64,000 nt of DNA from Bradyrhizobium diazoefficiens. GTDB lineage: Bacteria; Pseudomonadota; Alphaproteobacteria; Rhizobiales; Xanthobacteraceae. A program made the position numbers and the translations under genes. Below are positions 1 to 64,000 of this stretch, piece after piece; positions within the stretch are counted from its first letter, which is position 1, and every line of letters starts with the position of its first letter. The notes under the pieces are model-generated. The model did not search any database, was not told where the DNA came from, and saw only the letters and a program-made list of their open reading frames with translations. The stretch spans positions 1-64,000 of the forward strand of contig NZ_JAFCKW010000032.1 in assembly GCF_018129965.1 (NCBI RefSeq). Direction: 5' to 3'.

Positions 1-65
1 ACAGAAGCAAGTGCCCAGCGATTGGATCAGGCAAAAAGGGATTGACTTACTGAGGCCCGTTACAG

Positions 66-152
66 AAGCCCGGATGGAGCGAAAGCGTAATCCGGGAATC
101 GTGCCGCAAACGACGACGGTCCCGGATTGCGCTTCGCTCCACCCGGGCTACG
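66..152. repeat. REP-like imperfect inverted repeat
   Basis: Two arms of about 30 bases (about 67-97 and 120-149) are near-perfect reverse complements. Each carries a CCCGG(A/G)TGGAGCGAA core and an AATCCGGGA end, with a short spacer between. The element lies just past the stop codon of the P-type ATPase gene, so its transcript would fold into a long hairpin that could act as a 3' end. Similar extragenic palindromes are common in Bradyrhizobium (recalled, not searched). Confidence 0.6.
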
Positions 153-165
153 CGATCTGCCTCGC

Positions 166-2013
166 CTACCCGCCCCGGAGCACCCTCAGCGCATTCAAAA
201 TCACCGCGACGTCGATCACTTCCTGGAGCATCGCGCCCTGGACCGGAGTGAGATAGCCGAATGCGGCGGCGATCATGCCGAGCGTGGACAATCCGATGCC
301 GACATAGACGCTTTCCAGCGCGATGAAACGCGTGCGGCGCGCGATTTCGATCGCCGGCACGATGCGGTCGAGACCGTCGACCAGCAGCACGGCGTCGGCG
401 GCCTCGGCGGAGGCGGCTGCGCCCTTGGCGCCCATGGCGACGCCGACATCGGCCGCTGCCAGCGCTGGCGCGTCGTTGACGCCGTCGCCGATCATCATCA
501 CCGGCCCCTGTTTGCGCTCCGACAGGACGACCATAACCTTCTGGTCCGGCGTCAGTTCGGCCCGCACCGCATCGAGACCGAGGCCGGCGGTGACGGCGTC
601 GGCGACGTCACGCCGATCGCCGGTCGCCAGCACGATGCGCTCGACATCGAGCACGCGGAGCCTCGCCAGCAGCGCCGCCATGCCGCCGCGCAGCTGGTCG
701 GCGAGCACGATGCGGCCGGCGAGGCGTCCCTCGACCGCGAGCCACACCACCACCGCGCCCGGCGCCTCGCCGTCCGGCGCCGCGGCCGGCCCCTCGCCGC
801 TATTCGCCAGTTGCGCGCGGACATAGCCGACCCCGCCGACTGCCGCGGAACGTCCCTCCACGGTGCCGGAAATCCCCTCGCCAGGCACCTCGACCGTTTG
901 GCCCGGCACCACCAGCGCGAGGCGCCGCTGCTGCGCCTCGATTACCAGCGCCTGGGCGATGACGTGCTGCGAGGCCTGGTCGAGCGAGGCTGCGATGCGG
1001 ATCACGTCGTCGTCGGAAAAGCCGTCGGCGGAATGGATCGCCACCACCCGCGCCTTGCCGTCGGTCAGCGTGCCGGTCTTGTCGACCACCAGCGAGCGGA
1101 TGCGCGCCATAGTCTCCAGCGCCTTGCCGCCCTTGATGAGAATGCCGTGATGCGCCGCGCGCGAGAGCCCTGCGACGATCGCCACCGGCACCGCGAGGAT
1201 CAGCGGGCATGGCGTTGCCACCACCAGCACGGCGACCATGCGGATCGGATCCTGCGTCCACGCCCACGCGCCACCGGCGATGACGAGCGTGGCGACCAGG
1301 AAAACGAGCGCGTAACGGTCGGCCAGCCGTACCATCGGCGCCTTGGAGCGCTGCGCCGCCTCGACCAGGCGGACGATGCCGGCATAAGTGCTCTGCGCCG
1401 CCGGATGCGAGGCCACGATGTCGAAGGCCTCGCCGGAATTGGTCGAACCGCTCATGACATCCTCGCCCGCCTTCAGCTGCACCGGCAGGGATTCCCCCGT
1501 CAGCGCCGACTGGTCGAGCACGGCAATTCCGCTTGCGAGCGTGCCGTCGGCGGGCACGATCTCGCCCTGGCGGATCAGGAGACGGTCGCCGACCGCGATG
1601 AGGTCGACATCGATTTCCTCCAGGAGATGATCGCGATGGCGCATCGCCGTACGGGGCGCGCGCGACAGCAATGCGGTCATCTCGCGGCGCGCATGGCCTT
1701 CGGCAAAGTCTTCCAGATATTGCCCGCCGGCATACATCAGCGCCACGACGACGGCGGCGAGATTCTGGCCGATGGCCAGCGCGGACGTCATCGACAGCGC
1801 GGCCACGATGTCGAGGCCGAACTCGCCGCGCCAGACCCGGCGCACGATCTCGACGAACAGGGCGAGGAGTACAGGGATTGTCGCGATCGCCCAGACCAGA
1901 TCGCTCCATTGGTCACGGCCGGTGGCGCGCAGGACGAAGCCCAGCACGAGGCCGGCGGCGGGAAAGCCGATCAGGAACGGGCGAATGGGCACGTCGGACT
2001 GGGATGAGGACAA
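166..2013 (-). CDS. P1B-type heavy-metal-translocating ATPase
   Basis: A 615-residue inner-membrane cation pump that couples ATP hydrolysis to export of a soft metal. Visible are the TGES actuator motif, the metal-gating CPx motif in a membrane helix (TPCPL), the phosphorylation motif DKTGTLTDG and the hinge GDGVNDAPAL. It has no N-terminal HMA metal-binding domain. The nucleotide-domain HP dipeptide of P1B pumps reads SQHVIA, so the Pro is a Val. The metal (Zn, Cd, Co or other) cannot be decided. Translation probably starts at TTG (2011-2013), with GGAG five bases upstream; the fourth to sixth codons further in offer no better site. A FixK2-like box precedes the gene, suggesting oxygen control. 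Confidence 0.88.
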   Translation of the reverse strand: MSSSQSDVPIRPFLIGFPAAGLVLGFVLRATGRDQWSDLVWAIATIPVLLALFVEIVRRVWRGEFGLDIVAALSMTSALAIGQNLAAVVVALMYAGGQYLEDFAEGHARREMTALLSRAPRTAMRHRDHLLEEIDVDLIAVGDRLLIRQGEIVPADGTLASGIAVLDQSALTGESLPVQLKAGEDVMSGSTNSGEAFDIVASHPAAQSTYAGIVRLVEAAQRSKAPMVRLADRYALVFLVATLVIAGGAWAWTQDPIRMVAVLVVATPCPLILAVPVAIVAGLSRAAHHGILIKGGKALETMARIRSLVVDKTGTLTDGKARVVAIHSADGFSDDDVIRIAASLDQASQHVIAQALVIEAQQRRLALVVPGQTVEVPGEGISGTVEGRSAAVGGVGYVRAQLANSGEGPAAAPDGEAPGAVVVWLAVEGRLAGRIVLADQLRGGMAALLARLRVLDVERIVLATGDRRDVADAVTAGLGLDAVRAELTPDQKVMVVLSERKQGPVMMIGDGVNDAPALAAADVGVAMGAKGAAASAEAADAVLLVDGLDRIVPAIEIARRTRFIALESVYVGIGLSTLGMIAAAFGYLTPVQGAMLQEVIDVAVILNALRVLRGG

Positions 2014-2064
2014 GGCAGCTCCCGCGTGGGGATTGCAGTCTCGCCTAAGACGCCCGGCGCGGCG

Positions 2065-2078
2065 ATGATATGGATCAA
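2065..2078 (-). promoter_or_regulatory. Candidate FixK2 (FNR/CRP-type) box before the P-type ATPase
   Basis: On the minus strand this reads TTGATCCATATCAT, a TTGA-N6-TCAT site with one mismatch to the TTGA-N6-TCAA consensus. Its centre is about 58 bases before the ATPase start, a workable distance for an FNR-type activator. The same variant half-site occurs before the universal stress protein gene at 39810-39823. The FixK2 assignment is inferred. Confidence 0.4.
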
Positions 2079-2109
2079 GCCTTCAGACGCTATGACGCCC
2101 TGCAGAGGC

Positions 2110-4815
2110 TCAGCCCGCAACACCCGCAAGCTTCGCTGGCGTCGCGGCCAGGCTGCTTGCGTCCGCAATCAGGCGCTTCATTTCAGGGATGCAGGAGCCG
2201 CAATTGGTGCCGGCCTTGAGCTTGGCGCCGATCTCTGCGGCCGTGCGCGCGCCTGCGGCGATGGTCTCGCAGATGGTGCCGCGGCCGACGCCGAAACAGG
2301 CACAGACGATCGGGCCGGCCGAAGCCGCGCCTTCGCCGGACTTGCCTGACAGCAGCATGCGGCGCTGGTCGTCGGTGACGTGATCGGCGACGAACAATTC
2401 CTTCACCACCGCCCAATCGCCGGCATCACGCGCAGGGCCCACGAACAGACAGGTCTCGATGCGGTCGCCCGCGAAGGAGGCGGCGCGATAGACGCCGCCG
2501 CCGAAATCGCGATATTCCGCCACGTCCTCGCCCGCGACACGCGCGAGCCACGCCGGCCAGCGCGACAGATCGGCGTTGTCGGCAAAGAGATAACCGAAGC
2601 CGCCGGCGACCGTGACGCGCGTCCACAAGAGGTTCGGCGGCAGATCGAGCGGGCGCCGCGACAGCGCAAAACCGCGAAAAACGAATTCATAAGGCGTGAT
2701 CGCCGCCGGCGTCGCCTTCGCCTCCGGCTGCCCCGAGAACGGATCGGTGAATGGTGCGACCAGCGCGCCAACGCGTCCGTGCGAAGCGTTCATCGCGCTC
2801 CAGTGGATCGGCGCGAACAGCGTACCGCGCTGCTGCCGGCCACTGACGGCGACCTTCAGGATGCACTGGCCGTAATCGGTGGTGATGCGGGCATAGCCAT
2901 CATGGGCGATGTTGTATTTGTTGGCATCATCCGGATGGATCTCGACGAACGGCTCGGGCAGATGCGCGCCCAGTCGCGGGCTGAGACCGGTCCGCGTCAT
3001 GGTGTGCCACTGGTCGCGAATACGCCCGGTGTTCAGCCGCAGCGGGCGCGACGGCCCGGTCTCGCCGCGCAGCGCCGGCATCTCCGGCGCGACGAAGCGG
3101 CCCTTGCCGTCATGGGTGAAGAAGCCGCCGTCTGCGAAGAAGCGCTCAACCGGCGCCTGCCCTTCGCGCGCCGGCCAGAGGACCGGATCCAGGGCGTCGA
3201 AGGCGTCGTCGGAGAGCGAAGTCAGCGCGCCGATGTCGAAATCGCGGCTGCCATTGTTCTCGAACGCCGAGAGCGCGGCATGCTCGCGGAAAATATCGGC
3301 AGCGGATGTATAGGCGAAGCTGTCGCCGAAACCGAGGCGCTTGGCGGTCTCGCTCAGGATCCACCAGTCGGGCCGCGCCTCGCCCGGCGCCGGCTGGAAC
3401 GCGCGCTGGCGCGAGATGCGGCGTTCGGAATTGGTCACGGTGCCGGATTTCTCGCCCCAGGCCAGCGCAGGCAGCAGCACATGCGGCCCCGCCTCGACGG
3501 TGTCGTTGGCGAGCACGTTCTCGGAGACCACGAACAGTTCGAGCTTTTTCAGCGCCTCGCGCACGACATCGGCATCGGGCAGCGATACCGCGGGATTGGT
3601 GCCCATCACCCAGAGCGCCTTGACCTCGCCGCGGTTGATCGCCTCGAACAGCTGCACCGCCTTCAGCCCTTCATGGGTGGCGATGCGCGGCGCCTTCCAG
3701 AACCGCCTGACACGATCGATGTCCGGCGGCGTGAAGTTCATGTGCCCGGCGAGCTGGTTGGCGAGGCCGCCGACCTCGCGGCCCCCCATCGCATTGGGCT
3801 GGCCGGTGAGCGAGAATGGCGAGGCACCGGGCTTGCCGATGCGTCCCGTGGCGAGATGGCAGTTCAGGATCGCGTTGACCTTGTCGGTGCCCTGCGCCGA
3901 CTGGTTGACGCCTTGCGAATAGAGCGTGACGACGCGCGGCGTCTCGCGGAACATCTTGAAGAAGGCCGCAACGTCCGGCTCGGAGAGGCCGGTGGCGAGC
4001 GCGGTCGCGGCGACGCTGCCGGCGATGTTGCGCGCGCGGGCCAGCGCATCCTCGAAGCCCGACGTGTTTTGCGCGATGTAATCCTGATCGAGTGCGCCAT
4101 GATCGGCGAGATGAACGAGCAGGCCGCAGAACAGCGCCGTGTCGGTGCCGGGCCTGAGGCCGAGGAATAGATCGACGTCGCTGGCGGTATCGGTACGGCG
4201 CGGATCGATCACGATCATGCGCGCGCCGCGCTCCTGCCGGTTCTTCACCATGCGCTGGAACAATACGGGATGGCACCAGGCCGCGTTCGATCCCACGAAG
4301 ACCAGCAGATCGGCCTGGTCGAGATCCTCGTAGCAGCCCGGCACGGTGTCGGCGCCAAAGGCGCGGCGGTGGCCTGCCACCGAGGACGACATGCAGAGCC
4401 GCGAATTGGTGTCGACATTCGCCGTGCCGACGAAGCCCTTCATGAGCTTGTTGGCGACGTAATAATCTTCGGTGAGAAGCTGGCCGGACAGATAGAACGC
4501 GACAGCATCGGCGCCGTCGCGCGCGATGATGTGCTGCATGCGGTGGGCGACATGGTCGAGCGCGTCGCTCCAGGCGACGCGTTCCAGCACGCCCTTGCAG
4601 CGGATCATGGGATAGAGCAGCCGGCTTTCCAGCCCCACGGTCTCGCCGAGCGCGGAGCCCTTCGAGCACAGCCGGCCGAAATTGGCGGGATGATCCGGAT
4701 CGCCCGCGACCACCGCCCCGCCCTTGCCGTCAGGCGTTGCGAGCACGCCGCAACCGACGCCGCAATAAGGGCAGGTCGTCCTGGTGGCGCGGAGCGCGGG
4801 ATCGATCGCCGTCAT
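2110..4815 (-). CDS. nasC: Assimilatory nitrate reductase, catalytic subunit
   Basis: A 901-residue cytoplasmic molybdopterin oxidoreductase that reduces nitrate to nitrite for assimilation. The N-terminus has the [4Fe-4S] ligands Cys15, Cys18, Cys22 and Cys50, followed by the bis-MGD domains. The C-terminus carries a BFD-like [2Fe-2S] domain (VCACFGVGRGT, then GTNCGSCIPEMK), as in NasC/NasA-type enzymes that take electrons from a flavoprotein. The start ATG lies one base past the flp stop codon, so the two are translationally linked. It is the last gene of nrtABC-bjgb-flp-nasC. In B. diazoefficiens the equivalent is called NasC, with Flp as electron donor. Confidence 0.93.
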   Translation of the reverse strand: MTAIDPALRATRTTCPYCGVGCGVLATPDGKGGAVVAGDPDHPANFGRLCSKGSALGETVGLESRLLYPMIRCKGVLERVAWSDALDHVAHRMQHIIARDGADAVAFYLSGQLLTEDYYVANKLMKGFVGTANVDTNSRLCMSSSVAGHRRAFGADTVPGCYEDLDQADLLVFVGSNAAWCHPVLFQRMVKNRQERGARMIVIDPRRTDTASDVDLFLGLRPGTDTALFCGLLVHLADHGALDQDYIAQNTSGFEDALARARNIAGSVAATALATGLSEPDVAAFFKMFRETPRVVTLYSQGVNQSAQGTDKVNAILNCHLATGRIGKPGASPFSLTGQPNAMGGREVGGLANQLAGHMNFTPPDIDRVRRFWKAPRIATHEGLKAVQLFEAINRGEVKALWVMGTNPAVSLPDADVVREALKKLELFVVSENVLANDTVEAGPHVLLPALAWGEKSGTVTNSERRISRQRAFQPAPGEARPDWWILSETAKRLGFGDSFAYTSAADIFREHAALSAFENNGSRDFDIGALTSLSDDAFDALDPVLWPAREGQAPVERFFADGGFFTHDGKGRFVAPEMPALRGETGPSRPLRLNTGRIRDQWHTMTRTGLSPRLGAHLPEPFVEIHPDDANKYNIAHDGYARITTDYGQCILKVAVSGRQQRGTLFAPIHWSAMNASHGRVGALVAPFTDPFSGQPEAKATPAAITPYEFVFRGFALSRRPLDLPPNLLWTRVTVAGGFGYLFADNADLSRWPAWLARVAGEDVAEYRDFGGGVYRAASFAGDRIETCLFVGPARDAGDWAVVKELFVADHVTDDQRRMLLSGKSGEGAASAGPIVCACFGVGRGTICETIAAGARTAAEIGAKLKAGTNCGSCIPEMKRLIADASSLAATPAKLAGVAG

Positions 4816-4816
4816 G

Positions 4817-6034
4817 TCAAGCGGCCCTTGCCGGCAGGGCGAGCGCGCGGCCGAACATCATGTCGCTGCGGATCGCCGCCACCTTGTCGCGATTACGGAT
4901 CAGCTCGAAATACCAGAGCGCATCCAAGGTGTCGCCGATCAGCACCGCACCCGTGAGCCGGCCGTCGGCGATGACGAGCTTCTTGTAGGTGCCGCGCCTG
5001 CGATCTGACAGCACGAGGCTCTCGCTGCCCTCGCCGCCCATGAAGTCGCCGGCGGAAAACACGCTGACGCCGGAGACTTTCAGATTGGTCGAGACCACGC
5101 TGCCCTCATAGCAGGCAGGCCGGCCGGCAAGATGCTGTGCCAGCACGCGCGCCTGCTCGTAGGCCGGCTCGACGAGGCCATAGCAGGTGCCGCGATGCTC
5201 GGCACATTCGCCGAGCGCATAAACGTCCGGCGACGAGGTCTGCATCACGTCGTTGACGACGATGCCGCGGTTGACCGCGATGCCGGCGTCCCGGGCGAGC
5301 ACATTATTGGGCCTGATGCCGGCAGCGAAGATGACGGCATCGGCCGCGATGCGGCTGCCGTCGGCGAGCTCGACGGCTTCGACATGGCCGTCGCCATGAA
5401 TGCACGTCGTGCTGGCATTCAGCAGGATGCGGATGCCCTTGCGCTCCACCAGCAGCCTGAGCAGATCGGCGGCAGGCGCATCGAGCTGGCGCTCCATCAA
5501 CCGGTCCATCAGATGCAGCAGCGTCACCGCCGCACCGGCCTTGGCGAGGCCATAGGCGGCTTCAAGGCCGAGCAGGCCGCCACCGACCACGACGACGCGC
5601 TTCCTGCCCGCCGCGAGTGCCAGCAGCAAATCGACGTCGCGGGTGTCGCGAAAGGTGTGAACGCCGGCGAGATCGGCACCGGGGACGTTGAGCCGCAGCG
5701 GCGTCGAACCGGTGGCGAGTACGAGCCGGGAATAGGTCATGCTCTCTTCACCGGCGATCTTGAGCTCGCGGCGGCCGGCATCGATCTCGGTGACGCGATA
5801 GCCACAGCGCACCGTGACGCCGCGATCGCGCCACCACTCCGCCGGTCTCAACTCGATCTCGTGCGAACCGGTCTCCCCCGCGAGCACGGAGGAGAGCAGC
5901 ACGCGGTTGTAGGCGAGCCTCGGCTCGTCGCCGACGACGGCGATCGCGTAGCGGCCGAGTGCGGTCCTGGCAAGTTCGTCGACCAGACGCGCGGCCGCCA
6001 TACCGTTACCGACGATGACGAGCGGTTCACTCAC
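4817..6034 (-). CDS. flp: FAD-dependent NAD(P)H oxidoreductase of nitrate assimilation
   Basis: A 405-residue two-dinucleotide-fold flavoprotein. The N-terminal FAD motif reads VIVGNGMAAARLV and the central NAD(P)H motif VVVVGGGLLGLEAAYG. It resembles the N-terminal half of NasB/NirB nitrite reductases but lacks the ferredoxin-like and sirohaem domains. In the B. diazoefficiens operon the equivalent Flp passes electrons to the nitrate reductase NasC and to the haemoglobin Bjgb. The position here, between bjgb (10-base gap) and nasC (1-base gap), supports the same double role. Confidence 0.88.
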   Translation of the reverse strand: MSEPLVIVGNGMAAARLVDELARTALGRYAIAVVGDEPRLAYNRVLLSSVLAGETGSHEIELRPAEWWRDRGVTVRCGYRVTEIDAGRRELKIAGEESMTYSRLVLATGSTPLRLNVPGADLAGVHTFRDTRDVDLLLALAAGRKRVVVVGGGLLGLEAAYGLAKAGAAVTLLHLMDRLMERQLDAPAADLLRLLVERKGIRILLNASTTCIHGDGHVEAVELADGSRIAADAVIFAAGIRPNNVLARDAGIAVNRGIVVNDVMQTSSPDVYALGECAEHRGTCYGLVEPAYEQARVLAQHLAGRPACYEGSVVSTNLKVSGVSVFSAGDFMGGEGSESLVLSDRRRGTYKKLVIADGRLTGAVLIGDTLDALWYFELIRNRDKVAAIRSDMMFGRALALPARAA

Positions 6035-6044
6035 GGGGCAGATC

Positions 6045-6473
6045 CTATTCGGCGGCCTGCGACTGCGCGCCGTAGGCCTCGGAGATCATGAAGCCGGACA
6101 GCACGCCGTAGGCATCGGTCCAGGCCGCGGCGAGTTCAGGTGTCCAGCCTTCGCCAAGGCCCTTCTCCAGGGTCCACAACAAGGTTGCGCCGACCACGGG
6201 GTAGTGCTCGGCCTTGGCGCCATAGGCGACGTGACGCTTGGCGAGCGCAGACGCCGCAGGAAGGATCGTCTCGAGGTTCGACAGACCGCCGACCACGGCG
6301 GCGAGCATGCCCATCAGCTTCTTGCGCTGCTCGGTCATGTCCTCGGGGAACATCGAGCGGACCGACGGCGCCACCTCGAACAAACGGTCGTAGAACAGCA
6401 CGGAAGCTGCTTCGGAAATCGGCGCAACCTTGGAAAAGCTCTGCTGGACCAGGGTGATCTGCTCGGGCGTCAT
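6045..6473 (-). CDS. bjgb: Single-domain haemoglobin for NO detoxification
   Basis: A 142-residue bacterial globin without the reductase domain of flavohaemoglobins. Residues expected for the haem pocket are present: Tyr28 (B10) in LFYDRLF, Phe42 (CD1), Gln49 (E7) and proximal His81 in AKRHVAYG. It lies in the nitrate operon between nrtC and flp. In B. diazoefficiens, Bjgb with Flp as its reductase is proposed to remove nitric oxide made during nitrate assimilation. The 62 bases before the start include an AGGAT ribosome site but no clear promoter. Confidence 0.9.
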   Translation of the reverse strand: MTPEQITLVQQSFSKVAPISEAASVLFYDRLFEVAPSVRSMFPEDMTEQRKKLMGMLAAVVGGLSNLETILPAASALAKRHVAYGAKAEHYPVVGATLLWTLEKGLGEGWTPELAAAWTDAYGVLSGFMISEAYGAQSQAAE

Positions 6474-6535
6474 GATGCTATCCTGTCTGTTTTGGTCTGC
6501 CTTGGTGCGCGCCGCTGCGAACGAGGTTCATCGGT

Positions 6536-7330
6536 CTATGCGGCCTCGACGAAACGGTGACGCTCGTAGAGGAATTCGAGCACGCGCTGGCGGCACTTCA
6601 GATAGGTCGCATTGGTCGCGAGCTCGAGCCGCTTGCGCGGGCGCGCCAGCGGCACCTCCAGCACCTCGCCGATGCGCGCGGACGGCCCGTTCGTCATCAT
6701 CACGATGCGGTCGGACAACAGCACGGCCTCGTCGACGTCGTGGGTGATCATCAGAATCGTGTTGCCGAGCTTCTGGTGCAGCGCCATCACGGAGTCCTGC
6801 AGATGCGCGCGTGTCAGCGCGTCGAGCGCGCCGAAGGGCTCGTCCAGCAGCAGTACTTTCGGCTCCATCGCCAGCGCCCGCGCGATGCCGACGCGCTGCT
6901 TCATGCCGCCGGAGATTTCCGACGGGCGCTTGTCCCTGGCATGGGCCATCTGCACGAGGTTGAGATTGTGCATCACCCAAGCCTCGCGCTCGGCCTTCAT
7001 CTTGGTCCTGGCAAAGACCTTGTCGACGCCGAGCTTGACGTTCTCGAACACGGTCAGCCACGGCAGCAGGCTGTGGTTCTGGAACACCACGGCGCGATCG
7101 GGCCCCGGCGAATTGACCTCGCGGTTCTCAAGCAGCACGCCGCCGGTGCTGGCGGTGGTGAGGCCTGCGATGATGTTGAGCAGGGTCGACTTGCCGCAGC
7201 CCGAATGGCCGATGATCGAGACGTATTCGCCCTTCTCGATCGTCAGGTTGATGTCCTTCAGCACCTCGGTCGCCGCGGCGCCGCGGGTGAATATCTTGTC
7301 GATGTGGTCGAGCTTCAGATAAGCGGTCAT
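6536..7330 (-). CDS. nrtC: Nitrate ABC transporter, ATPase subunit
   Basis: A 264-residue single-domain ABC ATPase of the nitrate/sulfonate/taurine type. It carries Walker A GHSGCGKST, signature ISGGMKQR, Walker B VLLLDEPFGALD and the switch His in ITHDVDE. Unlike cyanobacterial NrtC, it has no fused substrate-binding domain. It is expected to power nitrate import with NrtB and NrtA. The start is 13 bases after the nrtB stop codon. Confidence 0.9.
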   Translation of the reverse strand: MTAYLKLDHIDKIFTRGAAATEVLKDINLTIEKGEYVSIIGHSGCGKSTLLNIIAGLTTASTGGVLLENREVNSPGPDRAVVFQNHSLLPWLTVFENVKLGVDKVFARTKMKAEREAWVMHNLNLVQMAHARDKRPSEISGGMKQRVGIARALAMEPKVLLLDEPFGALDALTRAHLQDSVMALHQKLGNTILMITHDVDEAVLLSDRIVMMTNGPSARIGEVLEVPLARPRKRLELATNATYLKCRQRVLEFLYERHRFVEAA

Positions 7331-7343
7331 GTGCGTTTCTCCC

Positions 7344-8240
7344 TCAACCCTGCGCCGTGCCGCGGGTGACGATCTTGCCGAGGCCCGCGATCAGGCGATC
7401 GAGCACGAAGCCGACGATGCCGACATAGAACAGCGCCAGAATGATCTCGCTGATATGCGAGGAGTTCCAGGCGTCCCAAATGAAGAAGCCGATGCCAACG
7501 CCGCCGATCAGCATTTCCGCGGCGATGATGGCGAGCCATGACAGGCCGATGCCGATGCGAAGACCCGTGAAGATATAGGGCGCCGCCGCCGGGATCATGA
7601 TCTTGGAGAAGAACTCGAGCGGGTTGAGCTGCACCACCGCGGCAACGTTGCGATAGTCCTGCGGGATGTTGCGGATGCCGACCGCAGTGTTGATGATGAT
7701 CGGCCAGATCGAGGTGATGAAGATGACGAAAATGGCCGAGGGCTGGCCGTCACGGAACGCGGCGAGCGAGAGCGGCAGCCAGGCCAGCGGCGGAATCGTG
7801 CGCAGCACCTGGAACAGCGGATCGAGCCCGCGCATCGCCCAGACCGATTGCCCGACCAGCACGCCGAGCGCGATGCCCGCGATGGCGGACAGCGAATAAC
7901 CGAGCGCGACCCGCTGGAGACTGGCGGAGAGATGCCAGAACAGGCCCTTGTCGATTCCGCCATGGTCGAAGAACGGATCGAAGATCAGCTCCTTGGTGTC
8001 CTTGAATACTTTCGAGGGGGGCGGCAGCGCCGAGCCGGCGCGCCGGCAGACGAGTTCCCACACCAGCATCAGCAGCATGATCACGACGATCGGCGGAATG
8101 ACGCGTGCCGCAGTCTCCTTCGCCATCCGCGCATATCCCTCGCTGCGCGGCGGCCGCTTCGGCGTCATCGCGACAACCGGAGCGACGGCGCTCACGGGCG
8201 CGGCGGTCTCAATGTCCATCTTCTTTGCAGGCATGTTCAT
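7344..8240 (-). CDS. nrtB: Nitrate ABC transporter, permease subunit
   Basis: A 298-residue inner-membrane permease of the BPD/SsuC-TauC type. It has a cytoplasmic N-tail of about 40 residues, then about six membrane segments and the coupling-helix region near AAFRDGQPSAIFVIF. Flanked by the binding-protein and ATPase genes on the same strand, it is the channel of the nitrate importer. The 58-base gap to nrtA contains a small hairpin. Confidence 0.9.
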   Translation of the reverse strand: MNMPAKKMDIETAAPVSAVAPVVAMTPKRPPRSEGYARMAKETAARVIPPIVVIMLLMLVWELVCRRAGSALPPPSKVFKDTKELIFDPFFDHGGIDKGLFWHLSASLQRVALGYSLSAIAGIALGVLVGQSVWAMRGLDPLFQVLRTIPPLAWLPLSLAAFRDGQPSAIFVIFITSIWPIIINTAVGIRNIPQDYRNVAAVVQLNPLEFFSKIMIPAAAPYIFTGLRIGIGLSWLAIIAAEMLIGGVGIGFFIWDAWNSSHISEIILALFYVGIVGFVLDRLIAGLGKIVTRGTAQG

Positions 8241-8272
8241 CGCTCTATCTCTCCGTCTCAGGGAAGATGCGG

Positions 8273-8286
8273 CCGCCCTGAGGCGG
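8273..8286 (-). promoter_or_regulatory. Intercistronic hairpin between nrtA and nrtB
   Basis: CCGCC and GGCGG arms flank a four-base loop in the nrtA-nrtB gap. Stem-loops after a binding-protein gene often protect its mRNA, which lets the binding protein be made in excess over the membrane subunits. There is no T-tract, so it does not look like a terminator. The role is inferred. Confidence 0.35.
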
Positions 8287-8298
8287 TCGCCGGCTGCA

Positions 8299-9615
8299 TC
8301 AGACTTCGACGCGCTTGATCGCGAGCGACTTCAGATAGGCCGCGGGGTTTTCGGGATCGAACACCTTGCCGTCGAAGAAGGTCTCCTTGCCGCGCGAGGT
8401 GGAGGCCGGGATGTCGGCAGCGGCCACGCCGAGCGCCTTGGCCGCGTCGCGCCACATGTCCTCACGGTTGACCTTGGCGATGAGTGCCTTCGTATCGAAA
8501 TTCGGCTCGTACTTGCCCCAGCGAATGTCCTCGGTGAGGAACCAGAGATCGTGGCTCTGGAACGGATATGAGGCCTGATCCTTCCAGAAGCGCATCTGCT
8601 GCGGCGAGTTCTCGACGACGCGGCCGGTGCCGTAGTCGAACTTGCCCTTCATGCGGTCGGTGACGTCCTCGACCGGGCAATTGATCCACTGGCGCTTGGC
8701 GCAGATCGCCGCGGCCTCTTCGCGGTTCTCCATCTTCTCAGACCATTGCTGGGCCTCCATGACTGCCATCAGCAGCGCTTTGGCGGCCTTCGGATATTTA
8801 TCGACCCAGGCCGCGCGCATGCCGAACGACTTTTCCGGGTGCTTGTCCCAGAGCTCGCCCGTGGTGATCGCTGTGTAGCCGATCTCCTGATGGATCAGCT
8901 GGAGGTTCCATGGCTCGCAGACGCAGAAGCAGTCCATGGTGCCAACCTTCATGTTGGCGACCATCTGCGGCGGCGGCACCACGATGGTCTCGATGTCCTT
9001 GTCCGGATCGATGCCGCCGGCGGCGAGCCAGTAGCGGATCCAGAGATCATGCGTGCCGCCCGGGAAGGTCATCGCCGCCTTCACGGCCTTGCCGCTGGCC
9101 TTCTTCTTCTCCAGCGCCGTTTTGAACGGCGCGGTGTCGATTCCGATCTTGAGGTCGGCATATTCCTTGGCGACCGAGATGCACTGTCCGTTCAGGTTCA
9201 GGCGCGCCAGGATGTACATCGGCGTCGGCTGGTTGTTCTGCGTCACCTTTCCGGCCGAGATCAGGTACGGCATCGGGGTCAGGATGTGCGCGCCGTCGAT
9301 GCCGTTGCCTTCGGAACCGAGCACGAGATTGTCGCGAGTCGTGCCCCAGGAGGCCTGCTTCTGCACCTCGACATCGGGCATGCCGTATTTGGCGAAGATG
9401 CCCTTCTCCTTGGCGACGAACAGCGGGGTCGCGTCGGTGAGCGCAATGAAGCCGAGCTTGGCGCCCTTGACCTCGGGGCCTGCATCCTGCGCGAACGCGC
9501 CGGCGGGAAAATTCAGCTTGGCGGCGGCGAGAAGAGCGGCGGTGCTGCCGGTGGCCTTCAACAATTGACGGCGGCTGAGGCCAGTATCCGAAGGCCGGCG
9601 AATGCGCTTGGTCAT
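8299..9615 (-). CDS. nrtA: Nitrate-binding periplasmic protein with Tat signal
   Basis: A 438-residue substrate-binding protein of the NrtA/SsuA family. The N-terminus has a twin-arginine signal (SRRQLLKATG at about 14-23), a hydrophobic stretch and a cleavage region near AGAFAQDA, so the folded protein should be exported by Tat. It supplies nitrate to the NrtBC importer. It is the first gene of the nitrate operon and follows a leader of about 170 bases that can fold. Confidence 0.9.
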   Translation of the reverse strand: MTKRIRRPSDTGLSRRQLLKATGSTAALLAAAKLNFPAGAFAQDAGPEVKGAKLGFIALTDATPLFVAKEKGIFAKYGMPDVEVQKQASWGTTRDNLVLGSEGNGIDGAHILTPMPYLISAGKVTQNNQPTPMYILARLNLNGQCISVAKEYADLKIGIDTAPFKTALEKKKASGKAVKAAMTFPGGTHDLWIRYWLAAGGIDPDKDIETIVVPPPQMVANMKVGTMDCFCVCEPWNLQLIHQEIGYTAITTGELWDKHPEKSFGMRAAWVDKYPKAAKALLMAVMEAQQWSEKMENREEAAAICAKRQWINCPVEDVTDRMKGKFDYGTGRVVENSPQQMRFWKDQASYPFQSHDLWFLTEDIRWGKYEPNFDTKALIAKVNREDMWRDAAKALGVAAADIPASTSRGKETFFDGKVFDPENPAAYLKSLAIKRVEV

Positions 9616-9786
9616 GGGCGGTGTCGTCCTTTGCGTCGTTTGCGAATGATTGCGTCAGTGCGCACGAGCAGCCCGTCCGTCAGGTGGCGCCAATTGTCGG
9701 CGTGCGGACACGCGACGGGGAAATCCCCGCCTGGCGGCGTCAGCAATTCTGATGAGAGGTCTCGCGGGACGGCTTCAATGGCGTCG
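9616..9786 (-). promoter_or_regulatory. Putative structured leader of the nrtABC-bjgb-flp-nasC operon
   Basis: On the minus strand the untranslated stretch before nrtA has several self-complementary blocks: GCGTG/CACGC around a four-base loop (9700-9713), GGGG/CCCC (9717-9728) and a CGCC/GGCG pair inside GACG/CGTC flanks (about 9714-9741). In Bradyrhizobium the NasS-NasT system is known to act on nitrate operons, and NasT is an RNA-binding ANTAR antiterminator. This leader is a plausible target, but I could not identify a canonical hexaloop pair or a terminator T-tract. Confidence 0.35.
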
Positions 9787-9795
9787 GCTCCACCA

Positions 9796-9813
9796 ATTCA
9801 AGCTTCATGCCAA
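9796..9813 (-). promoter_or_regulatory. Candidate sigma-54 promoter of the nitrate operon
   Basis: On the minus strand it reads TTGGCATGAAGCTTGAAT. The -24 element TGGCAT fits, while the -12 element reads TTGAA instead of TTGCA, losing the conserved GC. It lies about 180 bases before nrtA, which would give a leader of about 170 bases. NtrC/RpoN control of nitrate assimilation is expected in this group. From 9814 to 10071 I see no gene and no further recognisable site. Confidence 0.3.
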
Positions 9814-10071
9814 TCTGGCCACGTAGAAAAGTCTTTGAGAATTAATTGGTTAGATCGCCCACGCGATTCGGCCGGCGCTCTGCGCGCACGCCAAATTTGC
9901 GATTCGCTCAAATCTTGTGCGCCGCACATAAACTAGGCAGCCGCGACTCACACGGCTCCAGACGGGCTTCGCGGCCGCGCCCCGGCTGCTCCGGCGACAT
10001 GCCGCCGCCGGGGCCTCGATGCGGAACTCGCAGATCATCAATCGCCGCTGCACGGATGTCTCTGGACCACG

Positions 10072-10740
10072 TCACCATGTGATCAACGGAGACCGATGCA
10101 GCCAGGTATCGTCCCGTACCTGATCCAGAACGAACCGCGCGACGTCATCACGCGCGATGCTGCCACCGTGAAAGCCGGAGAGATCCGTCAGTGCCCGGAG
10201 CGTGCCGCGGCCCGGCTTGTCGCTCAGGACGGACGGGCGGACCAGAACCCAGTCGAGCCCACTGTCCCTGACGATTTTCTCCTGCCGGTTCTTGTCGGCA
10301 TACACGTTGCGCAAGAGGAGCGGGAAAATGAGATTGTCGAACAGGAAGCCGCCATGGCCGGCGGTGTCGCCGGCGCCAATTCCCGTGATGCAAACGATGC
10401 GAGAAACCTGCTCGGCCTTCATGGCGCTGACGAGCGCCCGGGTCGCGGTCGAGAGCAACGTCACCTCGCGGAACGGGCTGACCGTCGTGCCGAGCGCGCT
10501 GACGACCGCGTCCCGGCCCTCGAGCGCCATGCGCAGCGCGGCCTCGTCGCGCGCATCCCCGACGATGAGTTTCGCTCGGTCGAGATCACGCGCCTTTTCG
10601 GCGGAGCGAACCAGAACGGTGACGTCGTAGCCGCGCGCCGCCGCCTGACTGACGATGAGGCGGCCGGTCGGTCCGGTCGCGCCAAGGACCAGTATTTTCG
10701 GCGGGGTGGTGGAGACGTCGTGGCTTTCGGAATTTTCCAT
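10072..10740 (-). CDS. NAD(P)-binding (NmrA/atypical SDR) protein
   Basis: A 222-residue Rossmann protein. The dinucleotide motif ILVLGATGPTGRLIV is near residues 15-29 and an Asp/Arg-rich second strand follows (VRSAEKARDLD). The family holds NAD(P)H-sensing or flavin-reductase-like proteins of the NmrA/YwnB type, and no substrate can be named. It is divergent from a LysR gene 141 bases away, the usual arrangement for a target of that regulator. Confidence 0.72.
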   Translation of the reverse strand: MENSESHDVSTTPPKILVLGATGPTGRLIVSQAAARGYDVTVLVRSAEKARDLDRAKLIVGDARDEAALRMALEGRDAVVSALGTTVSPFREVTLLSTATRALVSAMKAEQVSRIVCITGIGAGDTAGHGGFLFDNLIFPLLLRNVYADKNRQEKIVRDSGLDWVLVRPSVLSDKPGRGTLRALTDLSGFHGGSIARDDVARFVLDQVRDDTWLHRSPLITW

Positions 10741-10881
10741 GGAAGCACCTTTGGTAGCGGGACGCCTTGCAACAGGCCGTCCCTTGATTGACGTACGGTT
10801 GAAAACGCCTAAGGAAATTAGTGATCCACGAGCGAGCCAATAGACGTTATATTTGGACTTTGCGTCTCATTGGTGGAACAT

Positions 10882-11775
10882 ATGGATTTGCTCGCCCTCG
10901 CCGACTTCAACCTGGTTGCCCGCCACGGAGGGTTCGGAAAGGCTTCGCGCGCCGCAGCACGCCCGAAGGCGACCTTGTCGCGGCGGGTTGCCGAACTGGA
11001 GAGCAGCCTCAACTTGCGCCTCTTCGAGCGCGGAGCACGCAGCCTGAAACTCACCCAGGAAGGGCGAGCGCTCTACGAGCGGACGGGGGCATTGCTCACC
11101 GAGCTCGACGAGACCGCCGCAGCGATCGCCTCGGGCGGCGACAAGCCGCGGGGAAGGTTGCGGATCAGCGCGCCCTTGCTTTTCTCGCAAACGACGATGG
11201 GCAGGCTCGCGGCCGGCTTCGCACTGAGACATCCGCAAGTCCGGCTGGAGATCACGACGGAAGACCGGCCCGTGGATATGATCGAGGAAGGGTTCGACCT
11301 CGTGATCCGGGTCAATCCGGATCCGGATGAAAGCCTTGTCGGACGCATCTTCCTGCGCGACCGGCTGGTGGTCGTCGCCACCCCCGGTCTGAAACGACCG
11401 AAAGGGAATCTTGCCGTTCCGGTTGTCGTACGCGGGATGGGCCACCAGCCCGCAGCCTGGGACGTCAAGCGACCGAGCGGCATTTCGCGCATCGCCGTCG
11501 ATCCCGTGCTTCGCCTGTCATCGCTCATGATGGTTCGCGATGCGGTCCGGGCAGGCGTCGGCGCCGCACGTCTGCCCGTGTCACTCGTCAGTCATGACCT
11601 GGCCTCCGGCAGGCTGGTGCGTTGGGGCGACCTCGACGGATCCGACATCGCCCTGTGGACGCTCTATCCGTCACGGCGACTGCTGAGCGCGCGCGTGTCC
11701 GCCTTCCTCGATTATCTGAAGGAAGCCTTTCCCAAGGGCACCCCTGAGGAGCTTGCGGCCTACATCGGAGGATGA
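10882..11775 (+). CDS. LysR-family transcriptional regulator
   Basis: About 297 residues. The N-terminal winged helix-turn-helix (LADFNLVARHGGFGKASR, then ATLSRRVAELESSLNLRLFERG) is followed by a LysR effector domain beginning near GRLRISAPLLF. The ATG at 10882 is preferred because GGTGGA lies five bases before it; an in-frame TTG at 10870 would add four residues. It is divergent from the NAD(P)-binding gene, its probable target, and convergent with the dioxygenase gene. The effector is unknown. Confidence 0.85.
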   Translation: MDLLALADFNLVARHGGFGKASRAAARPKATLSRRVAELESSLNLRLFERGARSLKLTQEGRALYERTGALLTELDETAAAIASGGDKPRGRLRISAPLLFSQTTMGRLAAGFALRHPQVRLEITTEDRPVDMIEEGFDLVIRVNPDPDESLVGRIFLRDRLVVVATPGLKRPKGNLAVPVVVRGMGHQPAAWDVKRPSGISRIAVDPVLRLSSLMMVRDAVRAGVGAARLPVSLVSHDLASGRLVRWGDLDGSDIALWTLYPSRRLLSARVSAFLDYLKEAFPKGTPEELAAYIGG

Positions 11776-11800
11776 GCCTGCGCGCAAAGGCGCCGGCCGC

Positions 11801-12718
11801 TCACGCCGGCTCCGCCGCCTTCACCCCCAGCGGTTTCGGCGCGATGCCGCCGCCGGGCTTGAGATGGAATTCGTAAGTCATCAGGTGCCACGGACCGTTC
11901 GCCTTGGTGCCGTCGGGCATCATCGCATCGTTGCGCGGCTCGATCCTGGCGATGAGGTCATCCTTGACGCCGAACACGACGTCGGAATCGAGGTATTTGT
12001 CGCCGTCCATGAAGACGTGGGTGATCAGAGGCTCGAAGCCCCTCGCGTTGACCAGGAAATGCACGTGCGCGGGGCGCATCGGATGCCGCCCGGTCTGCAC
12101 GATCATCTCGCCGACGGGACCATCGGTCGGAATCGGATAGCTGCACGGCAGGATGGTGCGGAAGAAGAAGCGGCCGTCGCTGTCCGTGATGAAGCGCGCT
12201 CGCGCCGAGGCGCCGACCTCGTCGTAGTTCGGCTTCTGGGAATCGTAGAAGCCGTCATCGTCGGCATGCCAGACGTCGACAGGCACGCCGGCAAGCGGCT
12301 TGCCCTCGAGGTCGGTGACGCGGCTTTGAACGAACATCCGCTCGCCGGTGTGGTTGTTCGGCGAGATGTCGGTGCCGTGCGCTGTGACCTTGTGCTCGCC
12401 GATATAGAACGGGCCGAGCACCGTGGTCTGGGTGGCACCCTCGCGCTCGCGGTGGTTGACGGCGTCGACCAGCATGGAGACGCCGAGCACGTCGGAGAGC
12501 AGGATGAATTCCTGCCTTGTGTCGGTGCATTTCTGGCCGGTGCGGGTCAGGAAATCGATGGCGTATTCCCATTCCTCGAAGGTCAGGCCTGTCTTGCTCA
12601 CGTAATCGTGCAGCGACTTCACCAATTCCTGCAGCAGGAATTTTGCCCGCGGGTTCGGCGTGTCGTCGAAGCTCTGGACCACGGCTTTAGTGAGTTCGGT
12701 TTCGTTGAACTGGGTCAT
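11801..12718 (-). CDS. Intradiol ring-cleavage dioxygenase (catechol/hydroxyquinol type)
   Basis: A 305-residue non-haem Fe(III) dioxygenase that opens catechol-like rings between the two hydroxyls. Iron ligands in family order are Tyr158 (GFYDSQ), Tyr194 (CSYPIPTDGP), His218 and His220 (RPAHVHF). An N-terminal helical dimerisation domain (about 1-95) precedes the GPFYI strand typical of catechol/hydroxyquinol 1,2-dioxygenases. The start at 12718 has CAGGGCA upstream; the open frame reaches 12850 but that extension looks non-coding. No other ring-cleavage pathway gene is next to it, so the substrate is unclear. Confidence 0.85.
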   Translation of the reverse strand: MTQFNETELTKAVVQSFDDTPNPRAKFLLQELVKSLHDYVSKTGLTFEEWEYAIDFLTRTGQKCTDTRQEFILLSDVLGVSMLVDAVNHREREGATQTTVLGPFYIGEHKVTAHGTDISPNNHTGERMFVQSRVTDLEGKPLAGVPVDVWHADDDGFYDSQKPNYDEVGASARARFITDSDGRFFFRTILPCSYPIPTDGPVGEMIVQTGRHPMRPAHVHFLVNARGFEPLITHVFMDGDKYLDSDVVFGVKDDLIARIEPRNDAMMPDGTKANGPWHLMTYEFHLKPGGGIAPKPLGVKAAEPA

Positions 12719-12879
12719 GTGCACTTGCCCTGCATTTTCTCGTTGGCCCGGATGGGCTCCCTCGAAGCGTCCCTGGGTGTAGCCTACACCAATCGGCGCG
12801 GCCGCGTTAAGCACGACCGGCTTGGAATGAGGCCGTCCTTTCGGTATCAACTTTCAGGCAAAATGCCCCGGAGGAACCC

Positions 12880-14154
12880 ATGCTCGCCCCCACTCCCGCC
12901 TCACCCGAATCCGTGGGCATGTCCAAGGCCGCGCTCGACCGCGTCGATGCGCACCTGAAGAACCGGTACATCGATGCCGGCCGCTTTCCGGGCACGCATC
13001 TGCTGGTCTACCGGCGCGGCAAGATCGCCCATAGCGCGATGCAGGGCTTTGCCGACATCGAGCGCAAGGTGCCGGTCAAGGACGACACCATCTACCGCAT
13101 CTATTCCATGACCAAGCCTCTCACCAGCGTCGCCTTCATGATGCTGGTCGAGCAGGGCCTCGTGGCGATCGACGAGCCGGTCGCAAAATACATCCCGGAA
13201 TGGAAGGATCTCGGCGTGTTCGTGGCCGGCACCGCGCCGGCTTTCCTGACCCGGCCGCCGACCCGGCCAATGCTGGTCGTCGATCTGCTCCGCCACACCT
13301 CCGGACTGACTTACGGCTTCCAGCAGCGCTCCAATGTCGATGCGGCCTATCGCGCCGAGAAGATCGGCGAGGTCGAAAAGTCGGGCACGCTCCAGACCAT
13401 GATCGAGGGTCTTGCGAAAATCCCGCTGGAGTTCTCGCCGGGCGAGGCCTGGAATTACTCGGTCTCGACCGACGTGCTCGGATATCTCGTCGGCAAGATT
13501 TCGGGCATGCCTTTCGAGCAGTTCCTCAAGACCCGCATCCTGGATCCGCTCGGCATGACCGACACCGATTTCCACGTGCCCGCCGCGAAAGCGCATCGTT
13601 TCGCCGCCTGCTATTCGGCGGACCCGGCTGGCGGCATGACCTTCCATGCCGGCCAGCGCCGCGGCGGTCTGACGCTGCAGGACGACCCGATGAAGAGCTC
13701 GTTCCTGGCGCCGCCCTCCCTCATCTCAGGCGGGGGCGGGCTGTGCTCGACGATGGCCGACTATCTCACCTTCTGCCGCGCGCTGCTCAACGGCGGCGAA
13801 CTCGGCGGCGTCAGGCTGATCGGGCCGAAGACGCTGGCGCTGATGACGAGCAATCACATTCCGGGCGGACGCTCGCTCCCGGAAGTGTCGCGCTCCATGT
13901 TCGCCGAAGCCGCCTATAACGGCATCGGCTTCGGCCTCGGCTTCGCCGTGACCATGCGTCCGGCCGAAACGCTGGTCGCCGGCAGCCCCGGCGAATACAA
14001 TTGGGGCGGCGCGGCCACCACCTCGTTCTGGATCGATCCGGCCGAGGAACTCGTGACCATCTTCATGACGCAGGTGCTGCCGTCGAGCGCCTATCCGATC
14101 CGGCGGGAACTGCGCAGCATGGTCTACGCCGCCATCACCGAGAGCAATCTGTAG
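12880..14154 (+). CDS. Serine hydrolase of the class C beta-lactamase/EstB family
   Basis: A 424-residue serine hydrolase. The nucleophile motif SxxK is Ser76-Met-Thr-Lys79 (RIYSMTKPL), and the second motif YxS/N is Tyr193 in WNYSVS. No signal peptide is visible, which favours a cytoplasmic esterase or peptidase over a periplasmic beta-lactamase. The gene is divergent from the dioxygenase, with about 160 bases between the starts, and a GGAG ribosome site precedes the ATG. The substrate is unknown. Confidence 0.83.
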   Translation: MLAPTPASPESVGMSKAALDRVDAHLKNRYIDAGRFPGTHLLVYRRGKIAHSAMQGFADIERKVPVKDDTIYRIYSMTKPLTSVAFMMLVEQGLVAIDEPVAKYIPEWKDLGVFVAGTAPAFLTRPPTRPMLVVDLLRHTSGLTYGFQQRSNVDAAYRAEKIGEVEKSGTLQTMIEGLAKIPLEFSPGEAWNYSVSTDVLGYLVGKISGMPFEQFLKTRILDPLGMTDTDFHVPAAKAHRFAACYSADPAGGMTFHAGQRRGGLTLQDDPMKSSFLAPPSLISGGGGLCSTMADYLTFCRALLNGGELGGVRLIGPKTLALMTSNHIPGGRSLPEVSRSMFAEAAYNGIGFGLGFAVTMRPAETLVAGSPGEYNWGGAATTSFWIDPAEELVTIFMTQVLPSSAYPIRRELRSMVYAAITESNL

Positions 14155-14202
14155 GGAGGCCTGGAGGCAGATCTCGAGGCAGGTCTTGCGCGCTCGGACG
14201 GG

Positions 14203-15810
14203 ATGCCAGCGCGCAACACCAAATCTGCAGTAGCGCAATCGTCGGGCTGCTTTATGCTCCGCGCGACCGGTGCCGTTGCGCCGGAGCGAGGACATTTGCG
14301 TTTGCCAAAACTTAGCCTTCCGGTCCGTCTCGCCCTGCTGGTCGCAGGCACCACACTGCCGTTGATCGTCTTCGCGGTCGGCCTTGCCTATTTCAACTAT
14401 CAGCAGGATCGCCGGGACGCGACGAGTCGTGTGCTCGAGACGGTCCGCAGCATTCGACTGGTCCTCGATTCCGAAGTGCAACGCATGACCGGCGGATTGC
14501 AGGTGCTGGCGTTGAGCGATTCACTGCGCGGGGACGACTTCGCGAGCTTCGGTCGTCTCGCCCAGGGGTTCCTCGAGCCGTACGGCCGTAACTCTGTCCT
14601 GCTGGTCTCGGATCGGACCGGCCGCCAGCTGTTTTCCACGACCGCGACGGACGCTTCCACGCTGCCGCAGCGCAACAATCTGGACATTGTCGAACGGGTG
14701 TTTGCGACCAAGGCTCCGCAATATTCCGACCTGTTTTTGGGATCGACCAAGAAGAGTCCGATCGTCACGGTCGAAGTCCCGGTGATGCGAGACGGCGAGG
14801 TGATCTATGCGCTGTCTTTCAGCCCGCCGATCGACCTTTTCCAGAAACTGCTCGAACGGCAACAGCCAGACGACAGATGGATCCTGTCGCTGCTGGACAA
14901 GAAGGGCATCATCTTCGGCCGTGTGCCCAATCCGGCGGACCCGTTCGGCAAGCAGGCCTCGCCCTCGCTCTACAATGCGATATTCCGCCAACCCGAAGCC
15001 ACGCTGGCGGCGATCTCATTCGACGGGATCGCGCTGACCTCGGCCTATACGCGATCGCCGCTCACCGGGTGGACGGTCGCCGCGGGCGTCGCCGAAAGCG
15101 CGCTGATCGCGCCGCTCTGGCGCAACATCGCGATCACCAGCCTGATCGGCGGCGTGCTGCTGCTCACTGGCCTGACCTTCGCTGTCAGGATGGCGACCAC
15201 GATCGCGCGCGGCGAGATGCTGCACACCCTGCTGATCGACGAACTCAATCATCGCGTCAAGAACACGCTGGCCCTGATGCAGGCGATCGCGGTGCAGACC
15301 TTCCGCAGTTCGAGCCGCGATGAGCGCATCAAGTTCGAGGGACGGCTCGGCGCGCTCGCCGAGGCGCACAATCTGCTCAGCCAGGAGAAATGGCAGGGCT
15401 CCGAGCTGAAGGACGTGATCGCGCGAGTGCTGCAGCCTTTCCTGCTCTCTGGCCCTGAGCGGATCCGCATGAGCGGCCCTGCGGTGCCGCTGTCGCCGCG
15501 GCTCGCCGTCGTCCTGTCGATGATCGTGCACGAGATCGCCACCAACGCCGCGAAATACGGCGCGCTGTCCAACGAAACCGGCCGGGTGACGCTGGACTGG
15601 GACGTCATCTCGGATGCGCCAAAACCGCGGCTGAGACTGGTCTGGACCGAGACCGGCGGCCCGGTGGTGACCGCGCCGGTGCAGCGCGGCTTCGGCTCGC
15701 GCCTGATCGAGCGCAGCGCGCGCGACCAGCTCGGCGGCGAGGCGACCGTCGACTTCCTGCCGCGCGGCGTGGTCTGCACGGTGATTTGCGCGCTGGACGA
15801 GACGTCGTGA
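14203..15810 (+). CDS. Membrane sensor histidine kinase, HWE family
   Basis: Up to 535 residues. A first membrane helix (about 40-64) and a second (about 308-330) enclose a periplasmic dCache-like sensor of about 240 residues. The HWE-type dimerisation helix follows, with phospho-accepting His350 in ELNHRVKNTLA, then an N-box (HEIATNAAKYGALS) and the WTE signature of the family. HWE kinases often drive stress or single-domain response regulators; no partner is adjacent. ATG 14203, ATG 14254 and TTG 14296 are all possible starts. It is followed after 16 bases by the enolase-superfamily gene. Confidence 0.85.
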   Translation: MPARNTKSAVAQSSGCFMLRATGAVAPERGHLRLPKLSLPVRLALLVAGTTLPLIVFAVGLAYFNYQQDRRDATSRVLETVRSIRLVLDSEVQRMTGGLQVLALSDSLRGDDFASFGRLAQGFLEPYGRNSVLLVSDRTGRQLFSTTATDASTLPQRNNLDIVERVFATKAPQYSDLFLGSTKKSPIVTVEVPVMRDGEVIYALSFSPPIDLFQKLLERQQPDDRWILSLLDKKGIIFGRVPNPADPFGKQASPSLYNAIFRQPEATLAAISFDGIALTSAYTRSPLTGWTVAAGVAESALIAPLWRNIAITSLIGGVLLLTGLTFAVRMATTIARGEMLHTLLIDELNHRVKNTLALMQAIAVQTFRSSSRDERIKFEGRLGALAEAHNLLSQEKWQGSELKDVIARVLQPFLLSGPERIRMSGPAVPLSPRLAVVLSMIVHEIATNAAKYGALSNETGRVTLDWDVISDAPKPRLRLVWTETGGPVVTAPVQRGFGSRLIERSARDQLGGEATVDFLPRGVVCTVICALDETS

Positions 15811-15826
15811 ACGGGGAACGTCTGCG

Positions 15827-16960
15827 ATGAAGATCAAGAGGATTCGAACGCACATCCTCGAAGCAAAGCTGTCGCAACCCTTTGCCTATTCGCGGGCCTG
15901 GTACGATACGCGAACGGCGATGCTGGTCGAGATCGAGACCGATACGGGTCTCACCGGCTGGGGCGAGTGTTACGGCCCGGCGCGGATGACGGCCGCAATC
16001 GTGCAGAATGTCGCCGCGTGGCTGACCGGCGAGGACCCGCTGCGCACCGATGTGCTGTGGCAGATGATCTACGCGCGCCTGCGCGATCACGGCCAGAAGG
16101 GTGTCGTGATCCAGGGGCTGAGCGGCATCGACATCGCGCTGTGGGACATCAAGGGAAAACACTTCGGCGTGCCTGCTTATCAGCTCCTCGGCGGCGCGGC
16201 GCGCAAGCAGGTGCAGGCCTACGCGACCGGGCTCTACCGGCGCAAGTCAGGCGACCCGCTCAAATATCTTCCGGAAGAAGCGGCCGGCTACGTCGCCGAG
16301 GGATTCCGGGCCGTGAAGCTGAAGGTCGGCTTCGGCATCGCGGAGGATGCAGCGGTCACGGGCGCCGTGCGCGATGCGATCGGCCCCGATGTGGCGCTGA
16401 TGGTCGACGCGAACCACGCCTATGACGCGGTCGCCGCGATCCGTCTCGGCCGCCTGATCGAGCGTCACGACATCGGCTGGTTCGAGGAGCCGGTACCGCC
16501 GGAGGACGTCGCGGGCTATCGCGCGGTGAAATCAGCACTGACGATCCCGATCGCGGGCGGCGAATGCGAATTCACGCGTTTCGGCTTCCGTGACCTGTTC
16601 ACATCGCATGCGCTCGATATCGCACAGCCCGACACCTGTGCGGCCGGTGGCCTCAGCGAATGCAAGAAGATCTCCGACATGAGCGAAGCTTTCGGCATTC
16701 GCTACAATCCCCATGTCTGGGGCACGGGAATCGCGATCGCGGCCTCGTTGCAGCTGCTGGCCGTGCTGCCGTCGCACACGCCGAACTCGCTGGCAGCTCT
16801 GGAGCCGATGCTCGAATTCGACCGGACCGAACATCCGATCCGGCAGGCGATCCTGACCAAGCCGATCGAGCACCAGACGGGAATCGTAGCCATCCCCGAC
16901 GGTCCGGGACTCGGCATCGAGATCGACCGCGCCGCGCTGGCGCGGTTCGCCGTCAGTTAA
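15827..16960 (+). CDS. Mandelate racemase/muconate lactonizing enzyme family protein
   Basis: A 377-residue enolase-superfamily enzyme. An N-terminal capping domain (1-about 125) precedes a TIM barrel with the KxK acid/base pair (AVKLKVGFG), metal ligands in VDANHA, WFEEP and AGGE, and a His in NPHVWGTG. The KxK plus His set points to the racemase/dehydratase-like groups that abstract a proton alpha to a carboxylate, for example on sugar acids. It may be co-transcribed with the kinase upstream. It is convergent with ccdA. The substrate cannot be told from sequence. Confidence 0.85.
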   Translation: MKIKRIRTHILEAKLSQPFAYSRAWYDTRTAMLVEIETDTGLTGWGECYGPARMTAAIVQNVAAWLTGEDPLRTDVLWQMIYARLRDHGQKGVVIQGLSGIDIALWDIKGKHFGVPAYQLLGGAARKQVQAYATGLYRRKSGDPLKYLPEEAAGYVAEGFRAVKLKVGFGIAEDAAVTGAVRDAIGPDVALMVDANHAYDAVAAIRLGRLIERHDIGWFEEPVPPEDVAGYRAVKSALTIPIAGGECEFTRFGFRDLFTSHALDIAQPDTCAAGGLSECKKISDMSEAFGIRYNPHVWGTGIAIAASLQLLAVLPSHTPNSLAALEPMLEFDRTEHPIRQAILTKPIEHQTGIVAIPDGPGLGIEIDRAALARFAVS

Positions 16961-16987
16961 GCCGCGTCGTCACCAAGTGTTGGGAAC

Positions 16988-17719
16988 CTACCCGATCGAC
17001 TGCAGCGCCGGAAACGTCTCCAGCAGCCAGATGCTCACGGTCGAGACCGCGCCGGTGAGGAAGCCGATGCCGGTGATCACCATCAACACGCCCATGGCGC
17101 GCTCGACATTGACGAGCTGGCCCTTCATGCGTGCGAACAGGGTCGAGAACTGCTCGATCATCAGCGCGGCGATCAGGAAGGGAATGCCGAGGCCTGCCGA
17201 ATAGACCGCGAGCAGGCCGGCGCCTTTCGCCATTGTCGCTTCAGCCGCGGCGATCGAGAGGATCGCGGCGAGGATCGGACCAATGCAGGGCGTCCAGCCG
17301 AAGGCGAAGGCGAGCCCCATGAGATAGGCCCCCCAGAGGCCGACGGGCTTGGGGATCGGCAGCCGTCCCTCGCGCATCAGCAGGCCGATGCGCGTCAGAC
17401 CCAGGAAATGCAGGCCCATCACGATGATGACGATGCCGGCGAGAACAGAGAGCTCGGCCGACCACGCCCTGATCAGCCCGCCGATCAGCGACGCGCTGGC
17501 GCCGAGCGCCACGAATACGGTGGAGAAGCCGAGCACGAACAGCAGCGCCGACATCATGATGGCGCGCTTGGAGGCCGAGGCCGGTTCCTCGCTCTCGACA
17601 TGCTCGATCGTCGCGCCCGTCAGGTAGATCAGATAGGGCGGAACGAGAGGCAGGACGCAGGGGGACAGGAAGCTGACGAGGCCGGCAATCAGCGCCGCCG
17701 GGATCGAAACATTTTGCAT
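16988..17719 (-). CDS. ccdA: CcdA-type thiol-disulfide transmembrane transporter
   Basis: A 243-residue membrane protein with about six helices. Two conserved redox cysteines sit in SFLSPCVLPLVPP (Cys21) and FGWTPCIGP. CcdA carries reducing power from cytoplasmic thioredoxin across the membrane to keep apocytochrome c haem-binding cysteines, or other periplasmic thiols, reduced. This fits an organism with many c-type cytochromes such as the cbb3 oxidase encoded further along. It is a stand-alone gene, without DsbD alpha or gamma domains. Confidence 0.87.
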   Translation of the reverse strand: MQNVSIPAALIAGLVSFLSPCVLPLVPPYLIYLTGATIEHVESEEPASASKRAIMMSALLFVLGFSTVFVALGASASLIGGLIRAWSAELSVLAGIVIIVMGLHFLGLTRIGLLMREGRLPIPKPVGLWGAYLMGLAFAFGWTPCIGPILAAILSIAAAEATMAKGAGLLAVYSAGLGIPFLIAALMIEQFSTLFARMKGQLVNVERAMGVLMVITGIGFLTGAVSTVSIWLLETFPALQSIG

Positions 17720-17925
17720 GATGCAGTCGGAGCCATCTCAGGCCCGTCGGCCGCACACGGGGAGTGCGCGCACACCGGAGCCGAACCGGCTCTGGTGTAG
17801 CCGATGCCGGAAAATGCGCAACAGAGGCGCGTAAAACCAGGGCTCCTCCCGATGCCGCCTGCAATCACAGATACGGCATCGGGACGCGCACAAACCTCGC
17901 CAAAAAGCGAGACTCGGCGGCGCGG

Positions 17926-18192
17926 CTACTTCACCACGCGGAGCAGCGGACGCCGGGGCTGGTCCTGCGTCTGCTTGGAGGGGGGCAGCGGTTCGTTTCC
18001 AACGTTCCGCAGCATCTCGTCGCACAGCGCCTTGAGATCGGCGCTGTCAATTCCTTTGAGCTTCATCCGCACGTCGAGAATGACGATGGACAGCAGTTCG
18101 GCCGACTCACGGCTGTTGATCTCGTTGAGGACCTTGCGGCACGCCTCAAGCGTTGCGAGCACCGACTGCAACTGATCGTCTGAATGCGACAC
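17926..18192 (-). CDS. Small conserved-looking hypothetical protein
   Basis: About 88 residues, soluble and mainly helical in appearance (QLQSVLATLEACRKVLNEI, then KALCDEMLRNVGN), with a basic Pro-rich tail. I do not recognise a family. GTG at 18190-18192 with GGAAAG upstream is the preferred start; an ATG at 18273 would add 27 unlikely residues. The 206 bases to ccdA hold nothing recognisable. Confidence 0.5.
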   Translation of the reverse strand: MSHSDDQLQSVLATLEACRKVLNEINSRESAELLSIVILDVRMKLKGIDSADLKALCDEMLRNVGNEPLPPSKQTQDQPRRPLLRVVK

Positions 18193-18686
18193 CGGCGTTC
18201 TTTCCGTTAGTTCGGCCTTCGAGAAGTTCGTTCGGCGATCCCCTCGGCCCCCATGGAGAACCAAGGATAACATGAGGCGTCTGTGCCTCCGAACATGATT
18301 TCAGTTTGTTTTTGCGCCGTCAGCGTCGTTCCCGCGGACCTGGTACGCGCGGACCACGCCCTGCTGCACGGCCGGCCGCTGTCCTGCTTGTCAGGTGAAG
18401 AACGCCTGGAGGGATCTGATGGATGCACTGCGCCAAGCCGCAGGTCTCGCGAAACGACGCCCGTCATCAACGGAGTCAAATATCCCGAAGCCACTTCAAG
18501 GCTCGCAACGGAACTCACGCGACACCCCTCACCCGGGCGATAACTCGCCCGATTCCCAGCCCTTGACGGCACCCAAATACCACCAATGACATGATAAGGA
18601 TGGCGTTCAAAACTCGCCGATCCCCAACCCGTCGTGGTTGTGGTTTGCGCCAGATTCTGCCAGTTTAGCGACCCGAAGGGACTTGT
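18193..18686. other. About 490 bases without a convincing gene
   Basis: This is the intergenic stretch between the small hypothetical gene (leftward) and a LysR gene (rightward). Short open frames here have no family resemblance and no good ribosome site. It should hold both promoters, but I could not identify them. AAGGGAC just before 18687 is the ribosome site of the LysR gene. Confidence 0.5.
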
Positions 18687-19733
18687 ATGCACTCCTTGGC
18701 GGAAAGGGGCGTTCCACTGGAGGAACACCCAAAGACAATCATCAGCGGCCTCTCGGATTGGGATGCGGCTCGTATTTTCTTGGAAGTCGTGCGATGCGGC
18801 AGTTTTCGCTCGGCGGCCGAACGCCTGTCCCTGTCGATCAACGCCGTCCGCCGCCGGATCGATGATTTCGAGCGCCAGACCGGCACCACCCTGTTCACCC
18901 GTGACGTCCACGGCACCCATCTGACCGATGAGGGCGCGATGGTGGTATCGGCCGTGGAACGCATGGAGGCGGCAGCCTTCGACGTTTTGCGCAGCAGCGA
19001 TTCGACGGACAGCTCCCTCTCCGGCGAAGTCCGCGTCGCCGTGACCGAGGGATTGGGGACGTTCTGGCTCGCGCCGCGGCTGGTCGAATTCCAGCAGGCC
19101 TATCCGAAAATCCTGGTCGACCTGCACTGCGCGATGCGCTCGGCCGACGTCTCCCGCCACGAGGCCGACGTCGCCATCCATCTGTCACGGCCTTCGGCGC
19201 TCGACGTCAAGCTGGTGCGGCTCGGCCGCATGCATCTGATGTTCTGGGCCTCCAGGCAGTATGTCGAGAAACATGGTGCGCCGCGCTCCGCGGCGGAGTT
19301 GATCAAGCACCGTCTGGTGCTGCAATTCGCCGACCAGATCGCCGCCAAGGAAACTTTCGAGAGCTTCTTCCCGGGCGTCCCGGAACGTGACCTCCTGGTC
19401 ATGAAGACCAACGTCTCAAGCGCCAATTACTGGGCGGTCGCGAATGGTGCCGGCATCGGCGTATTCCCGAGCTACGCCATCGCGCTTGGCGGGAAGTTGA
19501 TTCCACTGGAGGTCGAGCTGAACCGACCGCTGGATATCTGGTTGTCCTACCATCCCGGTAGCGGCCGGATTCCCCGCGTGCGGCACATGATTGACTGGCT
19601 GATCGAGGCTTTCAATCCGGCACGATTCCCGTGGTTTAAGGAAGAATTCGTGCATCCTCACGAGTTCAAGGACTCTTATATGGGCGAACCCCTGACCCAG
19701 CTCTTCGGGGGGTTTTCAACCGAAGACCGATGA
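18687..19733 (+). CDS. LysR-family transcriptional regulator
   Basis: A 348-residue regulator. A leader of about 30 residues is followed by the helix-turn-helix (WDAARIFLEVVRCGSF, then LSINAVRRRIDDFE) and a LysR effector domain. The long N- and C-terminal extensions are somewhat unusual for the family. Its stop codon overlaps the start of the following XRE regulator gene (ATGA), so the two regulators are probably translationally coupled. The target and ligand are unknown. Confidence 0.85.
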   Translation: MHSLAERGVPLEEHPKTIISGLSDWDAARIFLEVVRCGSFRSAAERLSLSINAVRRRIDDFERQTGTTLFTRDVHGTHLTDEGAMVVSAVERMEAAAFDVLRSSDSTDSSLSGEVRVAVTEGLGTFWLAPRLVEFQQAYPKILVDLHCAMRSADVSRHEADVAIHLSRPSALDVKLVRLGRMHLMFWASRQYVEKHGAPRSAAELIKHRLVLQFADQIAAKETFESFFPGVPERDLLVMKTNVSSANYWAVANGAGIGVFPSYAIALGGKLIPLEVELNRPLDIWLSYHPGSGRIPRVRHMIDWLIEAFNPARFPWFKEEFVHPHEFKDSYMGEPLTQLFGGFSTEDR

Positions 19734-20134
19734 GAAAAAGTATGAAGACAGCGGCGAAAAGAATGAAGCAGCGCAGTGCCGGCAAGCCGGACATTGAGCT
19801 TGGCAAGCGGATCCGTCTGCGGCGCGTCGAGATGAAGATCTCGCAGGCCGAACTCGGCGAAAAGCTTGGCGTCAGCTTCCAGCAGGTCCAGAAATACGAG
19901 AAGGGCGTCAATCGCGTCGGCGCGGCTCGGCTTCAGCAGATCGCCACCGCTCTCGACGTGCCCGTGACCTTCTTCTACGACGGCGACAACAAGGCGCGCG
20001 AAGTGGAGAGCCTGCTCTTCCTCGACAGCGCCTTCAGCCTTCGGCTGCTGCGCGCCTACAGCAAGATCAAGGACCAGACGGTGCAGCGCCAGCTCGTCTC
20101 GCTGATGGAATCGATCGCGGCCAACGAGGCCTGA
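19730..20134 (+). CDS. XRE-family helix-turn-helix regulator (PhrR/PraR-like)
   Basis: A 134-residue DNA-binding protein. A basic N-tail precedes the Cro/CI-type helix-turn-helix (GKRIRLRRVEMKISQAELG, then VSFQQVQKYEKGVNRV) at about 25-85, and a C-terminal helical region follows. It resembles the rhizobial PhrR/PraR group of XRE regulators, which use a fixed-core HTH and a dimerising tail. The start overlaps the upstream LysR stop codon; an internal ATG at 19742 is also possible. A strongly folded 3' region follows. Confidence 0.82.
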   Translation: MRKSMKTAAKRMKQRSAGKPDIELGKRIRLRRVEMKISQAELGEKLGVSFQQVQKYEKGVNRVGAARLQQIATALDVPVTFFYDGDNKAREVESLLFLDSAFSLRLLRAYSKIKDQTVQRQLVSLMESIAANEA

Positions 20135-20137
20135 TCG

Positions 20138-20284
20138 ATCGGCGGCCCGGCCTCCAAATGAGGCCTCCAGCGCCGATGTGCAATCCGCCGCGTCGCGGGG
20201 GCGCGGCCGGATTGGACGAGATTACGGCTTGCGCGCGCTCCCGCGTGCATCCCCTGATTTGAGGGCGGCTTGGCCGCCCTTTTT
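20138..20284 (+). ncRNA. Candidate structured RNA or 3' UTR after the XRE regulator
   Basis: Three strong stems follow in series. The first (20138-20177) has ATCGGCG/CGCCGAT outer arms and an inner GGCCTC-CAAAT-GAGGCC hairpin. The second (20181-20214) is a 12-bp stem with one bulged C. The third is a canonical intrinsic terminator at 20262-20284. It begins four bases after the XRE stop codon, so it may be a structured 3' UTR or a small RNA processed from it or started inside the gene. No known family was recognised. Confidence 0.4.
20262..20284 (+). terminator. Rho-independent terminator
   Basis: An 8-bp stem AGGGCGGC/GCCGCCCT with a three-base loop is followed by a run of T. It ends transcription of the LysR-XRE pair, or of the candidate RNA. 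Confidence 0.85.
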
Positions 20285-20355
20285 CTTGTCCCCTCGCCGG
20301 CATGTGTCTCGGCCTGGCGAACCCATTCCGTCCCTGCCGCGACCCAATCGAGAGC

Positions 20356-20382
20356 CTCCGCTACCGGACAGGCGGAGTTTTT
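20356..20382 (+). terminator. Second terminator-like hairpin
   Basis: CTCCGC/GCGGAG arms around a ten-base loop are followed directly by five T. It lies about 70 bases after the first terminator and before the L,D-transpeptidase gene. It may be a backup terminator, or the end of a further short transcript from 20285-20355. Confidence 0.55.
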
Positions 20383-20507
20383 CACGCGCGGTGCTTAATG
20401 GGGCCTCAACTCCGGGGCTCTAGCGTGTCGCTGGTTTTACGAATCGGTGCGCGCGGCACGGCGGCGCGGAACTTGCCAATGCGAGCGCCCGTCGGGGCCT
20501 CGCTGCC

Positions 20508-21866
20508 ATGGGAAAGATGGGACACATGTCAAAACGCCATGCGATGATCATTGCCGTCGGGCTGCTCGCGAGCGCCTCGGCTCTGGCACAAACCGAGACC
20601 ATTGGGCAGGCCGGGCCCAGGACCGTGACGGCCGGCACGGTGCCGGCAGCGGCGAACCCCGCCCCTGCGGGGGCGCCGAAAGCAGCCGCTTCGACGCCAG
20701 AGGCCCGCTCGGCCGCCGCGCTCGCGCTGACGCACGAGCCCACCTATGACGAGGGCAGCGCACAACGAATCAAGGACGCCGCGCTGAGCTATTCCGACCT
20801 TGCGGTGCGCGGCGGCTGGCCGGCGATCCCGGCGGATGCCAAATTCGTACCCGGGGTTCAGGGCGGCAGCGACGAGCTGCTGCGCAAGCGGCTGATCGTC
20901 TCCGGCGATCTGTCCGCCGACAAGGCCAGCGGCGCCTTCGACCAGGACGTCGCGGACGCGGTGAGACGCTTCCAGACCCGCCACGGACTTGCGCCGACCG
21001 GCGCCATGACGCCGCGCACCATCGCGGCGATGAACGTGCCGGTGCAGAAGCGCATCCGGCAGCTGGAGGCATCGCTGCAGCGGCTCGAGAACATGAATTT
21101 CGGATTCGGCCAGCGCTATGTCGTCGTCAACATCCCCGCCGCCTTTGCCGAGGCGGTGGAGAACGATGTGGTGGTGCGGCGCTATCGCGTCATCGTCGGC
21201 AAGACCGAGAAGCCTTCGCCGACACTGACCGCTGAGATCACGGGCGTGGTGCTCAATCCGACCTGGACGGTCCCCTCCTCGATTGCCAAGACCGAAATCT
21301 CCGCGCATATGCGCAAGGATCCGACCTATTTGTCGCGGATGCACATGGAAGTGCTGGATTCCCACGACAATCCGATCGATCCGCATTCGGTCGACTGGTC
21401 GGGCACGCACGCGCCGAACTTCACCGTGCGCCAGCAGAACGGCAGCTTCAACGCGCTCGGCGCCGTCAAGATCGACATGCCGAATGCCTATTCGGTGTAC
21501 ATGCACGACACCAACCAGCGAAATCTGTTCAGCGACGACTACCGCTTCGATTCCCACGGCTGCTCGCGCGTCGACAATGTGCGCGATCTCGCAGCGTGGC
21601 TGCTGAAGGACCAGCCGAAATGGAGCCGCGCCGCGATCGACGCGGAGATCGCCACCGGCCAGCATCTGGAGGTCGCGATGGTCAAAAAGGTCCCGGTAGC
21701 CTGGATCTACCTGACCGCCTGGGTGAGCAAGGATCAGACCATCCAGTTCCGCAATGACGTCTATAACCAGGACGAGCAGTTGCTGGAGGCAACGGCGGAA
21801 GAAGCGGCGTTCTTCAGCAATGCCGGCAGCCATCCGCTGACGGCGCACATGCACGTCACGCAGTAG
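20508..21866 (+). CDS. Exported L,D-transpeptidase with peptidoglycan-binding domain
   Basis: Up to 452 residues. A signal peptide (MIIAVGLLASASALAQ) and an Ala/Pro-rich linker are followed by a peptidoglycan-binding domain (about 125-178) and a YkuD catalytic domain with His350-Gly-Cys352 in FDSHGCSRV. Such YcbB-like enzymes make 3-3 crosslinks in peptidoglycan or attach proteins to it, in the periplasm. Starts at 20508 and 20526 both leave the signal peptide intact. The C-terminal tail after the catalytic loop is long, as in YcbB. Confidence 0.88.
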   Translation: MGKMGHMSKRHAMIIAVGLLASASALAQTETIGQAGPRTVTAGTVPAAANPAPAGAPKAAASTPEARSAAALALTHEPTYDEGSAQRIKDAALSYSDLAVRGGWPAIPADAKFVPGVQGGSDELLRKRLIVSGDLSADKASGAFDQDVADAVRRFQTRHGLAPTGAMTPRTIAAMNVPVQKRIRQLEASLQRLENMNFGFGQRYVVVNIPAAFAEAVENDVVVRRYRVIVGKTEKPSPTLTAEITGVVLNPTWTVPSSIAKTEISAHMRKDPTYLSRMHMEVLDSHDNPIDPHSVDWSGTHAPNFTVRQQNGSFNALGAVKIDMPNAYSVYMHDTNQRNLFSDDYRFDSHGCSRVDNVRDLAAWLLKDQPKWSRAAIDAEIATGQHLEVAMVKKVPVAWIYLTAWVSKDQTIQFRNDVYNQDEQLLEATAEEAAFFSNAGSHPLTAHMHVTQ

Positions 21867-21988
21867 GCGCGCATCCGGCGCCATGCAATCGCGGCACGGG
21901 CGGATGCCGGGCCACCCGCCTTGCCGCGGTTGACCCCGGCCTCGCCTGCGCCCCACATTGCGCCCGCCCTATGACAAGCGAGCGCGCG

Positions 21989-22804
21989 ATGACCGACATC
22001 TCCAATGAAACCTCCTACGCCGACGGCAAGATCCTCAAGCACACCGCCGGCGGCGTGGGCGTGGTCACCTTCAACAATCCCGACAAGCGCAATGCGATGT
22101 CGCTGGAGATGTGGGAGGGATTTGGCGAGGCGCTGACGGCCTTGCGCGACGACGAGGCGGTGCGCGTCGTGATCCTGCGCGGTGCCGGCGGCAAGGCGTT
22201 CGTGTCGGGCGCCGACATCAGCCAGTTCGAGAAGACCCGCCACAATGCGGCGGCGTCCGAGGAATACGGCAAGCGCAGCGCCGCCCAGCGCGCGCTGCTC
22301 GCCGACTATCCCAAGCCGACCATTGCCTGCATCCAGGGCTTCTGCCTCGGCGGCGGCATGCAGGTCGCGATGCTCACCGACATCCGCATCGCCTCGCATG
22401 ACAGCCAGTTCGGCATTCCCGCGGCCAGGCTCGGCATTGCCTATGGCTATGACGGCCTGAAGCATCTGGTGTCGCTGGTCGGCCCGTCCTGGGCGCGGCT
22501 GTTGATGTACACGGGCATGCAGATCGATGCGGCCGAAGCGCTGCGGATCGGGCTGGTCGAGCGCCTGATCCCGGAGGATCAGCTCTGGGGCGAGACCATG
22601 GCGATTGCCGAGACGATCTCGCAAAACGCCCCGCTCGCGATCAAGGCCGCCAAGATCACGATCGCGCAGGTGCTGAAGGACGAGAGCGGACGCGACATGG
22701 ACGCGATCAGGGACATCGGCAATGCCTGCATGGACTCGGCGGATTTCCGCGAGGGCCGGGAGGCCTTCATGGCAAAGCGCAAGCCCCGGTTTACCGGGAC
22801 TTAG
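21989..22804 (+). CDS. Enoyl-CoA hydratase/isomerase family protein
   Basis: A crotonase-fold protein of about 271 residues (277 if it starts at 21971). It has the substrate-binding segment AFVSGADISQFE and the oxyanion-hole region GFCLGGGMQVAMLTDIRIAS. The family hydrates enoyl-CoA in fatty acid or amino acid breakdown but also covers isomerases and lyases. It stands alone on the strand, so the pathway is not given by neighbours. Confidence 0.83.
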   Translation: MTDISNETSYADGKILKHTAGGVGVVTFNNPDKRNAMSLEMWEGFGEALTALRDDEAVRVVILRGAGGKAFVSGADISQFEKTRHNAAASEEYGKRSAAQRALLADYPKPTIACIQGFCLGGGMQVAMLTDIRIASHDSQFGIPAARLGIAYGYDGLKHLVSLVGPSWARLLMYTGMQIDAAEALRIGLVERLIPEDQLWGETMAIAETISQNAPLAIKAAKITIAQVLKDESGRDMDAIRDIGNACMDSADFREGREAFMAKRKPRFTGT

Positions 22805-22816
22805 CCGGAGGCGACT

Positions 22817-22850
22817 TCAAAACTCGAAAACAACCCCATGCACAGTAGAA
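22817..22850. repeat. Dispersed repeat, copy 1
   Basis: Bases 22826-22850 recur exactly, in reverse orientation, at 63355-63379. The core reads AACCCCATGCACAGTAGA, and similarity continues a few bases to the left (CAAAACTC versus CAAAACCT). It follows the enoyl-CoA hydratase stop codon. I recall similar sequence scattered through Bradyrhizobium intergenic regions. Confidence 0.65.
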
Positions 22851-23030
22851 ATTGCTGAATGATTTGGCCCGCGCGGGTTCGATCCGCGCGCCGCGACATG
22901 ACGGGCGGCGCCGCGGCGCGGCCGGGCCGTGAACGCCCGTTCAGCAAGATTAAATTCCTCGCGACCCCGGCCAGCGCTGGCAACCATCTGATCTCCCGAA
23001 AGTTCTCTCGCCACAACGAGGGAGATCACG

Positions 23031-23318
23031 ATGAAACTCAAGCTTGCTGTTTTTGGTCTGGCCGCGCTCGGCAGCGCCGCACTGTCGTCGGGACAGGCCC
23101 TCGCGGCGATGCCGAACGGCATCCCGCAGGCCGGTCAGGTCGCGAGCGGTCCAACCGCAAATGTCGACCAGGTGCGGATGGTCTGCAACGCCTGGGGCCG
23201 TTGCTGGTGGCGCCCCAACTATTACGGCGCCTACGGCTATTATGGCGGCCCGCGCCGGTTCTACGGCTACGGCCCGCGTCCGTGGGGCTGGGGCCACCGC
23301 CACTGGCACCGCTGGTGA
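23031..23318 (+). CDS. Small exported Gly/Tyr/Trp/His-rich protein
   Basis: 95 residues. A signal peptide (LAVFGLAALGSAALSSGQALA) is followed by a mature part of about 70 residues that ends in a tract rich in Gly, Tyr, Trp, Arg and His (ending GWGHRHWHRW). Two cysteines (VCNAWGRCWWRP) could form a disulfide in the periplasm. Short proteins of this composition are frequent in Bradyrhizobium and have no assigned role. GAGGGAG is the ribosome site and a strong terminator follows. Confidence 0.72.
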   Translation: MKLKLAVFGLAALGSAALSSGQALAAMPNGIPQAGQVASGPTANVDQVRMVCNAWGRCWWRPNYYGAYGYYGGPRRFYGYGPRPWGWGHRHWHRW

Positions 23319-23323
23319 GGTCG

Positions 23324-23352
23324 ATGGGGCCCGCATGGGCCCCATTTCTTTT
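23324..23352. terminator. Terminator between convergent genes
   Basis: A perfect 9-bp stem ATGGGGCCC/GGGCCCCAT with loop GCAT is followed by TTCTTTT on the plus strand. It ends the small exported protein gene. The ASCH gene stops at 23361 on the other strand, so it may serve both. Confidence 0.8.
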
Positions 23353-23360
23353 CCGCGATG

Positions 23361-23801
23361 CTAGAGGTCCTTGGAAGCGGGATCGGCGAAGACCTCGACG
23401 AGGCGGAACCGCTCGCACATCAGCATCATGTCCTCGCTGAACCGTCCGAGCCGGCCGAAATAGGTTCGGTGCGCCTGACGCCAATAATCGAGACGACGGT
23501 CGCCCTCGCCTTCGTCGTACGCGAACGCAGCATCGACGTCGCCGAACCGCCGATAGGTGATTTCGGTGCTCTCGATGACGCAGCGCGGTTCGCCCTCTCC
23601 GTCAAGAACGACCCAGCGCTCGCCCGGCGTCGATGTGTTGGGCTCGTCTTCCGTGCTGCATGTCGCGGTCTTGACGCCGGCGATCACGAGCGCGAGCAGT
23701 CGATCGGCAAGCGCAGGACCATCGCCGAAGGCGAACGTCCGAAGGTGTCGATACCGTTCCGGAACCGGTCTGCGCATAGCTTCACCGCGAATCTTCCTCA
23801 A
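23361..23801 (-). CDS. ASCH-domain protein
   Basis: 146 residues, or 138 from the ATG at 23777. The ASCH-type core shows FGDGPALADRLLALVIAGVKTATC near the N-terminus and a Glu-rich middle (YDEGEGDRRLDYWRQ). ASCH domains have a PUA-like fold and are thought to bind RNA; some are nucleases or amidohydrolases acting on modified cytidine. It stops 10 bases from the LeuB-like gene and reads in the same direction after it, so the two may form an operon. Confidence 0.72.
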   Translation of the reverse strand: MRKIRGEAMRRPVPERYRHLRTFAFGDGPALADRLLALVIAGVKTATCSTEDEPNTSTPGERWVVLDGEGEPRCVIESTEITYRRFGDVDAAFAYDEGEGDRRLDYWRQAHRTYFGRLGRFSEDMMLMCERFRLVEVFADPASKDL

Positions 23802-23810
23802 AGTCTTGTC

Positions 23811-24890
23811 TCAAAGCGCCGCCAGCACCGCCCTGCTGATGTCTGCTGTGCCGTTGCTGCCGCCGAACTCGATCGGCTTGATGCCGCCGGCATAGACCTT
23901 GTCCACCGCGCGCTCGATTCTTTCGCCGGCTTCGGCGGCGGTCTCGACGCCATGTTTGTCGGCGAGCCAGTCCAGCATCATCGCGGCCGACAGGATCATG
24001 CCGGTCGGGTTGGCCTTGCCCTGCCCCATGATATCGGGCGCCGTGCCGTGGCAGGGCTGGAACACCGCGTATTTGTCGCCGATGTCGGCCGACGGCGCCA
24101 TGCCGAGGCCGCCGATCAGGCTCGCCGTGATGTCGGAGACGATGTCGCCGAACATGTTCTCCATCACCATGACGTCGAAATCCCAGGGACGCTTGACCAG
24201 CATCGCCGAGCAGGCATCGACATAGAGCCGATCGGTCTTCACCCCAGGATGCTTCTTCTCGATCTCGTCGAAAATGCCGCGGAAGAACGCAAAGGCCTTG
24301 AACACGTTCGCCTTGTCGACGCAGGTCAGCATCCCCGGCTTGCCGCGCGCCTTGCGACGCTCCGCGAGCCGAAACGAAAACTCGAACAGGCGTTCGGAGG
24401 TCTTGCGCGTGATCACGAGCGTCTCGCGCGCGTCGTCGTGGGTCACGACGCCCTTGCCCATCGAGGCGAACAGGCCCTCGGTGGACTCGCGGATCACGAC
24501 GAGGTCGATGCCGCGCTGGTCGGCGCCGACGATCGGGCTCGGCACGCCCGGAATGAGCCGCGCCGGACGCACGCCGGCATAGAGATCGAAGATGAAGCGC
24601 AGCTCGATCTGCGGCGCGATCTCGGTGTTGTCGGGATAGCGCACCGAGGGCAGGCCGCAGGCGCCGAGCAGGATCGCATCCGCCTGTTCGCACAGCTTGA
24701 TCGTCGAGTCCGGCATCGACTTGCCGGTCGCAAGATAATTGTTGGCGCCGGCCGGCGCCTCGGTGAAGCGGAAGCGCAGGTCCGACGTCGCCTCGATCTT
24801 GCGCAGCACCTCGATGGCGGGCGCCATGACCTCGGGACCAATGCCGTCACCGGCGAGCACGGCAATGTGGAAGGCGTTGTTTGCGGACAT
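23811..24890 (-). CDS. LeuB/tartrate dehydrogenase-family oxidative decarboxylase
   Basis: 359 residues of the isocitrate/isopropylmalate dehydrogenase superfamily. The N-terminus IAVLAGDGIGPEVM binds nucleotide, NMFGDIVSDI holds the metal-binding aspartates, and HGTAPDIMGQGKANP forms the adenine-binding loop. The family oxidises and decarboxylates 2-hydroxy acids with NAD(P), Mg or Mn. The substrate-loop region does not let me choose among isopropylmalate, tartrate and others. The start at 24890 avoids a frame extension that runs into the palindromic repeat. Confidence 0.82.
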   Translation of the reverse strand: MSANNAFHIAVLAGDGIGPEVMAPAIEVLRKIEATSDLRFRFTEAPAGANNYLATGKSMPDSTIKLCEQADAILLGACGLPSVRYPDNTEIAPQIELRFIFDLYAGVRPARLIPGVPSPIVGADQRGIDLVVIRESTEGLFASMGKGVVTHDDARETLVITRKTSERLFEFSFRLAERRKARGKPGMLTCVDKANVFKAFAFFRGIFDEIEKKHPGVKTDRLYVDACSAMLVKRPWDFDVMVMENMFGDIVSDITASLIGGLGMAPSADIGDKYAVFQPCHGTAPDIMGQGKANPTGMILSAAMMLDWLADKHGVETAAEAGERIERAVDKVYAGGIKPIEFGGSNGTADISRAVLAAL

Positions 24891-24911
24891 TGGGGGTTCC
24901 TGGGAGGAAGC

Positions 24912-24992
24912 TGTCATTCCGGGGCGGTCCGGAGGACCGAACCCGAATCGCGAGATTCCGGGTTCGATGCTTCGCACCGCCCCGGAGCGACA
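24912..24992. repeat. 81-base palindromic intergenic element
   Basis: The ends TGTCATTCCGGGGCGG and CCGCCCCGGAGCGACA match as inverted repeats at 14 of 16 positions. A nested inner pair lies around AACCCGAATC and GATTCCGGGTT. It fills the gap between the alcohol dehydrogenase stop codon and the LeuB-like start. It should fold as a long hairpin in RNA and could end or attenuate transcription. It belongs to a palindrome type I recall as common in Bradyrhizobium. Confidence 0.65.
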
Positions 24993-25001
24993 AGCTGAAA
25001 T

Positions 25002-26069
25002 CTACGGCGTCAGCACCGTGCGCCCGACCACCGCGCCCTGCTGCAATTGCACCAGCGCATCGTTGGCCGTGGAAAGCGGCGCGGTCGTCACCGGAATCGG
25101 CGGTATCTTCTTGGTTCGGACGAGATCGAGCAGCTCCTGCGTCTCGCGCAGATTGCCGACATAGCTGCCCTGGATCGTCACTGCCTTGATCGGGATCAGC
25201 GGCAGCGCCCAGGTCGCACCGCCGCCGAACAGGCCGACGATGACGAGCTTGCCGCCCTTGGCGAGGCAGTCGAAGCCGAGCTGCGTGGTCGCCGCGTTGC
25301 CGACGAGGTCGATCACGGCGCGGATCGGGCCGCCGGCTTTCTTGGCGAGTTGCTCCAGCGCGTCCGGCGCCTTCGGATCGACGGTGGCGAGCGCCCCGGC
25401 CTTCTCCGCCGCCTCGCGCTTCTTCGCATCGATGTCGAGCATGATCGCGCCCTTGCCGCCCATGGCTTTCAGCAGCGACAAGGCCATGAGGCCGAGGCCT
25501 CCGGCGCCGAATATCACGATCGGCGTGTCGAAATGCTGCTCGACCTTCTTCAGCGCGCTGTAGGTGGTGACGCCCGAACAGGCGTAGGGCGCGGTCGTGG
25601 CGGGATCGAGGCCCCTGAGGTTGAGCAGGTAGCGGGGGTGCGGCACCAGCATGTGGTCGGAATAGCCGCCGTCGCAATAGACGCCGAGCGAGCGCGGCGT
25701 CGCGCACATGTTCTCGTCGCCGGCCAGGCACACGGCGCACTTGCCGCAGCCGATCCAGGGATAGACGAGGCCGACGTCGCCGAGCTTGAGATCGCCCTGA
25801 TCGGCCGGCTTGACGTCGGGGCCGAAGGCCAGCACTTCGCCGACGGTCTCGTGGCCCATCGTGAGCGGCAGGTTGATGCCGCGGTCCTTCAGCGACAGCG
25901 GCTTGCGGCCATGGCCGAGATCGTAACCGCCTTCCCAAATGTGGAGGTCGCTGTGACAGACGCCCGCCGCCTTCACCTTGACCAGAACCTGCGTGCCCGA
26001 CGGCTGCGGCGTGGCCTCGTCGAACTCCTGCAGCGGCGCCTTGAAATCGGCGACCTTGAAACTCTTCAT
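25002..26069 (-). CDS. Zinc-dependent alcohol dehydrogenase
   Basis: A 355-residue MDR-family enzyme. Catalytic zinc is bound by Cys38 (GVCHSDLH) and His72-Glu73 (MGHETVG). Structural zinc is bound by Cys107, Cys110, Cys113 and Cys121. The NAD(P) motif is FGAGGLGLMAL. It oxidises an alcohol or reduces an aldehyde in the cytoplasm; the exact substrate is unknown. Its own promoter should lie in 26070-26224, where I see no clear consensus. Confidence 0.87.
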   Translation of the reverse strand: MKSFKVADFKAPLQEFDEATPQPSGTQVLVKVKAAGVCHSDLHIWEGGYDLGHGRKPLSLKDRGINLPLTMGHETVGEVLAFGPDVKPADQGDLKLGDVGLVYPWIGCGKCAVCLAGDENMCATPRSLGVYCDGGYSDHMLVPHPRYLLNLRGLDPATTAPYACSGVTTYSALKKVEQHFDTPIVIFGAGGLGLMALSLLKAMGGKGAIMLDIDAKKREAAEKAGALATVDPKAPDALEQLAKKAGGPIRAVIDLVGNAATTQLGFDCLAKGGKLVIVGLFGGGATWALPLIPIKAVTIQGSYVGNLRETQELLDLVRTKKIPPIPVTTAPLSTANDALVQLQQGAVVGRTVLTP

Positions 26070-26224
26070 CGGCGTCCTCCCGGTAGTCTTCTCGTTCTCG
26101 CCGCCACCATGCCATGGCCGGCGGGCGAGACAAACCCGCCCCTGTCTAGTTCACGCCGGTCGATGGTGGCAAGCAGGCCCGGCGCAAGGCGGCACCGCGG
26201 CTTCCGTCACCCTTGTGCAGCCGT

Positions 26225-27403
26225 TTAGTCTGATGGAATTGATGCCGCATCGGCAAGTCCGATTTCCTCGCGCAATGCGTCGGTGTGCTCGCCGAGCACG
26301 GCCATCGTCTTGCCCGGCGTGGTGTCGGCGCCCGACATCCGGAACGGCAGATTGAGCACCTGGAACGCGCCGCCACCGTCCTCTACCGAGGAAAGCGCCT
26401 GCCGGTGCGCGATCTGCGGATCGGCCAGCGCCTCGGACACGGTGCGATAGGCCGAGGCCGGCACACCCGCCGCGCCCAATGCGACGAGACAGTCGTCGGT
26501 CGAGAGCTGGCGCGACCAGGACTCGACGCCGTCCATCACCTCGGCCCAGTTGTCGCGGCGTTCGGCATAGGTGGAGAAGCGCGGATCGGAGACCCATTCG
26601 GGGCGGCCGATCACGTCCATCAATCCCTGGAACGTCTTCTCGCTGGCGACCGTGATCATGACATAGCCGCTGGCGGTCTCGGTCGGGCCGAACATCGGGC
26701 GCGGCGGCGGTTTCACTTCGAACTGCGCGTTCTGCAGCTCGATCACGGTCAGGGTCAGCATCGATTCCAGCATGGAAACGTCGACGTGCTGGCCGAAGCC
26801 GGTCACTGTGCGCTGATACAGCGCGGCGGCGATGGCGCCGAAGCCGTAGGTGCCGGTGACGACGTCGGCATGATAGATGCCGCAATAGTCCGGCCGGGTC
26901 CGACCGGGCTGGTAGGCGAGATGGGCCATGTCGTAGCCGGAGGCCGCGTGGATCACCGGCGCATAGGCCGGCAGCTCGGCCGAGGGGCCGGTCTGGCCGT
27001 ACCCGGAGATCGAGCAATAGATCAGCTTCGGATTGACCGGACGCAGGCTCTCATAGTCCAGCCGCAGCCGGTGCATGACGCCGGGGCGAAAGTTCTCGAC
27101 CAGAATGTCCGATGTCGCGACCAGCCGCCGCACCGCCTCCTTGCCATCCTCGGATTTGAGGTCGAGCACCACGCTCTTCTTGCCGACGTTGAGCTGGCCG
27201 AACACGGTGCTGAAGCCGTTGCGCAGCGGCGGCCGGGTCCGCATCGTCTCGCCGCCGTCGGTCTCGATCTTGATGACCTCGGCGCCCATGTCGGCCAGCA
27301 TCCGCGCGCAATGGGGGCCCGCGATGGTGGTCGAAAAATCCAGCACCCTGAGACCGGCGAAAGCCTTTGTCGTCGTCTCTTCGTGCTTATCTGATAGCTG
27401 CAT
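26225..27403 (-). CDS. Family III (CaiB/BaiF) CoA-transferase
   Basis: 392 residues. A Rossmann-like N-terminal half begins GLRVLDFSTTIAGPHCARML. Asp180 in YHADVVTG is the expected catalytic nucleophile that forms the anhydride with the acyl group, and an interlocked C-terminal half follows. The family moves CoA between carboxylic acids without free intermediates. AAGGGG lies about ten bases before the ATG at 27403; an ATG at 27430 would extend it by nine residues. The substrate is unknown. Confidence 0.83.
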   Translation of the reverse strand: MQLSDKHEETTTKAFAGLRVLDFSTTIAGPHCARMLADMGAEVIKIETDGGETMRTRPPLRNGFSTVFGQLNVGKKSVVLDLKSEDGKEAVRRLVATSDILVENFRPGVMHRLRLDYESLRPVNPKLIYCSISGYGQTGPSAELPAYAPVIHAASGYDMAHLAYQPGRTRPDYCGIYHADVVTGTYGFGAIAAALYQRTVTGFGQHVDVSMLESMLTLTVIELQNAQFEVKPPPRPMFGPTETASGYVMITVASEKTFQGLMDVIGRPEWVSDPRFSTYAERRDNWAEVMDGVESWSRQLSTDDCLVALGAAGVPASAYRTVSEALADPQIAHRQALSSVEDGGGAFQVLNLPFRMSGADTTPGKTMAVLGEHTDALREEIGLADAASIPSD

Positions 27404-27419
27404 CCCGAGCGGCCCCTTA

Positions 27420-27444
27420 GGAACAATCAATGTTCTCTGGTGTT
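27420..27444 (+). promoter_or_regulatory. Weak sigma-EcfG-like promoter before glgA
   Basis: GGAAC, 16 bases, then TGTT, against the alphaproteobacterial general-stress consensus GGAAC-N16/17-CGTT. It lies about 105-140 bases before the possible glgA starts, on the coding strand. One -10 base differs and the distance is long, so the support is modest. Confidence 0.3.
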
Positions 27445-27549
27445 GGTGCGCCGACCCTAGTGGGCGGCGGCTGAGTAAGAAAGTCTTTACCGAACGGACG
27501 CATCTCGCGGGCGGACTTTGGAATCCAGGGCAACTGGACCTGTTCTTGC

Positions 27550-29001
27550 ATGGTTACGAACAGGATCGGAAGAGGGCAGCAGTTCTTGAGGGTCTTGTTC
27601 GTTACAACTGAGATGGACGATTTTGTCCGCGTTGGCGGACTGGCCGCCGTTTCCGCCGCCCTCCCCAGAGCCCTGCGCCCCTTCGCCGATATCCGGATCA
27701 TGCTCCCCGGCTATCGCGACATTATCGAACAACTCACGCACGTCCAGATCGTCGGCCGCTGCCCCGCATTTGCGGAGATGCCGGCCTGCTCGCTCGGCCG
27801 AGCCGCGACCAAGGACGGCCTCCCGGTCTATGTGCTGTTGTGCTCACAACTCTACGACCGGCCCGGCAACCCCTATGGCGACGAGGCCGGGCGCGACTGG
27901 CCGGATAACGACATCCGCTTCGCACGCTTTGCCTCGGCTGCCGCTGAGCTTGCCATGGGCACGCTGGACAAGAATTGGGCAGCGGACCTCGTCCATGCCA
28001 ATGACTGGCAGGCCTCGCTCGTGCCGGCCTACCTCGCCTGGCGCGGCGCCAGGATCCCGTCGATCCTGACGATCCATAACCTCGCCTATCAGGGACTCTT
28101 CCCGAGGGATTCGCTGCGGCGGATTGGTGTCCCCGAAAGCTCCTTCCACATTGACGGCGTCGAATTCTACGACCAGCTCTCGTTCCTCAAGGCCGGACTG
28201 GTTTACGCCTCGCACCTCACCACTGTCAGCGGCACTTACGCACGGGAGATCACCACGGCAGAGTTCGGCTGCGGTCTCGAGGGCCTGTTGCAGCTACGCT
28301 CCGGCGCGTCCGAGCTCACCGGCATCCTGAACGGCATCGACGAGAGCTGGGACCCGCGCTCCTGCGCCCAGCTCGCCCAGCAGTTTGGCGCCGGCGACTG
28401 GGCCGGCAAGAAGGCGAATGCGGATTACGTGCGCAAGCAGTTCGGACTTGCGGTGTCGCGCGGCCCGATGTTCGGCATCGTCGCACGCCTCGTGCACCAG
28501 AAGGGAATCGACCTCGTGCTGGCCGCGGCGGACGAGATCGTCGATGCCGGCGGGCAGATCGTGGTGACCGGGTCCGGCGAGCCGGCGCTCGAGCAGGCGC
28601 TGGTCGACGCGCATCGCCGCCGCCCCGACGCGATCGGGGTCACGATCGGCTTCAACGACGCCCAGGCACGGCGCATCTTCGCCGGCAGCGATTTCACCTT
28701 GATGCCGTCCCGCTTCGAGCCCTGCGGGCTCAGCCAGATGTACGCCCAGCGGTTCGGCTCGCTGCCGATCGGCCACCAGACCGGTGGCCTCGCCGAGACC
28801 ATCACCGACGGCGAGACCGGTTTCCTGTTCTCGAAACCATCGCGCGAGTCGTTCCTGGGCGGCGTCCGCCGCGCGTTCGAGGCGTTCATGGCGCAGGACC
28901 AGCTCGACGCCATGCGCCGGAGCGCCATGGGACGATCTTTCTCGTGGAGCATCTCCGCCGGCAGCTACAACGCGCTGTACCGGAAGCTCGCATCCGCGTG
29001 A
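27550..29001 (+). CDS. glgA: Glycogen synthase
   Basis: Up to 483 residues of the GT5 family, which extends alpha-1,4-glucan from ADP-glucose. The C-terminal half has the conserved SRFEPCGLSQMYA donor and acid block and the TGGLAETI loop, and the middle has HANDWQASLVPAYL. The N-terminal KTGGL loop reads RVGGLAAV, so the donor-binding Lys is Arg. ATG 27550 is the longest start. A TTG at 27586, behind GAAGAGGG, would remove 12 residues and give a typical N-terminus (RVLFVTTE). No other glg gene is next to it. Confidence 0.85.
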   Translation: MVTNRIGRGQQFLRVLFVTTEMDDFVRVGGLAAVSAALPRALRPFADIRIMLPGYRDIIEQLTHVQIVGRCPAFAEMPACSLGRAATKDGLPVYVLLCSQLYDRPGNPYGDEAGRDWPDNDIRFARFASAAAELAMGTLDKNWAADLVHANDWQASLVPAYLAWRGARIPSILTIHNLAYQGLFPRDSLRRIGVPESSFHIDGVEFYDQLSFLKAGLVYASHLTTVSGTYAREITTAEFGCGLEGLLQLRSGASELTGILNGIDESWDPRSCAQLAQQFGAGDWAGKKANADYVRKQFGLAVSRGPMFGIVARLVHQKGIDLVLAAADEIVDAGGQIVVTGSGEPALEQALVDAHRRRPDAIGVTIGFNDAQARRIFAGSDFTLMPSRFEPCGLSQMYAQRFGSLPIGHQTGGLAETITDGETGFLFSKPSRESFLGGVRRAFEAFMAQDQLDAMRRSAMGRSFSWSISAGSYNALYRKLASA

Positions 29002-29017
29002 GGCGCAACGGCGCCTC
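29000..29017. terminator. Weak hairpin between convergent glgA and patatin gene
   Basis: GAGGCGC/GCGCCTC arms with a four-base loop follow the glgA stop codon at once. There is no T-tract, so terminator function is uncertain. Confidence 0.3.
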
Positions 29018-29053
29018 GGCACCCCGTCAATGCGATCAAGACGTCAGCCGTTT

Positions 29054-30196
29054 CTATTCCGCGGCGACCGGCATATCGGCCATGTGCTCGTGCAAAATCA
29101 CGCCGGCAAGCGGATCGAAGTGGCCAACCCAGGGCTTTCGTTCAAGCACCGACACCGTATGGGCGTAACCGGCCTCCCAGCGCCGCATGATGCCCGAGCG
29201 GCTGAAGTCAATGTCCTTGGTGTGATTCTCGCGATCGAGCTGCGGGGCGAGCAGCCGCACGACATGCATCTGCGTCGCACAGCCATAGCTCATCAGTTCC
29301 TTGACCGCCGGGTCGGCTCGCTCGCCGTCTGACAAGCGCGTTGCGAGCTGGTTGATGACGTGGCGCAGGCGGTGGGCTTGCTGCTGGCGCGCGATCTGAC
29401 TTGCGATGCGGCTGGAATATTGCACGTCCTTCTGCCGGTTCAGCACGTCCGCCATCGTCACCGGTTCGGCGCCGGCCGGATTCCACAGATGCACGGAGAA
29501 GATCAGCGAATTCCTGCGCGGGTTGTCGTCGAACACCGCCTCGGTCGGCGTGTTCGACAGGATGCCGCCATCCCAATAGAGTTCGCCGTCGATCCGCACC
29601 GCCGGAAACGCCGGCGGCAACGCGCCCGACGCCATCACATGCTTGACCGTCAGTTCGCCGTCGCGGCTGTCGAAGTAGCGCATCTGGCTCGATCGCACGT
29701 GAGCGGCACCGACCGTCAGCCGCGGCTTGCAGCGATTGACGAGGCTGAAATCGACGAGTTCTCCAAGCGTCGCTTCCAATGGGTCCGTCAGATAGTAGCC
29801 GGCACGATCCGCCCCCAGCGGGTAGGTCTCGCCGGCATGAGCCAGAGGGTTGGGGCGAAAGAAGCCCGGAACGCCGCGCGTGACGGTCGACCAATAAGCG
29901 AGCTTATCGTTGAAATCGGGAAACGCGGTGGACCAGTTCCAGACTGGATTTTGCTGCATCCGCCGCCAGAATTCCCGGAGGCGCGCCATCCGCTCCCCGG
30001 GGGCGTTGCCTGCAATCAGGCTCGCATTGATCGCCCCGATCGAGGTGCCGATGACCCAGTCCGGCTCGATGCCAGCCTCGTGCAGCGCCTGGTAGACGCC
30101 CGCCTGATAGGAGCCGAGCGCACCGCCGCCTTGCAGCACCAGCACGACTTGTCCCGGCAGGCCGTTGGGCCCGCTCCTTTCGGCAGTTTCCTGCAT
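29054..30196 (-). CDS. Patatin-like phospholipase
   Basis: A 380-residue Ser-Asp dyad lipid acyl hydrolase. The oxyanion loop QGGGALGSYQAG comes first, then the nucleophile elbow GTSIGAINA and the catalytic Asp in YWDGGILSNTP. No signal peptide is visible. The C-terminal third (about 270-380) resembles the extra domain found in many alphaproteobacterial patatin-like proteins. It is cytoplasmic or membrane-associated and acts on membrane lipids or polyhydroxyalkanoate-related lipids; the substrate is unknown. Confidence 0.87.
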   Translation of the reverse strand: MQETAERSGPNGLPGQVVLVLQGGGALGSYQAGVYQALHEAGIEPDWVIGTSIGAINASLIAGNAPGERMARLREFWRRMQQNPVWNWSTAFPDFNDKLAYWSTVTRGVPGFFRPNPLAHAGETYPLGADRAGYYLTDPLEATLGELVDFSLVNRCKPRLTVGAAHVRSSQMRYFDSRDGELTVKHVMASGALPPAFPAVRIDGELYWDGGILSNTPTEAVFDDNPRRNSLIFSVHLWNPAGAEPVTMADVLNRQKDVQYSSRIASQIARQQQAHRLRHVINQLATRLSDGERADPAVKELMSYGCATQMHVVRLLAPQLDRENHTKDIDFSRSGIMRRWEAGYAHTVSVLERKPWVGHFDPLAGVILHEHMADMPVAAE

Positions 30197-30335
30197 GCTC
30201 GTCGCACTCCTGCTTCAAAGAGATGGCCTGTCTCTTCTTCGCAAAATCCCAAGCATTGTTACGCCCGGCGACCGTCGGTCGTCCAGCGACCGTTGTGCGG
30301 AAAGTGGGGCAGATGAGCGCAGAGCCGGCGGAGCG

Positions 30336-30506
30336 TTAACGCTTGACCGGGACTTCCTGTGGTTGCGGTTCGTCGTCGGCGATCGCCCGCCAGGCGGCGC
30401 CGTCGAGATCGTCATATTGGCCGCTGCGAAGCGACCAGAGGAAGGCGGCAAGGCCGGCACCTCCGAGCATCAGCGCCAGCGGGACCAGGATCACCAGAAT
30501 TTCCAT
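30336..30506 (-). CDS. fixS: cbb3 oxidase maturation protein FixS
   Basis: 56 residues with one N-terminal membrane helix (VILVPLALMLGGAGLAAFLW) and an acidic tail rich in Asp and Gln. Its start codon overlaps the fixI stop codon (TAATG). CcoS/FixS is needed for the oxidase to receive its cofactors, probably with FixI during copper delivery. It is the last gene of the fixGHIS operon. Confidence 0.9.
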   Translation of the reverse strand: MEILVILVPLALMLGGAGLAAFLWSLRSGQYDDLDGAAWRAIADDEPQPQEVPVKR

Positions 30507-32695
30507 TACACGATCTCCCGGGCGCGATTGCGGGCCCGCAGCGAATTCAGCATCACCAGGATCGAGGACCCGCTCATGGCGGCCGCGGCGATCAGGGGTG
30601 TCACCACGCCGCTGATCGCGACAGGCACTGCGAGGACGTTGTAGCCGATCGCGAGCCAGAGGTTCTGGCGCATCAGGTGCAGCGCCTTGCGCGAGGCGTC
30701 GATGGCCGCGACGACAGGGGCCAGCGGACGGCCCAGGAAGACGAGATCGGCGGTGGCCTGGCTGAGATGCGCGGCCGAGATCGGCGACATCGAGACGTGG
30801 GCTGCCGCAAGCGAAGGCGCATCATTCATGCCGTCGCCGACCATCAGCACCTTGGCGCCGCGCTGCTTCAGTTCCTCGATCCGGGCGATCTTGTCGGCGG
30901 GCGTCACGCCGGCGCGCCATTCGGGAATGCCGAGCACATGCGCCGCCGCCTTCACGGCCGGTTCGCGATCGCCGGAGAGAATCTCGATGCCGATGTTGCG
31001 CGCCTTCAGCGCCGCGATCACGGCCCGCGCGTCCGGACGCAGGCCCTGGCGCACCGAGAGGATGAATTTTTCCGTTCCCTTGCTGAAGGCGACGATGGAG
31101 GCTTCGGGGTCGAGGTCGGCGCCGCTGACGAGCGCCTCCGCACCGCAGAACGAGGGACGGCCGAGACGAATATCGACGCCATCGAGAGTTGCGCGCACGC
31201 CCTGCCCGGCCTCTTCGATCGCGCCCATAACAGGCGATTTCGCGCCGGCGGCCTGCGCGACCGCGGCCGCGACCGGATGATGGCTCGACAGCGCGAGGCG
31301 GCCGGCAAGATCGAAGATGTCGGCGGGAATGTCGCCTGCATTCGTGACTTCGAGATCCGGCAGCGTCAGCGTGCCGGTCTTGTCGAAGATGACATGGTCG
31401 GCTTCGGCGAGGCGCTCGATGGCGTCGCCCGAATTGAGCAGCACGCCGGACTTGAACATGGCGCCGGAGGCAATCGTCTGCACCGTCGGAATCGCGAGGC
31501 CCAGAGCGCAGGGACAGGTGATGATCAGCACCGCAACGCCGGTCACGATCGCGTCGTGCCAGGACGCACCGGCGATGACCCATCCCAGAATGGTGATCAG
31601 CGCGGTCGCGTGCACCACCGGGGCGTAGAGCCGCGACGCGCGATCGGCAAGACGCATGTAGCGCGAGCGCGCCTGCAGCGCGTTGTCGAGCAGCCGCGTG
31701 ATCTCGGCGAGCAGCGTCGCCTCGGACGCGGCCGACACCCGCACCCGCAGCGTGCCGGAGATGTTCATCGATCCGGCATAGACCGGCGTGCCCTGCCCGG
31801 CCGTGACATAGAGCGTCTCGCCCGTGATCAGGCTCTGGTCGATCTCCGAACGCCCCTCGATCACCGTGCCGTCGACTGCGCAGCGCTCGCCGGGCCGCAG
31901 CAGCACGATGTCGCCGGGATGGATCGCGGCGACCGGCACCTGGGATATTTCGTCAGGCCCGACGAACTTCGCCGCCGTCTCGGCCTTCAGCGCCGCGAGA
32001 TTGCCGGCGACCGCCCGCGTTCGCCGCCGCATGTTCTGGTCGAGGAAGCGCCCGACCAGCAGGAACGTCAGCAGCATGATGGCTGCGTCGAAATAGGCGT
32101 GCTCGGCATGGTGGATGGTCTCGACCACCGACATGCCGAGCGCCAGGATCACGCCGATCGAGATCGGCACATCCATGTTGGTGGTCTTGTTCGACAGTGC
32201 GCGCCAGGCCGAGCGGAAGAACGGCTGGCCGGCATAGGCCGCGGCGGGCAGCGCAATCAGGGCCGAGAGCCAGTGGAAGAAGTCGCGCTGTTCCGGCAGC
32301 ATGTCCGAGACGTTGCCCGACCAGACCGGGATCGACAGCATCATCACGTTCATGGTGGCGAACGCGGCGACGCCGAGGCAGCGCAGCAGGAAGCGCGATT
32401 CGGCGACTTCGGTCGCTTCCGCGCTTTCGGTCTCGTAAGGATAGGCTTTGTAGCCGAGTTCCTCGAGGCGATCGATGAACCTGCCGGGATCGAGCGTGCC
32501 CGCCTTCCATTCCAGGGCGACACGGCGGTCGGTGAGGTTCACGCGCGCCAGCGTGACGTCGGGGATCGCCGACAATCCACGCTCGATCTTGGCCATGCAG
32601 CCGGCGCAATGGACGCCCTCGACCGCGAGGTCGATATGCTGGACACCTTCGCCCGCGGCGCGGACGTAATGCGAAAAATCCCGCGAGACGTGCAT
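30506..32695 (-). CDS. fixI: Copper-transporting P1B ATPase for cbb3 oxidase assembly
   Basis: 729 residues. An N-terminal HMA domain carries Cys30-x-x-Cys33 (VHCAGC). Membrane helices include the CPC copper motif (ITCPCALGLAIPT). The DKTGTLT phosphorylation site, the HP motif SSHHPVAAA and GDGMNDAPSLAAA follow. FixI/CcoI exports copper to the periplasm for the CuB site of the cbb3 oxidase. The start at 32695 has AAGGACGAGG just upstream and lies 11 bases after the fixH stop codon. Confidence 0.93.
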   Translation of the reverse strand: MHVSRDFSHYVRAAGEGVQHIDLAVEGVHCAGCMAKIERGLSAIPDVTLARVNLTDRRVALEWKAGTLDPGRFIDRLEELGYKAYPYETESAEATEVAESRFLLRCLGVAAFATMNVMMLSIPVWSGNVSDMLPEQRDFFHWLSALIALPAAAYAGQPFFRSAWRALSNKTTNMDVPISIGVILALGMSVVETIHHAEHAYFDAAIMLLTFLLVGRFLDQNMRRRTRAVAGNLAALKAETAAKFVGPDEISQVPVAAIHPGDIVLLRPGERCAVDGTVIEGRSEIDQSLITGETLYVTAGQGTPVYAGSMNISGTLRVRVSAASEATLLAEITRLLDNALQARSRYMRLADRASRLYAPVVHATALITILGWVIAGASWHDAIVTGVAVLIITCPCALGLAIPTVQTIASGAMFKSGVLLNSGDAIERLAEADHVIFDKTGTLTLPDLEVTNAGDIPADIFDLAGRLALSSHHPVAAAVAQAAGAKSPVMGAIEEAGQGVRATLDGVDIRLGRPSFCGAEALVSGADLDPEASIVAFSKGTEKFILSVRQGLRPDARAVIAALKARNIGIEILSGDREPAVKAAAHVLGIPEWRAGVTPADKIARIEELKQRGAKVLMVGDGMNDAPSLAAAHVSMSPISAAHLSQATADLVFLGRPLAPVVAAIDASRKALHLMRQNLWLAIGYNVLAVPVAISGVVTPLIAAAAMSGSSILVMLNSLRARNRAREIV

Positions 32696-32706
32696 GACCT
32701 CGTCCT

Positions 32707-33192
32707 TCAGTTCAGGATCACGCGATTGCGCGACATGAACACCCGCGCGCCATGCGACTCGCCCTCGATCACCAGCTCCCACTGGCCGGGCGCGACCGAG
32801 GCGGCCGTGCCGCGATAGATGCCGATGCCGGTTTCAGCGAGTTCGACCTGGAGATCGGCACGCTTGTCGGTTGGCCGCTCCAGGCGTCCGCCGAATTTCA
32901 ATCCGCTGACCGGCTGACCGGCCGCGTCGCGCGCATCGATCTGAAGCGCGGCGGCGCCGTCCGTGCTGCGCTCGATGTGGGCGTTGACCTGCCATTTCCG
33001 CGCGGCCTGGTCCTGCGCCGCCGAGATCTCACGATCGTAGGAGAGGCCCGCGGCATAGGGGCTGTCGACATCGGTACCGGGCAGCGTCGCGATCGCGAGC
33101 TTCATCATGGTCACGTTGACGCCGATCACGACGCCGAAGAAGGCGACCAGCATCAGGAACACCTTGGTTCCGGTCAGCGGCTTGGTGGCCAT
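32707..33192 (-). CDS. fixH: cbb3 oxidase assembly protein FixH
   Basis: 161 residues. One N-terminal membrane helix (VFLMLVAFFGVVIGVNVTM) is followed by a periplasmic beta-rich domain of the FixH/CcoH family. It binds the assembling cbb3 oxidase and supports its stability. It is the second gene of fixGHIS, with 15 bases after fixG and 11 before fixI. Confidence 0.9.
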   Translation of the reverse strand: MATKPLTGTKVFLMLVAFFGVVIGVNVTMMKLAIATLPGTDVDSPYAAGLSYDREISAAQDQAARKWQVNAHIERSTDGAAALQIDARDAAGQPVSGLKFGGRLERPTDKRADLQVELAETGIGIYRGTAASVAPGQWELVIEGESHGARVFMSRNRVILN

Positions 33193-33207
33193 GGCAATCT
33201 CCTGGTT

Positions 33208-34674
33208 CTACGGCGCGACGAAATTGTCGGTGGCGCTGGCAGCTTCACCGAGGCCGATATCGGTGACGTGAAAGCGAACCGGAATCGATTTCTCCGGATT
33301 GCTCTCCGCGGGCGCTGTGACGAGCAGGCGCAATTCGCTGGTGGAATCGCGCGGGATCACGATCATCGGCCGGTCCGGCGTGACGGAATCGGCGCCGACG
33401 ACATGGAGGGTCGCATTGACCGGACCATTGGCGTCGATCGCGATGACGCGGTCGTAGCCGCTCTTGTTGAGCAGCCGCACCGTATAGGCGTTGCGGATCG
33501 AGCCGTCGCTGAGCTTGACCGCGACCGGATTGCGGTCGTGCAGCACGTTGACGTCGAGCAGGCTGCGGGTCGCCAGCGTATAGATCATGAAACTGCCGAT
33601 GACCCCGATGATCACCGCGTAGGCCACGGTGCGGGCGCGCACGATCTTGTAGATCGGGGCCTTGCCCTCCTGGCGGCGGTGGATGTTGATGTCGTTGTCG
33701 TAGCCGATCAGCCGGGTCGGCCGGCCGATCTTGGTCATCACCGTGTCGCAGGCGTCGATGCAGAGGCCGCACTGGATGCACTCCATCTGCGCTCCGTCGC
33801 GGATGTCGATGCCGGTCGGGCAGACCGCGACGCACTGATAGCAATCGACGCAATCGCCGACGGACTGACCGAGCGCGCGCAGCTCGGCCGCCTTCTTGAC
33901 CGAGGTGCGCTTCTCGCCGCGGTCGTAGCGGTAGGTCACGTTGAGCGCCCACTCGTCGGTGAGCGCGGCCTGGATGCGCGGCCACGGGCACATGTAGTTG
34001 CAGACCTGCTCGCGCATATGACCGGCGAGCACGTAGGTCGTGGCGGTCAGGATGCCGATCCAGATATAGGCGATCATCGGCGCCTGGAAGGTGACGAGCT
34101 GCTTCACCAGCGTCGGCGCATCGTTGAAGTAGAGCACCCAGGCGCCGCCGGTCCACCAGGCGATCAGCAGCCAGATTGAATGCTTGAGCACGATCTCGGA
34201 GATTCGCTCGAGCTTCATCGGATCGGACGATTTGTCCTTCTTCATCCGCTCGCGCCGGTCACCCTCGATCAGACGCTCGACGGCGTAGAACACGTCGGTC
34301 CAGACGGTCTGCGGACAGAGATAGCCGCACCAGATGCGGCCGCCGACCGAGTTCATCAGGAACAGGGCGACCGCGGCGACGATCAGCAGGCCGGTGAAGT
34401 AGTAGACCTCCTGCGGCCACAGCTCGATGAAGAAGAAATAGAAGCGGCTGTTGGGAAGGTCGATCAGCACCGCCTGATCAGGCGCACCGAGGCCGCGGTT
34501 CCAGCGCACGAAGGGCAGGAAATAATAGACCCCGAGGCAGAACGCCATCAGCCCCCATTTGATCCGCCGGAAGGTTCCGGACACGCTCTGGGGATAGACT
34601 TTCTTGCGGGCTGCGTAGAGCGGCCCATAATCGTCTTCCGATGTGAGCTCGCTGGGGTTCACGGTCTTGTTCAT
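33208..34674 (-). CDS. fixG: Membrane iron-sulfur protein FixG/CcoG
   Basis: 488 residues. About five membrane helices surround a ferredoxin-like domain with CGYLCPQTVW, a CVDCYQCVAVCP cluster and a CIQCGLCIDACD cluster, enough ligands for two [4Fe-4S] centres. A periplasmic immunoglobulin-like C-terminal domain follows. CcoG is thought to reduce Cu(II) to Cu(I) for oxidase assembly. It leads the fixGHIS operon behind its own FixK2 box. Confidence 0.92.
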   Translation of the reverse strand: MNKTVNPSELTSEDDYGPLYAARKKVYPQSVSGTFRRIKWGLMAFCLGVYYFLPFVRWNRGLGAPDQAVLIDLPNSRFYFFFIELWPQEVYYFTGLLIVAAVALFLMNSVGGRIWCGYLCPQTVWTDVFYAVERLIEGDRRERMKKDKSSDPMKLERISEIVLKHSIWLLIAWWTGGAWVLYFNDAPTLVKQLVTFQAPMIAYIWIGILTATTYVLAGHMREQVCNYMCPWPRIQAALTDEWALNVTYRYDRGEKRTSVKKAAELRALGQSVGDCVDCYQCVAVCPTGIDIRDGAQMECIQCGLCIDACDTVMTKIGRPTRLIGYDNDINIHRRQEGKAPIYKIVRARTVAYAVIIGVIGSFMIYTLATRSLLDVNVLHDRNPVAVKLSDGSIRNAYTVRLLNKSGYDRVIAIDANGPVNATLHVVGADSVTPDRPMIVIPRDSTSELRLLVTAPAESNPEKSIPVRFHVTDIGLGEAASATDNFVAP

Positions 34675-34731
34675 CGCCTGGAATGTCTCGTAGAGGTGCG
34701 ATTGAACCTAGACCCGGCGTCGCCGCGTCAG

Positions 34732-34745
34732 TTGATCCAGCGCAA
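34732..34745 (-). promoter_or_regulatory. FixK2 box of the fixGHIS operon
   Basis: On the minus strand this reads TTGCGCTGGATCAA, a full match to TTG(A/C)-N6-(T/G)CAA. Its centre is 64 bases before the fixG start. It touches the terminator that follows ccoP, so fixGHIS has its own low-oxygen promoter rather than depending on read-through. Confidence 0.75.
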
Positions 34746-34772
34746 ACGGGGGCGCTTTTGTTCGCCCCCGTT
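34745..34772 (-). terminator. Terminator after ccoP
   Basis: A perfect 10-bp stem AACGGGGGCG/CGCCCCCGTT with an eight-base loop lies 13 bases past the ccoP stop codon. It separates ccoNOQP from fixGHIS. No strong T-tract follows on the minus strand, so some read-through is likely. Confidence 0.6.
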
Positions 34773-34785
34773 CGTGTTCACCAGG

Positions 34786-35661
34786 CTATTTTCCACCGCC
34801 CAGCGAGTGGACGTAGACCGCCATCGCCTTGATCGTGGCGGGGTCGAGCCGCCCTTCCCAGGCCGGCATGACGCCCGCGCGGCCCTGGCTGATGGTCTCG
34901 ATCAGGGTCGCCTCGTCCGAACCGTAGAGCCAGATCTTGTCGGTCAGGTTCGGTGCGCCCATCTCCTGGTTGCCCTTGCCGCCCTCGCCGTGGCAGGCCA
35001 CGCAATTCTCCGCGAAGATCTTCTCGCCCTTCGCCGCGTCGTAGCCATTGCGGGTTGGCAGGCCCGACAGCGAACGGACATAATTGGCGACCGTGACGAT
35101 CTCGTCGGGCTTGAGCACGCCGTCCTTGCCGAAGGCCAGCATCTGGCCCTCATGCGCCTTGGCGTGGCCCGAGCGCGCGCCGAACTGGATGGTCTGCATG
35201 ATCTGGTCGAGGGTGCCGCCCCACAGCCAGTCGTCGTCGTTCAGGTTCGGATAGCCCTTGGCGCCGGCGGCGCCGCTGCCGTGGCACGGTGCGCAATTGT
35301 CGCCGAACACGGTCTTGCCCTTGGCGCGGGCGAGCGCCAGCAAGGCCGGATCCTTCTCGATGTCGGCGAGCGAGGCCGCGCCGAGCGCCACCATCTTGTC
35401 ACCCCTGATCTTGTCGAGGTTGGCGAGTTCGACGGCGACGTCGGCGCGCGAGGAGTAGCCGAGCACGCCGCGGGTGTTGCTGGAGATCAGCGGCCAGGCC
35501 GGATAGACGATCCAGTAGCCGATCGCCCACACGATGGTGAGGTAGAAGGTGATCACCCACCAGCGCGGCAGCGGTGTGTTGAGCTCCTTGATGCCGTCCC
35601 ACTCGTGCCCGGTCGTGGACCTGCCGGAGACGGAATCGATGTCGCTTTGATGATCGGTCAT
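34786..35661 (-). CDS. ccoP: cbb3 oxidase dihaem cytochrome c subunit
   Basis: 291 residues (also called FixP). A membrane helix (about 35-58) anchors two periplasmic cytochrome c domains with haem sites Cys123-Ala-Pro-Cys126-His127 and Cys220-Val-Ala-Cys223-His224. CcoP passes electrons from the bc1 complex or soluble cytochromes to CcoO and CcoN. It starts seven bases after the ccoQ stop codon. Confidence 0.95.
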   Translation of the reverse strand: MTDHQSDIDSVSGRSTTGHEWDGIKELNTPLPRWWVITFYLTIVWAIGYWIVYPAWPLISSNTRGVLGYSSRADVAVELANLDKIRGDKMVALGAASLADIEKDPALLALARAKGKTVFGDNCAPCHGSGAAGAKGYPNLNDDDWLWGGTLDQIMQTIQFGARSGHAKAHEGQMLAFGKDGVLKPDEIVTVANYVRSLSGLPTRNGYDAAKGEKIFAENCVACHGEGGKGNQEMGAPNLTDKIWLYGSDEATLIETISQGRAGVMPAWEGRLDPATIKAMAVYVHSLGGGK

Positions 35662-35667
35662 GATCTC

Positions 35668-35832
35668 TTACTCCTCGCGCAACGGCAGGCTCGCCGCTTC
35701 GTCGAAAGCGGCCTTGTTGCGAGGCCAAAATGCGTAGGCGATGATCGCGAGAAAGATCGCGATGAAGACGGGGGTCCAGATCGTGGTGACGAGACTGGAC
35801 GCGAGATTGTCGAGTTGCAGGATCGCTTTCAT
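35668..35832 (-). CDS. ccoQ: cbb3 oxidase small subunit
   Basis: 54 residues (also called FixQ). One membrane helix (TTIWTPVFIAIFLAIIAYAF) and a short acidic tail ending LPLREE make up the whole protein. It stabilises the cbb3 complex. It starts 13 bases after the ccoO stop codon and sits in the standard ccoNOQP order. Confidence 0.92.
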   Translation of the reverse strand: MKAILQLDNLASSLVTTIWTPVFIAIFLAIIAYAFWPRNKAAFDEAASLPLREE

Positions 35833-35845
35833 CGTTCATGCCTTC

Positions 35846-36580
35846 TCAGCGAAGATTGGCTTTCTCGTTGTAGATCTTGAAGTCGACCAGCGTGCCGAGC
35901 ATCTGCAAGTACGCGATCAGCGCGTCCATCTCGGTCGGCGTCCCGGGCTTGCCGTCGAAGTTGCGCACCACGGCCTTGGCGTAGCGCTTGCCGAAGGCAT
36001 CGGCGCCGGCATTGTCCGGATCCGCCTGGGCCTTCATGTCGGCGCCGGCGTTGGCGATCTGGTCGTCGGTATAGGGAACGCCGACCGTCCTCAGCGTACG
36101 CATGTGATCGGCGATCGTGTCGGGATCGACCTCGGTTTCGCGCAGGAACGGATAGCCCGGCATGACCGATTGCGGCACGATCGCGCGCGGGTTGGTCAGA
36201 TGGGTCACGTGCCAGTCGTCGGAATATTTTGCGCCGACGCGGGCAAGGTCGGGACCGGTGCGCTTCGAGCCCCACTGGAACGGGTGGTCGAACATGCTCT
36301 CGGCGGCGAGCGAGAAGTGGCCGTAGCGTTCGACCTCGTCGCGCAGGGGCCGGATCATCTGCGAATGACAGAGATAGCAGCCTTCGCGGACGTAGATGTT
36401 GCGGCCGGCGAGTTCCAGCGGCGTGTAGGGCCTGACCCCGTCGACCGCCTCGATCGTGCTCTTGAGGTAGAACAGCGGCGTGATCTCGACGAGACCTCCG
36501 ATCGCGATCACCAGCAGGATGCCGACGATCAGGATGATCGAGTTCTTTTCGAAGATTTGATGGCGCGTCCAGAACGACAT
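35846..36580 (-). CDS. ccoO: cbb3 oxidase monohaem cytochrome c subunit
   Basis: 244 residues (also called FixO). An N-terminal membrane anchor (about 14-36) leads to a periplasmic cytochrome c domain with Cys68-Tyr-Leu-Cys71-His72 and a likely Met axial ligand in [10 protein letters not shown]. It hands electrons to the CcoN active site. The ATG at 36580 lies 11 bases after the ccoN stop codon. Confidence 0.95.
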
Positions 36581-36591
36581 GGTGTTGCTCC

Positions 36592-38241
36592 TCATTCCGC
36601 CGGCTGAAGAGCGACGGGCATCTGGACTTCCTGCTCGCCGACGCGAACCGTCATCCAGAGATTGTAGGCCATGATCAGCGAGCCGATCAGGAACAGCGCG
36701 CCGCCAGCGGCACGGATGATGTAGAAGGGATGCATCGCCTCGACGGTCTCGATGAAGGAGTATTCGAGGAAGCCGAGCGAGGTGTAGGCGCGCCACATCA
36801 GGCCCTGCAGGATGCCGGACACCCACATCGCCGAGATGTAGAGGACGATGCCGAGGGTCGCGATCCAGAAGTGCCAGTTGACGAGCTTGAGGCTGTAGAG
36901 GCCCTTGCGATTCCAGGCCCACGGCACCAGGCAGTACAGCGCGCCAAAGGAGACGAAGCCGACCCAGCCGAGCGCACCGGAGTGCACGTGGCCGATGGTC
37001 CAGTCGGTGTAGTGGCTGAGCGAGTTGACGACCTTGATCGACATCATCGGGCCTTCGAAGGTCGACATGCCGTAGAAGGCGACGGACACGACCAGCATCC
37101 GCAGCACGGGATCGGTGCGCAGCTTGTCCCAGGCGCCCGACAGCGTCATCAGGCCGTTGATCATGCCGCCCCAGGAGGGCATCCACAGCATGATCGAGAA
37201 GGTCATGCCCAGCGTCTGTGTCCAGTCAGGCAGCGCCGTGTAGTGCAGATGATGCGGGCCGGCCCAGATATAGAGGAAGATCAGCGCCCAGAAGTGGATG
37301 ATCGAGAGCCGGTAGGAGTAGATCGGCCGCTCGGCGCGCTTGGGAATGAAGTAGTACATGATGGCGAGGAAGCCGGCGGTCAGGAAGAAGCCGACCGCGT
37401 TGTGGCCGTACCACCACTGGAACATGGCGTCCTGGATGCCGCCCCAGGCGATGTAGGACTTGGAGCCGAAGAACGACACCGGCAGCGCGGGATTGTTGCC
37501 GAGATGCAGGACCGCAATCGTCACGATGAAGGCGAGATAGAACCAGTTCGCGACGAAGATATGCGGTTCCTTGCGCTTGATGATGGTGACGAGGAAGACC
37601 AGCAGATAGGTGACCCAGACGATGGTCAGCCAGAGGTCCGAGTACCATTCGGGCTCGGCATATTCCTTGCCCTGCGTCACGCCGAGCAGATAGCCCGTGC
37701 CCGCGATCACGATGAAGAAGTTGTAGCCGACCACGACGAACCAGGGCGCCAGATAGCCTGCAAGCCGCACGTGGCAGGTTTTCTGCACCACGTAGAACGA
37801 GGTCGCGAGCAGCACGTTGCCGCCGAAGGCGAAGATCACGGCCGAGGTGTGCAGCGGCCGCAGGCGACCGAACTGGATCCACGGCAGATCGAAGTTCAGC
37901 GCGGGCCAGGCCAGCTGCGAGGCGATGATGAGGCCGACGAGAAAGCCGGCAATGCCCCAGAACATCGCCATGAAGGAGGAGAACTTGATCGGACCCATGT
38001 TGTAGTTGGGCCGGCCATTGATCTCCGCGGGCGGCAACGCCGCCGGACGATCGTAGTAATTGTTGATGACGAAGAACATCGCGGCGATGCTCGCCAGCGC
38101 GCCTAGCGCTGCGTGGAACGCGAAGGGCGCGTCCAGCGCCTTGGCCGCGGCGATCACGCAAAGGAAGGCGGTGGCTGCGAACACGACAGCCAGGCCGCTT
38201 TCACCGATGGTCATGGATTTTGAGATGGAGGGCTGGCTCAT
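36592..38241 (-). CDS. ccoN: cbb3 cytochrome c oxidase catalytic subunit I
   Basis: 549 residues (also called FixN). About twelve membrane helices hold the haem and CuB ligands. Key histidines are visible in [12 protein letters not shown] (low-spin haem), [10 protein letters not shown] and [13 protein letters not shown] (CuB), and [13 protein letters not shown] (haems). The enzyme reduces O2 to water with very high oxygen affinity and pumps protons, supporting microaerobic life and symbiotic nitrogen fixation. A perfect FixK2 box precedes it. Confidence 0.96.
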
Positions 38242-38297
38242 GCGGATTCTCTCTGAAAGAACACAGCGCCAGAAACCATATTCACCCTCGCGGGGAA

Positions 38298-38311
38298 TTG
38301 ATTGAAATCAA
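38298..38311 (-). promoter_or_regulatory. FixK2 box of ccoNOQP
   Basis: TTGATTGAAATCAA is a perfect TTGA-N6-TCAA palindrome. Its centre is about 63 bases before the ccoN start, fitting class II activation with a start site near 38263. Confidence 0.85.
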
Positions 38312-38452
38312 GCCAGATGGATTTCTGTTCATGTGAGGAAGATGCGGATCAGGGAGCGATATCAATCGCTTGTCTGCGCATGGCACGGGCGGCAAAGCAC
38401 CGCCTCCGGGGAATCCCGTAGGCGGACATCACGGCATTCGGGGATGCCCCCG

Positions 38453-38878
38453 TCAGTCGCGCGCGGTCGCCTTGAGCGCCGCGATGACGTCCTCGCGGGC
38501 GATGATTCCCACCAGCTTCTGCGCACCATCGAGCACGATGATGCTCCTGATCCGGTGCTCGACCATGATCTGAAGCACCCTCGTAAGCCGCGTGTCGGGA
38601 CTGACGTAGATGAACTCGGGCGTCATGACGTCGCCGATCTTGCGGCTCATCAGGTCGTGATAGCGCGGCAGCATCTGGCTCGGCGTGAAGGCGAAGCACT
38701 TCAGGATATCGAATTTGGTGACGATGCCGACCACCTGCCCGTCGTCCTCGACCGGATAGGAATTGAAATCGTCGGCTTCGAACATCTCGCTGAGCGCGAG
38801 CAAATCGAGGTCGCGCTGCACCGTCCTGACGTTGCGCGTCATGTAGCCGTCGACGGTCTCTTCGAGGAATTTGTACAC
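38453..38878 (-). CDS. Two-CBS-domain protein
   Basis: 141 residues made almost only of a CBS pair: GYMTRNVRTVQRDLDLLAL to VVGIVTKFDIL, then DVMTPEFIYVSPDT to LVGIIAREDVIAAL. CBS pairs bind adenosyl ligands such as AMP or ATP and sense energy state. Translation starts at GTG (38876-38878) behind AAGGA. It lies 38 bases after the universal stress protein gene on the same strand, so the two probably form an operon under the same low-oxygen signal. Confidence 0.85.
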   Translation of the reverse strand: MYKFLEETVDGYMTRNVRTVQRDLDLLALSEMFEADDFNSYPVEDDGQVVGIVTKFDILKCFAFTPSQMLPRYHDLMSRKIGDVMTPEFIYVSPDTRLTRVLQIMVEHRIRSIIVLDGAQKLVGIIAREDVIAALKATARD

Positions 38879-38916
38879 GGCTTATCCTTCTCAATTCGCT
38901 TTCGGCAGGCCGGCCG

Positions 38917-39750
38917 TCAGTGCGACAGCAGCACGCAACGGGCGGATTGCGTGACCAGATATTGGGTCACACCGCCGAGAATCAGCTCGCGGAAGCGCGA
39001 ATGGCCGTAAGCGCCGGCAACGATCAGGCTGGCACCGACATCGCCGGCCACCTTCTCCAATTGCCCGGCAACGGTCTGGCTCCCCGCCGCTTCGCAAATG
39101 CGCGCGGTCGCGGTGACGCCGTGGCGGGCAAGCCACGCCGTCACGTCGGTCACGCCGGCGACGGCCCCCGGACGATCGTCCTCGCCCTCGGGAATCGCGA
39201 CCACGGCGACATCCCTGGCCTTGCGCAGCATCGGCAGCGCATCAGCCAGCGCCTGCCGCGCCTCCGGCGAATCCTTCCACGCCACCAGGACGCTGCGCAG
39301 ATCGAGCCAATTGACGCCATCCGGCACGACGAGGATCGGCCGGCCCGCCTGCATCACCAGATCCTTGGGGCTCGCCAGCGCGAAGGCGTCGGAGAAGGCC
39401 GGGCTCTTCCCGCCGCTGACGATGATGTCGGCACAGCGCGCCTGGGTGAGCGTGAACCGCTCCGGGAAATCCATCGCACTGCGCCATTCCACGTGGCCGC
39501 CGCGATTCTTGATCGCGGCCCGGAATTGTGCCTCCAGTTCGGCGAGGCGCCGCTTGATGGAGGCCTGCTCCTGATCGATCAGCCCCTGTGCCGCAACGCC
39601 ATCGGTGAAGTACATCGGCGGCGCGACCTGCGCGGCGGCGACCCCGACGATGGCCGCATCGAATCGCTCGGCGAGTTCGCCGGCGACCTGGAGACGCGAA
39701 TCGTTGGGCTGATCGAGCGCCAGGCTGACCATCACGGTCGCATATGTCAT
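38917..39750 (-). CDS. Universal stress protein, two tandem USP domains
   Basis: 277 residues from the ATG at 39750, which has GGAGAG upstream. The two USP folds each start with a short strand (ATVMVSLALD, then LRSVLVAWKDSPEARQAL). The second domain ends in the nucleotide-binding GAYGHSRFRELILGGVTQ. Tandem USPs help cells survive low oxygen or starvation by an unknown route. A FixK2-like box 48 bases before the sum of its 5' leader suggests microoxic induction. Confidence 0.87.
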   Translation of the reverse strand: MTYATVMVSLALDQPNDSRLQVAGELAERFDAAIVGVAAAQVAPPMYFTDGVAAQGLIDQEQASIKRRLAELEAQFRAAIKNRGGHVEWRSAMDFPERFTLTQARCADIIVSGGKSPAFSDAFALASPKDLVMQAGRPILVVPDGVNWLDLRSVLVAWKDSPEARQALADALPMLRKARDVAVVAIPEGEDDRPGAVAGVTDVTAWLARHGVTATARICEAAGSQTVAGQLEKVAGDVGASLIVAGAYGHSRFRELILGGVTQYLVTQSARCVLLSH

Positions 39751-39809
39751 GGAGACTCTCCGGGGCAATAGGCTTTCAAGGAATTGTAGCCCCGCTGCGG
39801 CTCCGCAGG

Positions 39810-39823
39810 ATGAGATAGATCAA
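39810..39823 (-). promoter_or_regulatory. Candidate FixK2 box before the USP-CBS operon
   Basis: On the minus strand it reads TTGATCTATCTCAT, TTGA-N6-TCAT with one mismatch, the same variant as before the P-type ATPase. Its centre is about 66 bases before the USP ATG at 39750. Confidence 0.45.
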
Positions 39824-39957
39824 ACCCTCCTGGGCTCGATGTCGCGCGGCCTCCGCCGATGTAATAAGACATCCGAACTTGCCTCAGGCCCGGCCTTGGG
39901 CGACATTGCCCCGGCGGTAACTCTATCCGGGCTATCGCATGAATATGGAGTCACCAC

Positions 39958-41475
39958 TTGTCGCCGTCCCGCGTAACGCATCCGCAAGATGACGGTCGGG
40001 GCGAGCATTTCCGCGTTCGAATCGAGGGGTTCGGCGTCGGCACTTGGGATCTCGATCTCGGCACGATGGAACTGGAATGGTCCGACACCTCCAGGGCCCT
40101 GTTCGGCGTCGAGCCGGGCGAGCCGGAGAGCTACGAGCTGTTCCTGGCGCGCCTCGAGCCCAGCGACCGTGAAGGGGTCGAACGCGCGATCAAACACGTG
40201 GCCGAGCATGGCGGCGGTCTGGACGTGTCCTTCAGGGTCACAGGAACGCTCGGCGGCAAAAAATGGATTCGCGCCCGGGCGGGTCTCATTCGGGACGAGA
40301 CCGGCGCCGTCCGTCACATCAGCGGCATCTTTCTCGACGTCGACGAGGAGAAGCAGGTCGAGGAGGCCCTGCGCACGCGGGAGTCTCACATGCGCTCGAT
40401 TCTGCAGACCATTCCCGACGCCATGATCGTGGTCGACGGCCATGGCGTGATCCAGCTGTTCAGCACGGCCGCCGAGCGTCTGTTCGGCTGGCCGGAGCAG
40501 GAGGCGATCGGCCAGAACGTCAGCATTCTGATGCCGGAGCCCGACCGCGCCCGTCACGACGGCTACATCGCGCGCTACCGCGTCACCCACGATCCGCACA
40601 TCATCGGCATCGGCCGGATCGTGAGCGGCAAACGCCGCGACGGGACCACCTTTCCGATGCATCTGTCGATCGGCGAGATGCAGTCGAGCGGCGAGCCTTA
40701 TTTCACCGGCTTCATCCGCGACCTGACCGAGCATCAGCAGACCCAGGCGCGGCTCCGTGAGTTGCAGTCCGAGCTGGTCCATGTCTCGCGGCTGAGCGCG
40801 ATGGGCGAAATGGCGTCCGCGCTCGCCCACGAGCTCAACCAGCCGCTGGCGGCGATCAGCAACTACATGAAGGGATCGCGGCGGTTGCTGTCGGGCAGCA
40901 CCGATCCGAACATCGCCAAGATCGAGAGCGCCATGGATCGCGCCGCCGAGCAGGCCGTGCGCGCCGGCCAGATCATTCGACGTCTGCGCGATTTCGTTGC
41001 GCGCGGGGAGTCCGAGAAGCGGGTCGAAAGCCTGTCCAAGCTGATCGAGGAAGCCGGCGCACTCGGCCTTGCCGGCGCACGCGAGCAGAACGTGCAGCTC
41101 CGCTTCACCCTCGATCCGGACGCCGATCTCGTGCTGGCCGACCGGGTTCAGATCCAGCAGGTGCTGGTCAATCTCTTCCGCAACGCGCTCGAAGCGATGG
41201 CGCAATCGCAACGGCGCGAGCTCGTGGTCGTCAACACCCGCGTTGCAGACGACATGATCGAGGTCGAGGTGTCGGACACCGGCTCCGGCTTCCAGGACGA
41301 CGTCATGCCGAGCTTGTTTCAAACCTTCTTCACCACAAAGGACACCGGCATGGGCGTGGGACTGTCCATCAGCCGCTCGATCATCGAAGCTCACGGCGGC
41401 CGGATGTGGGCCGAGAGCAACGCATCGGGCGGGGCGACATTCCGCTTCACCCTGCCGGCAGCCGACGAGAGCTGA
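39958..41475 (+). CDS. fixL: Oxygen-sensing haem PAS histidine kinase
   Basis: 505 residues, the same length as B. diazoefficiens FixL. A first PAS domain (about 20-135) is followed by the haem-binding PAS with ligand His200 (DRARHDGY) and oxygen-switch Arg220 (IIGIGRIV). Then come phospho-accepting His291 (SALAHELNQPL) and a C-terminal ATPase domain (NLFRNALEAM, DTGSGF, GMGVGLSI). There are no membrane helices, so it is a soluble kinase. It phosphorylates FixJ when oxygen falls. The only fitting start is TTG. fixJ begins three bases after the stop codon. Confidence 0.96.
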   Translation: MSPSRVTHPQDDGRGEHFRVRIEGFGVGTWDLDLGTMELEWSDTSRALFGVEPGEPESYELFLARLEPSDREGVERAIKHVAEHGGGLDVSFRVTGTLGGKKWIRARAGLIRDETGAVRHISGIFLDVDEEKQVEEALRTRESHMRSILQTIPDAMIVVDGHGVIQLFSTAAERLFGWPEQEAIGQNVSILMPEPDRARHDGYIARYRVTHDPHIIGIGRIVSGKRRDGTTFPMHLSIGEMQSSGEPYFTGFIRDLTEHQQTQARLRELQSELVHVSRLSAMGEMASALAHELNQPLAAISNYMKGSRRLLSGSTDPNIAKIESAMDRAAEQAVRAGQIIRRLRDFVARGESEKRVESLSKLIEEAGALGLAGAREQNVQLRFTLDPDADLVLADRVQIQQVLVNLFRNALEAMAQSQRRELVVVNTRVADDMIEVEVSDTGSGFQDDVMPSLFQTFFTTKDTGMGVGLSISRSIIEAHGGRMWAESNASGGATFRFTLPAADES

Positions 41476-41478
41476 TCC

Positions 41479-42096
41479 ATGACGACCAAGGGACATATCT
41501 ACGTCATCGACGACGACGAGGCGATGCGGGACTCGCTGAACTTCCTGCTGGAGTCCTCCGGCTTCGGCGTCACGCTGTTCGACAATGCCCAGGGCTTCCT
41601 CGACGCCCTGCCCGGCCTCGCCTTCGGCTGCGTCGTCTCCGACGTTCGAATGCCGGGCATCGACGGGATCGAGCTTCTGAAGCGCATGAAGACGCAGCAC
41701 AGCCCGTTTCCGATCCTGATCATGACCGGCCATGGCGACGTACCGCTCGCGGTCGAGGCCATGAAGCTCGGCGCGGTTGATTTCCTCGAAAAGCCGTTCG
41801 AGGACGATCGCCTCGTCAACATGATCGAATCCGCGATCCGCCAGGCCGAGCCGGCCGCCAGAAGCGAATCCGTTGCCCAGGACATCGCGGCCCGGGTCGC
41901 CTCCTTGAGCCCCCGGGAGCGACAGGTGATGGAGGGGCTGATCGCGGGCCTGTCCAACAAGCTGATCGCCCGGGAATACGACATCAGCCCGCGCACCATC
42001 GAGGTCTACCGGGCCAATGTCATGACCAAGATGCAGGCCAACAGCCTCTCGGAGCTGGTCCGGCTGGCGATGCGCGCCGGCATGTTGAAGGATTGA
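41479..42096 (+). CDS. fixJ: Response regulator of the oxygen cascade
   Basis: 205 residues. The receiver domain (1-about 120) has phospho-acceptor Asp55 (VVSDVRMPG) and Lys in FLEKPFEDD. The LuxR-type helix-turn-helix (SPRERQVMEGLIAGLSNK) fills the C-terminus. Once phosphorylated by FixL it activates fixK2. It is coupled to fixL. Confidence 0.96.
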   Translation: MTTKGHIYVIDDDEAMRDSLNFLLESSGFGVTLFDNAQGFLDALPGLAFGCVVSDVRMPGIDGIELLKRMKTQHSPFPILIMTGHGDVPLAVEAMKLGAVDFLEKPFEDDRLVNMIESAIRQAEPAARSESVAQDIAARVASLSPRERQVMEGLIAGLSNKLIAREYDISPRTIEVYRANVMTKMQANSLSELVRLAMRAGMLKD

Positions 42097-42141
42097 GGCA
42101 AGTCAAGATGGCTTCTTGCCGCCCGTGCTATCCAATCAGGC

Positions 42142-42564
42142 ATGATTGAGATCAGCTCAACGCCTGGGCAGCTCCCGATGGCGCCATCCTCGCAATCCAC
42201 GGTCTATGTGGTCGATGACGATGACGCCGTCCTGGGATCCCTGCGCTTCCTGCTGGAAACCGACGGCTTCACCGTGCGGACCTTCAGGAATGCGACCGCG
42301 CTGCTCAATGCGAGTGGGGCGCGCGGCGCGGATTGCTACGTCATCGACTACAAGATGCCCGGCATCAACGGGATCGAACTCGCTGGCCGCCTGCGCCAGT
42401 CCGACGGCGAGACCCCGGTGATCCTGATCACCGGCTATCCGGACGGCAATATCTCGGCTCGCGCGGCGGCCGCAGGCGTAAAAGGCGTGATTTTGAAGCC
42501 ACTTCTGGACGAAAACCTGGTCAAGCTCATCCGCCACGCCATCCAGGACAAGGCCGGAAACTGA
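42142..42564 (+). CDS. Single-domain response regulator between fixJ and fixK2
   Basis: 140 residues, or 128 from the ATG at 42178. It is a lone receiver domain with VYVVDDDDAV acidic residues, phospho-acceptor Asp in YVIDYKMPG and the Lys in VILKPLLDE, and has no output domain. In B. diazoefficiens an equivalent gene lies at the same place (bll2758, as I recall). It may compete with FixJ for FixL phosphate or act as a phosphate sink; this is inference. Confidence 0.88.
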   Translation: MIEISSTPGQLPMAPSSQSTVYVVDDDDAVLGSLRFLLETDGFTVRTFRNATALLNASGARGADCYVIDYKMPGINGIELAGRLRQSDGETPVILITGYPDGNISARAAAAGVKGVILKPLLDENLVKLIRHAIQDKAGN

Positions 42565-42576
42565 CCTACGGGATTC

Positions 42577-42598
42577 TACGTAAGTGAATCCCCTTAAG
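42577..42598 (+). promoter_or_regulatory. Candidate FixJ-binding site in the fixK2 promoter
   Basis: The stretch contains TACGTAAGTGAATCCCCTTA, resembling the GTAAGT...CCCTTAAG pattern of FixJ targets. It lies 70-90 bases before the fixK2 start and directly after the single-domain regulator gene. Confidence 0.55.
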
Positions 42599-42667
42599 AT
42601 ATCTCGCGAAATTTCCGAGGGCCCCGATACCGCGTAGCAAATGGCCATCACAACGGAGATGGCGCAG

Positions 42668-43366
42668 ATGCTGACCCAGACCCTCAACACCCAGCCGATC
42701 AACACCCAGATCGGTGGCAAGATTGCCCCGGTCCACCCCGTCTCTGACCAGTTCGGCGAAATCGCCGGCCATATCGGCCTGGTCGCCACCGAATTCTCCT
42801 ACCGCAAGGAAGAGGAGATCTACGGTGAGGACGAGCCGTCCGAATATGTCTACCAGGTCGTCACCGGTGCAGTGCGCAGCTACAAGCTCCTCTCCGACGG
42901 CCGCCGCCAGATCGGCTCCTTCCACCTTCCCGGCGACGTGTTCGGCCTCGAGTCCGGCTCCACCCACCGCCTTGCCGCAGAAGCCATCATCGACACCACC
43001 GTGCGCCTCGTGAAGCGCGCCAGCCTCGAGAAGGCCGCCGGCACCGACGTGCAGGTCGCCCGCAAGCTCTGGGCCATGACCGCCGGCGAGCTTCGCCACG
43101 CCGAAGACCACATGCTGCTGCTGGGTCGCAAGACCGCGATGGAGCGTGTCGCAACCTTCCTGCTCGAAATGGACCGCCGCCTCGCCGTTGCCGGCATGAT
43201 GGCCCTGCCGATGTGCCGTCGCGATATCGGCGACTATCTCGGCCTCACCCTCGAGACCGTCTCTCGCGCACTGTCCCAGCTCCACGCCCAGGGCATTCTC
43301 GGCTTCTCCGGTGCCCGCCAGATCGTGCTGCGCAACCGGGCGCGCCTGCACAATCTCGACGCCTGA
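42668..43366 (+). CDS. fixK2: CRP/FNR-type regulator FixK2
   Basis: 232 residues. An N-terminal cyclic-nucleotide-binding-like beta-roll (about 40-125) and a long dimer helix precede the C-terminal winged helix (RRDIGDYLGLTLETVSRALSQL). The start at 42668 has GGAG nine bases upstream and places the oxidation-sensitive Cys at residue 183, as in B. diazoefficiens; an ATG at 42641 would shift it. There are no FNR iron-sulfur cysteines. It activates ccoNOQP, fixGHIS and many other genes through TTGA-N6-TCAA boxes. Confidence 0.95.
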   Translation: MLTQTLNTQPINTQIGGKIAPVHPVSDQFGEIAGHIGLVATEFSYRKEEEIYGEDEPSEYVYQVVTGAVRSYKLLSDGRRQIGSFHLPGDVFGLESGSTHRLAAEAIIDTTVRLVKRASLEKAAGTDVQVARKLWAMTAGELRHAEDHMLLLGRKTAMERVATFLLEMDRRLAVAGMMALPMCRRDIGDYLGLTLETVSRALSQLHAQGILGFSGARQIVLRNRARLHNLDA

Positions 43367-43383
43367 TTCGTCTTCCCCACCTG

Positions 43384-43418
43384 TGGCCGGCTGACCCGTT
43401 CAGCCGGCCATTTCTTTT
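43384..43418 (+). terminator. Terminator of fixK2
   Basis: A perfect 11-bp stem TGGCCGGCTGA/TCAGCCGGCCA with loop CCCGT is followed by TTTCTTTT. Its right arm contains the stop codon of the convergent MFS gene (43400-43402). Confidence 0.88.
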
Positions 43419-44740
43419 GCGGTGATCGGGCCCATCCGCCGTGTCTCCGGCATCACCAGCAGGATCAGAAGAAGCCCCGTCGCGGCGACGCCGGAAAGCC
43501 CGATGAAGGCGGTGGCGTTGCCGAACCTGTCGCTGACATAGCCGCCCAGCGCCGTGCTGAGCGACGCGCCGATGCCGGTCGCAGTGCCGACGATGCCCTG
43601 CGCGAGATTGAAATGACCGCTGCCGAAGGCGACATCGGCGACGATCAGCGGGATCATCACCGCGAACACCGCCGCCGTGATGCCGTCGAACACCTGCACC
43701 GCCACGAGGAGATAGGGATCGCGCACGGTCGCGAACAGCAGGCCGCGAATCGTCAGCGCGGCGAATCCGATCAACAGCAGCGGCCGCCGGCCCCAGGCCT
43801 GCGCCTTGCGCCCGACCGTCGGCGACACCAGCGCCACGATCGCCTGCGGCACGACGATACAGAAGGCGACGAGCACCGTCGCCCATTGGCTCGACCGCGC
43901 CGTCACGGCGCTCGCCATCAGCGGCATCATCGCCGCGTTCGCCAGTTGCAACAGCAGGACGCTCAGCGCAAAGACGATCAGCGGCTTCTGCCGGACCAGG
44001 TGCCAGATATTGGTGTCGCCGCGATCCCCGGCCTCACGCGGCATCGCGCCGTGACAGCGCGCGATGTCGACCTCTTCCTCCCGGATCCGCGACAGCGCTA
44101 CAAGGGTCGGGATCGCGAGCAGAAAGGTGACGAGAAACACCGAGCGGCTCGACAGGAGGTAGCCGGCCGTCCCCATCACGGCTGCCGCGACGCCATTGCC
44201 GAGCGAGGCGAACCGCGCATTGCGGCCGAGCCGCTCGCCGATCGCGAGCGGCCCGACCAGACCGAGGCTGATGGCCGCAATCGCCGGCCCGAGCACGCAG
44301 CTCGCCGCCGCATGCAGCGTCGCCGCCGCCATTACCACGGGGAAGATCGGCATCGCCGCATAGGCCAGCGCGCAGCCGCCGATGGCGGCGATCGCAAGTC
44401 CCGCCACCAGCCGCTCCGATTTGGCGGCGTCGATGATCGCGCCGCCCGGCATCTGCCCGATCAGGGCGACGATGCCGCCGATCGACAGCACGAGGCCGAT
44501 CTCGACCTGGGTCCATTTCTGCGTCGTGAGGTAGACCGCGATGAAGGGGCCGAATCCGGTCTGCACGTCCGCGAGGAAGAAGATGAACCAGTCGAGACCG
44601 CGCTGGCTCTGGCGCGATGGCGCCGGAATGCCCGCCGGGGATGACGCGGAAAAATTGTCCTGCTCAACGCGGCTGTCGCGATCTGCATGTTTCGGCTGTG
44701 TCGACACCAGCACCGGTGGCCATCCCTCCCCGCGCCTCAC
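43400..44740 (-). CDS. MFS transporter
   Basis: 446 residues. A hydrophilic leader of about 45 residues is followed by about twelve membrane helices in two halves. The first half begins WFIFFLADVQTGFGPFIAVY and the central loop (about 210-240) is charged. The family exports or imports small solutes; the substrate is unknown. GTG at 44738-44740 overlaps the PRC-barrel gene stop codon (GTGA), so translation is coupled. It is the last gene of the ABC-debranching-PRC-MFS row. Confidence 0.82.
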   Translation of the reverse strand: MRRGEGWPPVLVSTQPKHADRDSRVEQDNFSASSPAGIPAPSRQSQRGLDWFIFFLADVQTGFGPFIAVYLTTQKWTQVEIGLVLSIGGIVALIGQMPGGAIIDAAKSERLVAGLAIAAIGGCALAYAAMPIFPVVMAAATLHAAASCVLGPAIAAISLGLVGPLAIGERLGRNARFASLGNGVAAAVMGTAGYLLSSRSVFLVTFLLAIPTLVALSRIREEEVDIARCHGAMPREAGDRGDTNIWHLVRQKPLIVFALSVLLLQLANAAMMPLMASAVTARSSQWATVLVAFCIVVPQAIVALVSPTVGRKAQAWGRRPLLLIGFAALTIRGLLFATVRDPYLLVAVQVFDGITAAVFAVMIPLIVADVAFGSGHFNLAQGIVGTATGIGASLSTALGGYVSDRFGNATAFIGLSGVAATGLLLILLVMPETRRMGPITAKEMAG

Positions 44741-45243
44741 GGAGCGGCTTGCAGCGGTTGCAGGTTGCCGGAGGCGCCCAGCACCACCATCGGCGTGTCT
44801 TCCTTGTATTCGGGCGCGGCGGCGACCTGCGCCTTGGTCAATTCCAGCGTGATGCTGTCCTTCTTGTTGACGATCTTGCCGAACCGCAATGCGTTCCAGT
44901 CCACCACGATCTTACGGCTGCCGACGCCGAGGAAGCCGCCGAAATCGATCACGGCAGCACGAACGCGTCCGCTTCGATCGACGATGACGTCGACGATCCG
45001 GCCCATGTCCTCGTTCGCGGCACTCAGCACGTCGCGGCCGAGCATGCCATGCGCGTCACTCGCGCCGATGATGGTCACCGACGGCGGCGGCGTGGCATCC
45101 TTTGGAGTGACGGTGACCGACGAGGCCGGCGGCGCATTCGGTTCCGTCGCGGGCGCGGGCGGTGTCTCCGCTGCACGCGATAGGGAGATCGACAGCGCCG
45201 CGACGATCGCCACGCTTATGACTAGTGTTCCGATCGGACGCAT
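44737..45243 (-). CDS. Exported PRC-barrel domain protein
   Basis: 168 residues. A signal peptide (GTLVISVAIVAALSISLSRA) and a Pro-rich linker precede a PRC-barrel core (LGRDVLSAANEDMGRIVDVI, then VRAAVIDFGGFLGVG and RKIVVDW). PRC barrels are small beta domains that bind RNA, photosynthetic reaction centres or other partners. Exported versions are common in Bradyrhizobium with no fixed role. It is coupled to the MFS gene. Confidence 0.8.
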   Translation of the reverse strand: MRPIGTLVISVAIVAALSISLSRAAETPPAPATEPNAPPASSVTVTPKDATPPPSVTIIGASDAHGMLGRDVLSAANEDMGRIVDVIVDRSGRVRAAVIDFGGFLGVGSRKIVVDWNALRFGKIVNKKDSITLELTKAQVAAAPEYKEDTPMVVLGASGNLQPLQAAP

Positions 45244-45264
45244 GCACCCTCCTCGCAGGCGCCG

Positions 45265-47469
45265 TTAGCGCGCCAGTACGATCGACACCTGGATCTGGCC
45301 GCACGTGCGCAGGACCTCGAGCGCGACGTCGTCGCCGTGGCGGCTGACGCGCAGATCCACGCTGGAGTCACCAAGGCGCAGATCGCGCAGAATGACCTCG
45401 TTCAGGAACACCGGCAGATGCGGATTGCGCAGCCTGATCTCACCGCGCCCGACGTCGAACTCGATACCAAGCGCCGCCTCCAGCAGCGTGAACGGCGTCG
45501 CGCTCGCCCAGGCCTGCGGCGCGCAGGCGACCGGATACAGCGTCGGTCCGCGCCGCTTCTCTCGCCGGAAACCGCAGAACAGTTCCGGCAGTCGCCGCAG
45601 ATCCATATAGGTCGCAGCCTCGAACAGCCCCTTGAACACATGCGCCACCGAACGCTTGAGCCCGTAACGCGCGAGCCCGAGCGCAATCAGCGCATTGTCG
45701 TGCGGCCAGATCGACCCGTCATGATAGGACATCGGGTTGTAGCGCACCTCACCTCGCGCGACGGTGCGAATGCCCCAGCCGGAGAAGAAGTGCGGGCCCA
45801 TCAGGTCGGCGGCGACAAGCCGTGCGCGATCCTCGCGGATCATGCCGCTGAACAGCACCTGACCCGCATTCGAGGTGCGAACCTTGCACGGCCGCTTTTT
45901 GCCATCGAGTGCGAGCGCGTAGGTGCCGAGTTCCTCGCACCAGAACGCATGCTCGAAGCGCTCGGCCAGGGTCTTTGCTTCTGCCTCGAGCCTGTGCGCA
46001 AGATCGGATTTGCCGAGCCGAAGCGCACAGCGCGCGGCAAGCAGTTTTGCCGCAAAGACGTAACCTTGCACCTCCGCCAGCGCGAGATTGCCTTCGGCAA
46101 GCTGGCCATCGGCATGGAAGATCGCGTCGTAGGAATCCTTCCAGCCCTGGTTCGCCAGACCCTTTTCGGTTGCGCGCTGATATTCGACAAAGCCGTCCTG
46201 ATCCGGATCGCCCGGGCCGTCGATCCAGGCCAGCCCCGCCTCGATCGCCGGCCACAGCTCGGTCAGCGTTTGGACGTCGCCGGTGCGCTCGAAATAGCGG
46301 CCCGCCAGCATCACGAACAAGGCGGTCGAGTCCACGCTGCCGTAATATTGAGCAAATGGCACCTCGCGCAACGCGGCCATTTCGCCGCCGCGCATCTCGT
46401 GCAGGATCTTTCCCGGCGCCGCATCGGCCAGCGGATCGACCGCCTTGGCCTGGAAATGCGCGAGCCGCCGCAACACGCCCTTGGCGATACGCGGATCGAC
46501 CCACAGCATCTGCAGCGCGGTGATCAGGCCGTCGCGGCCGAACGTGGTCGAATACCAGGGAATGCCGGCATAGGGATAGCGGCCCTGCGGCGTCTCGGTC
46601 ATCAACATGTTGAGGTCGGCCATGGCCTGGCACAGCACCTCGTTGAAGATGTTGTTGGAGGTCTCGATGCTGGCCGCCCCCATCGTCGACTGCCGCATCT
46701 CGCGGCGATGCGCCAGCAGGTCCCTGAAAAAGCGCGCCGGCTTCTCGCCGATCGGCCGGTTGCAGGAGACCGCCACGAACAGCGATCTCGACTCGTGCGG
46801 ATCGAGTTCGAGCTGCCAGGTCGCGGCATTCACCGAGAGGCGTGTCGGTCGCGGATCGAAATGCAGGCCGGTAGTCCGCTCGGCATCGTCGAGGCCGCGA
46901 TAGTCGAACAACACGTCGGCCGGCCCGAGCAGTTTGCTCGCGCCGGTCCCGCGGCGCGTGCGCCGCTCGCCGCGAACCTCGAACAGGTCGGCAAAGTCGT
47001 TGCCGAACAGCAGCGTCAGCTCGAAGCTGGCGCGCCGGTCGCCGTGGTTCTGCACCCCGATGCGCTGATAGGCGGTGCCGCGCCACAGGAAGATCGTGCG
47101 GACGATGTGCAACAGGTCCTTCTGCAGCACCAGGCTGCCGTCCCGGTAGATGTCGGGGTTGGTCAGATCGACGGTCAGCGCCGAATTGTCATCGCGCAGG
47201 TTCGAGCCGAGCAGCAGCGGCTGGAGATCGTCCAGCACGAGCTCAAGCTGCGCGAGATAGCGCGTATCGTGGTTGAACAGGCCGTCCGGACCGCCCGCGG
47301 ACGCACCGATATCGCCGTGGCTGTCGAGCACGATGAATGTGTCGTCATGCTTGAGCGAGCGCCGCGGCCGCGCCGAGGGTCCTGTCATCGGGATGTAGAA
47401 AGGCTGTTCGGCGACCTGTTCAGAGGTTCGAGTCACGGAGACGAATTGGGTTACGGCTTCGGCGGCCAT
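45265..47469 (-). CDS. Amylo-alpha-1,6-glucosidase/glycogen-debranching-like protein
   Basis: 734 residues. The N-terminal GDE-type beta domain (HDDTFIVLDSHGDIGA, then GLFNHDTRYLAQLEL) is followed by an (alpha/alpha) toroid with YAGIPWYSTTFGRDGLITALQ-type helices and WPHDNALIALGLARYG near the end. The family cleaves alpha-1,6 or related glucosidic bonds, but many bacterial members are untested. No signal peptide is visible, so it is probably cytoplasmic. AGGAGAG precedes the start. It lies 55 bases downstream of the ABC exporter gene. Confidence 0.83.
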   Translation of the reverse strand: MAAEAVTQFVSVTRTSEQVAEQPFYIPMTGPSARPRRSLKHDDTFIVLDSHGDIGASAGGPDGLFNHDTRYLAQLELVLDDLQPLLLGSNLRDDNSALTVDLTNPDIYRDGSLVLQKDLLHIVRTIFLWRGTAYQRIGVQNHGDRRASFELTLLFGNDFADLFEVRGERRTRRGTGASKLLGPADVLFDYRGLDDAERTTGLHFDPRPTRLSVNAATWQLELDPHESRSLFVAVSCNRPIGEKPARFFRDLLAHRREMRQSTMGAASIETSNNIFNEVLCQAMADLNMLMTETPQGRYPYAGIPWYSTTFGRDGLITALQMLWVDPRIAKGVLRRLAHFQAKAVDPLADAAPGKILHEMRGGEMAALREVPFAQYYGSVDSTALFVMLAGRYFERTGDVQTLTELWPAIEAGLAWIDGPGDPDQDGFVEYQRATEKGLANQGWKDSYDAIFHADGQLAEGNLALAEVQGYVFAAKLLAARCALRLGKSDLAHRLEAEAKTLAERFEHAFWCEELGTYALALDGKKRPCKVRTSNAGQVLFSGMIREDRARLVAADLMGPHFFSGWGIRTVARGEVRYNPMSYHDGSIWPHDNALIALGLARYGLKRSVAHVFKGLFEAATYMDLRRLPELFCGFRREKRRGPTLYPVACAPQAWASATPFTLLEAALGIEFDVGRGEIRLRNPHLPVFLNEVILRDLRLGDSSVDLRVSRHGDDVALEVLRTCGQIQVSIVLAR

Positions 47470-47524
47470 GGGCTGCTCTCCTGCGCTTGCTCAAATCGCA
47501 AACGGCGCGAACGCGACTGTTGAT

Positions 47525-49288
47525 TTACGCGGCCGCTTGCGCGAGCCGGCTCATTTCCTGCGTGACCAGCTCGCGATAGGGCCCGTGGTCCTGCATCAGA
47601 CGCTCGGGCGGTCCGTCCTCGATGATCTTGCCACCCTTCAGCACGACCACCCGGTCGAAATTCCGCAGCGTTGCCAGGCGATGCGCGATTGCGATCACGG
47701 TGCGGCCGCGCATCAGGCGCGACAACGCCTCGCGGATCGCCTCCTCGGACTCGCCGTCGAGCGCGGCCGTCGCTTCATCCAGCAGCAGGATCGGCGCATC
47801 CTTGACGAAGGCGCGCGCGATCGCGATGCGCTGGCGCTGGCCGCCGGACATCTTGACGCCGCGGTCGCCGACCATGGTGTCGAGGCCTTCCGGCAGGCTG
47901 TCGATGAAATCGCAGCGCGCCGCGATCGCCGCGCGCAGCACCTCGTCGTCGGTCGCATTGGGGCGGCCGTAGCGGATATTCTCGCGGATCGAACGGTGGA
48001 ATAGCGAGATATCCTGCGGAACCACCGAGATCGCCTCGCGCAGGCTCTGCTGGGTCACCTTGGAGATATCCTGACCATCGATGGTGAGGTTGCCCTCGTC
48101 GACATCGTAGAACCGCTGTAGCAGCGTGAACAATGTGGATTTGCCGCCGCCGGACTGGCCGACCAGGCCAACGCGCTGACCGGGCTGCAGCCGCAGGCTG
48201 AAGCGTTCGAAGATCTTTGCGCCGCCGGGATAGCCGAAGGTGACGTTGTTGAACGCAATCGCAGCGCCGCTCTTGACCAGCGGCTCGGCTTCGGGGTGAT
48301 CGCGCAGTTCGTGCGGGACGAGCAGCGTCGCGATCGCCTCCGTGAGCCGCGCGACGTGCTGGGTCACGTCGACCAGCGCCACGGCGAGGTCGCGCGTGGC
48401 GTTGAGGATGGACAGGCCGAGCGTGCAAACCAGCACGACGTCACCGGTGGTCGCCTCGCCGTCCTGCCAGAGCACGATCGCCCAAGCCATCAGCGCCACG
48501 GTCAGGACAACCGTTACGCCGGCGTGCAGCAGCCGCAGCTTCTCCAGGTAGCGCAGGCTGCGCCCGCGCGCGGTGACTTCCCGGTTGACGGTGGCATCAA
48601 ACCTTTCATGCTCGTGGCCGATGCCGCAGAAGGCACGGACCAGCGGCATGTTGCTGATGACGTCGATCATCTCGCCGTCGACATTGGCCGCCTTGTCGGC
48701 AAAGTCGTCATGCAGAGGCCTGCCGGCCGCAGCGAGACGGAACATGGCGGCCACCATGCCGCCTGCGATCACGATCAGGCCGAGCGCCATGTAAGGGCTC
48801 ACGGTTCCAATCAGCGCGATGGCGGCAACAGTGGCGATGCACGGAGGCAGCACATTCCACACCAGCATGTTCTCGACCGTGAACACGGCGTTGGACGTGG
48901 CGGTGATGCGGCTCGTCAGCATGCCCGGCATCCGGTCCGAGAAATAGCTCGGTGCGTGGCCGGTGAGATGACGAAAGATGTCCCGGCGCAAATCGCCGGT
49001 GACGCGAACGAAGGTGAAGCTCGCCGTCCAGCTCGCGATCCGCCACAGAAAGTTGTCCGCGGCGATCAGCGACATCAGGAAAATGAACGCGAGCCACACG
49101 CTGCCGCCATGCGCAGGGCCGCCGGACAGACTGTCAACGAGCGACTTGACGCCGTATTGCGTGCCCACCGAACAGGCAACCGCCGCGACGACAGCGGTCA
49201 GGATCACGAGGTGGGAGGCCAGACGAAGCCGCAGATAGCGCAAGACGAAGGCAAATGGCCTGCGCGCATATCCAGAAAGATGATCCAT
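47525..49288 (-). CDS. ABC exporter, fused permease and ATPase
   Basis: 587 residues from the ATG at 49288. Six membrane helices (about 20-300) are fused to an ABC ATPase with Walker A GQSGGGKST, signature KMSGGQRQR, Walker B ILLLDEATAALD and switch His in AIAHRLATL. Such homodimers export lipids, glycans or drugs. Neighbouring debranching-like and glycosyltransferase genes make a carbohydrate or glycolipid possible, but this is inference. An ATG at 49357 would add 23 residues of unlikely composition. Confidence 0.83.
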   Translation of the reverse strand: MDHLSGYARRPFAFVLRYLRLRLASHLVILTAVVAAVACSVGTQYGVKSLVDSLSGGPAHGGSVWLAFIFLMSLIAADNFLWRIASWTASFTFVRVTGDLRRDIFRHLTGHAPSYFSDRMPGMLTSRITATSNAVFTVENMLVWNVLPPCIATVAAIALIGTVSPYMALGLIVIAGGMVAAMFRLAAAGRPLHDDFADKAANVDGEMIDVISNMPLVRAFCGIGHEHERFDATVNREVTARGRSLRYLEKLRLLHAGVTVVLTVALMAWAIVLWQDGEATTGDVVLVCTLGLSILNATRDLAVALVDVTQHVARLTEAIATLLVPHELRDHPEAEPLVKSGAAIAFNNVTFGYPGGAKIFERFSLRLQPGQRVGLVGQSGGGKSTLFTLLQRFYDVDEGNLTIDGQDISKVTQQSLREAISVVPQDISLFHRSIRENIRYGRPNATDDEVLRAAIAARCDFIDSLPEGLDTMVGDRGVKMSGGQRQRIAIARAFVKDAPILLLDEATAALDGESEEAIREALSRLMRGRTVIAIAHRLATLRNFDRVVVLKGGKIIEDGPPERLMQDHGPYRELVTQEMSRLAQAAA

Positions 49289-49466
49289 GTGACTGCGACC
49301 CCGTCGTGATGTTTCTGATTTTCTGAGTGATCGACTGAACGGCGACCGCTTTGCCAAGGTTCCCGGGCAACGCGATCACGACATGCGGATGCGGACGATC
49401 TGAGAAGAGGTGATGGCATCATCGCGACCACGCTGCGGTGTATCGAAGAAGTAACACTCACGGAGA

Positions 49467-49493
49467 GGAACTTCGCACATGCGAGAACGTTCC
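49467..49493. promoter_or_regulatory. Sigma-EcfG promoter, near-palindromic, between ABC and GT4 genes
   Basis: On the plus strand it reads GGAAC, 16 bases, CGTT, an exact match to the general-stress consensus, 71 bases before the GT4 ATG. The minus strand also reads GGAAC, 16 bases, AGTT, with one -10 mismatch, 180 bases before the ABC exporter. It could fire both ways. The dependence on sigma-EcfG is inferred from the consensus. Confidence 0.65.
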
Positions 49494-49561
49494 CCTGTTG
49501 GCATGCCGGTGCCGAGATGAGCGGGATTTTCCACGTTCATGATCGCAGAGGAGATGGCGAG

Positions 49562-50632
49562 ATGCGCATCGCGCAGGTAGCTCCGTTGACGGAGGCTGTT
49601 CCACCCAAGCTTTATGGCGGCACCGAACGCGTGGTGCACTGGCTGACCGAAGAATTGGTTGCCCTCGGACACGATGTGACGCTGTTTGCCAGCGGCGATT
49701 CGCAGACTTCGGCGAAGCTCGACGCGACCTGGCCACGCGCCCTTCGCCTCGACGGTTCCGTCCGCGATGCCAACGCGCTGCATATGGTCATGCTGGAGCG
49801 CGTGCGGCAGAAATGCGACGACGAGGAGTTCGACGTTCTCCACTTCCATCTGGATTACTATCCGTGGTCGCTGTTTCACCGCCAGCCGACACCATTCTTG
49901 ACCACACTGCACGGCCGGCTCGATCTTCCCGAGCATCAGCCGGTGTTCAATACGTTCTCGAAGATGCCGGTAGTCTCGATCTCGAATGCGCAGCGGCGTC
50001 CGGTGCCGCAGGCGAACTGGGTGAGCACGATCCATCACGGTTTGCCCGAGAAGTTGCTGACGCCGCGGCCGGCGAAACAGGAATACCTTGCCGTGCTCGG
50101 CCGCATCGCTCCCGAGAAGGGCGTCGATCGCGCCATCAAGATCGCGATGCATTGCGGTATTCCGCTGAAGATTGCCGCCAAGGTCGATCGCGCCGACCAG
50201 GACTATTATGACGAACTGATCCGCCCGATGATCGAGAACAATCCGCTGGTGGAGTTCATCGGCGAGATCGGCGACCACGACAAGCCCGACTTCCTCAGTG
50301 GCGCGCTCGGACTGCTGCTGCCGATCGACTGGCCGGAGCCCTTTGGCCTGGTGATGATCGAGGCCATGGCCTGCGGTACGCCGGTCGTTGCCTTTAATCG
50401 CGGCTCTGTGCCGGAAATCATCGACGAAGGCCTGACCGGCTTCATCGTCGAGGACGTCATCAGCGCCGCCGGCGTCGTCAATCGCCTCGCGCAGCTCGAC
50501 CGCGCCGCGGTTCGCAAGCAGTTCGAGGCGCGCTTCACTGCGCGCCGCATGGCGCTCGACTATCTCGCCGCCTATCGCAGCCTGGCCGAGGCGCAGGCAC
50601 CGCGGATCAAGCTGGTGAGCAGCGCGGAGTAA
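49562..50632 (+). CDS. GT4-family glycosyltransferase
   Basis: 356 residues with a GT-B fold. The N-terminal half starts MRIAQVAPLTEAVPPKLYGG, and the C-terminal half has GRIAPEKGVDRAIKIA and the donor-site block PEPFGLVMIEAMACGTPVVA with the E-x7-E acidic pair. It moves a sugar from a nucleotide donor to an unknown acceptor. AGGAG lies 10 bases before the ATG at 49562; an ATG at 49517 would add 15 residues. It is divergent from the ABC-debranching-PRC-MFS row and has an EcfG-type promoter. Confidence 0.87.
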   Translation: MRIAQVAPLTEAVPPKLYGGTERVVHWLTEELVALGHDVTLFASGDSQTSAKLDATWPRALRLDGSVRDANALHMVMLERVRQKCDDEEFDVLHFHLDYYPWSLFHRQPTPFLTTLHGRLDLPEHQPVFNTFSKMPVVSISNAQRRPVPQANWVSTIHHGLPEKLLTPRPAKQEYLAVLGRIAPEKGVDRAIKIAMHCGIPLKIAAKVDRADQDYYDELIRPMIENNPLVEFIGEIGDHDKPDFLSGALGLLLPIDWPEPFGLVMIEAMACGTPVVAFNRGSVPEIIDEGLTGFIVEDVISAAGVVNRLAQLDRAAVRKQFEARFTARRMALDYLAAYRSLAEAQAPRIKLVSSAE

Positions 50633-50650
50633 TATCGCTGCCCCAAAGCG

Positions 50651-50752
50651 AGCTGTCATGCCCCGCGAAGGCGGGGGATTTAGTACTCCGCGGTTTAAAC
50701 AATTGTCGCTACGGCGTACTGCATCGCCCGGTCAAGCCGGGCGATGACAGCT
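50651..50752. repeat. 102-base palindromic intergenic element
   Basis: It starts AGCTGTCAT and ends ATGACAGCT, a perfect 9-bp terminal inverted repeat. It contains two further hairpins, CCCCGC/GGCGGGG and ATCGCCCGG/CCGGGCGAT. It lies between convergent genes (GT4 and the alkylsulfatase-type hydrolase) and may end both transcripts. I recall the type as frequent in Bradyrhizobium. Confidence 0.7.
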
Positions 50753-50794
50753 GACTTTTGGTAATAACCACGGACGTGAACCCGCTACGCCGCC

Positions 50795-52726
50795 CTACCT
50801 CACCACACCCCGCTTCGGCTCGACGATCTCGAACATCCGCGGAAACTCGTCCATCAAGCCCATCAGCTCGGCGAGTTTCATCGGATTGCCTGACAGCTTG
50901 ACCTTGCCGGCCGCCACGGCCTCCGGGAAGTTCGTCAGCTTTGCGATGACCTCGTCGAGTGTCGCGCGCGCGAGCGTGAAGCTGGCATCTGCGCCCTCCG
51001 CCTGCACCCCTTCCGTATAGGTCAGCGCACAGTTCTCCAGATTGAGGGCGAAGGTCTCGCCAGTATCCAAGAAATTCCAGTTCAGCACGATGTGCTTGCC
51101 TTCTGCCTTCGGACCATTTAGGCGGATGCCGAGCACGTCCCAGAGCTGGGAGGTGCGGAGTGCGGCCAGCGTCTCGCGCGGCATCGGCTGGCTCGGCTGC
51201 GCCTTCGGCATGCCCTGACGCAGTTCCTGCGCACCGAACAGATAGGCGTTGCGCCAGGTCGCGCTCTCGGCGGCATAGCCGAGCTGCTCCAGCGTGTCCG
51301 CCAGCAACGCACGCGCTGCCGCATTGTGCGGGTCGGCAAAGACGAGATGGCCGAGCGCCTGCGCGACGAAGCGGAATTCACCCTTGGCGAAGTCGGCGCG
51401 CGCGCGCGCGAGGATGGCGTCGGCGCCGCCCATGTATTCGACGTATTTCTTTCCGGAGTCGACCGGCGGCAGCGGATCGAGATTGACCGGATTGGCATCG
51501 TACCAGCCGAGATATTTCTGGTAGATCGCCTTCACGTTATGGCGGATATGACCGTAATAGCCGCGGCCATGCCAGGCGCCTTCCAGACTTTCGGGCAACC
51601 GGATCGTCTCGGCGATCTCCGCGGCGGTCAGGCCGTGGTTCATGAGGCGGATGGTCTGGTCGTGCGCGAACTTGTAGAGGTCGCGCTGCTGCCGGATCAT
51701 GGCGCCGATGCGCTCGCGTCCCCACACCGGCCAGTGATGCTGGCCGCACATCGCCTCGGCCTTGCCGTCCCAGAGCCGCAAGGCCTCGTTGAGATATTTC
51801 GACCAGGCCAGCGCGTCGCGCACGTCGGCGCCGCGGAACGGCAGCAGATTGTGGAAATTGTGCGTGCAGTTCTCGGCGAGGTTCAAGACCTTGTAGCGCG
51901 GGATGAAGAAATGCATCTCCGCCGGCGCTTCGCTGTTCGGCGCCATCTGGAATTCGAATTCGATACCGTCGATCACGCGCCTGTCGCCGGTCGCCATGAT
52001 CAGATCGGTCGGCCGCAGCAGCGCGACTGATCCCGCCGCCATCGACTTGCCGAGGCCGCAATCGACCTGCCCACGCGGCCCCTTGGCGAGGAACGGGCCG
52101 AACTGATATTGCGCCCGCCGCAGCATCGCCGGCCCCGCGATGATGTTCTCGGATACCGCGTGCTCCATGAACAGGTTCGGCGCGATGATCGGCACGCGTC
52201 CGGTGGCGAGCGCATCCTCCTCCAACACGCCGCGCGCGCCGCCCCAATGATCGGTGTGGGTGTGGGTGAAGATCACGGCCGCGATCGGCCGCAGGCCCCG
52301 GTGCTTGAAATAGAGATCGAGCGCGGCACGCGCGCCCTCGATCGATGTGAGCGTGTCCACGACGATGACGCCGCTGTCGCCCTCGATCAGCGTCATGTTG
52401 GCGATGTCGAGCCCGCGCACCTGGTAGACGCCGGGCACCACCTCGAACAGACCGTGCTGCATGTTGAGCCGCGACTGCCGCCACAGGCTCGGATTGACCG
52501 TCGGCGGCGCCTCGTCCGTCGACAGGAAGCCGTAGGGCTTGAGGCTCCAGACCGTCCGGCCCTGCGGGTTGGTGATCTCGGCGTTCTCGATCGTGCCGAG
52601 GAAGCCGCGCGCGGCATCGTCGAAATCCCGCCTGTCGGAAAACGGCAGCGCGTTGAGCATCGCGGTTTGCTGCGCGATGACGGACGGCGTTGCGTCCTTC
52701 GGCGTGTCGGCTGTTTCGATGCTCAT
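50795..52726 (-). CDS. Alkylsulfatase-type metallo-beta-lactamase-fold hydrolase
   Basis: 643 residues in three parts. The MBL domain has the metal site His155-x-His157-x-Asp159-His160 (FTHTHTDHWGG). A helical dimerisation domain covers about 370-500, and a C-terminal SCP2-like domain (LWDVLGIRLNGPKAEGKHI onward) can bind an alkyl chain. This is the SdsA1/BDS1 arrangement, which hydrolyses primary alkyl sulfates by C-O cleavage. Unlike SdsA1, no signal peptide is visible, so it may act in the cytoplasm. Confidence 0.87.
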   Translation of the reverse strand: MSIETADTPKDATPSVIAQQTAMLNALPFSDRRDFDDAARGFLGTIENAEITNPQGRTVWSLKPYGFLSTDEAPPTVNPSLWRQSRLNMQHGLFEVVPGVYQVRGLDIANMTLIEGDSGVIVVDTLTSIEGARAALDLYFKHRGLRPIAAVIFTHTHTDHWGGARGVLEEDALATGRVPIIAPNLFMEHAVSENIIAGPAMLRRAQYQFGPFLAKGPRGQVDCGLGKSMAAGSVALLRPTDLIMATGDRRVIDGIEFEFQMAPNSEAPAEMHFFIPRYKVLNLAENCTHNFHNLLPFRGADVRDALAWSKYLNEALRLWDGKAEAMCGQHHWPVWGRERIGAMIRQQRDLYKFAHDQTIRLMNHGLTAAEIAETIRLPESLEGAWHGRGYYGHIRHNVKAIYQKYLGWYDANPVNLDPLPPVDSGKKYVEYMGGADAILARARADFAKGEFRFVAQALGHLVFADPHNAAARALLADTLEQLGYAAESATWRNAYLFGAQELRQGMPKAQPSQPMPRETLAALRTSQLWDVLGIRLNGPKAEGKHIVLNWNFLDTGETFALNLENCALTYTEGVQAEGADASFTLARATLDEVIAKLTNFPEAVAAGKVKLSGNPMKLAELMGLMDEFPRMFEIVEPKRGVVR

Positions 52727-52794
52727 AAGCCCCCCCGGCTGCTCTTGATTGGGGAGGCATCTAACCGCATCTCGATTGCGGTTCCAACAGGTCG

Positions 52795-53964
52795 TTACGC
52801 GGCCAGCCCCTCGGCGGCCGGCTTGTCCGATGCCGCGAGCCCGTCCGCCATCCGCAGCTCCCGCGCAAGCACGTAGCCGCCGCCGTCCTGCTTGGCGCGG
52901 TACATCGCCCGGTCGGAGCGCGACAGCAGCGCCTCCGCGGTACGTCCGTCCTGCGGCGCGACGGCCACGCCGACGCTGACGCCAAGCTCGATCGCCTGTC
53001 CGTCGACGTCATAGGGCGCGCTGATCGATTGCACGATCCGCTCGGCCATCACGGCCGTATCGGCCGCCACGCGCTGCACCAAGATGAATTCGTCGCCGCC
53101 CATCCGGACCACGAGGTCGTCAGGCGCCGCCAGCGCCTTGAGCCGCCCGGCAACCTGCTTCAGCAACGCGTCGCCAACGGGATGGCCGAACCTGTCGTTG
53201 GCGTCCTTGAAGCGGTCGAGATCGAGCGCGTGCACCGCGATCATGCCGGACGTGCCGTCCGCCAGCATCCGCGGCAGATCTTCCGCCAGCACCGAGCGGT
53301 TGAAGACCCCGGTCATCGCGTCCGAGCGCGCCAGCTGCTCGAACTGCCGCTTGAGCGTGATCTGGCTGATCGAGGCATTGAAGCTCAGCCGCACCATCTC
53401 GAAGCTTGCGCCCACATACATCAGGATGAGGAGCCCGAGCCCAACATGGCGCAGATCGGGCAGCATGAACGTCACGACGGCGGCAGGCGCGGCGATCGCG
53501 ACCAGATCGAGCAGTGCTGCGACGGGGCGCAGCGACAGCCGCGCCACCACGCCGGCGCCGAAACCGAAGCCGATGCCGATCGCCATCACCATGCAGATCG
53601 CATCGCCCAGCAGGATGCTGCGCGCGGCGAATACGCCCAGCACCAATGCCGTCACCACGGTGCCAGCAATGTAGCGCCGTTCCCAGCGCGCGGCTTCGGC
53701 CCGGCCGAGCCGCGGCGGATGCGCGATGCGACGACGAAACGCGACGATTTCAAGCAGCCGAACGATGGCCACCAGGATGCCGGCGAGCGTCAGCGCCGCC
53801 GTCCACATGTCTCCGGTCTCAAAGGTCGTGATCGCGCCCACCATGGCCTGGCAGACGGCGGCGAGAACCGTGGGCATCGTCGTGCCGTGAAGGCCCGCGA
53901 TGACTTCCATGTAGACGGCGTCGGAAATCGATGCACGTCCGGTTTCCATTCTGTCGAACAACAT
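52795..53964 (-). CDS. Membrane diguanylate cyclase (GGDEF)
   Basis: 389 residues from the ATG at 53964 (407 from 54018). About six membrane helices occupy 20-210, followed by a GGDEF domain with an intact active site (VVRMGGDEFILV) and metal Asp in HALDLDRFKDAND. The inhibitory I-site RxxD just before GGDEF reads APDD, so product inhibition is probably lost. It makes the second messenger c-di-GMP. It lies upstream of and on the same strand as the alkylsulfatase gene, 68 bases away. Confidence 0.87.
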   Translation of the reverse strand: MLFDRMETGRASISDAVYMEVIAGLHGTTMPTVLAAVCQAMVGAITTFETGDMWTAALTLAGILVAIVRLLEIVAFRRRIAHPPRLGRAEAARWERRYIAGTVVTALVLGVFAARSILLGDAICMVMAIGIGFGFGAGVVARLSLRPVAALLDLVAIAAPAAVVTFMLPDLRHVGLGLLILMYVGASFEMVRLSFNASISQITLKRQFEQLARSDAMTGVFNRSVLAEDLPRMLADGTSGMIAVHALDLDRFKDANDRFGHPVGDALLKQVAGRLKALAAPDDLVVRMGGDEFILVQRVAADTAVMAERIVQSISAPYDVDGQAIELGVSVGVAVAPQDGRTAEALLSRSDRAMYRAKQDGGGYVLARELRMADGLAASDKPAAEGLAA

Positions 53965-54075
53965 GCCAACCCCATTCGCTGGCATGGTCGTACCGCATAT
54001 CGGTAAAGATGCGTGCACCGCTGGGCCATGGCATTTACGCGCGCGGATTTACCGCGCGTTAGCCATGTGGCGCCC

Positions 54076-56127
54076 TCACTGGTGCATTCCCAGCACCCGC
54101 GGCAGCCACAGCGTCAGATCGGGCCAGTAGGTCACAATGACGAGGAAGCCGAGCATGGTGAGCAGCCACGGCATCACCGCCACCGCGAGCTCGGTGATGC
54201 GCATGCGCGCGATCATGGATGCCACGTAAAGGTTCAGGCCGACAGGCGGATGGCAGAGGCCGACCTCCATGTTGACGTCCATCACGATGCCGAAATGCAC
54301 GAGGTCGATGCCGAGCTTCTTGGCTGCGGGCGCCAGGATCGGCGCCATGATTAGGATGATCGAGTTCGGCTCCATGAAATTGCCGGCGAGCAACAGCAGG
54401 ACGTTAACCACCAGCAAGAAGCCGACCCAACCGAGGTTCTGGGCCGCGATCCAGTCGGCCAGGGTCGACGGCAGGTTCTCGTTGGAGAGCACGAAGGAGA
54501 ACAGCACCGCGTTGGTGACGATGTAGAGCAGCATCGCGCTGGTGTTGGCGGCGCGCAGCAGCACCCGCGGCACGTCCACCATCTTGATCGCCTTGTAGAC
54601 AAACACCGCAATGACGAAGGAGTAGACCGCGGCCATCGCGGCCGCCTCGGTGGCGGTGAACAGGCCACTGTAGATGCCGCCGATGATGATGACGACGAGC
54701 ATCAATCCCCAGATGCTCTCGCGGAAGGCGCGGACAGTCTCGCCCCAGCTCGCCTTTGGCAGACGCGGATAGTTCCGGTTGCGGGCGAGCCACCAGGTCA
54801 CGACGCAGAGCATGGTCGTCAGCAGGATGCCGGGCAAGAGGCCCGCGACGAACAGCGCACCGATCGATGTGTTGGTCGAGACCGCGTAGACGATCTTCGG
54901 GATCGACGGCAGCATCAGGATGCCGAGCGAGCCCGCGACCGTGATGATGCCGGCGCCGAAATGCATGGGATAGCCGTGCCGCACCATCTCCGGCAGCACG
55001 ATGGCGCCGATCGCCGCGACGGTGGCGACGCTTGAGCCGCAGACCAGCGCAAACATGGCGCAGGCAACGATGCCGGCAAGGCCGAGGCCGCCATGCCAGT
55101 GGCCGATCAGCGAGGTCGCGAAATTGATCATGCGCCGCGCGACACCGCCGTGTGTCAGGAAATTGCCGGCGAGGATGAAGAACGGGATCGCCATGATCTC
55201 GAAGCCCTCGATGCCCGTGAAGAGCTTCATCGAGACCGCCTCGATCGGCACCGTGGTGAGCGTGAACAGGAAAGTCATCACGGTGAGACCGAGTGCGATC
55301 GAGACCGGGATGCCGGTCAGCATCAGCGCGATCAGCAGCGCGAACACGGTCGCGGCCCGCATCCAGTGCGGCAACACCACCACGCCGAACTTCTCGGCGA
55401 GGCACATCGCGAAGATCAGGATCGGCGCCATGATCAGGATGACGCCCAGCGGCGATACTTTTCGCACAGCGGCCCTGGTCGCGGCGCCGGCGGGCTGCGG
55501 ATGCAGCGCGGGCGAACCATCGACCTCGACACCTTCGACATGCGCCTCGTCATGATGCGGCAGATGGCCTGTCCAGTAATAGGACCACGAGACCTGGAGG
55601 AAGCGGAAGCACATCAGGCCGGAGCCGAGCGGGATCGCCAGGTAGATGAACCACATCGGCGCTTCCAGGTCGTTGGACTGCTGACCGGTATGGAACATCT
55701 CGCGCACGAAGGAGGCGCCGAACGCGGCGATCATGCCGGTGAACAGCGCGCCGCACAGCAGCGAGAACAGGATCACGTGCTTGCGCGAATGTTCCGGCAG
55801 GCGGTTGACGAGCAGATCGACGCCGACATGGATGCCGGTGCGCACGCCATAGGCGGCGCCAAACTTCGCCATCCAGATGAACATGTAGATGCAGAGTTCC
55901 TGCGCCCATGACATATCGAGTTCGGACAGGAACTTGAACACCGCCATCGACAGCGTCGCGAGCCAGGTCATCCCGTGCGCGGCCGCCCAGCGGGAGAGGA
56001 CGATCGACTCACCGGAGCCGTAACGGTGCACCACGGCGATGAAGATCAGGCCGGTGGCCGCCGCAATCAGCGTCGCGATCAGCCACTCTTCGAGATGTTC
56101 GAGCCCACGGTTCAGCACGCCAAGCAA
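54076..56127 (-). CDS. TRAP transporter, fused small and large membrane subunits
   Basis: 683 residues. The N-terminal part (1-about 200) is a four-helix DctQ unit, the linker (about 200-225) is hydrophilic, and the rest is the twelve-helix DctM unit (IPVSIALGLTVMTFLF, MPSIPKIVYAVSTN-type segments, PPVGLNLYVA). The transporter takes up a carboxylate or similar anion with Na+ or H+. TTG at 56125-56127 behind AGGGGG is the preferred start, because the in-frame ATG at 56169 lies inside a 13-bp hairpin. The binding-protein gene is directly upstream. Confidence 0.85.
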   Translation of the reverse strand: MLGVLNRGLEHLEEWLIATLIAAATGLIFIAVVHRYGSGESIVLSRWAAAHGMTWLATLSMAVFKFLSELDMSWAQELCIYMFIWMAKFGAAYGVRTGIHVGVDLLVNRLPEHSRKHVILFSLLCGALFTGMIAAFGASFVREMFHTGQQSNDLEAPMWFIYLAIPLGSGLMCFRFLQVSWSYYWTGHLPHHDEAHVEGVEVDGSPALHPQPAGAATRAAVRKVSPLGVILIMAPILIFAMCLAEKFGVVVLPHWMRAATVFALLIALMLTGIPVSIALGLTVMTFLFTLTTVPIEAVSMKLFTGIEGFEIMAIPFFILAGNFLTHGGVARRMINFATSLIGHWHGGLGLAGIVACAMFALVCGSSVATVAAIGAIVLPEMVRHGYPMHFGAGIITVAGSLGILMLPSIPKIVYAVSTNTSIGALFVAGLLPGILLTTMLCVVTWWLARNRNYPRLPKASWGETVRAFRESIWGLMLVVIIIGGIYSGLFTATEAAAMAAVYSFVIAVFVYKAIKMVDVPRVLLRAANTSAMLLYIVTNAVLFSFVLSNENLPSTLADWIAAQNLGWVGFLLVVNVLLLLAGNFMEPNSIILIMAPILAPAAKKLGIDLVHFGIVMDVNMEVGLCHPPVGLNLYVASMIARMRITELAVAVMPWLLTMLGFLVIVTYWPDLTLWLPRVLGMHQ

Positions 56128-56149
56128 ATCAATCCCCCTATCGATGCGA

Positions 56150-56180
56150 AACGGTCGGGAGTGCCCCACTCCCGACCGTT
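56150..56180 (-). promoter_or_regulatory. 13-bp stem-loop between the TRAP binding-protein and permease genes
   Basis: A perfect stem AACGGTCGGGAGT/ACTCCCGACCGTT with a five-base loop lies 26 bases past the binding-protein stop codon. There is no good T-tract on the minus strand. It probably raises the amount of binding-protein mRNA over permease mRNA by partial termination or by blocking decay. Confidence 0.65.
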
Positions 56181-56206
56181 CGTAGTGTTCAACGCCGGAA
56201 ATCGCG

Positions 56207-57208
56207 TCAGTTCATCTTGACATCGAGTTCCCTGGCAACGAGATCGAGCACCTCCTGCCCGACCCGGCCCTTGGCCCAGGTGTAAGTCGGCCGCATCGCT
56301 TCCTGCCACGCTTTGCGCTCGTCGTCAGTCAGATAATGCAGCGTGGTCTTGCCGGCCTTCTTGATCTCGGCCAGCGCGTCCTCGTTTTCCTGGTGCGCGA
56401 TCAGATTGGTGTAGTCGGTCGCCTCGTTCATCGCCTTCTCGAGCTGGGTGCGGATGTCGGGCGGCAGGCCCGACCAGAACTTCGAGTTGACGATGACGGC
56501 ATATTGCAGATGCGCGTGATAGGACACGGTGATGTCCTTCTGCACCTCGTAGAACTTCTGCGTCAAATAGTTGGACGCGGTGTTCTCGCAGCCGTCGACC
56601 ACGCCGGTCTGCAGCGCCTGGTAGACTTCCGAGAACGCCATGATCTGCGGAATCGAGCCCATCAGGCGGAAATACTGGTCGGCGATCTTCGATCCGGAGA
56701 TACGAACCTTCAGTCCCTGGAGGTCGGCGGGCTTCAGCAGGGGACGGTTGGCCGAGAGCATGTGGAAACCATTGTCCCAATAGGCGAGCCCGGTCACGCC
56801 CTTGGCCTCCAGCTTCTGGAACAGCCATTTGCCGACCGTGCCCTTCATCGCGCTGGAATAGGTCGCGTCGTCCTTGAACAGCCACGGAAGGTCGAGCGCC
56901 TCGAATTCCTTGATTCCGAGCGGCGCGAATTTCGCGGTCGAGGGCGCCAGCATCTGCACCGAACCGAGCTGCAGCGCCTCGATCTCCTCCTTGTCCTTGT
57001 AGAGCGAGGAGTTCGGATAGACCTCCACTCTCACCTTGCCGTCGGTGTACTTCTCGGCGAGTTCCTTGAATTTCAGCGCACCCTTGCCCTTCGGGGTGTC
57101 GTTGGCGACGACGTGGCTGAACTTGATGACGATGGGGCTCTGGGCCTCGGCGACGGCGGGGGCGAGAGCGAACGCGGCCGCAGCGACCGCGAGAAGCAGT
57201 TTGCGCAT
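56207..57208 (-). CDS. dctP: TRAP transporter periplasmic binding protein
   Basis: 333 residues. A signal peptide (KLLLAVAAAAFALAPAVAEA) is followed by a DctP-family fold with the conserved ligand-carboxylate Arg in LKVRISGSK. It captures a C4-dicarboxylate or related acid for the fused permease. AGGTCC precedes the ATG. The ligand cannot be told, because the DctP family also covers sugar acids, keto acids and ectoine. The gene's promoter should lie in 57209-57406. Confidence 0.87.
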   Translation of the reverse strand: MRKLLLAVAAAAFALAPAVAEAQSPIVIKFSHVVANDTPKGKGALKFKELAEKYTDGKVRVEVYPNSSLYKDKEEIEALQLGSVQMLAPSTAKFAPLGIKEFEALDLPWLFKDDATYSSAMKGTVGKWLFQKLEAKGVTGLAYWDNGFHMLSANRPLLKPADLQGLKVRISGSKIADQYFRLMGSIPQIMAFSEVYQALQTGVVDGCENTASNYLTQKFYEVQKDITVSYHAHLQYAVIVNSKFWSGLPPDIRTQLEKAMNEATDYTNLIAHQENEDALAEIKKAGKTTLHYLTDDERKAWQEAMRPTYTWAKGRVGQEVLDLVARELDVKMN

Positions 57209-57406
57209 GAAGGACCTCCCAATAACCCCTGAAAACCGGGTCTTTTTTGTTTTACGCCGTCAGTAGTGGCAGCAATCCACCACCCGAACAACTAGACCTA
57301 AGCCCAATTTGGCGCAGTCAGGCTATCTTGACCGACGTGGCGTGCGCAACCTCGCGCTTGCTCCGCCTTCCGGAAGCAAGCGCCTGTGTGGCATCCCGGC
57401 GGTGCC

Positions 57407-58177
57407 TCAGCCCTTGCGCTGGGCGACCATGAACAGGCGGCGGAACGGGAACAGCGTCTGCCCCGCCGCATTCTTCGGATAGGCCTTCGCAACGTGCTCC
57501 CCATAGGCGGCCTCGAAGGCGGCCTTCTCGTCCCCGTCCAGAATGTCGAGATAGCGCGTCAGCCAGGTGCCCTTGGTCCATTCCTTCACGGGGTTCTCGC
57601 CTTCGAGCACCTGGAGATATTCAGTCTCCCAGATGTCGATGCTCTGCGCCAGCGGCGCAAGCAGGTCGTGATAGAAGGCCGGCCCCTCGACCGGTGGCGG
57701 GGTGACCAGATGCTCGACCTTGGAGCGCCAGGGACCGTTCAGCGCGGTCTCGCCGATCAGCACATGCGAGGGCGCAAGGAAATTACGCGGCATCTGCACC
57801 GCGAGCACGCCGCCGGGTGTCACGGTCTCCATCACAGACGGAAACAGTGCCGCATGATTGGGCAGCCAGTGCAGTGCGGCATTGGAATAAACCACGTCGT
57901 ATTGCTGCGCGGGACGCCAATGGCCGAGATCTTCATGTGACCATTCCACATCAGGCGCCGCCTTGCGGCCAGCGGCAACCATCTCGGCCGAGCCCTCGAC
58001 ACCGGTCACAGTCGCGTCGGGCCACCGCTCCTTGATGAGCTTGGTGACGTTGCCGGCGCCAGCCCCGAGGTCGGCAACCGAGCGCGGGCCAACATCCGGA
58101 ATGCGCATCAAAAGATCGACGGCGGGCCGGAGCCGGTGACCGGAAAACTTCAGATATTGTTGCGGATCCCAGACCAT
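57407..58177 (-). CDS. tam: Trans-aconitate 2-methyltransferase-like SAM enzyme
   Basis: 256 residues, close to E. coli Tam. The SAM site is VADLGAGAGNVTKLI, and the conserved N-terminus WDPQQYLKFSGHRLRPAVDLL and ALHWLPNHAALF are typical of Tam. The enzyme methylates trans-aconitate, which removes this aconitase inhibitor. The ATG at 58177 is chosen over upstream starts because homology begins there. It is divergent from the SDR gene. Confidence 0.85.
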   Translation of the reverse strand: MVWDPQQYLKFSGHRLRPAVDLLMRIPDVGPRSVADLGAGAGNVTKLIKERWPDATVTGVEGSAEMVAAGRKAAPDVEWSHEDLGHWRPAQQYDVVYSNAALHWLPNHAALFPSVMETVTPGGVLAVQMPRNFLAPSHVLIGETALNGPWRSKVEHLVTPPPVEGPAFYHDLLAPLAQSIDIWETEYLQVLEGENPVKEWTKGTWLTRYLDILDGDEKAAFEAAYGEHVAKAYPKNAAGQTLFPFRRLFMVAQRKG

Positions 58178-58314
58178 CACAGGCGCCTTTTTCTTTTTCG
58201 TGTTTCCTTCGGAACAGCTCTTGGTTACCACTGCTCGTCCCGGTCGGGCAAATCGCCGCAGCCGGGACGGGCAGGAAACGAAGACCAAAAACCGAAACAA
58301 GAAGGCGTGTGACC

Positions 58315-59058
58315 ATGGACCTCGGGCTCAAATCGAAGACCGCTGTCGTGACGGGCGCGAGCATCGGCATCGGCCGCGCCATCGCCAAGGGCCTGGCGGC
58401 CGAAGGCGTGCGCGTCGTCGGCGTGGCGCGGCGGACTGATCTGCTCGCCGAACTGGTGAAGGACGTCGGCGGCGGCTTGATCACGCCGCTCGAACAGGAC
58501 GTGATGGCCAAGGACGCCGCCGAGAAGATCGCGGCCTTCGCGACAAAGGAGCTCGGCCATGTCGACATCCTCGTCAACAATGCCGGAGGCAGCCGCCCCC
58601 TTCCCGTCGATGCACCCGACAGCCAATGGGACGAGGCGATCGCGCTGAACTTCACCAGCTACCGCCGCATCACGCACGCGCTGCTGCCGCAGATGATCGC
58701 ACGCAAATGGGGCCGCATCGTCAACATCACCGGCAAGTCCGAGCCGGAAGGCCTCAACGCCGCCTTCGCCGCCAAGGCGGCCGTGCACGCCTGGGCCAAG
58801 GGCCTGTCGCGCGAGATCGGCGAGCACGGCATCACCATCAACTGCATCCCGCCCGGCCGCATCATGAGCGAGCAGATCCGCCGCAACTATCCGCCGGATT
58901 ATCGCGAGCGTTTTGCCGAAGAGGAAATCCCCGTCGGCTATTGGGGCGAGCCGGAAGATCTCGCCGCACTCGCGGTGTTCCTGGCATCGCCGGTGGCGCG
59001 GTACATCACGGGCACGGTGATCCCGGTGGATGGCGGATTACGGCGGTATCAGTTTTGA
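58315..59058 (+). CDS. SDR-family protein with degenerate active site
   Basis: About 248 residues with an intact cofactor site (TGASIGIGRAIAKGL, NNAGG). The catalytic YxxxK reads AFAAK, so Tyr is Ala with a Phe next to it, and the usual Ser is not in place (NITGKSEPEG). It may be inactive as a classic dehydrogenase, or use other residues. The C-terminus (GEPEDLAALAVFLASPVA) is a normal SDR end. A GTG at 58309 would add two residues. It resembles 3-oxoacyl-ACP reductase-like SDRs. Confidence 0.8.
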   Translation: MDLGLKSKTAVVTGASIGIGRAIAKGLAAEGVRVVGVARRTDLLAELVKDVGGGLITPLEQDVMAKDAAEKIAAFATKELGHVDILVNNAGGSRPLPVDAPDSQWDEAIALNFTSYRRITHALLPQMIARKWGRIVNITGKSEPEGLNAAFAAKAAVHAWAKGLSREIGEHGITINCIPPGRIMSEQIRRNYPPDYRERFAEEEIPVGYWGEPEDLAALAVFLASPVARYITGTVIPVDGGLRRYQF

Positions 59059-59167
59059 CGTGCCGCTGCTCTCATGTCCCGGACGCGGTGCAGCACATCG
59101 TGCTGCTCCGCAGAGCCAAGACCCAGTCATGCCGCCGGGGAAATCCGCTCATCCGTAACAGACCGTG

Positions 59168-59788
59168 TCACTTCGCGAGGTTCTTCCGCAATATCTCCGT
59201 CAACCTGTCCGGACTGGTCTGCGGCGGCATGTAGCCGAGATACTCGCCGTTGCGGCCCATGAGATAAATGACCCCGGAATGGTCGAGCGAGTATTCCCCG
59301 CTCCTTTCGTCCGGCACCTTCACGTAAAATGCCTTGTAGGCGTTGGCGACTTTCCGGATCTCGTCCGGAGTCCCGGTCAGGCCGACAAGGCTGTGATGGA
59401 AGGACGAGACGTAGTCCGCCAGCCCTTTGGTGTCGCGCTCCGGATCGATCGTGATGAACACCGGCTGCACGCCCTCGGCAGCGGAACCGAGCGCGTCGAG
59501 TGCCTGTGTGATCGCCATCAAGTCGGTCGGGCAGACGTCCGGGCAATAAGTGTAGCCGAAATAGACGATCATCAGCTTGCCACGGAACTCGGTATCGCTG
59601 CGCGGCTTGCCGCTCTGGTCGGTCAGCGTGAAGGGTCCGCCGACGGACCCGCGACCGTACATCAGATCGTCCATCATCTGCGCGGCCGAAGGCTGCGAGG
59701 TCGCCGGCTGCTCCGTCGCCACGGCAGCCGGCCCACAGCAAAGCAAGGGCGCGACGACGAGCAGAGCGCGCGCCCTTGAAGCCGACAT
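59168..59788 (-). CDS. SCO1/SenC-family copper chaperone/thioredoxin-like protein
   Basis: 206 residues. A signal peptide precedes a thioredoxin fold with Cys82-x3-Cys86 (YCPDVCP) and copper-ligand His170 (YSLDHSGVIYL). SCO proteins deliver copper to, or reduce, the CuA site of cytochrome oxidases and related enzymes. It starts five bases after the upstream MBL-fold gene stop codon, so the two form one operon. The pairing has no link to oxidase genes here. Confidence 0.86.
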   Translation of the reverse strand: MSASRARALLVVAPLLCCGPAAVATEQPATSQPSAAQMMDDLMYGRGSVGGPFTLTDQSGKPRSDTEFRGKLMIVYFGYTYCPDVCPTDLMAITQALDALGSAAEGVQPVFITIDPERDTKGLADYVSSFHHSLVGLTGTPDEIRKVANAYKAFYVKVPDERSGEYSLDHSGVIYLMGRNGEYLGYMPPQTSPDRLTEILRKNLAK

Positions 59789-59793
59789 CCCGA

Positions 59794-60900
59794 TCAGATG
59801 CCGAAGGTGATACGGGTGCCGGTGGTCGTGGTCAGGACCTTGCCCGGCATCTGCCGTTGCGCCTCCTGGGTGAAGTTCAGGCCGCTGCAATGCATCGGGA
59901 TCAGAACATCCGGGTTCAGCTTGCCGATCTCGCTGACGACCTGCGTCAAATAATCGGCCGGCGCGGGTCCGAGGTGGAAGCCGCCCATGATGGCGTGGAC
60001 CTTGTCGACACCCGACACCTCCATCGCCTGCCGCACGGAATTGACGATGCCGACGTGGCCGCAGGAGCTGATCACGATCAGGCCCTTGTCCTTCAGATTG
60101 AAGCAGGTCGCGTGCTCATGGATGTGCTCGTCGGGCACGATCTTGCCTTCCATCTCGGCCGGCAGATAATGGCTCGCGTTGCATCCCGCGCCGTCCTTCT
60201 GCTTGAACTCGACCATCGAGTTCGGAAGCACTTTCTCGATGCTGTTTCGCTTGATCTTGCCCGTGGTGAACGCCTGTCCGCCAATGACGGCGGGCGATTC
60301 ACACAACACCAGCTTAACGTTCTGCCGGGCGATGTCGCGGCGGTCGAGCATGCCATAATCGCTCAATTCGCCCTGGCCGGCACGGACATAGCGCTGGCAG
60401 AAATTGTCCTCGCCGCCGGCATACATCGTGAGGTCGGCGGGCAGATTCTTGCGGTGCTTGTCCAGGAATCCGAGCAGGCCGCCCCAATGGTCGAAATGGC
60501 CGTGGCTCATGATCAACGTATCGATCTTCGACGGATCGACCTTCAACAGCTCCATGTTGCCGTTGAGGACCTCGGGCGTCCAGCCATAGTCCAGCAGAAA
60601 TGTTCGCTTGTCGGCGCCGCGCTGTGGCTCCAGGAGCAAGGACAGTCCCCATTCGCTGTGCAGCGGTCGCTTCGAGTCCGTCGAACGGCCCGGCTCCGTC
60701 TTGACCCCGTTCGCCTCCTGCGGCCTGAAGAACAGGTCGCTGGCACTGTCGACCAGAACCCGCACGCTGAGTGCGTCGATAACAGGCACGTCGATGGGAC
60801 CCGCCTTGGCCATCTCGATGCAGGAAAATCCGCCGCCAGCAGCGGCCATGGCGAAACTGGCCGACAGCTTCAGTGCATCTCGTCGATTGAAATTTGTCAT
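59794..60900 (-). CDS. Tat-exported metallo-beta-lactamase-fold hydrolase
   Basis: 368 residues. A twin-arginine signal (FNRRDALKLSASFAMA) sends the folded protein to the periplasm. The metal site is His133-x-His135-x-Asp137-His138 (SHGHFDHWGG), and the C-terminus has VISSCGHVGIV. It resembles the MBL group that includes a dihydropterin-phosphate synthase-like enzyme of methanogens; the real substrate is unknown. It is followed after five bases by the SCO gene. A sigma-70-like promoter lies at 60956-60984. Confidence 0.82.
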   Translation of the reverse strand: MTNFNRRDALKLSASFAMAAAGGGFSCIEMAKAGPIDVPVIDALSVRVLVDSASDLFFRPQEANGVKTEPGRSTDSKRPLHSEWGLSLLLEPQRGADKRTFLLDYGWTPEVLNGNMELLKVDPSKIDTLIMSHGHFDHWGGLLGFLDKHRKNLPADLTMYAGGEDNFCQRYVRAGQGELSDYGMLDRRDIARQNVKLVLCESPAVIGGQAFTTGKIKRNSIEKVLPNSMVEFKQKDGAGCNASHYLPAEMEGKIVPDEHIHEHATCFNLKDKGLIVISSCGHVGIVNSVRQAMEVSGVDKVHAIMGGFHLGPAPADYLTQVVSEIGKLNPDVLIPMHCSGLNFTQEAQRQMPGKVLTTTTGTRITFGI

Positions 60901-61253
60901 CGAACAATCCCGCTATCAAAATTCATGGCGTCCGCATCCGGATGCTAATGTTCTAAATACAAGGCCGATTGGGCCTGGTGTCAACATAAGTCCTGCGCAG
61001 GCCGACCGTGGATCGCCACGTCCTTGATCGGACTGAAACGCCCGGTCGAGCGAGGCCGTACGTCCTGTCGACGTCCGCCCGAATGGGGGCCTCACCTCGG
61101 GCTGATCCAGTCCGAGGCTTCGAGCGTTTCAGTGAGCAGTGTAAAGCGCGATAGGGAACCTGGACCGATGCACCCCGCATTGTCCTGTTTCTCCGCTTCT
61201 TTTCCCATGCGCAGACTCATTGCGCTCGCGGTGTCAGGCAAGGGTACGGGTTA
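60901..61253. other. 353-base intergenic region
   Basis: This stretch lies between divergent operons. Apart from the promoter candidate on the minus strand it holds no gene that I can support. A 76-codon plus-strand frame ends in a TAATG overlap with the next gene, but its composition does not look like a protein. AAGGGTACGGG before 61254 is the next gene's ribosome site. Confidence 0.5.
60956..60984 (-). promoter_or_regulatory. Sigma-70-like promoter of the MBL-SCO operon
   Basis: On the minus strand a perfect -35 TTGACA (60979-60984) is followed after 17 bases by TGTATT (60956-60961). It lies about 55 bases before the MBL start. The -35 is strong and the -10 is weak. Confidence 0.4.
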
Positions 61254-62078
61254 ATGCCCACGGAGCGTGTCGAACTCAGGCGACTTGCCGCGCTCGCGAC
61301 AGCAACTCTCAGCCCGCCGCCGGGCCGCGGGCGCATCGTGCTGGCACTGACATGCGGCATCGTCGTTCATCTGGCGTTTGCCGCTGCGGTGCTGGCGATG
61401 ATATCCGCAATGTTTTCCGGCATGAGCCGGTCGTTCGGGACCGTCCCGTGGCCCTGGGCTGCGCTGACCAACGCGCTCCTCATTCTGCAGTTTCCCCTCG
61501 TGCATTCCGTTCTCCTCACGCGACGGGGCGGTCATTGGCTGGGCCGGCTGATCCCCGGCCCGCACGGGGCGACGCTCGCCACGACCACTTACGCGATCAT
61601 CGCCTCGGTCGAGTTGCTGGCGCTGTTCGTGTGCTGGACACCCACCGGCGTGATCTGGTGGAAGGCCGAGGGCATAGTGTTCTGGATGATCACGGCAGCC
61701 TATGCCGCAAGCTGGCTGCTTCTCATGAAGGCCAGCTTCGATGCCGGCGCCGAGGTGCAATCGGGCGCGCTCGGATGGATGTCGCTGATGGCGGACCGGC
61801 GTCCCGTTTTTCCCGACATGCCGGTTCGAGGACTGTTCCGCCTGATCCGCCAGCCGATCTATGCGGCTTTCGCGTTGACGTTATGGACCGTGCCGGTCTG
61901 GACGCCCGATCAGCTTGCGATTGCAATCTGCTACACCGCCTATTGCCTGCTGGCGCCACGCCTGAAGGAACGCCGCTTTGCCGCCCGCTATGGCGAGCGT
62001 TTCCATCGCTACCGCAGGTCTGTTCCTTACGTCGTCCCGCGCCTCGCTGCGCGCCGCCCCGACGCAGGAGCGGATTGA
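61254..62078 (+). CDS. Membrane methyltransferase-like (ICMT/NnrU-like) protein
   Basis: 274 residues with about five to six helices. The C-terminal block has RLIRQPIYAAF and PRLKERRFAARYGERFHRYR, the pattern of isoprenylcysteine methyltransferase and phospholipid methyltransferase families. No partner is recognised. The ATG at 61254 has a good ribosome site. It is followed after 18 bases by a DUF4149 gene, so the two probably form an operon. Confidence 0.75.
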   Translation: MPTERVELRRLAALATATLSPPPGRGRIVLALTCGIVVHLAFAAAVLAMISAMFSGMSRSFGTVPWPWAALTNALLILQFPLVHSVLLTRRGGHWLGRLIPGPHGATLATTTYAIIASVELLALFVCWTPTGVIWWKAEGIVFWMITAAYAASWLLLMKASFDAGAEVQSGALGWMSLMADRRPVFPDMPVRGLFRLIRQPIYAAFALTLWTVPVWTPDQLAIAICYTAYCLLAPRLKERRFAARYGERFHRYRRSVPYVVPRLAARRPDAGAD

Positions 62079-62096
62079 ATCATCTGGAGATCGCGA

Positions 62097-62489
62097 ATGT
62101 TCACTTTCGCCCTGCTTGCGACGGCCCTCCTGTTCGGAGGAATGGTTCTGTATTCATTCGGGTTCGCCGCCTTCATCTTCCACGCGCTGCCGGCGGATCT
62201 CGCAGGTCCGGTGATCAGGCGCGCATTCCCCTATTTCTATCTCTTCGTCCTGTTCACCGCCGCGGCTGCCATGGTCGCGACTCTCGGACGTGACGTCACC
62301 GCAAGTCTGATACTCGGCACGATCGCCGCGACCACTTTATTTGCGCGACAGGTCCTGATGCCCGCCATCAATCGGGCCACCGATTCCGGGGACAGGTCGC
62401 GGTTCAAGACCCTTCACGCCGTGTCGGTACTGATCACGCTGGCGCACATTGCAGGATCCGGCTGGGTGCTGGTTCGGCTGGCATCCTGA
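62097..62489 (+). CDS. DUF4149-like four-helix membrane protein
   Basis: 130 residues with four membrane helices, a charged loop (INRATDSGDRSRFKTLHAVS) before the last helix and Phe-Pro in the second. It looks like the DUF4149/TMEM205 group, whose function is unknown in bacteria. It forms an operon with the upstream methyltransferase-like gene. Confidence 0.7.
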   Translation: MFTFALLATALLFGGMVLYSFGFAAFIFHALPADLAGPVIRRAFPYFYLFVLFTAAAAMVATLGRDVTASLILGTIAATTLFARQVLMPAINRATDSGDRSRFKTLHAVSVLITLAHIAGSGWVLVRLAS

Positions 62490-62520
62490 CCTCCCGCAAT
62501 GCGGAGGCGAAGGACCCCAT

Positions 62521-62850
62521 TCAGCGATTTCTGGGGACGCGGTACGCGACCTTGTTGAGCGACTGCGCGTTGCCGTCGTCGACTTTCTCGAAGACGATCC
62601 GCGTGCGATATCCGAGCGCTCTGGCGATCTGGAGATAATTCGCGACGCTGATGTTTCCGCCTTGCTTGAGGCGGCGGGAGATGTGCCCGCCTGCGGTGCC
62701 GAGCATGAACGCCAGCGTTTCGAGGCTCACGCCCTCCGCCTGCCGAAGCCGGGCAAGTGCCTCGATCATGTCGCGCTCATCGCAGGCGACATCCGCGTCC
62801 ATCCGGCCGCCGTCCGCTTCGTCCAGACCTTGAAACTTGCGCACGGCCAT
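62521..62850 (-). CDS. HTH-domain protein, 5' end probably disturbed
   Basis: About 109 residues from the ATG at 62850. A C-terminal helix-turn-helix (EALARLRQAEGVSLETLAFM, then GGHISRRLKQGGNISVANY) follows a linker. It resembles XRE-type regulators. The open frame continues upstream to 63132 but runs into sequence that looks like an IS21-type end (about 62951-62990), so the native start may have been lost. The ribosome site before 62850 is weak. Confidence 0.5.
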   Translation of the reverse strand: MAVRKFQGLDEADGGRMDADVACDERDMIEALARLRQAEGVSLETLAFMLGTAGGHISRRLKQGGNISVANYLQIARALGYRTRIVFEKVDDGNAQSLNKVAYRVPRNR

Positions 62851-62950
62851 GGCGATGACAACCCACTCCGTTCTGGCGCGAGGATCTTCACTCAGGATCG
62901 TCCGCGCATTGAGCAGATGATCCAGGGAAACGCTCGCTGGTTGCTCATAA

Positions 62951-62990
62951 GTGGGTGTACGGCGGCCACTCAAAACTGGACAAAATGTCC
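62951..62990. mobile_element. IS21-like terminal remnant
   Basis: TGTACGGCGGCCACTCAAAA followed by CTGGACAAAATGTCC resembles the TG-starting terminal repeats and CCACTCAAAA-GGACA blocks of IS21-family elements. No transposase (istA or istB) is present on either side, so this is a remnant or solitary end. Confidence 0.4.
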
Positions 62991-63074
62991 TAGGCAGCTC
63001 GCAGCATGGCCGCGGTACGAATTTTCCGCGCGCGTGTTGATCCGGCATCCCAGGCCGGTCGTTTAGGGGTAGGT

Positions 63075-63194
63075 GGCGTGGCAGAGCCTGCCCCGCGATG
63101 CCAAGCGCCGCTCTCACGGTCGAGTGCTTCAAGAGGCTCGGCCGTGAAGGACAACGTTGCGCCCCAGCCCTCCCCGCCGGCTGGGGCGCCCTTT
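63075..63194 (+). ncRNA. Candidate small structured RNA
   Basis: Three consecutive hairpins are seen on the plus strand. The first (63075-63102) has GGCGT/ATGCC arms around GGCAG/CTGCC. The second (63115-63146) is a 10-bp stem CACGGTCGAG/CTCGGCCGTG. The third is an 11-bp GC-rich terminator (63159-63189) followed by CTTTG. No protein frame here looks real. The family was not recognised; the start is uncertain. Confidence 0.4.
63159..63194 (+). terminator. Terminator of the candidate small RNA
   Basis: An 11-bp perfect stem GCGCCCCAGCC/GGCTGGGGCGC with a nine-base loop is followed by CCTTTG. The short T-run favours the plus strand; the minus side has none. Confidence 0.65.
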
Positions 63195-63354
63195 GTCATG
63201 CGTCGATGATGCAAGGTTGGGTTCGGGACGCAGCCGTTGGGCGATCCCTGCCATGTTGATATCGTGCAAGCGTATTGCCCGACGTGTCAACGCGATCGTG
63301 GCTGCGGACGCCGTAGCGGCACGATTGGAAGAATCCCTTATTGATCAAGGGGCG

Positions 63355-63379
63355 TTCTACTGTGCATGGGGTTGTTTTC
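63355..63379. repeat. Dispersed repeat, copy 2
   Basis: This is an exact reverse-complement copy of 22826-22850 (core TCTACTGTGCATGGGGTTG), 39 bases from the stop codon of the partial dehydrogenase gene. Confidence 0.65.
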
Positions 63380-63417
63380 AGGTTTTGGACCAGCTCCCGA
63401 CAAAAAACTCGCCAGCC

Positions 63418-64000
63418 TCACTCAGCCTGCAGGATCTCCGCGATCGCCGCACCCGCCGCAATGGTGCCGAGCGTGCCGCCGACGTCGCGCGTCACCCGGC
63501 CCTGGCGAAGCGCCTTCGCGACCGCGGCCTCGATCGCACGCGCAGCTTCCTCGTAACGCACCGCGCCGGCTGTCTCGCCGTACCAGGCCAGCAGCAGGGC
63601 CGTCGACAGGATCAGCGACACCGGATTGGCGACGTCCTGGCCCGCGATGTCAGGCGCCGAGCCGTGCGCGGCCTGCGCCATGGCGTAGCGATCGCCGACA
63701 TTGAGCGAGCCGCCGAGGCCGAGGCTTCCGGACAGTTCCGCAGTGAGATCGGACAGGATGTCGCCGAACATGTTGGTCGAGACGATGACGTCGAAGCGAT
63801 CGGGATTGCGCACCAGATGCGCCATCATGGCGTCGACGAGGATGTCGTCGACTGCGAGGCCGGGATAGGCCTTCGCCGCGTCGCGGCAGATGTCGAGAAA
63901 CATGCCGTCGCCGATCTTGAGCACATTGGCCTTGTGCACGATGGTGAGATGCCTGCGCCGCTTCATCGCCAGACGGCAGGCGGCGTGCGCGATCCGCTCG
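63418..64000 (-). CDS. Isocitrate/isopropylmalate dehydrogenase-family protein, partial
   Basis: The C-terminal 193 residues; the gene continues beyond the window edge. Reading in, ERIAHAACRLAMKRRR leads into VHKANVLK (the catalytic Lys region), then STNMFGDILSDL (metal aspartates) and HGSAPDIAGQDVANP (adenine loop). It is a paralogue of the LeuB-like gene at 23811-24890. It oxidatively decarboxylates a 2-hydroxy acid with NAD(P); the substrate is unknown because the N-terminal half is missing. Confidence 0.8.
   Translation of the reverse strand, partial: ERIAHAACRLAMKRRRHLTIVHKANVLKIGDGMFLDICRDAAKAYPGLAVDDILVDAMMAHLVRNPDRFDVIVSTNMFGDILSDLTAELSGSLGLGGSLNVGDRYAMAQAAHGSAPDIAGQDVANPVSLILSTALLLAWYGETAGAVRYEEAARAIEAAVAKALRQGRVTRDVGGTLGTIAAGAAIAEILQAE

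Follow-up and report, generated by a model that had tools for sequence, protein, structure and literature searches.

Between a GT4 glycosyltransferase gene and a divergent set of genes in Bradyrhizobium diazoefficiens lies a 27-bp dyad, GGAAC-N17-GTTCC, which is probably (at roughly 0.6) a single sigma-EcfG promoter that polymerase would bind either way, driving both GT4 and an operon for an ABC exporter, a debranching-like glycoside hydrolase (GH), a PRC-barrel protein and an MFS transporter. The dyad reads GGAACTTCGCACATGCGAGAACGTTCC at 49467-49493 of the window, a term used here for the whole stretch of 64,000 nucleotides that was analysed (Table 1). The proposed mechanism starts from the AAC core of the -35 element and the GTT core of the -10 element, which are mutual reverse complements and leave any AAC-N17-GTT promoter half symmetric. 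A GG before AAC would then supply the -35 on one strand, while a CC after GTT would supply that of the other strand at the right spacing. The rightward read, with CGTT, would serve GT4, and the leftward read, with the weaker AGTT or GGTT, would serve the ABC-GH-PRC-MFS genes. The two modes would be mutually exclusive at any instant, resulting in a stress-tied, biased co-expression of both arms.

Table 1. Positions of the promoter elements and flanking genes in the window.
Feature	Position	Strand	Basis or remark
27-bp dyad GGAAC-N17-GTTCC, candidate EcfG-type promoter legible on both strands	49467-49493		sequence and conservation
Plus -35 GGAAC; its AAC doubles as the GTT of the minus -10	49467-49471	+	sequence and conservation
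Plus -10 CGTT, GT4 ATG 70 nt downstream	49488-49491	+	sequence and conservation
Putative minus -35 GGAAC, CC = 49492-49493	49489-49493	-	conservation
Putative minus -10 AGTT, 1 base from CGTT	49469-49472	-	sequence
Inner palindrome TCGCA-NN-TGCGA within the spacer	49473-49484		kept in most, not all, relatives
Second EcfG-type site GGAAC-N17-CGTT, exact, 49 nt upstream of the likely ABC start	49338-49363	-	motif scan and relatives
GT4 glycosyltransferase, glucosylsucrose-synthase-like; next gene on opposite strand	49562-50632	+	start by homology; ORF-list ATG 49517
ABC exporter, MsbA/ChvA-like	47525-49288	-	below model cut-offs; start by homology; ORF-list TTG 49357
Glycogen-debranching-like hydrolase (GDE_N_bis, MGH1-like, GDE_C)	45265-47469	-	domain matches
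PRC-barrel protein, signal-peptide-like N terminus (by eye)	44737-45243	-	domain match
MFS transporter, end of tight minus-strand run	43400-44740	-	domain match

An initial annotation had described an exact GGAAC-N16-CGTT on the plus strand and a match one base off on the minus strand, and both descriptions hold: the plus site is exact at 49467-49491, and the minus strand reads GGAAC-N16-AGTT. The site has the GGAAC -35, the CGTT -10 and the N16-17 spacing of EcfG promoters, and its elements are pseudo-symmetric, as in bidirectional promoters. The genes named on either side were likewise recovered as GT4, ABC exporter, GDE_N_bis/GDE_C hydrolase, PRC-barrel and MFS. The exporter did not reach the curated model cut-offs for membership in either exporter group (MsbA, 358 of 602 bits; chvA, 264 of 585 bits), and the hydrolase has one solved relative (7vma). 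Beyond the MFS gene and convergent with the operon, window positions 39958-43366 encode a PAS sensor kinase, two response regulators and a Crp-type regulator, which we take to be fixLJ-fixK; relatives of that fixK and fixJ flank 20 of 138 searched loci, including L035, L038 and L041, many of the loci being too short to reveal them. Directly after the promoter (49500-49513), the inverted repeat GGCATGCCGGTGCC, recurrent in many relatives, is perhaps a 5' hairpin at the predicted transcript start.

Conservation of the plus-strand site was assessed in 178 GT4 loci, 138 of them collected first and 40 then taken from lower in the match list; this sample, partly composed of the best 30 matches of each search, is not a random one, and G016 was left out as it is a fragment only. 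GGAAC-N16-[C/T]GTT occurs at the same place in 116/178 loci, beginning 71-195 nt upstream of the start codon, and in 116 of the 119 loci with a GT4 at least 76% identical; these are not species counts, since several loci represent one organism (L075/L223, L071/L220, L070/L255 and L064/L257), and shared ancestry inflates them, as it does all conservation counts given here. The taxa concerned are Bradyrhizobium, Tardiphaga, Rhodopseudomonas, a Pseudolabrys MAG and further family members. Three loci at or above 76% identity lack the site: L212, which reads GGACC-N16-CGTTCC and so has GGACC as its plus -35, and L222 and L226 (76-77% identity), in which no such site occurs. Below 76% identity the exact site is absent from that place, weaker or displaced matches being found in L082/L232 (at -28) and in L081, L236, L239, L241 and L250 (with 8/9). 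It is also absent from L088, a Bradyrhizobium with a GT4 68% identical. Five more same-genus orthologs, fetched as a check, all have the plus site, the CC and a divergent GH (5/5), two of these repeating contigs already sampled (L255 = L070, L257 = L064).

EcfG is described as exclusive to Alphaproteobacteria (PMC3892343), and the plus site was found in none of the 17 betaproteobacterial GT4 orthologs examined. These orthologs, 65-67% identical, belong to Burkholderia, Paraburkholderia, Caballeronia and Trinickia (L091-L094, L096-L104, L106, L108-L110) and have no close ABC or GH relatives alongside; they possibly reflect horizontal spread, the nearest named GT4 relatives being those of Bradyrhizobium.

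The genome of the window encodes PhyR, NepR and a cognate ECF sigma factor. A PhyR-NepR-sigma locus is present, with scores of 58 bits for Pfam NepR and 368 bits for the NCBIfam PhyR family, the NCBIfam NepR model remaining below its cut-off (31 of 100 bits). The adjacent sigma factor matches NF009192 at 392 bits, and its name EcfG rests on locus context. The -10 consensus of EcfG has been given as C/GGTT (PMC4814048), and EcfG -10 boxes are reported to tolerate change, S. granuli having as many as 14 boxes (PMC7083833). With sigma-EcfG (ECF15) promoters of Alphaproteobacteria, the GT4 site shares GGAAC, N16, CGTT and the presence of a PhyR-NepR-sigma locus in the same genome. Together with the conserved position upstream of the same gene, a mark of EcfG promoters, this locus strongly supports the EcfG-type promoter that had been claimed for GT4, and the site is very probably a sigma-EcfG promoter of that gene.

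The reading of the minus strand depends on two bases. Because AAC and GTT of the EcfG elements already mirror each other, only the CC that follows GTT is independently informative about a minus -35. Conservation of the palindrome in relatives, which the initial annotation had proposed as a check, is seen in this GGAAC-completing CC, present in 113/115 readable loci (the exceptions being L052 with GC and L126 with CA, while L027 has NN and is unreadable). Of the unique 27-mers, 51 are readable and 49 have it. Clustering at 60% identity gave 22 clusters, whose representatives were chosen greedily in alphabetical order, and 20 of the 21 that are readable have CC; among these representatives most flanking columns drop to about 0.3-0.6, with column 35 holding 0.82. 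Eight loci have a spacer that matches that of the window at 9 or fewer of its 16 bases, and seven of them retain CC (L075 and L223 being one organism). The minus read GGAAC-N16-NGTT is present in 109 of the 112 loci that combine the plus site with a divergent ABC gene, and L217 has an exact CGTT on both strands. The GT4 site differs in this respect from other EcfG promoters, as CC follows none of 50 control motifs of the form GGAAC-N16/17-[C/G]GTT at nepR/phyR; the controls come from 28 of 50 family nepR/phyR loci, the own genome left out, count as EcfG-type on sequence and place alone, and include none from the genus of the window. A spacer conserved among orthologs is a further difference.

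The putative leftward -10 is weaker. Its first base is set by base 6 of the dyad, which among the 116 loci is T in 86, C in 26, A in 3 and G in 1, giving AGTT or GGTT, seldom TGTT and once CGTT. Since this base is nearly always a pyrimidine, a consensus CGTT is hardly ever available to leftward transcription; a pyrimidine is also found there in 45 of the 50 control motifs, and this ordinary feature may prevent a better leftward -10. With regard to selection on both orientations, the CC of the minus -35 is kept almost throughout, yet the minus -10 is sub-consensus. The claimed bidirectional use is supported in so far as the minus GGAAC is conserved and tied to the GH-containing divergent operon, whereas its -10 falls short; we read the site as a candidate promoter that is strong to the right and weaker to the left.

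The tie to the operon was established from gene content in the 104 of 178 loci with at least 4.8 kb upstream, L212 and L241 being excluded for their short flanks. All 55 site-bearing loci in this set have a debranching-like GH gene in divergent orientation, 51 of them with ABC, GH and PRC and four, two of which represent one organism, with GH directly divergent and ABC gone. None of the 49 site-less loci has GH there, 31 having ABC alone and 18 neither. The five check loci agree: GH is divergent in each, and in four of them ABC accompanies it. There are exceptions to the association, since L212 and L241 combine ABC with GH but lack the exact dyad, the former with the altered plus -35 given above and the latter with offset sites instead. 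In a deeper clade, five of the seven loci L077-L083 (L077, L078, L081, L082 and L083) have a minus-strand GGAAC-N16-CGTC facing ABC; the same gaps have a nearby AATAAGTT-type element, with MFS-PRC(-GH) beyond GT4.

A rather unlikely alternative is that the EcfG promoter of GT4 works one way. CC would then be kept for reasons of rightward transcription (discriminator or initial melting), and other promoters would drive the ABC operon, in the subgroup of the window the second minus-strand site at 49338-49363, which the initial annotation had overlooked. The plus -35 and -10 are kept throughout and the minus -10 is sub-consensus, both of which fit this alternative, as does the dedicated minus site. 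A like site (GGAAC-N16/17-NGTT, 40-100 nt before ABC) is present in 46 of the 112 loci with the plus site and a divergent ABC gene, where it could do the leftward work alone, and in 44 of the 46 loci ABC is 91% or more identical to that of the window; its -10 is exact in the window and mostly TGTT in its subgroup (TGTT in 42 loci, CGTT in 3, AGTT in 1). In favor of the two-way reading, a sigma-70-like match was not found in the gap of the window, with a scan that covers alphaproteobacterial promoters poorly. As a sole explanation, however, the dedicated minus site was rejected, being absent from 66/112 loci, yet CC is lost in two loci only. The lack of CC after every control motif also speaks against a rightward reason, as the sigma factor seems not to need it. 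If the dyad is read in both directions, the dedicated site would add leftward transcription in the subgroup of the window.

The inner palindrome of the spacer raises the prospect, an improbable one, that the dyad and TCGCA-NN-TGCGA together form the operator of a dimeric regulator over the GT4 promoter. Column conservation was determined on 101 unique 67-mers from 105 loci, columns 1-5 and 22-25 being invariant by row choice. The TCGCA-NN-TGCG arms are 86-99% fixed, which is unusual for a sigma-factor spacer: the spacer is conserved beyond the need of the sigma factor, and a regulator site superimposed on the promoter is possible. Exact copies of the inner palindrome number 15 in the genome, whereas the reversed pattern has 8. 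Nevertheless, it is lost in L074, L075/L223, L133, L211 and L217 while GGAAC and CC stay, for which reason it was rejected as the primary element, and its centre of symmetry lies 1.5 bp away from the outer one. In the same alignment, column 35 is G in 93 of 100 readable rows and could be the rightward transcript start. Far less probable still is a chance match or an RNA/DNA stem-loop, with GT4 and the ABC operon outside EcfG control. Motif counts are at chance level, in keeping with such an origin: GGAAC-N15-17-CGTT was found twice in the window against 1.15 expected per shuffled window, two or more matches being reached in 33 of 100 shuffles, so that occurrence alone is uninformative. Genome-wide, the EcfG-type motif is not enriched over the reversed-pattern control (68 forward and 73 reverse, the control being higher at 116/137), and neither is GGAAC-N17-GTTCC relative to other spacings (6 of 50 listed places over nine spacings, 52 having been counted). 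However, both window matches fall in one 273-nt gap, from 49288 (likely ABC start) to 49562 (GT4 start), one per strand and each aimed at the nearer gene, where about 0.005 matches per 273 nt are expected by arithmetic from the shuffle rate. This paired placement and the fixed position of the plus site across GT4 loci are not due to chance. A stem-loop has a precedent in the one other site of this form in the genome that is exact on both strands, G000:C1:484910-484936 (L251:1011-1037, L260), a perfect palindrome (GGAACGGCCGCCATGCGCGGCCGTTCC) with an AAA-ATPase gene 50 nt downstream. It was rejected as a second two-way case, since it is a GC-rich stem-loop whose arms covary in several rows; of the 19 orthologs from the same genus, counting the own one, 8 have GGAAC-N17-GTTCC. 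A dyad as perfect as this can therefore arise without EcfG. At the GT4 site, by comparison, position and spacing are fixed and the outer letters do not covary, remaining identical while spacer and flanks change, a pattern which fits recognition by a sigma factor better than a stem-loop.

Other places in the genome were also considered. The gap between phyR and nepR in the same genome (L160:3753-3779, G000:C23:378752-378778) holds GGAACTGCGAGGGGAGGCCCGGGTTCC, a dyad of the same form; it was rejected as a second two-way case because the dyad occurs in 0/50 other loci, and no GGAAC-N16/17-NGTT was found on either strand in the 10 other same-genus phyR/nepR loci (L191-L200). The phyR and nepR-ecfG promoters resemble the GT4 site in serving two divergent EcfG-dependent units (PMC4814048) and differ from it in having two separate offset motifs, in 23 of the 50 loci. 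This arrangement, in which both motifs are EcfG-type and divergent, was seen in 23 of the 30 family loci L161-L190, several of which have GGAACTTTTT towards phyR. Among further dyads in the genome, those at C2 and C7 were set aside, lying within long open frames with high third-position GC, and another is found at C53. Finally, 24 own-genome motif places (20 stretches, chosen by eye from the listed places) were dropped as extra EcfG promoters or controls, given that 18 of them lie inside predicted ORFs; CC follows CGTT in 0/24.

The product of the system can be approached through GT4, whose closest solved structure is TeGSS (PDB 7fg9, E 3.4e-89), a UDP-glucose:sucrose alpha-1,2-glucosyltransferase of a soluble stress solute (PMC9909042). 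In a comparison of 177 of the 178 loci, Y18 and the equivalents of R179, K184 and Glu256 of the UDP site are shared in 177/177 rows. In contrast, the sucrose-contacting Trp10 of TeGSS is Thr in 172/177 rows and Trp in none, which suggests that the acceptor may not be sucrose. Given its nearness to glucosylsucrose synthase, GT4 may make a stress solute and not a glycan for export. The initial annotation had proposed a carbohydrate that is made and exported or remodelled; the idea that it is made and exported is about half supported, GT4 being nearest to an enzyme of a soluble solute and the exporter scoring below its model cut-offs. GT4 would probably glucosylate a small acceptor to yield a protective oligosaccharide, which the GH would probably trim or turn over, with the exporter and MFS handling that oligosaccharide or a related glycan.

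Control of carbohydrate genes by stress has precedents. In B. diazoefficiens, trehalose synthesis is under the general stress response (PMC8092242), and the positively EcfG-regulated, motif-bearing genes tabulated for Sphingomonas melonis include a glycosyltransferase together with the glycosidase that follows it in numbering and, as a separate entry, a PRC-barrel gene (PMC6599016). The two-way promoter is the less expected part. By synteny and USDA110 numbering, GT4 is presumably bll2752. That gene is listed as a probable glycosyl transferase of EPS formation and is up 2.33-fold with indole-3-acetic acid, a treatment for which the authors report general stress gene induction (PMC3788728).

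Bidirectional sigma-70 promoters (Warman/Grainger) likewise consist of pseudo-symmetric DNA bound either way with mutual exclusion, and in these the -10 itself is symmetric, with starts usually 18 bp apart (PMC12825309; PMC10268837). The GT4 site, unlike these, has a -35 and a -10 that mirror each other and would use an ECF sigma factor, an arrangement from which starts about 40 bp apart are predicted. A bidirectional or palindromic EcfG promoter was not described in those parts of the literature that the search covered; the B. japonicum EcfG regulon (Gourion 2009) could list these genes. In its broadest form, the proposal is of a Janus ECF promoter, in which CC after GTT would make a one-way general-stress promoter usable in both directions. 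Selection would have kept this form at the GT4/GH-operon locus across Bradyrhizobium and its neighbours, so that the genes for making a stress oligosaccharide and those for remodelling it are co-expressed; we hold this wider statement to be evenly balanced.

Symmetry-based bidirectional promoters are already known for sigma-70, and here the symmetry would arise from the mirroring of -35 and -10. Such mirroring could extend to every ECF sigma factor whose -35 is AAC and whose -10 is of the GTT type, and it would offer a sharp and cheap prediction, namely that two bases decide between one-way and two-way activity. It would also tie a solute-type glucosyltransferase to the general stress response, beside a fixLJ-fixK-like locus, in a nitrogen-fixing genus.
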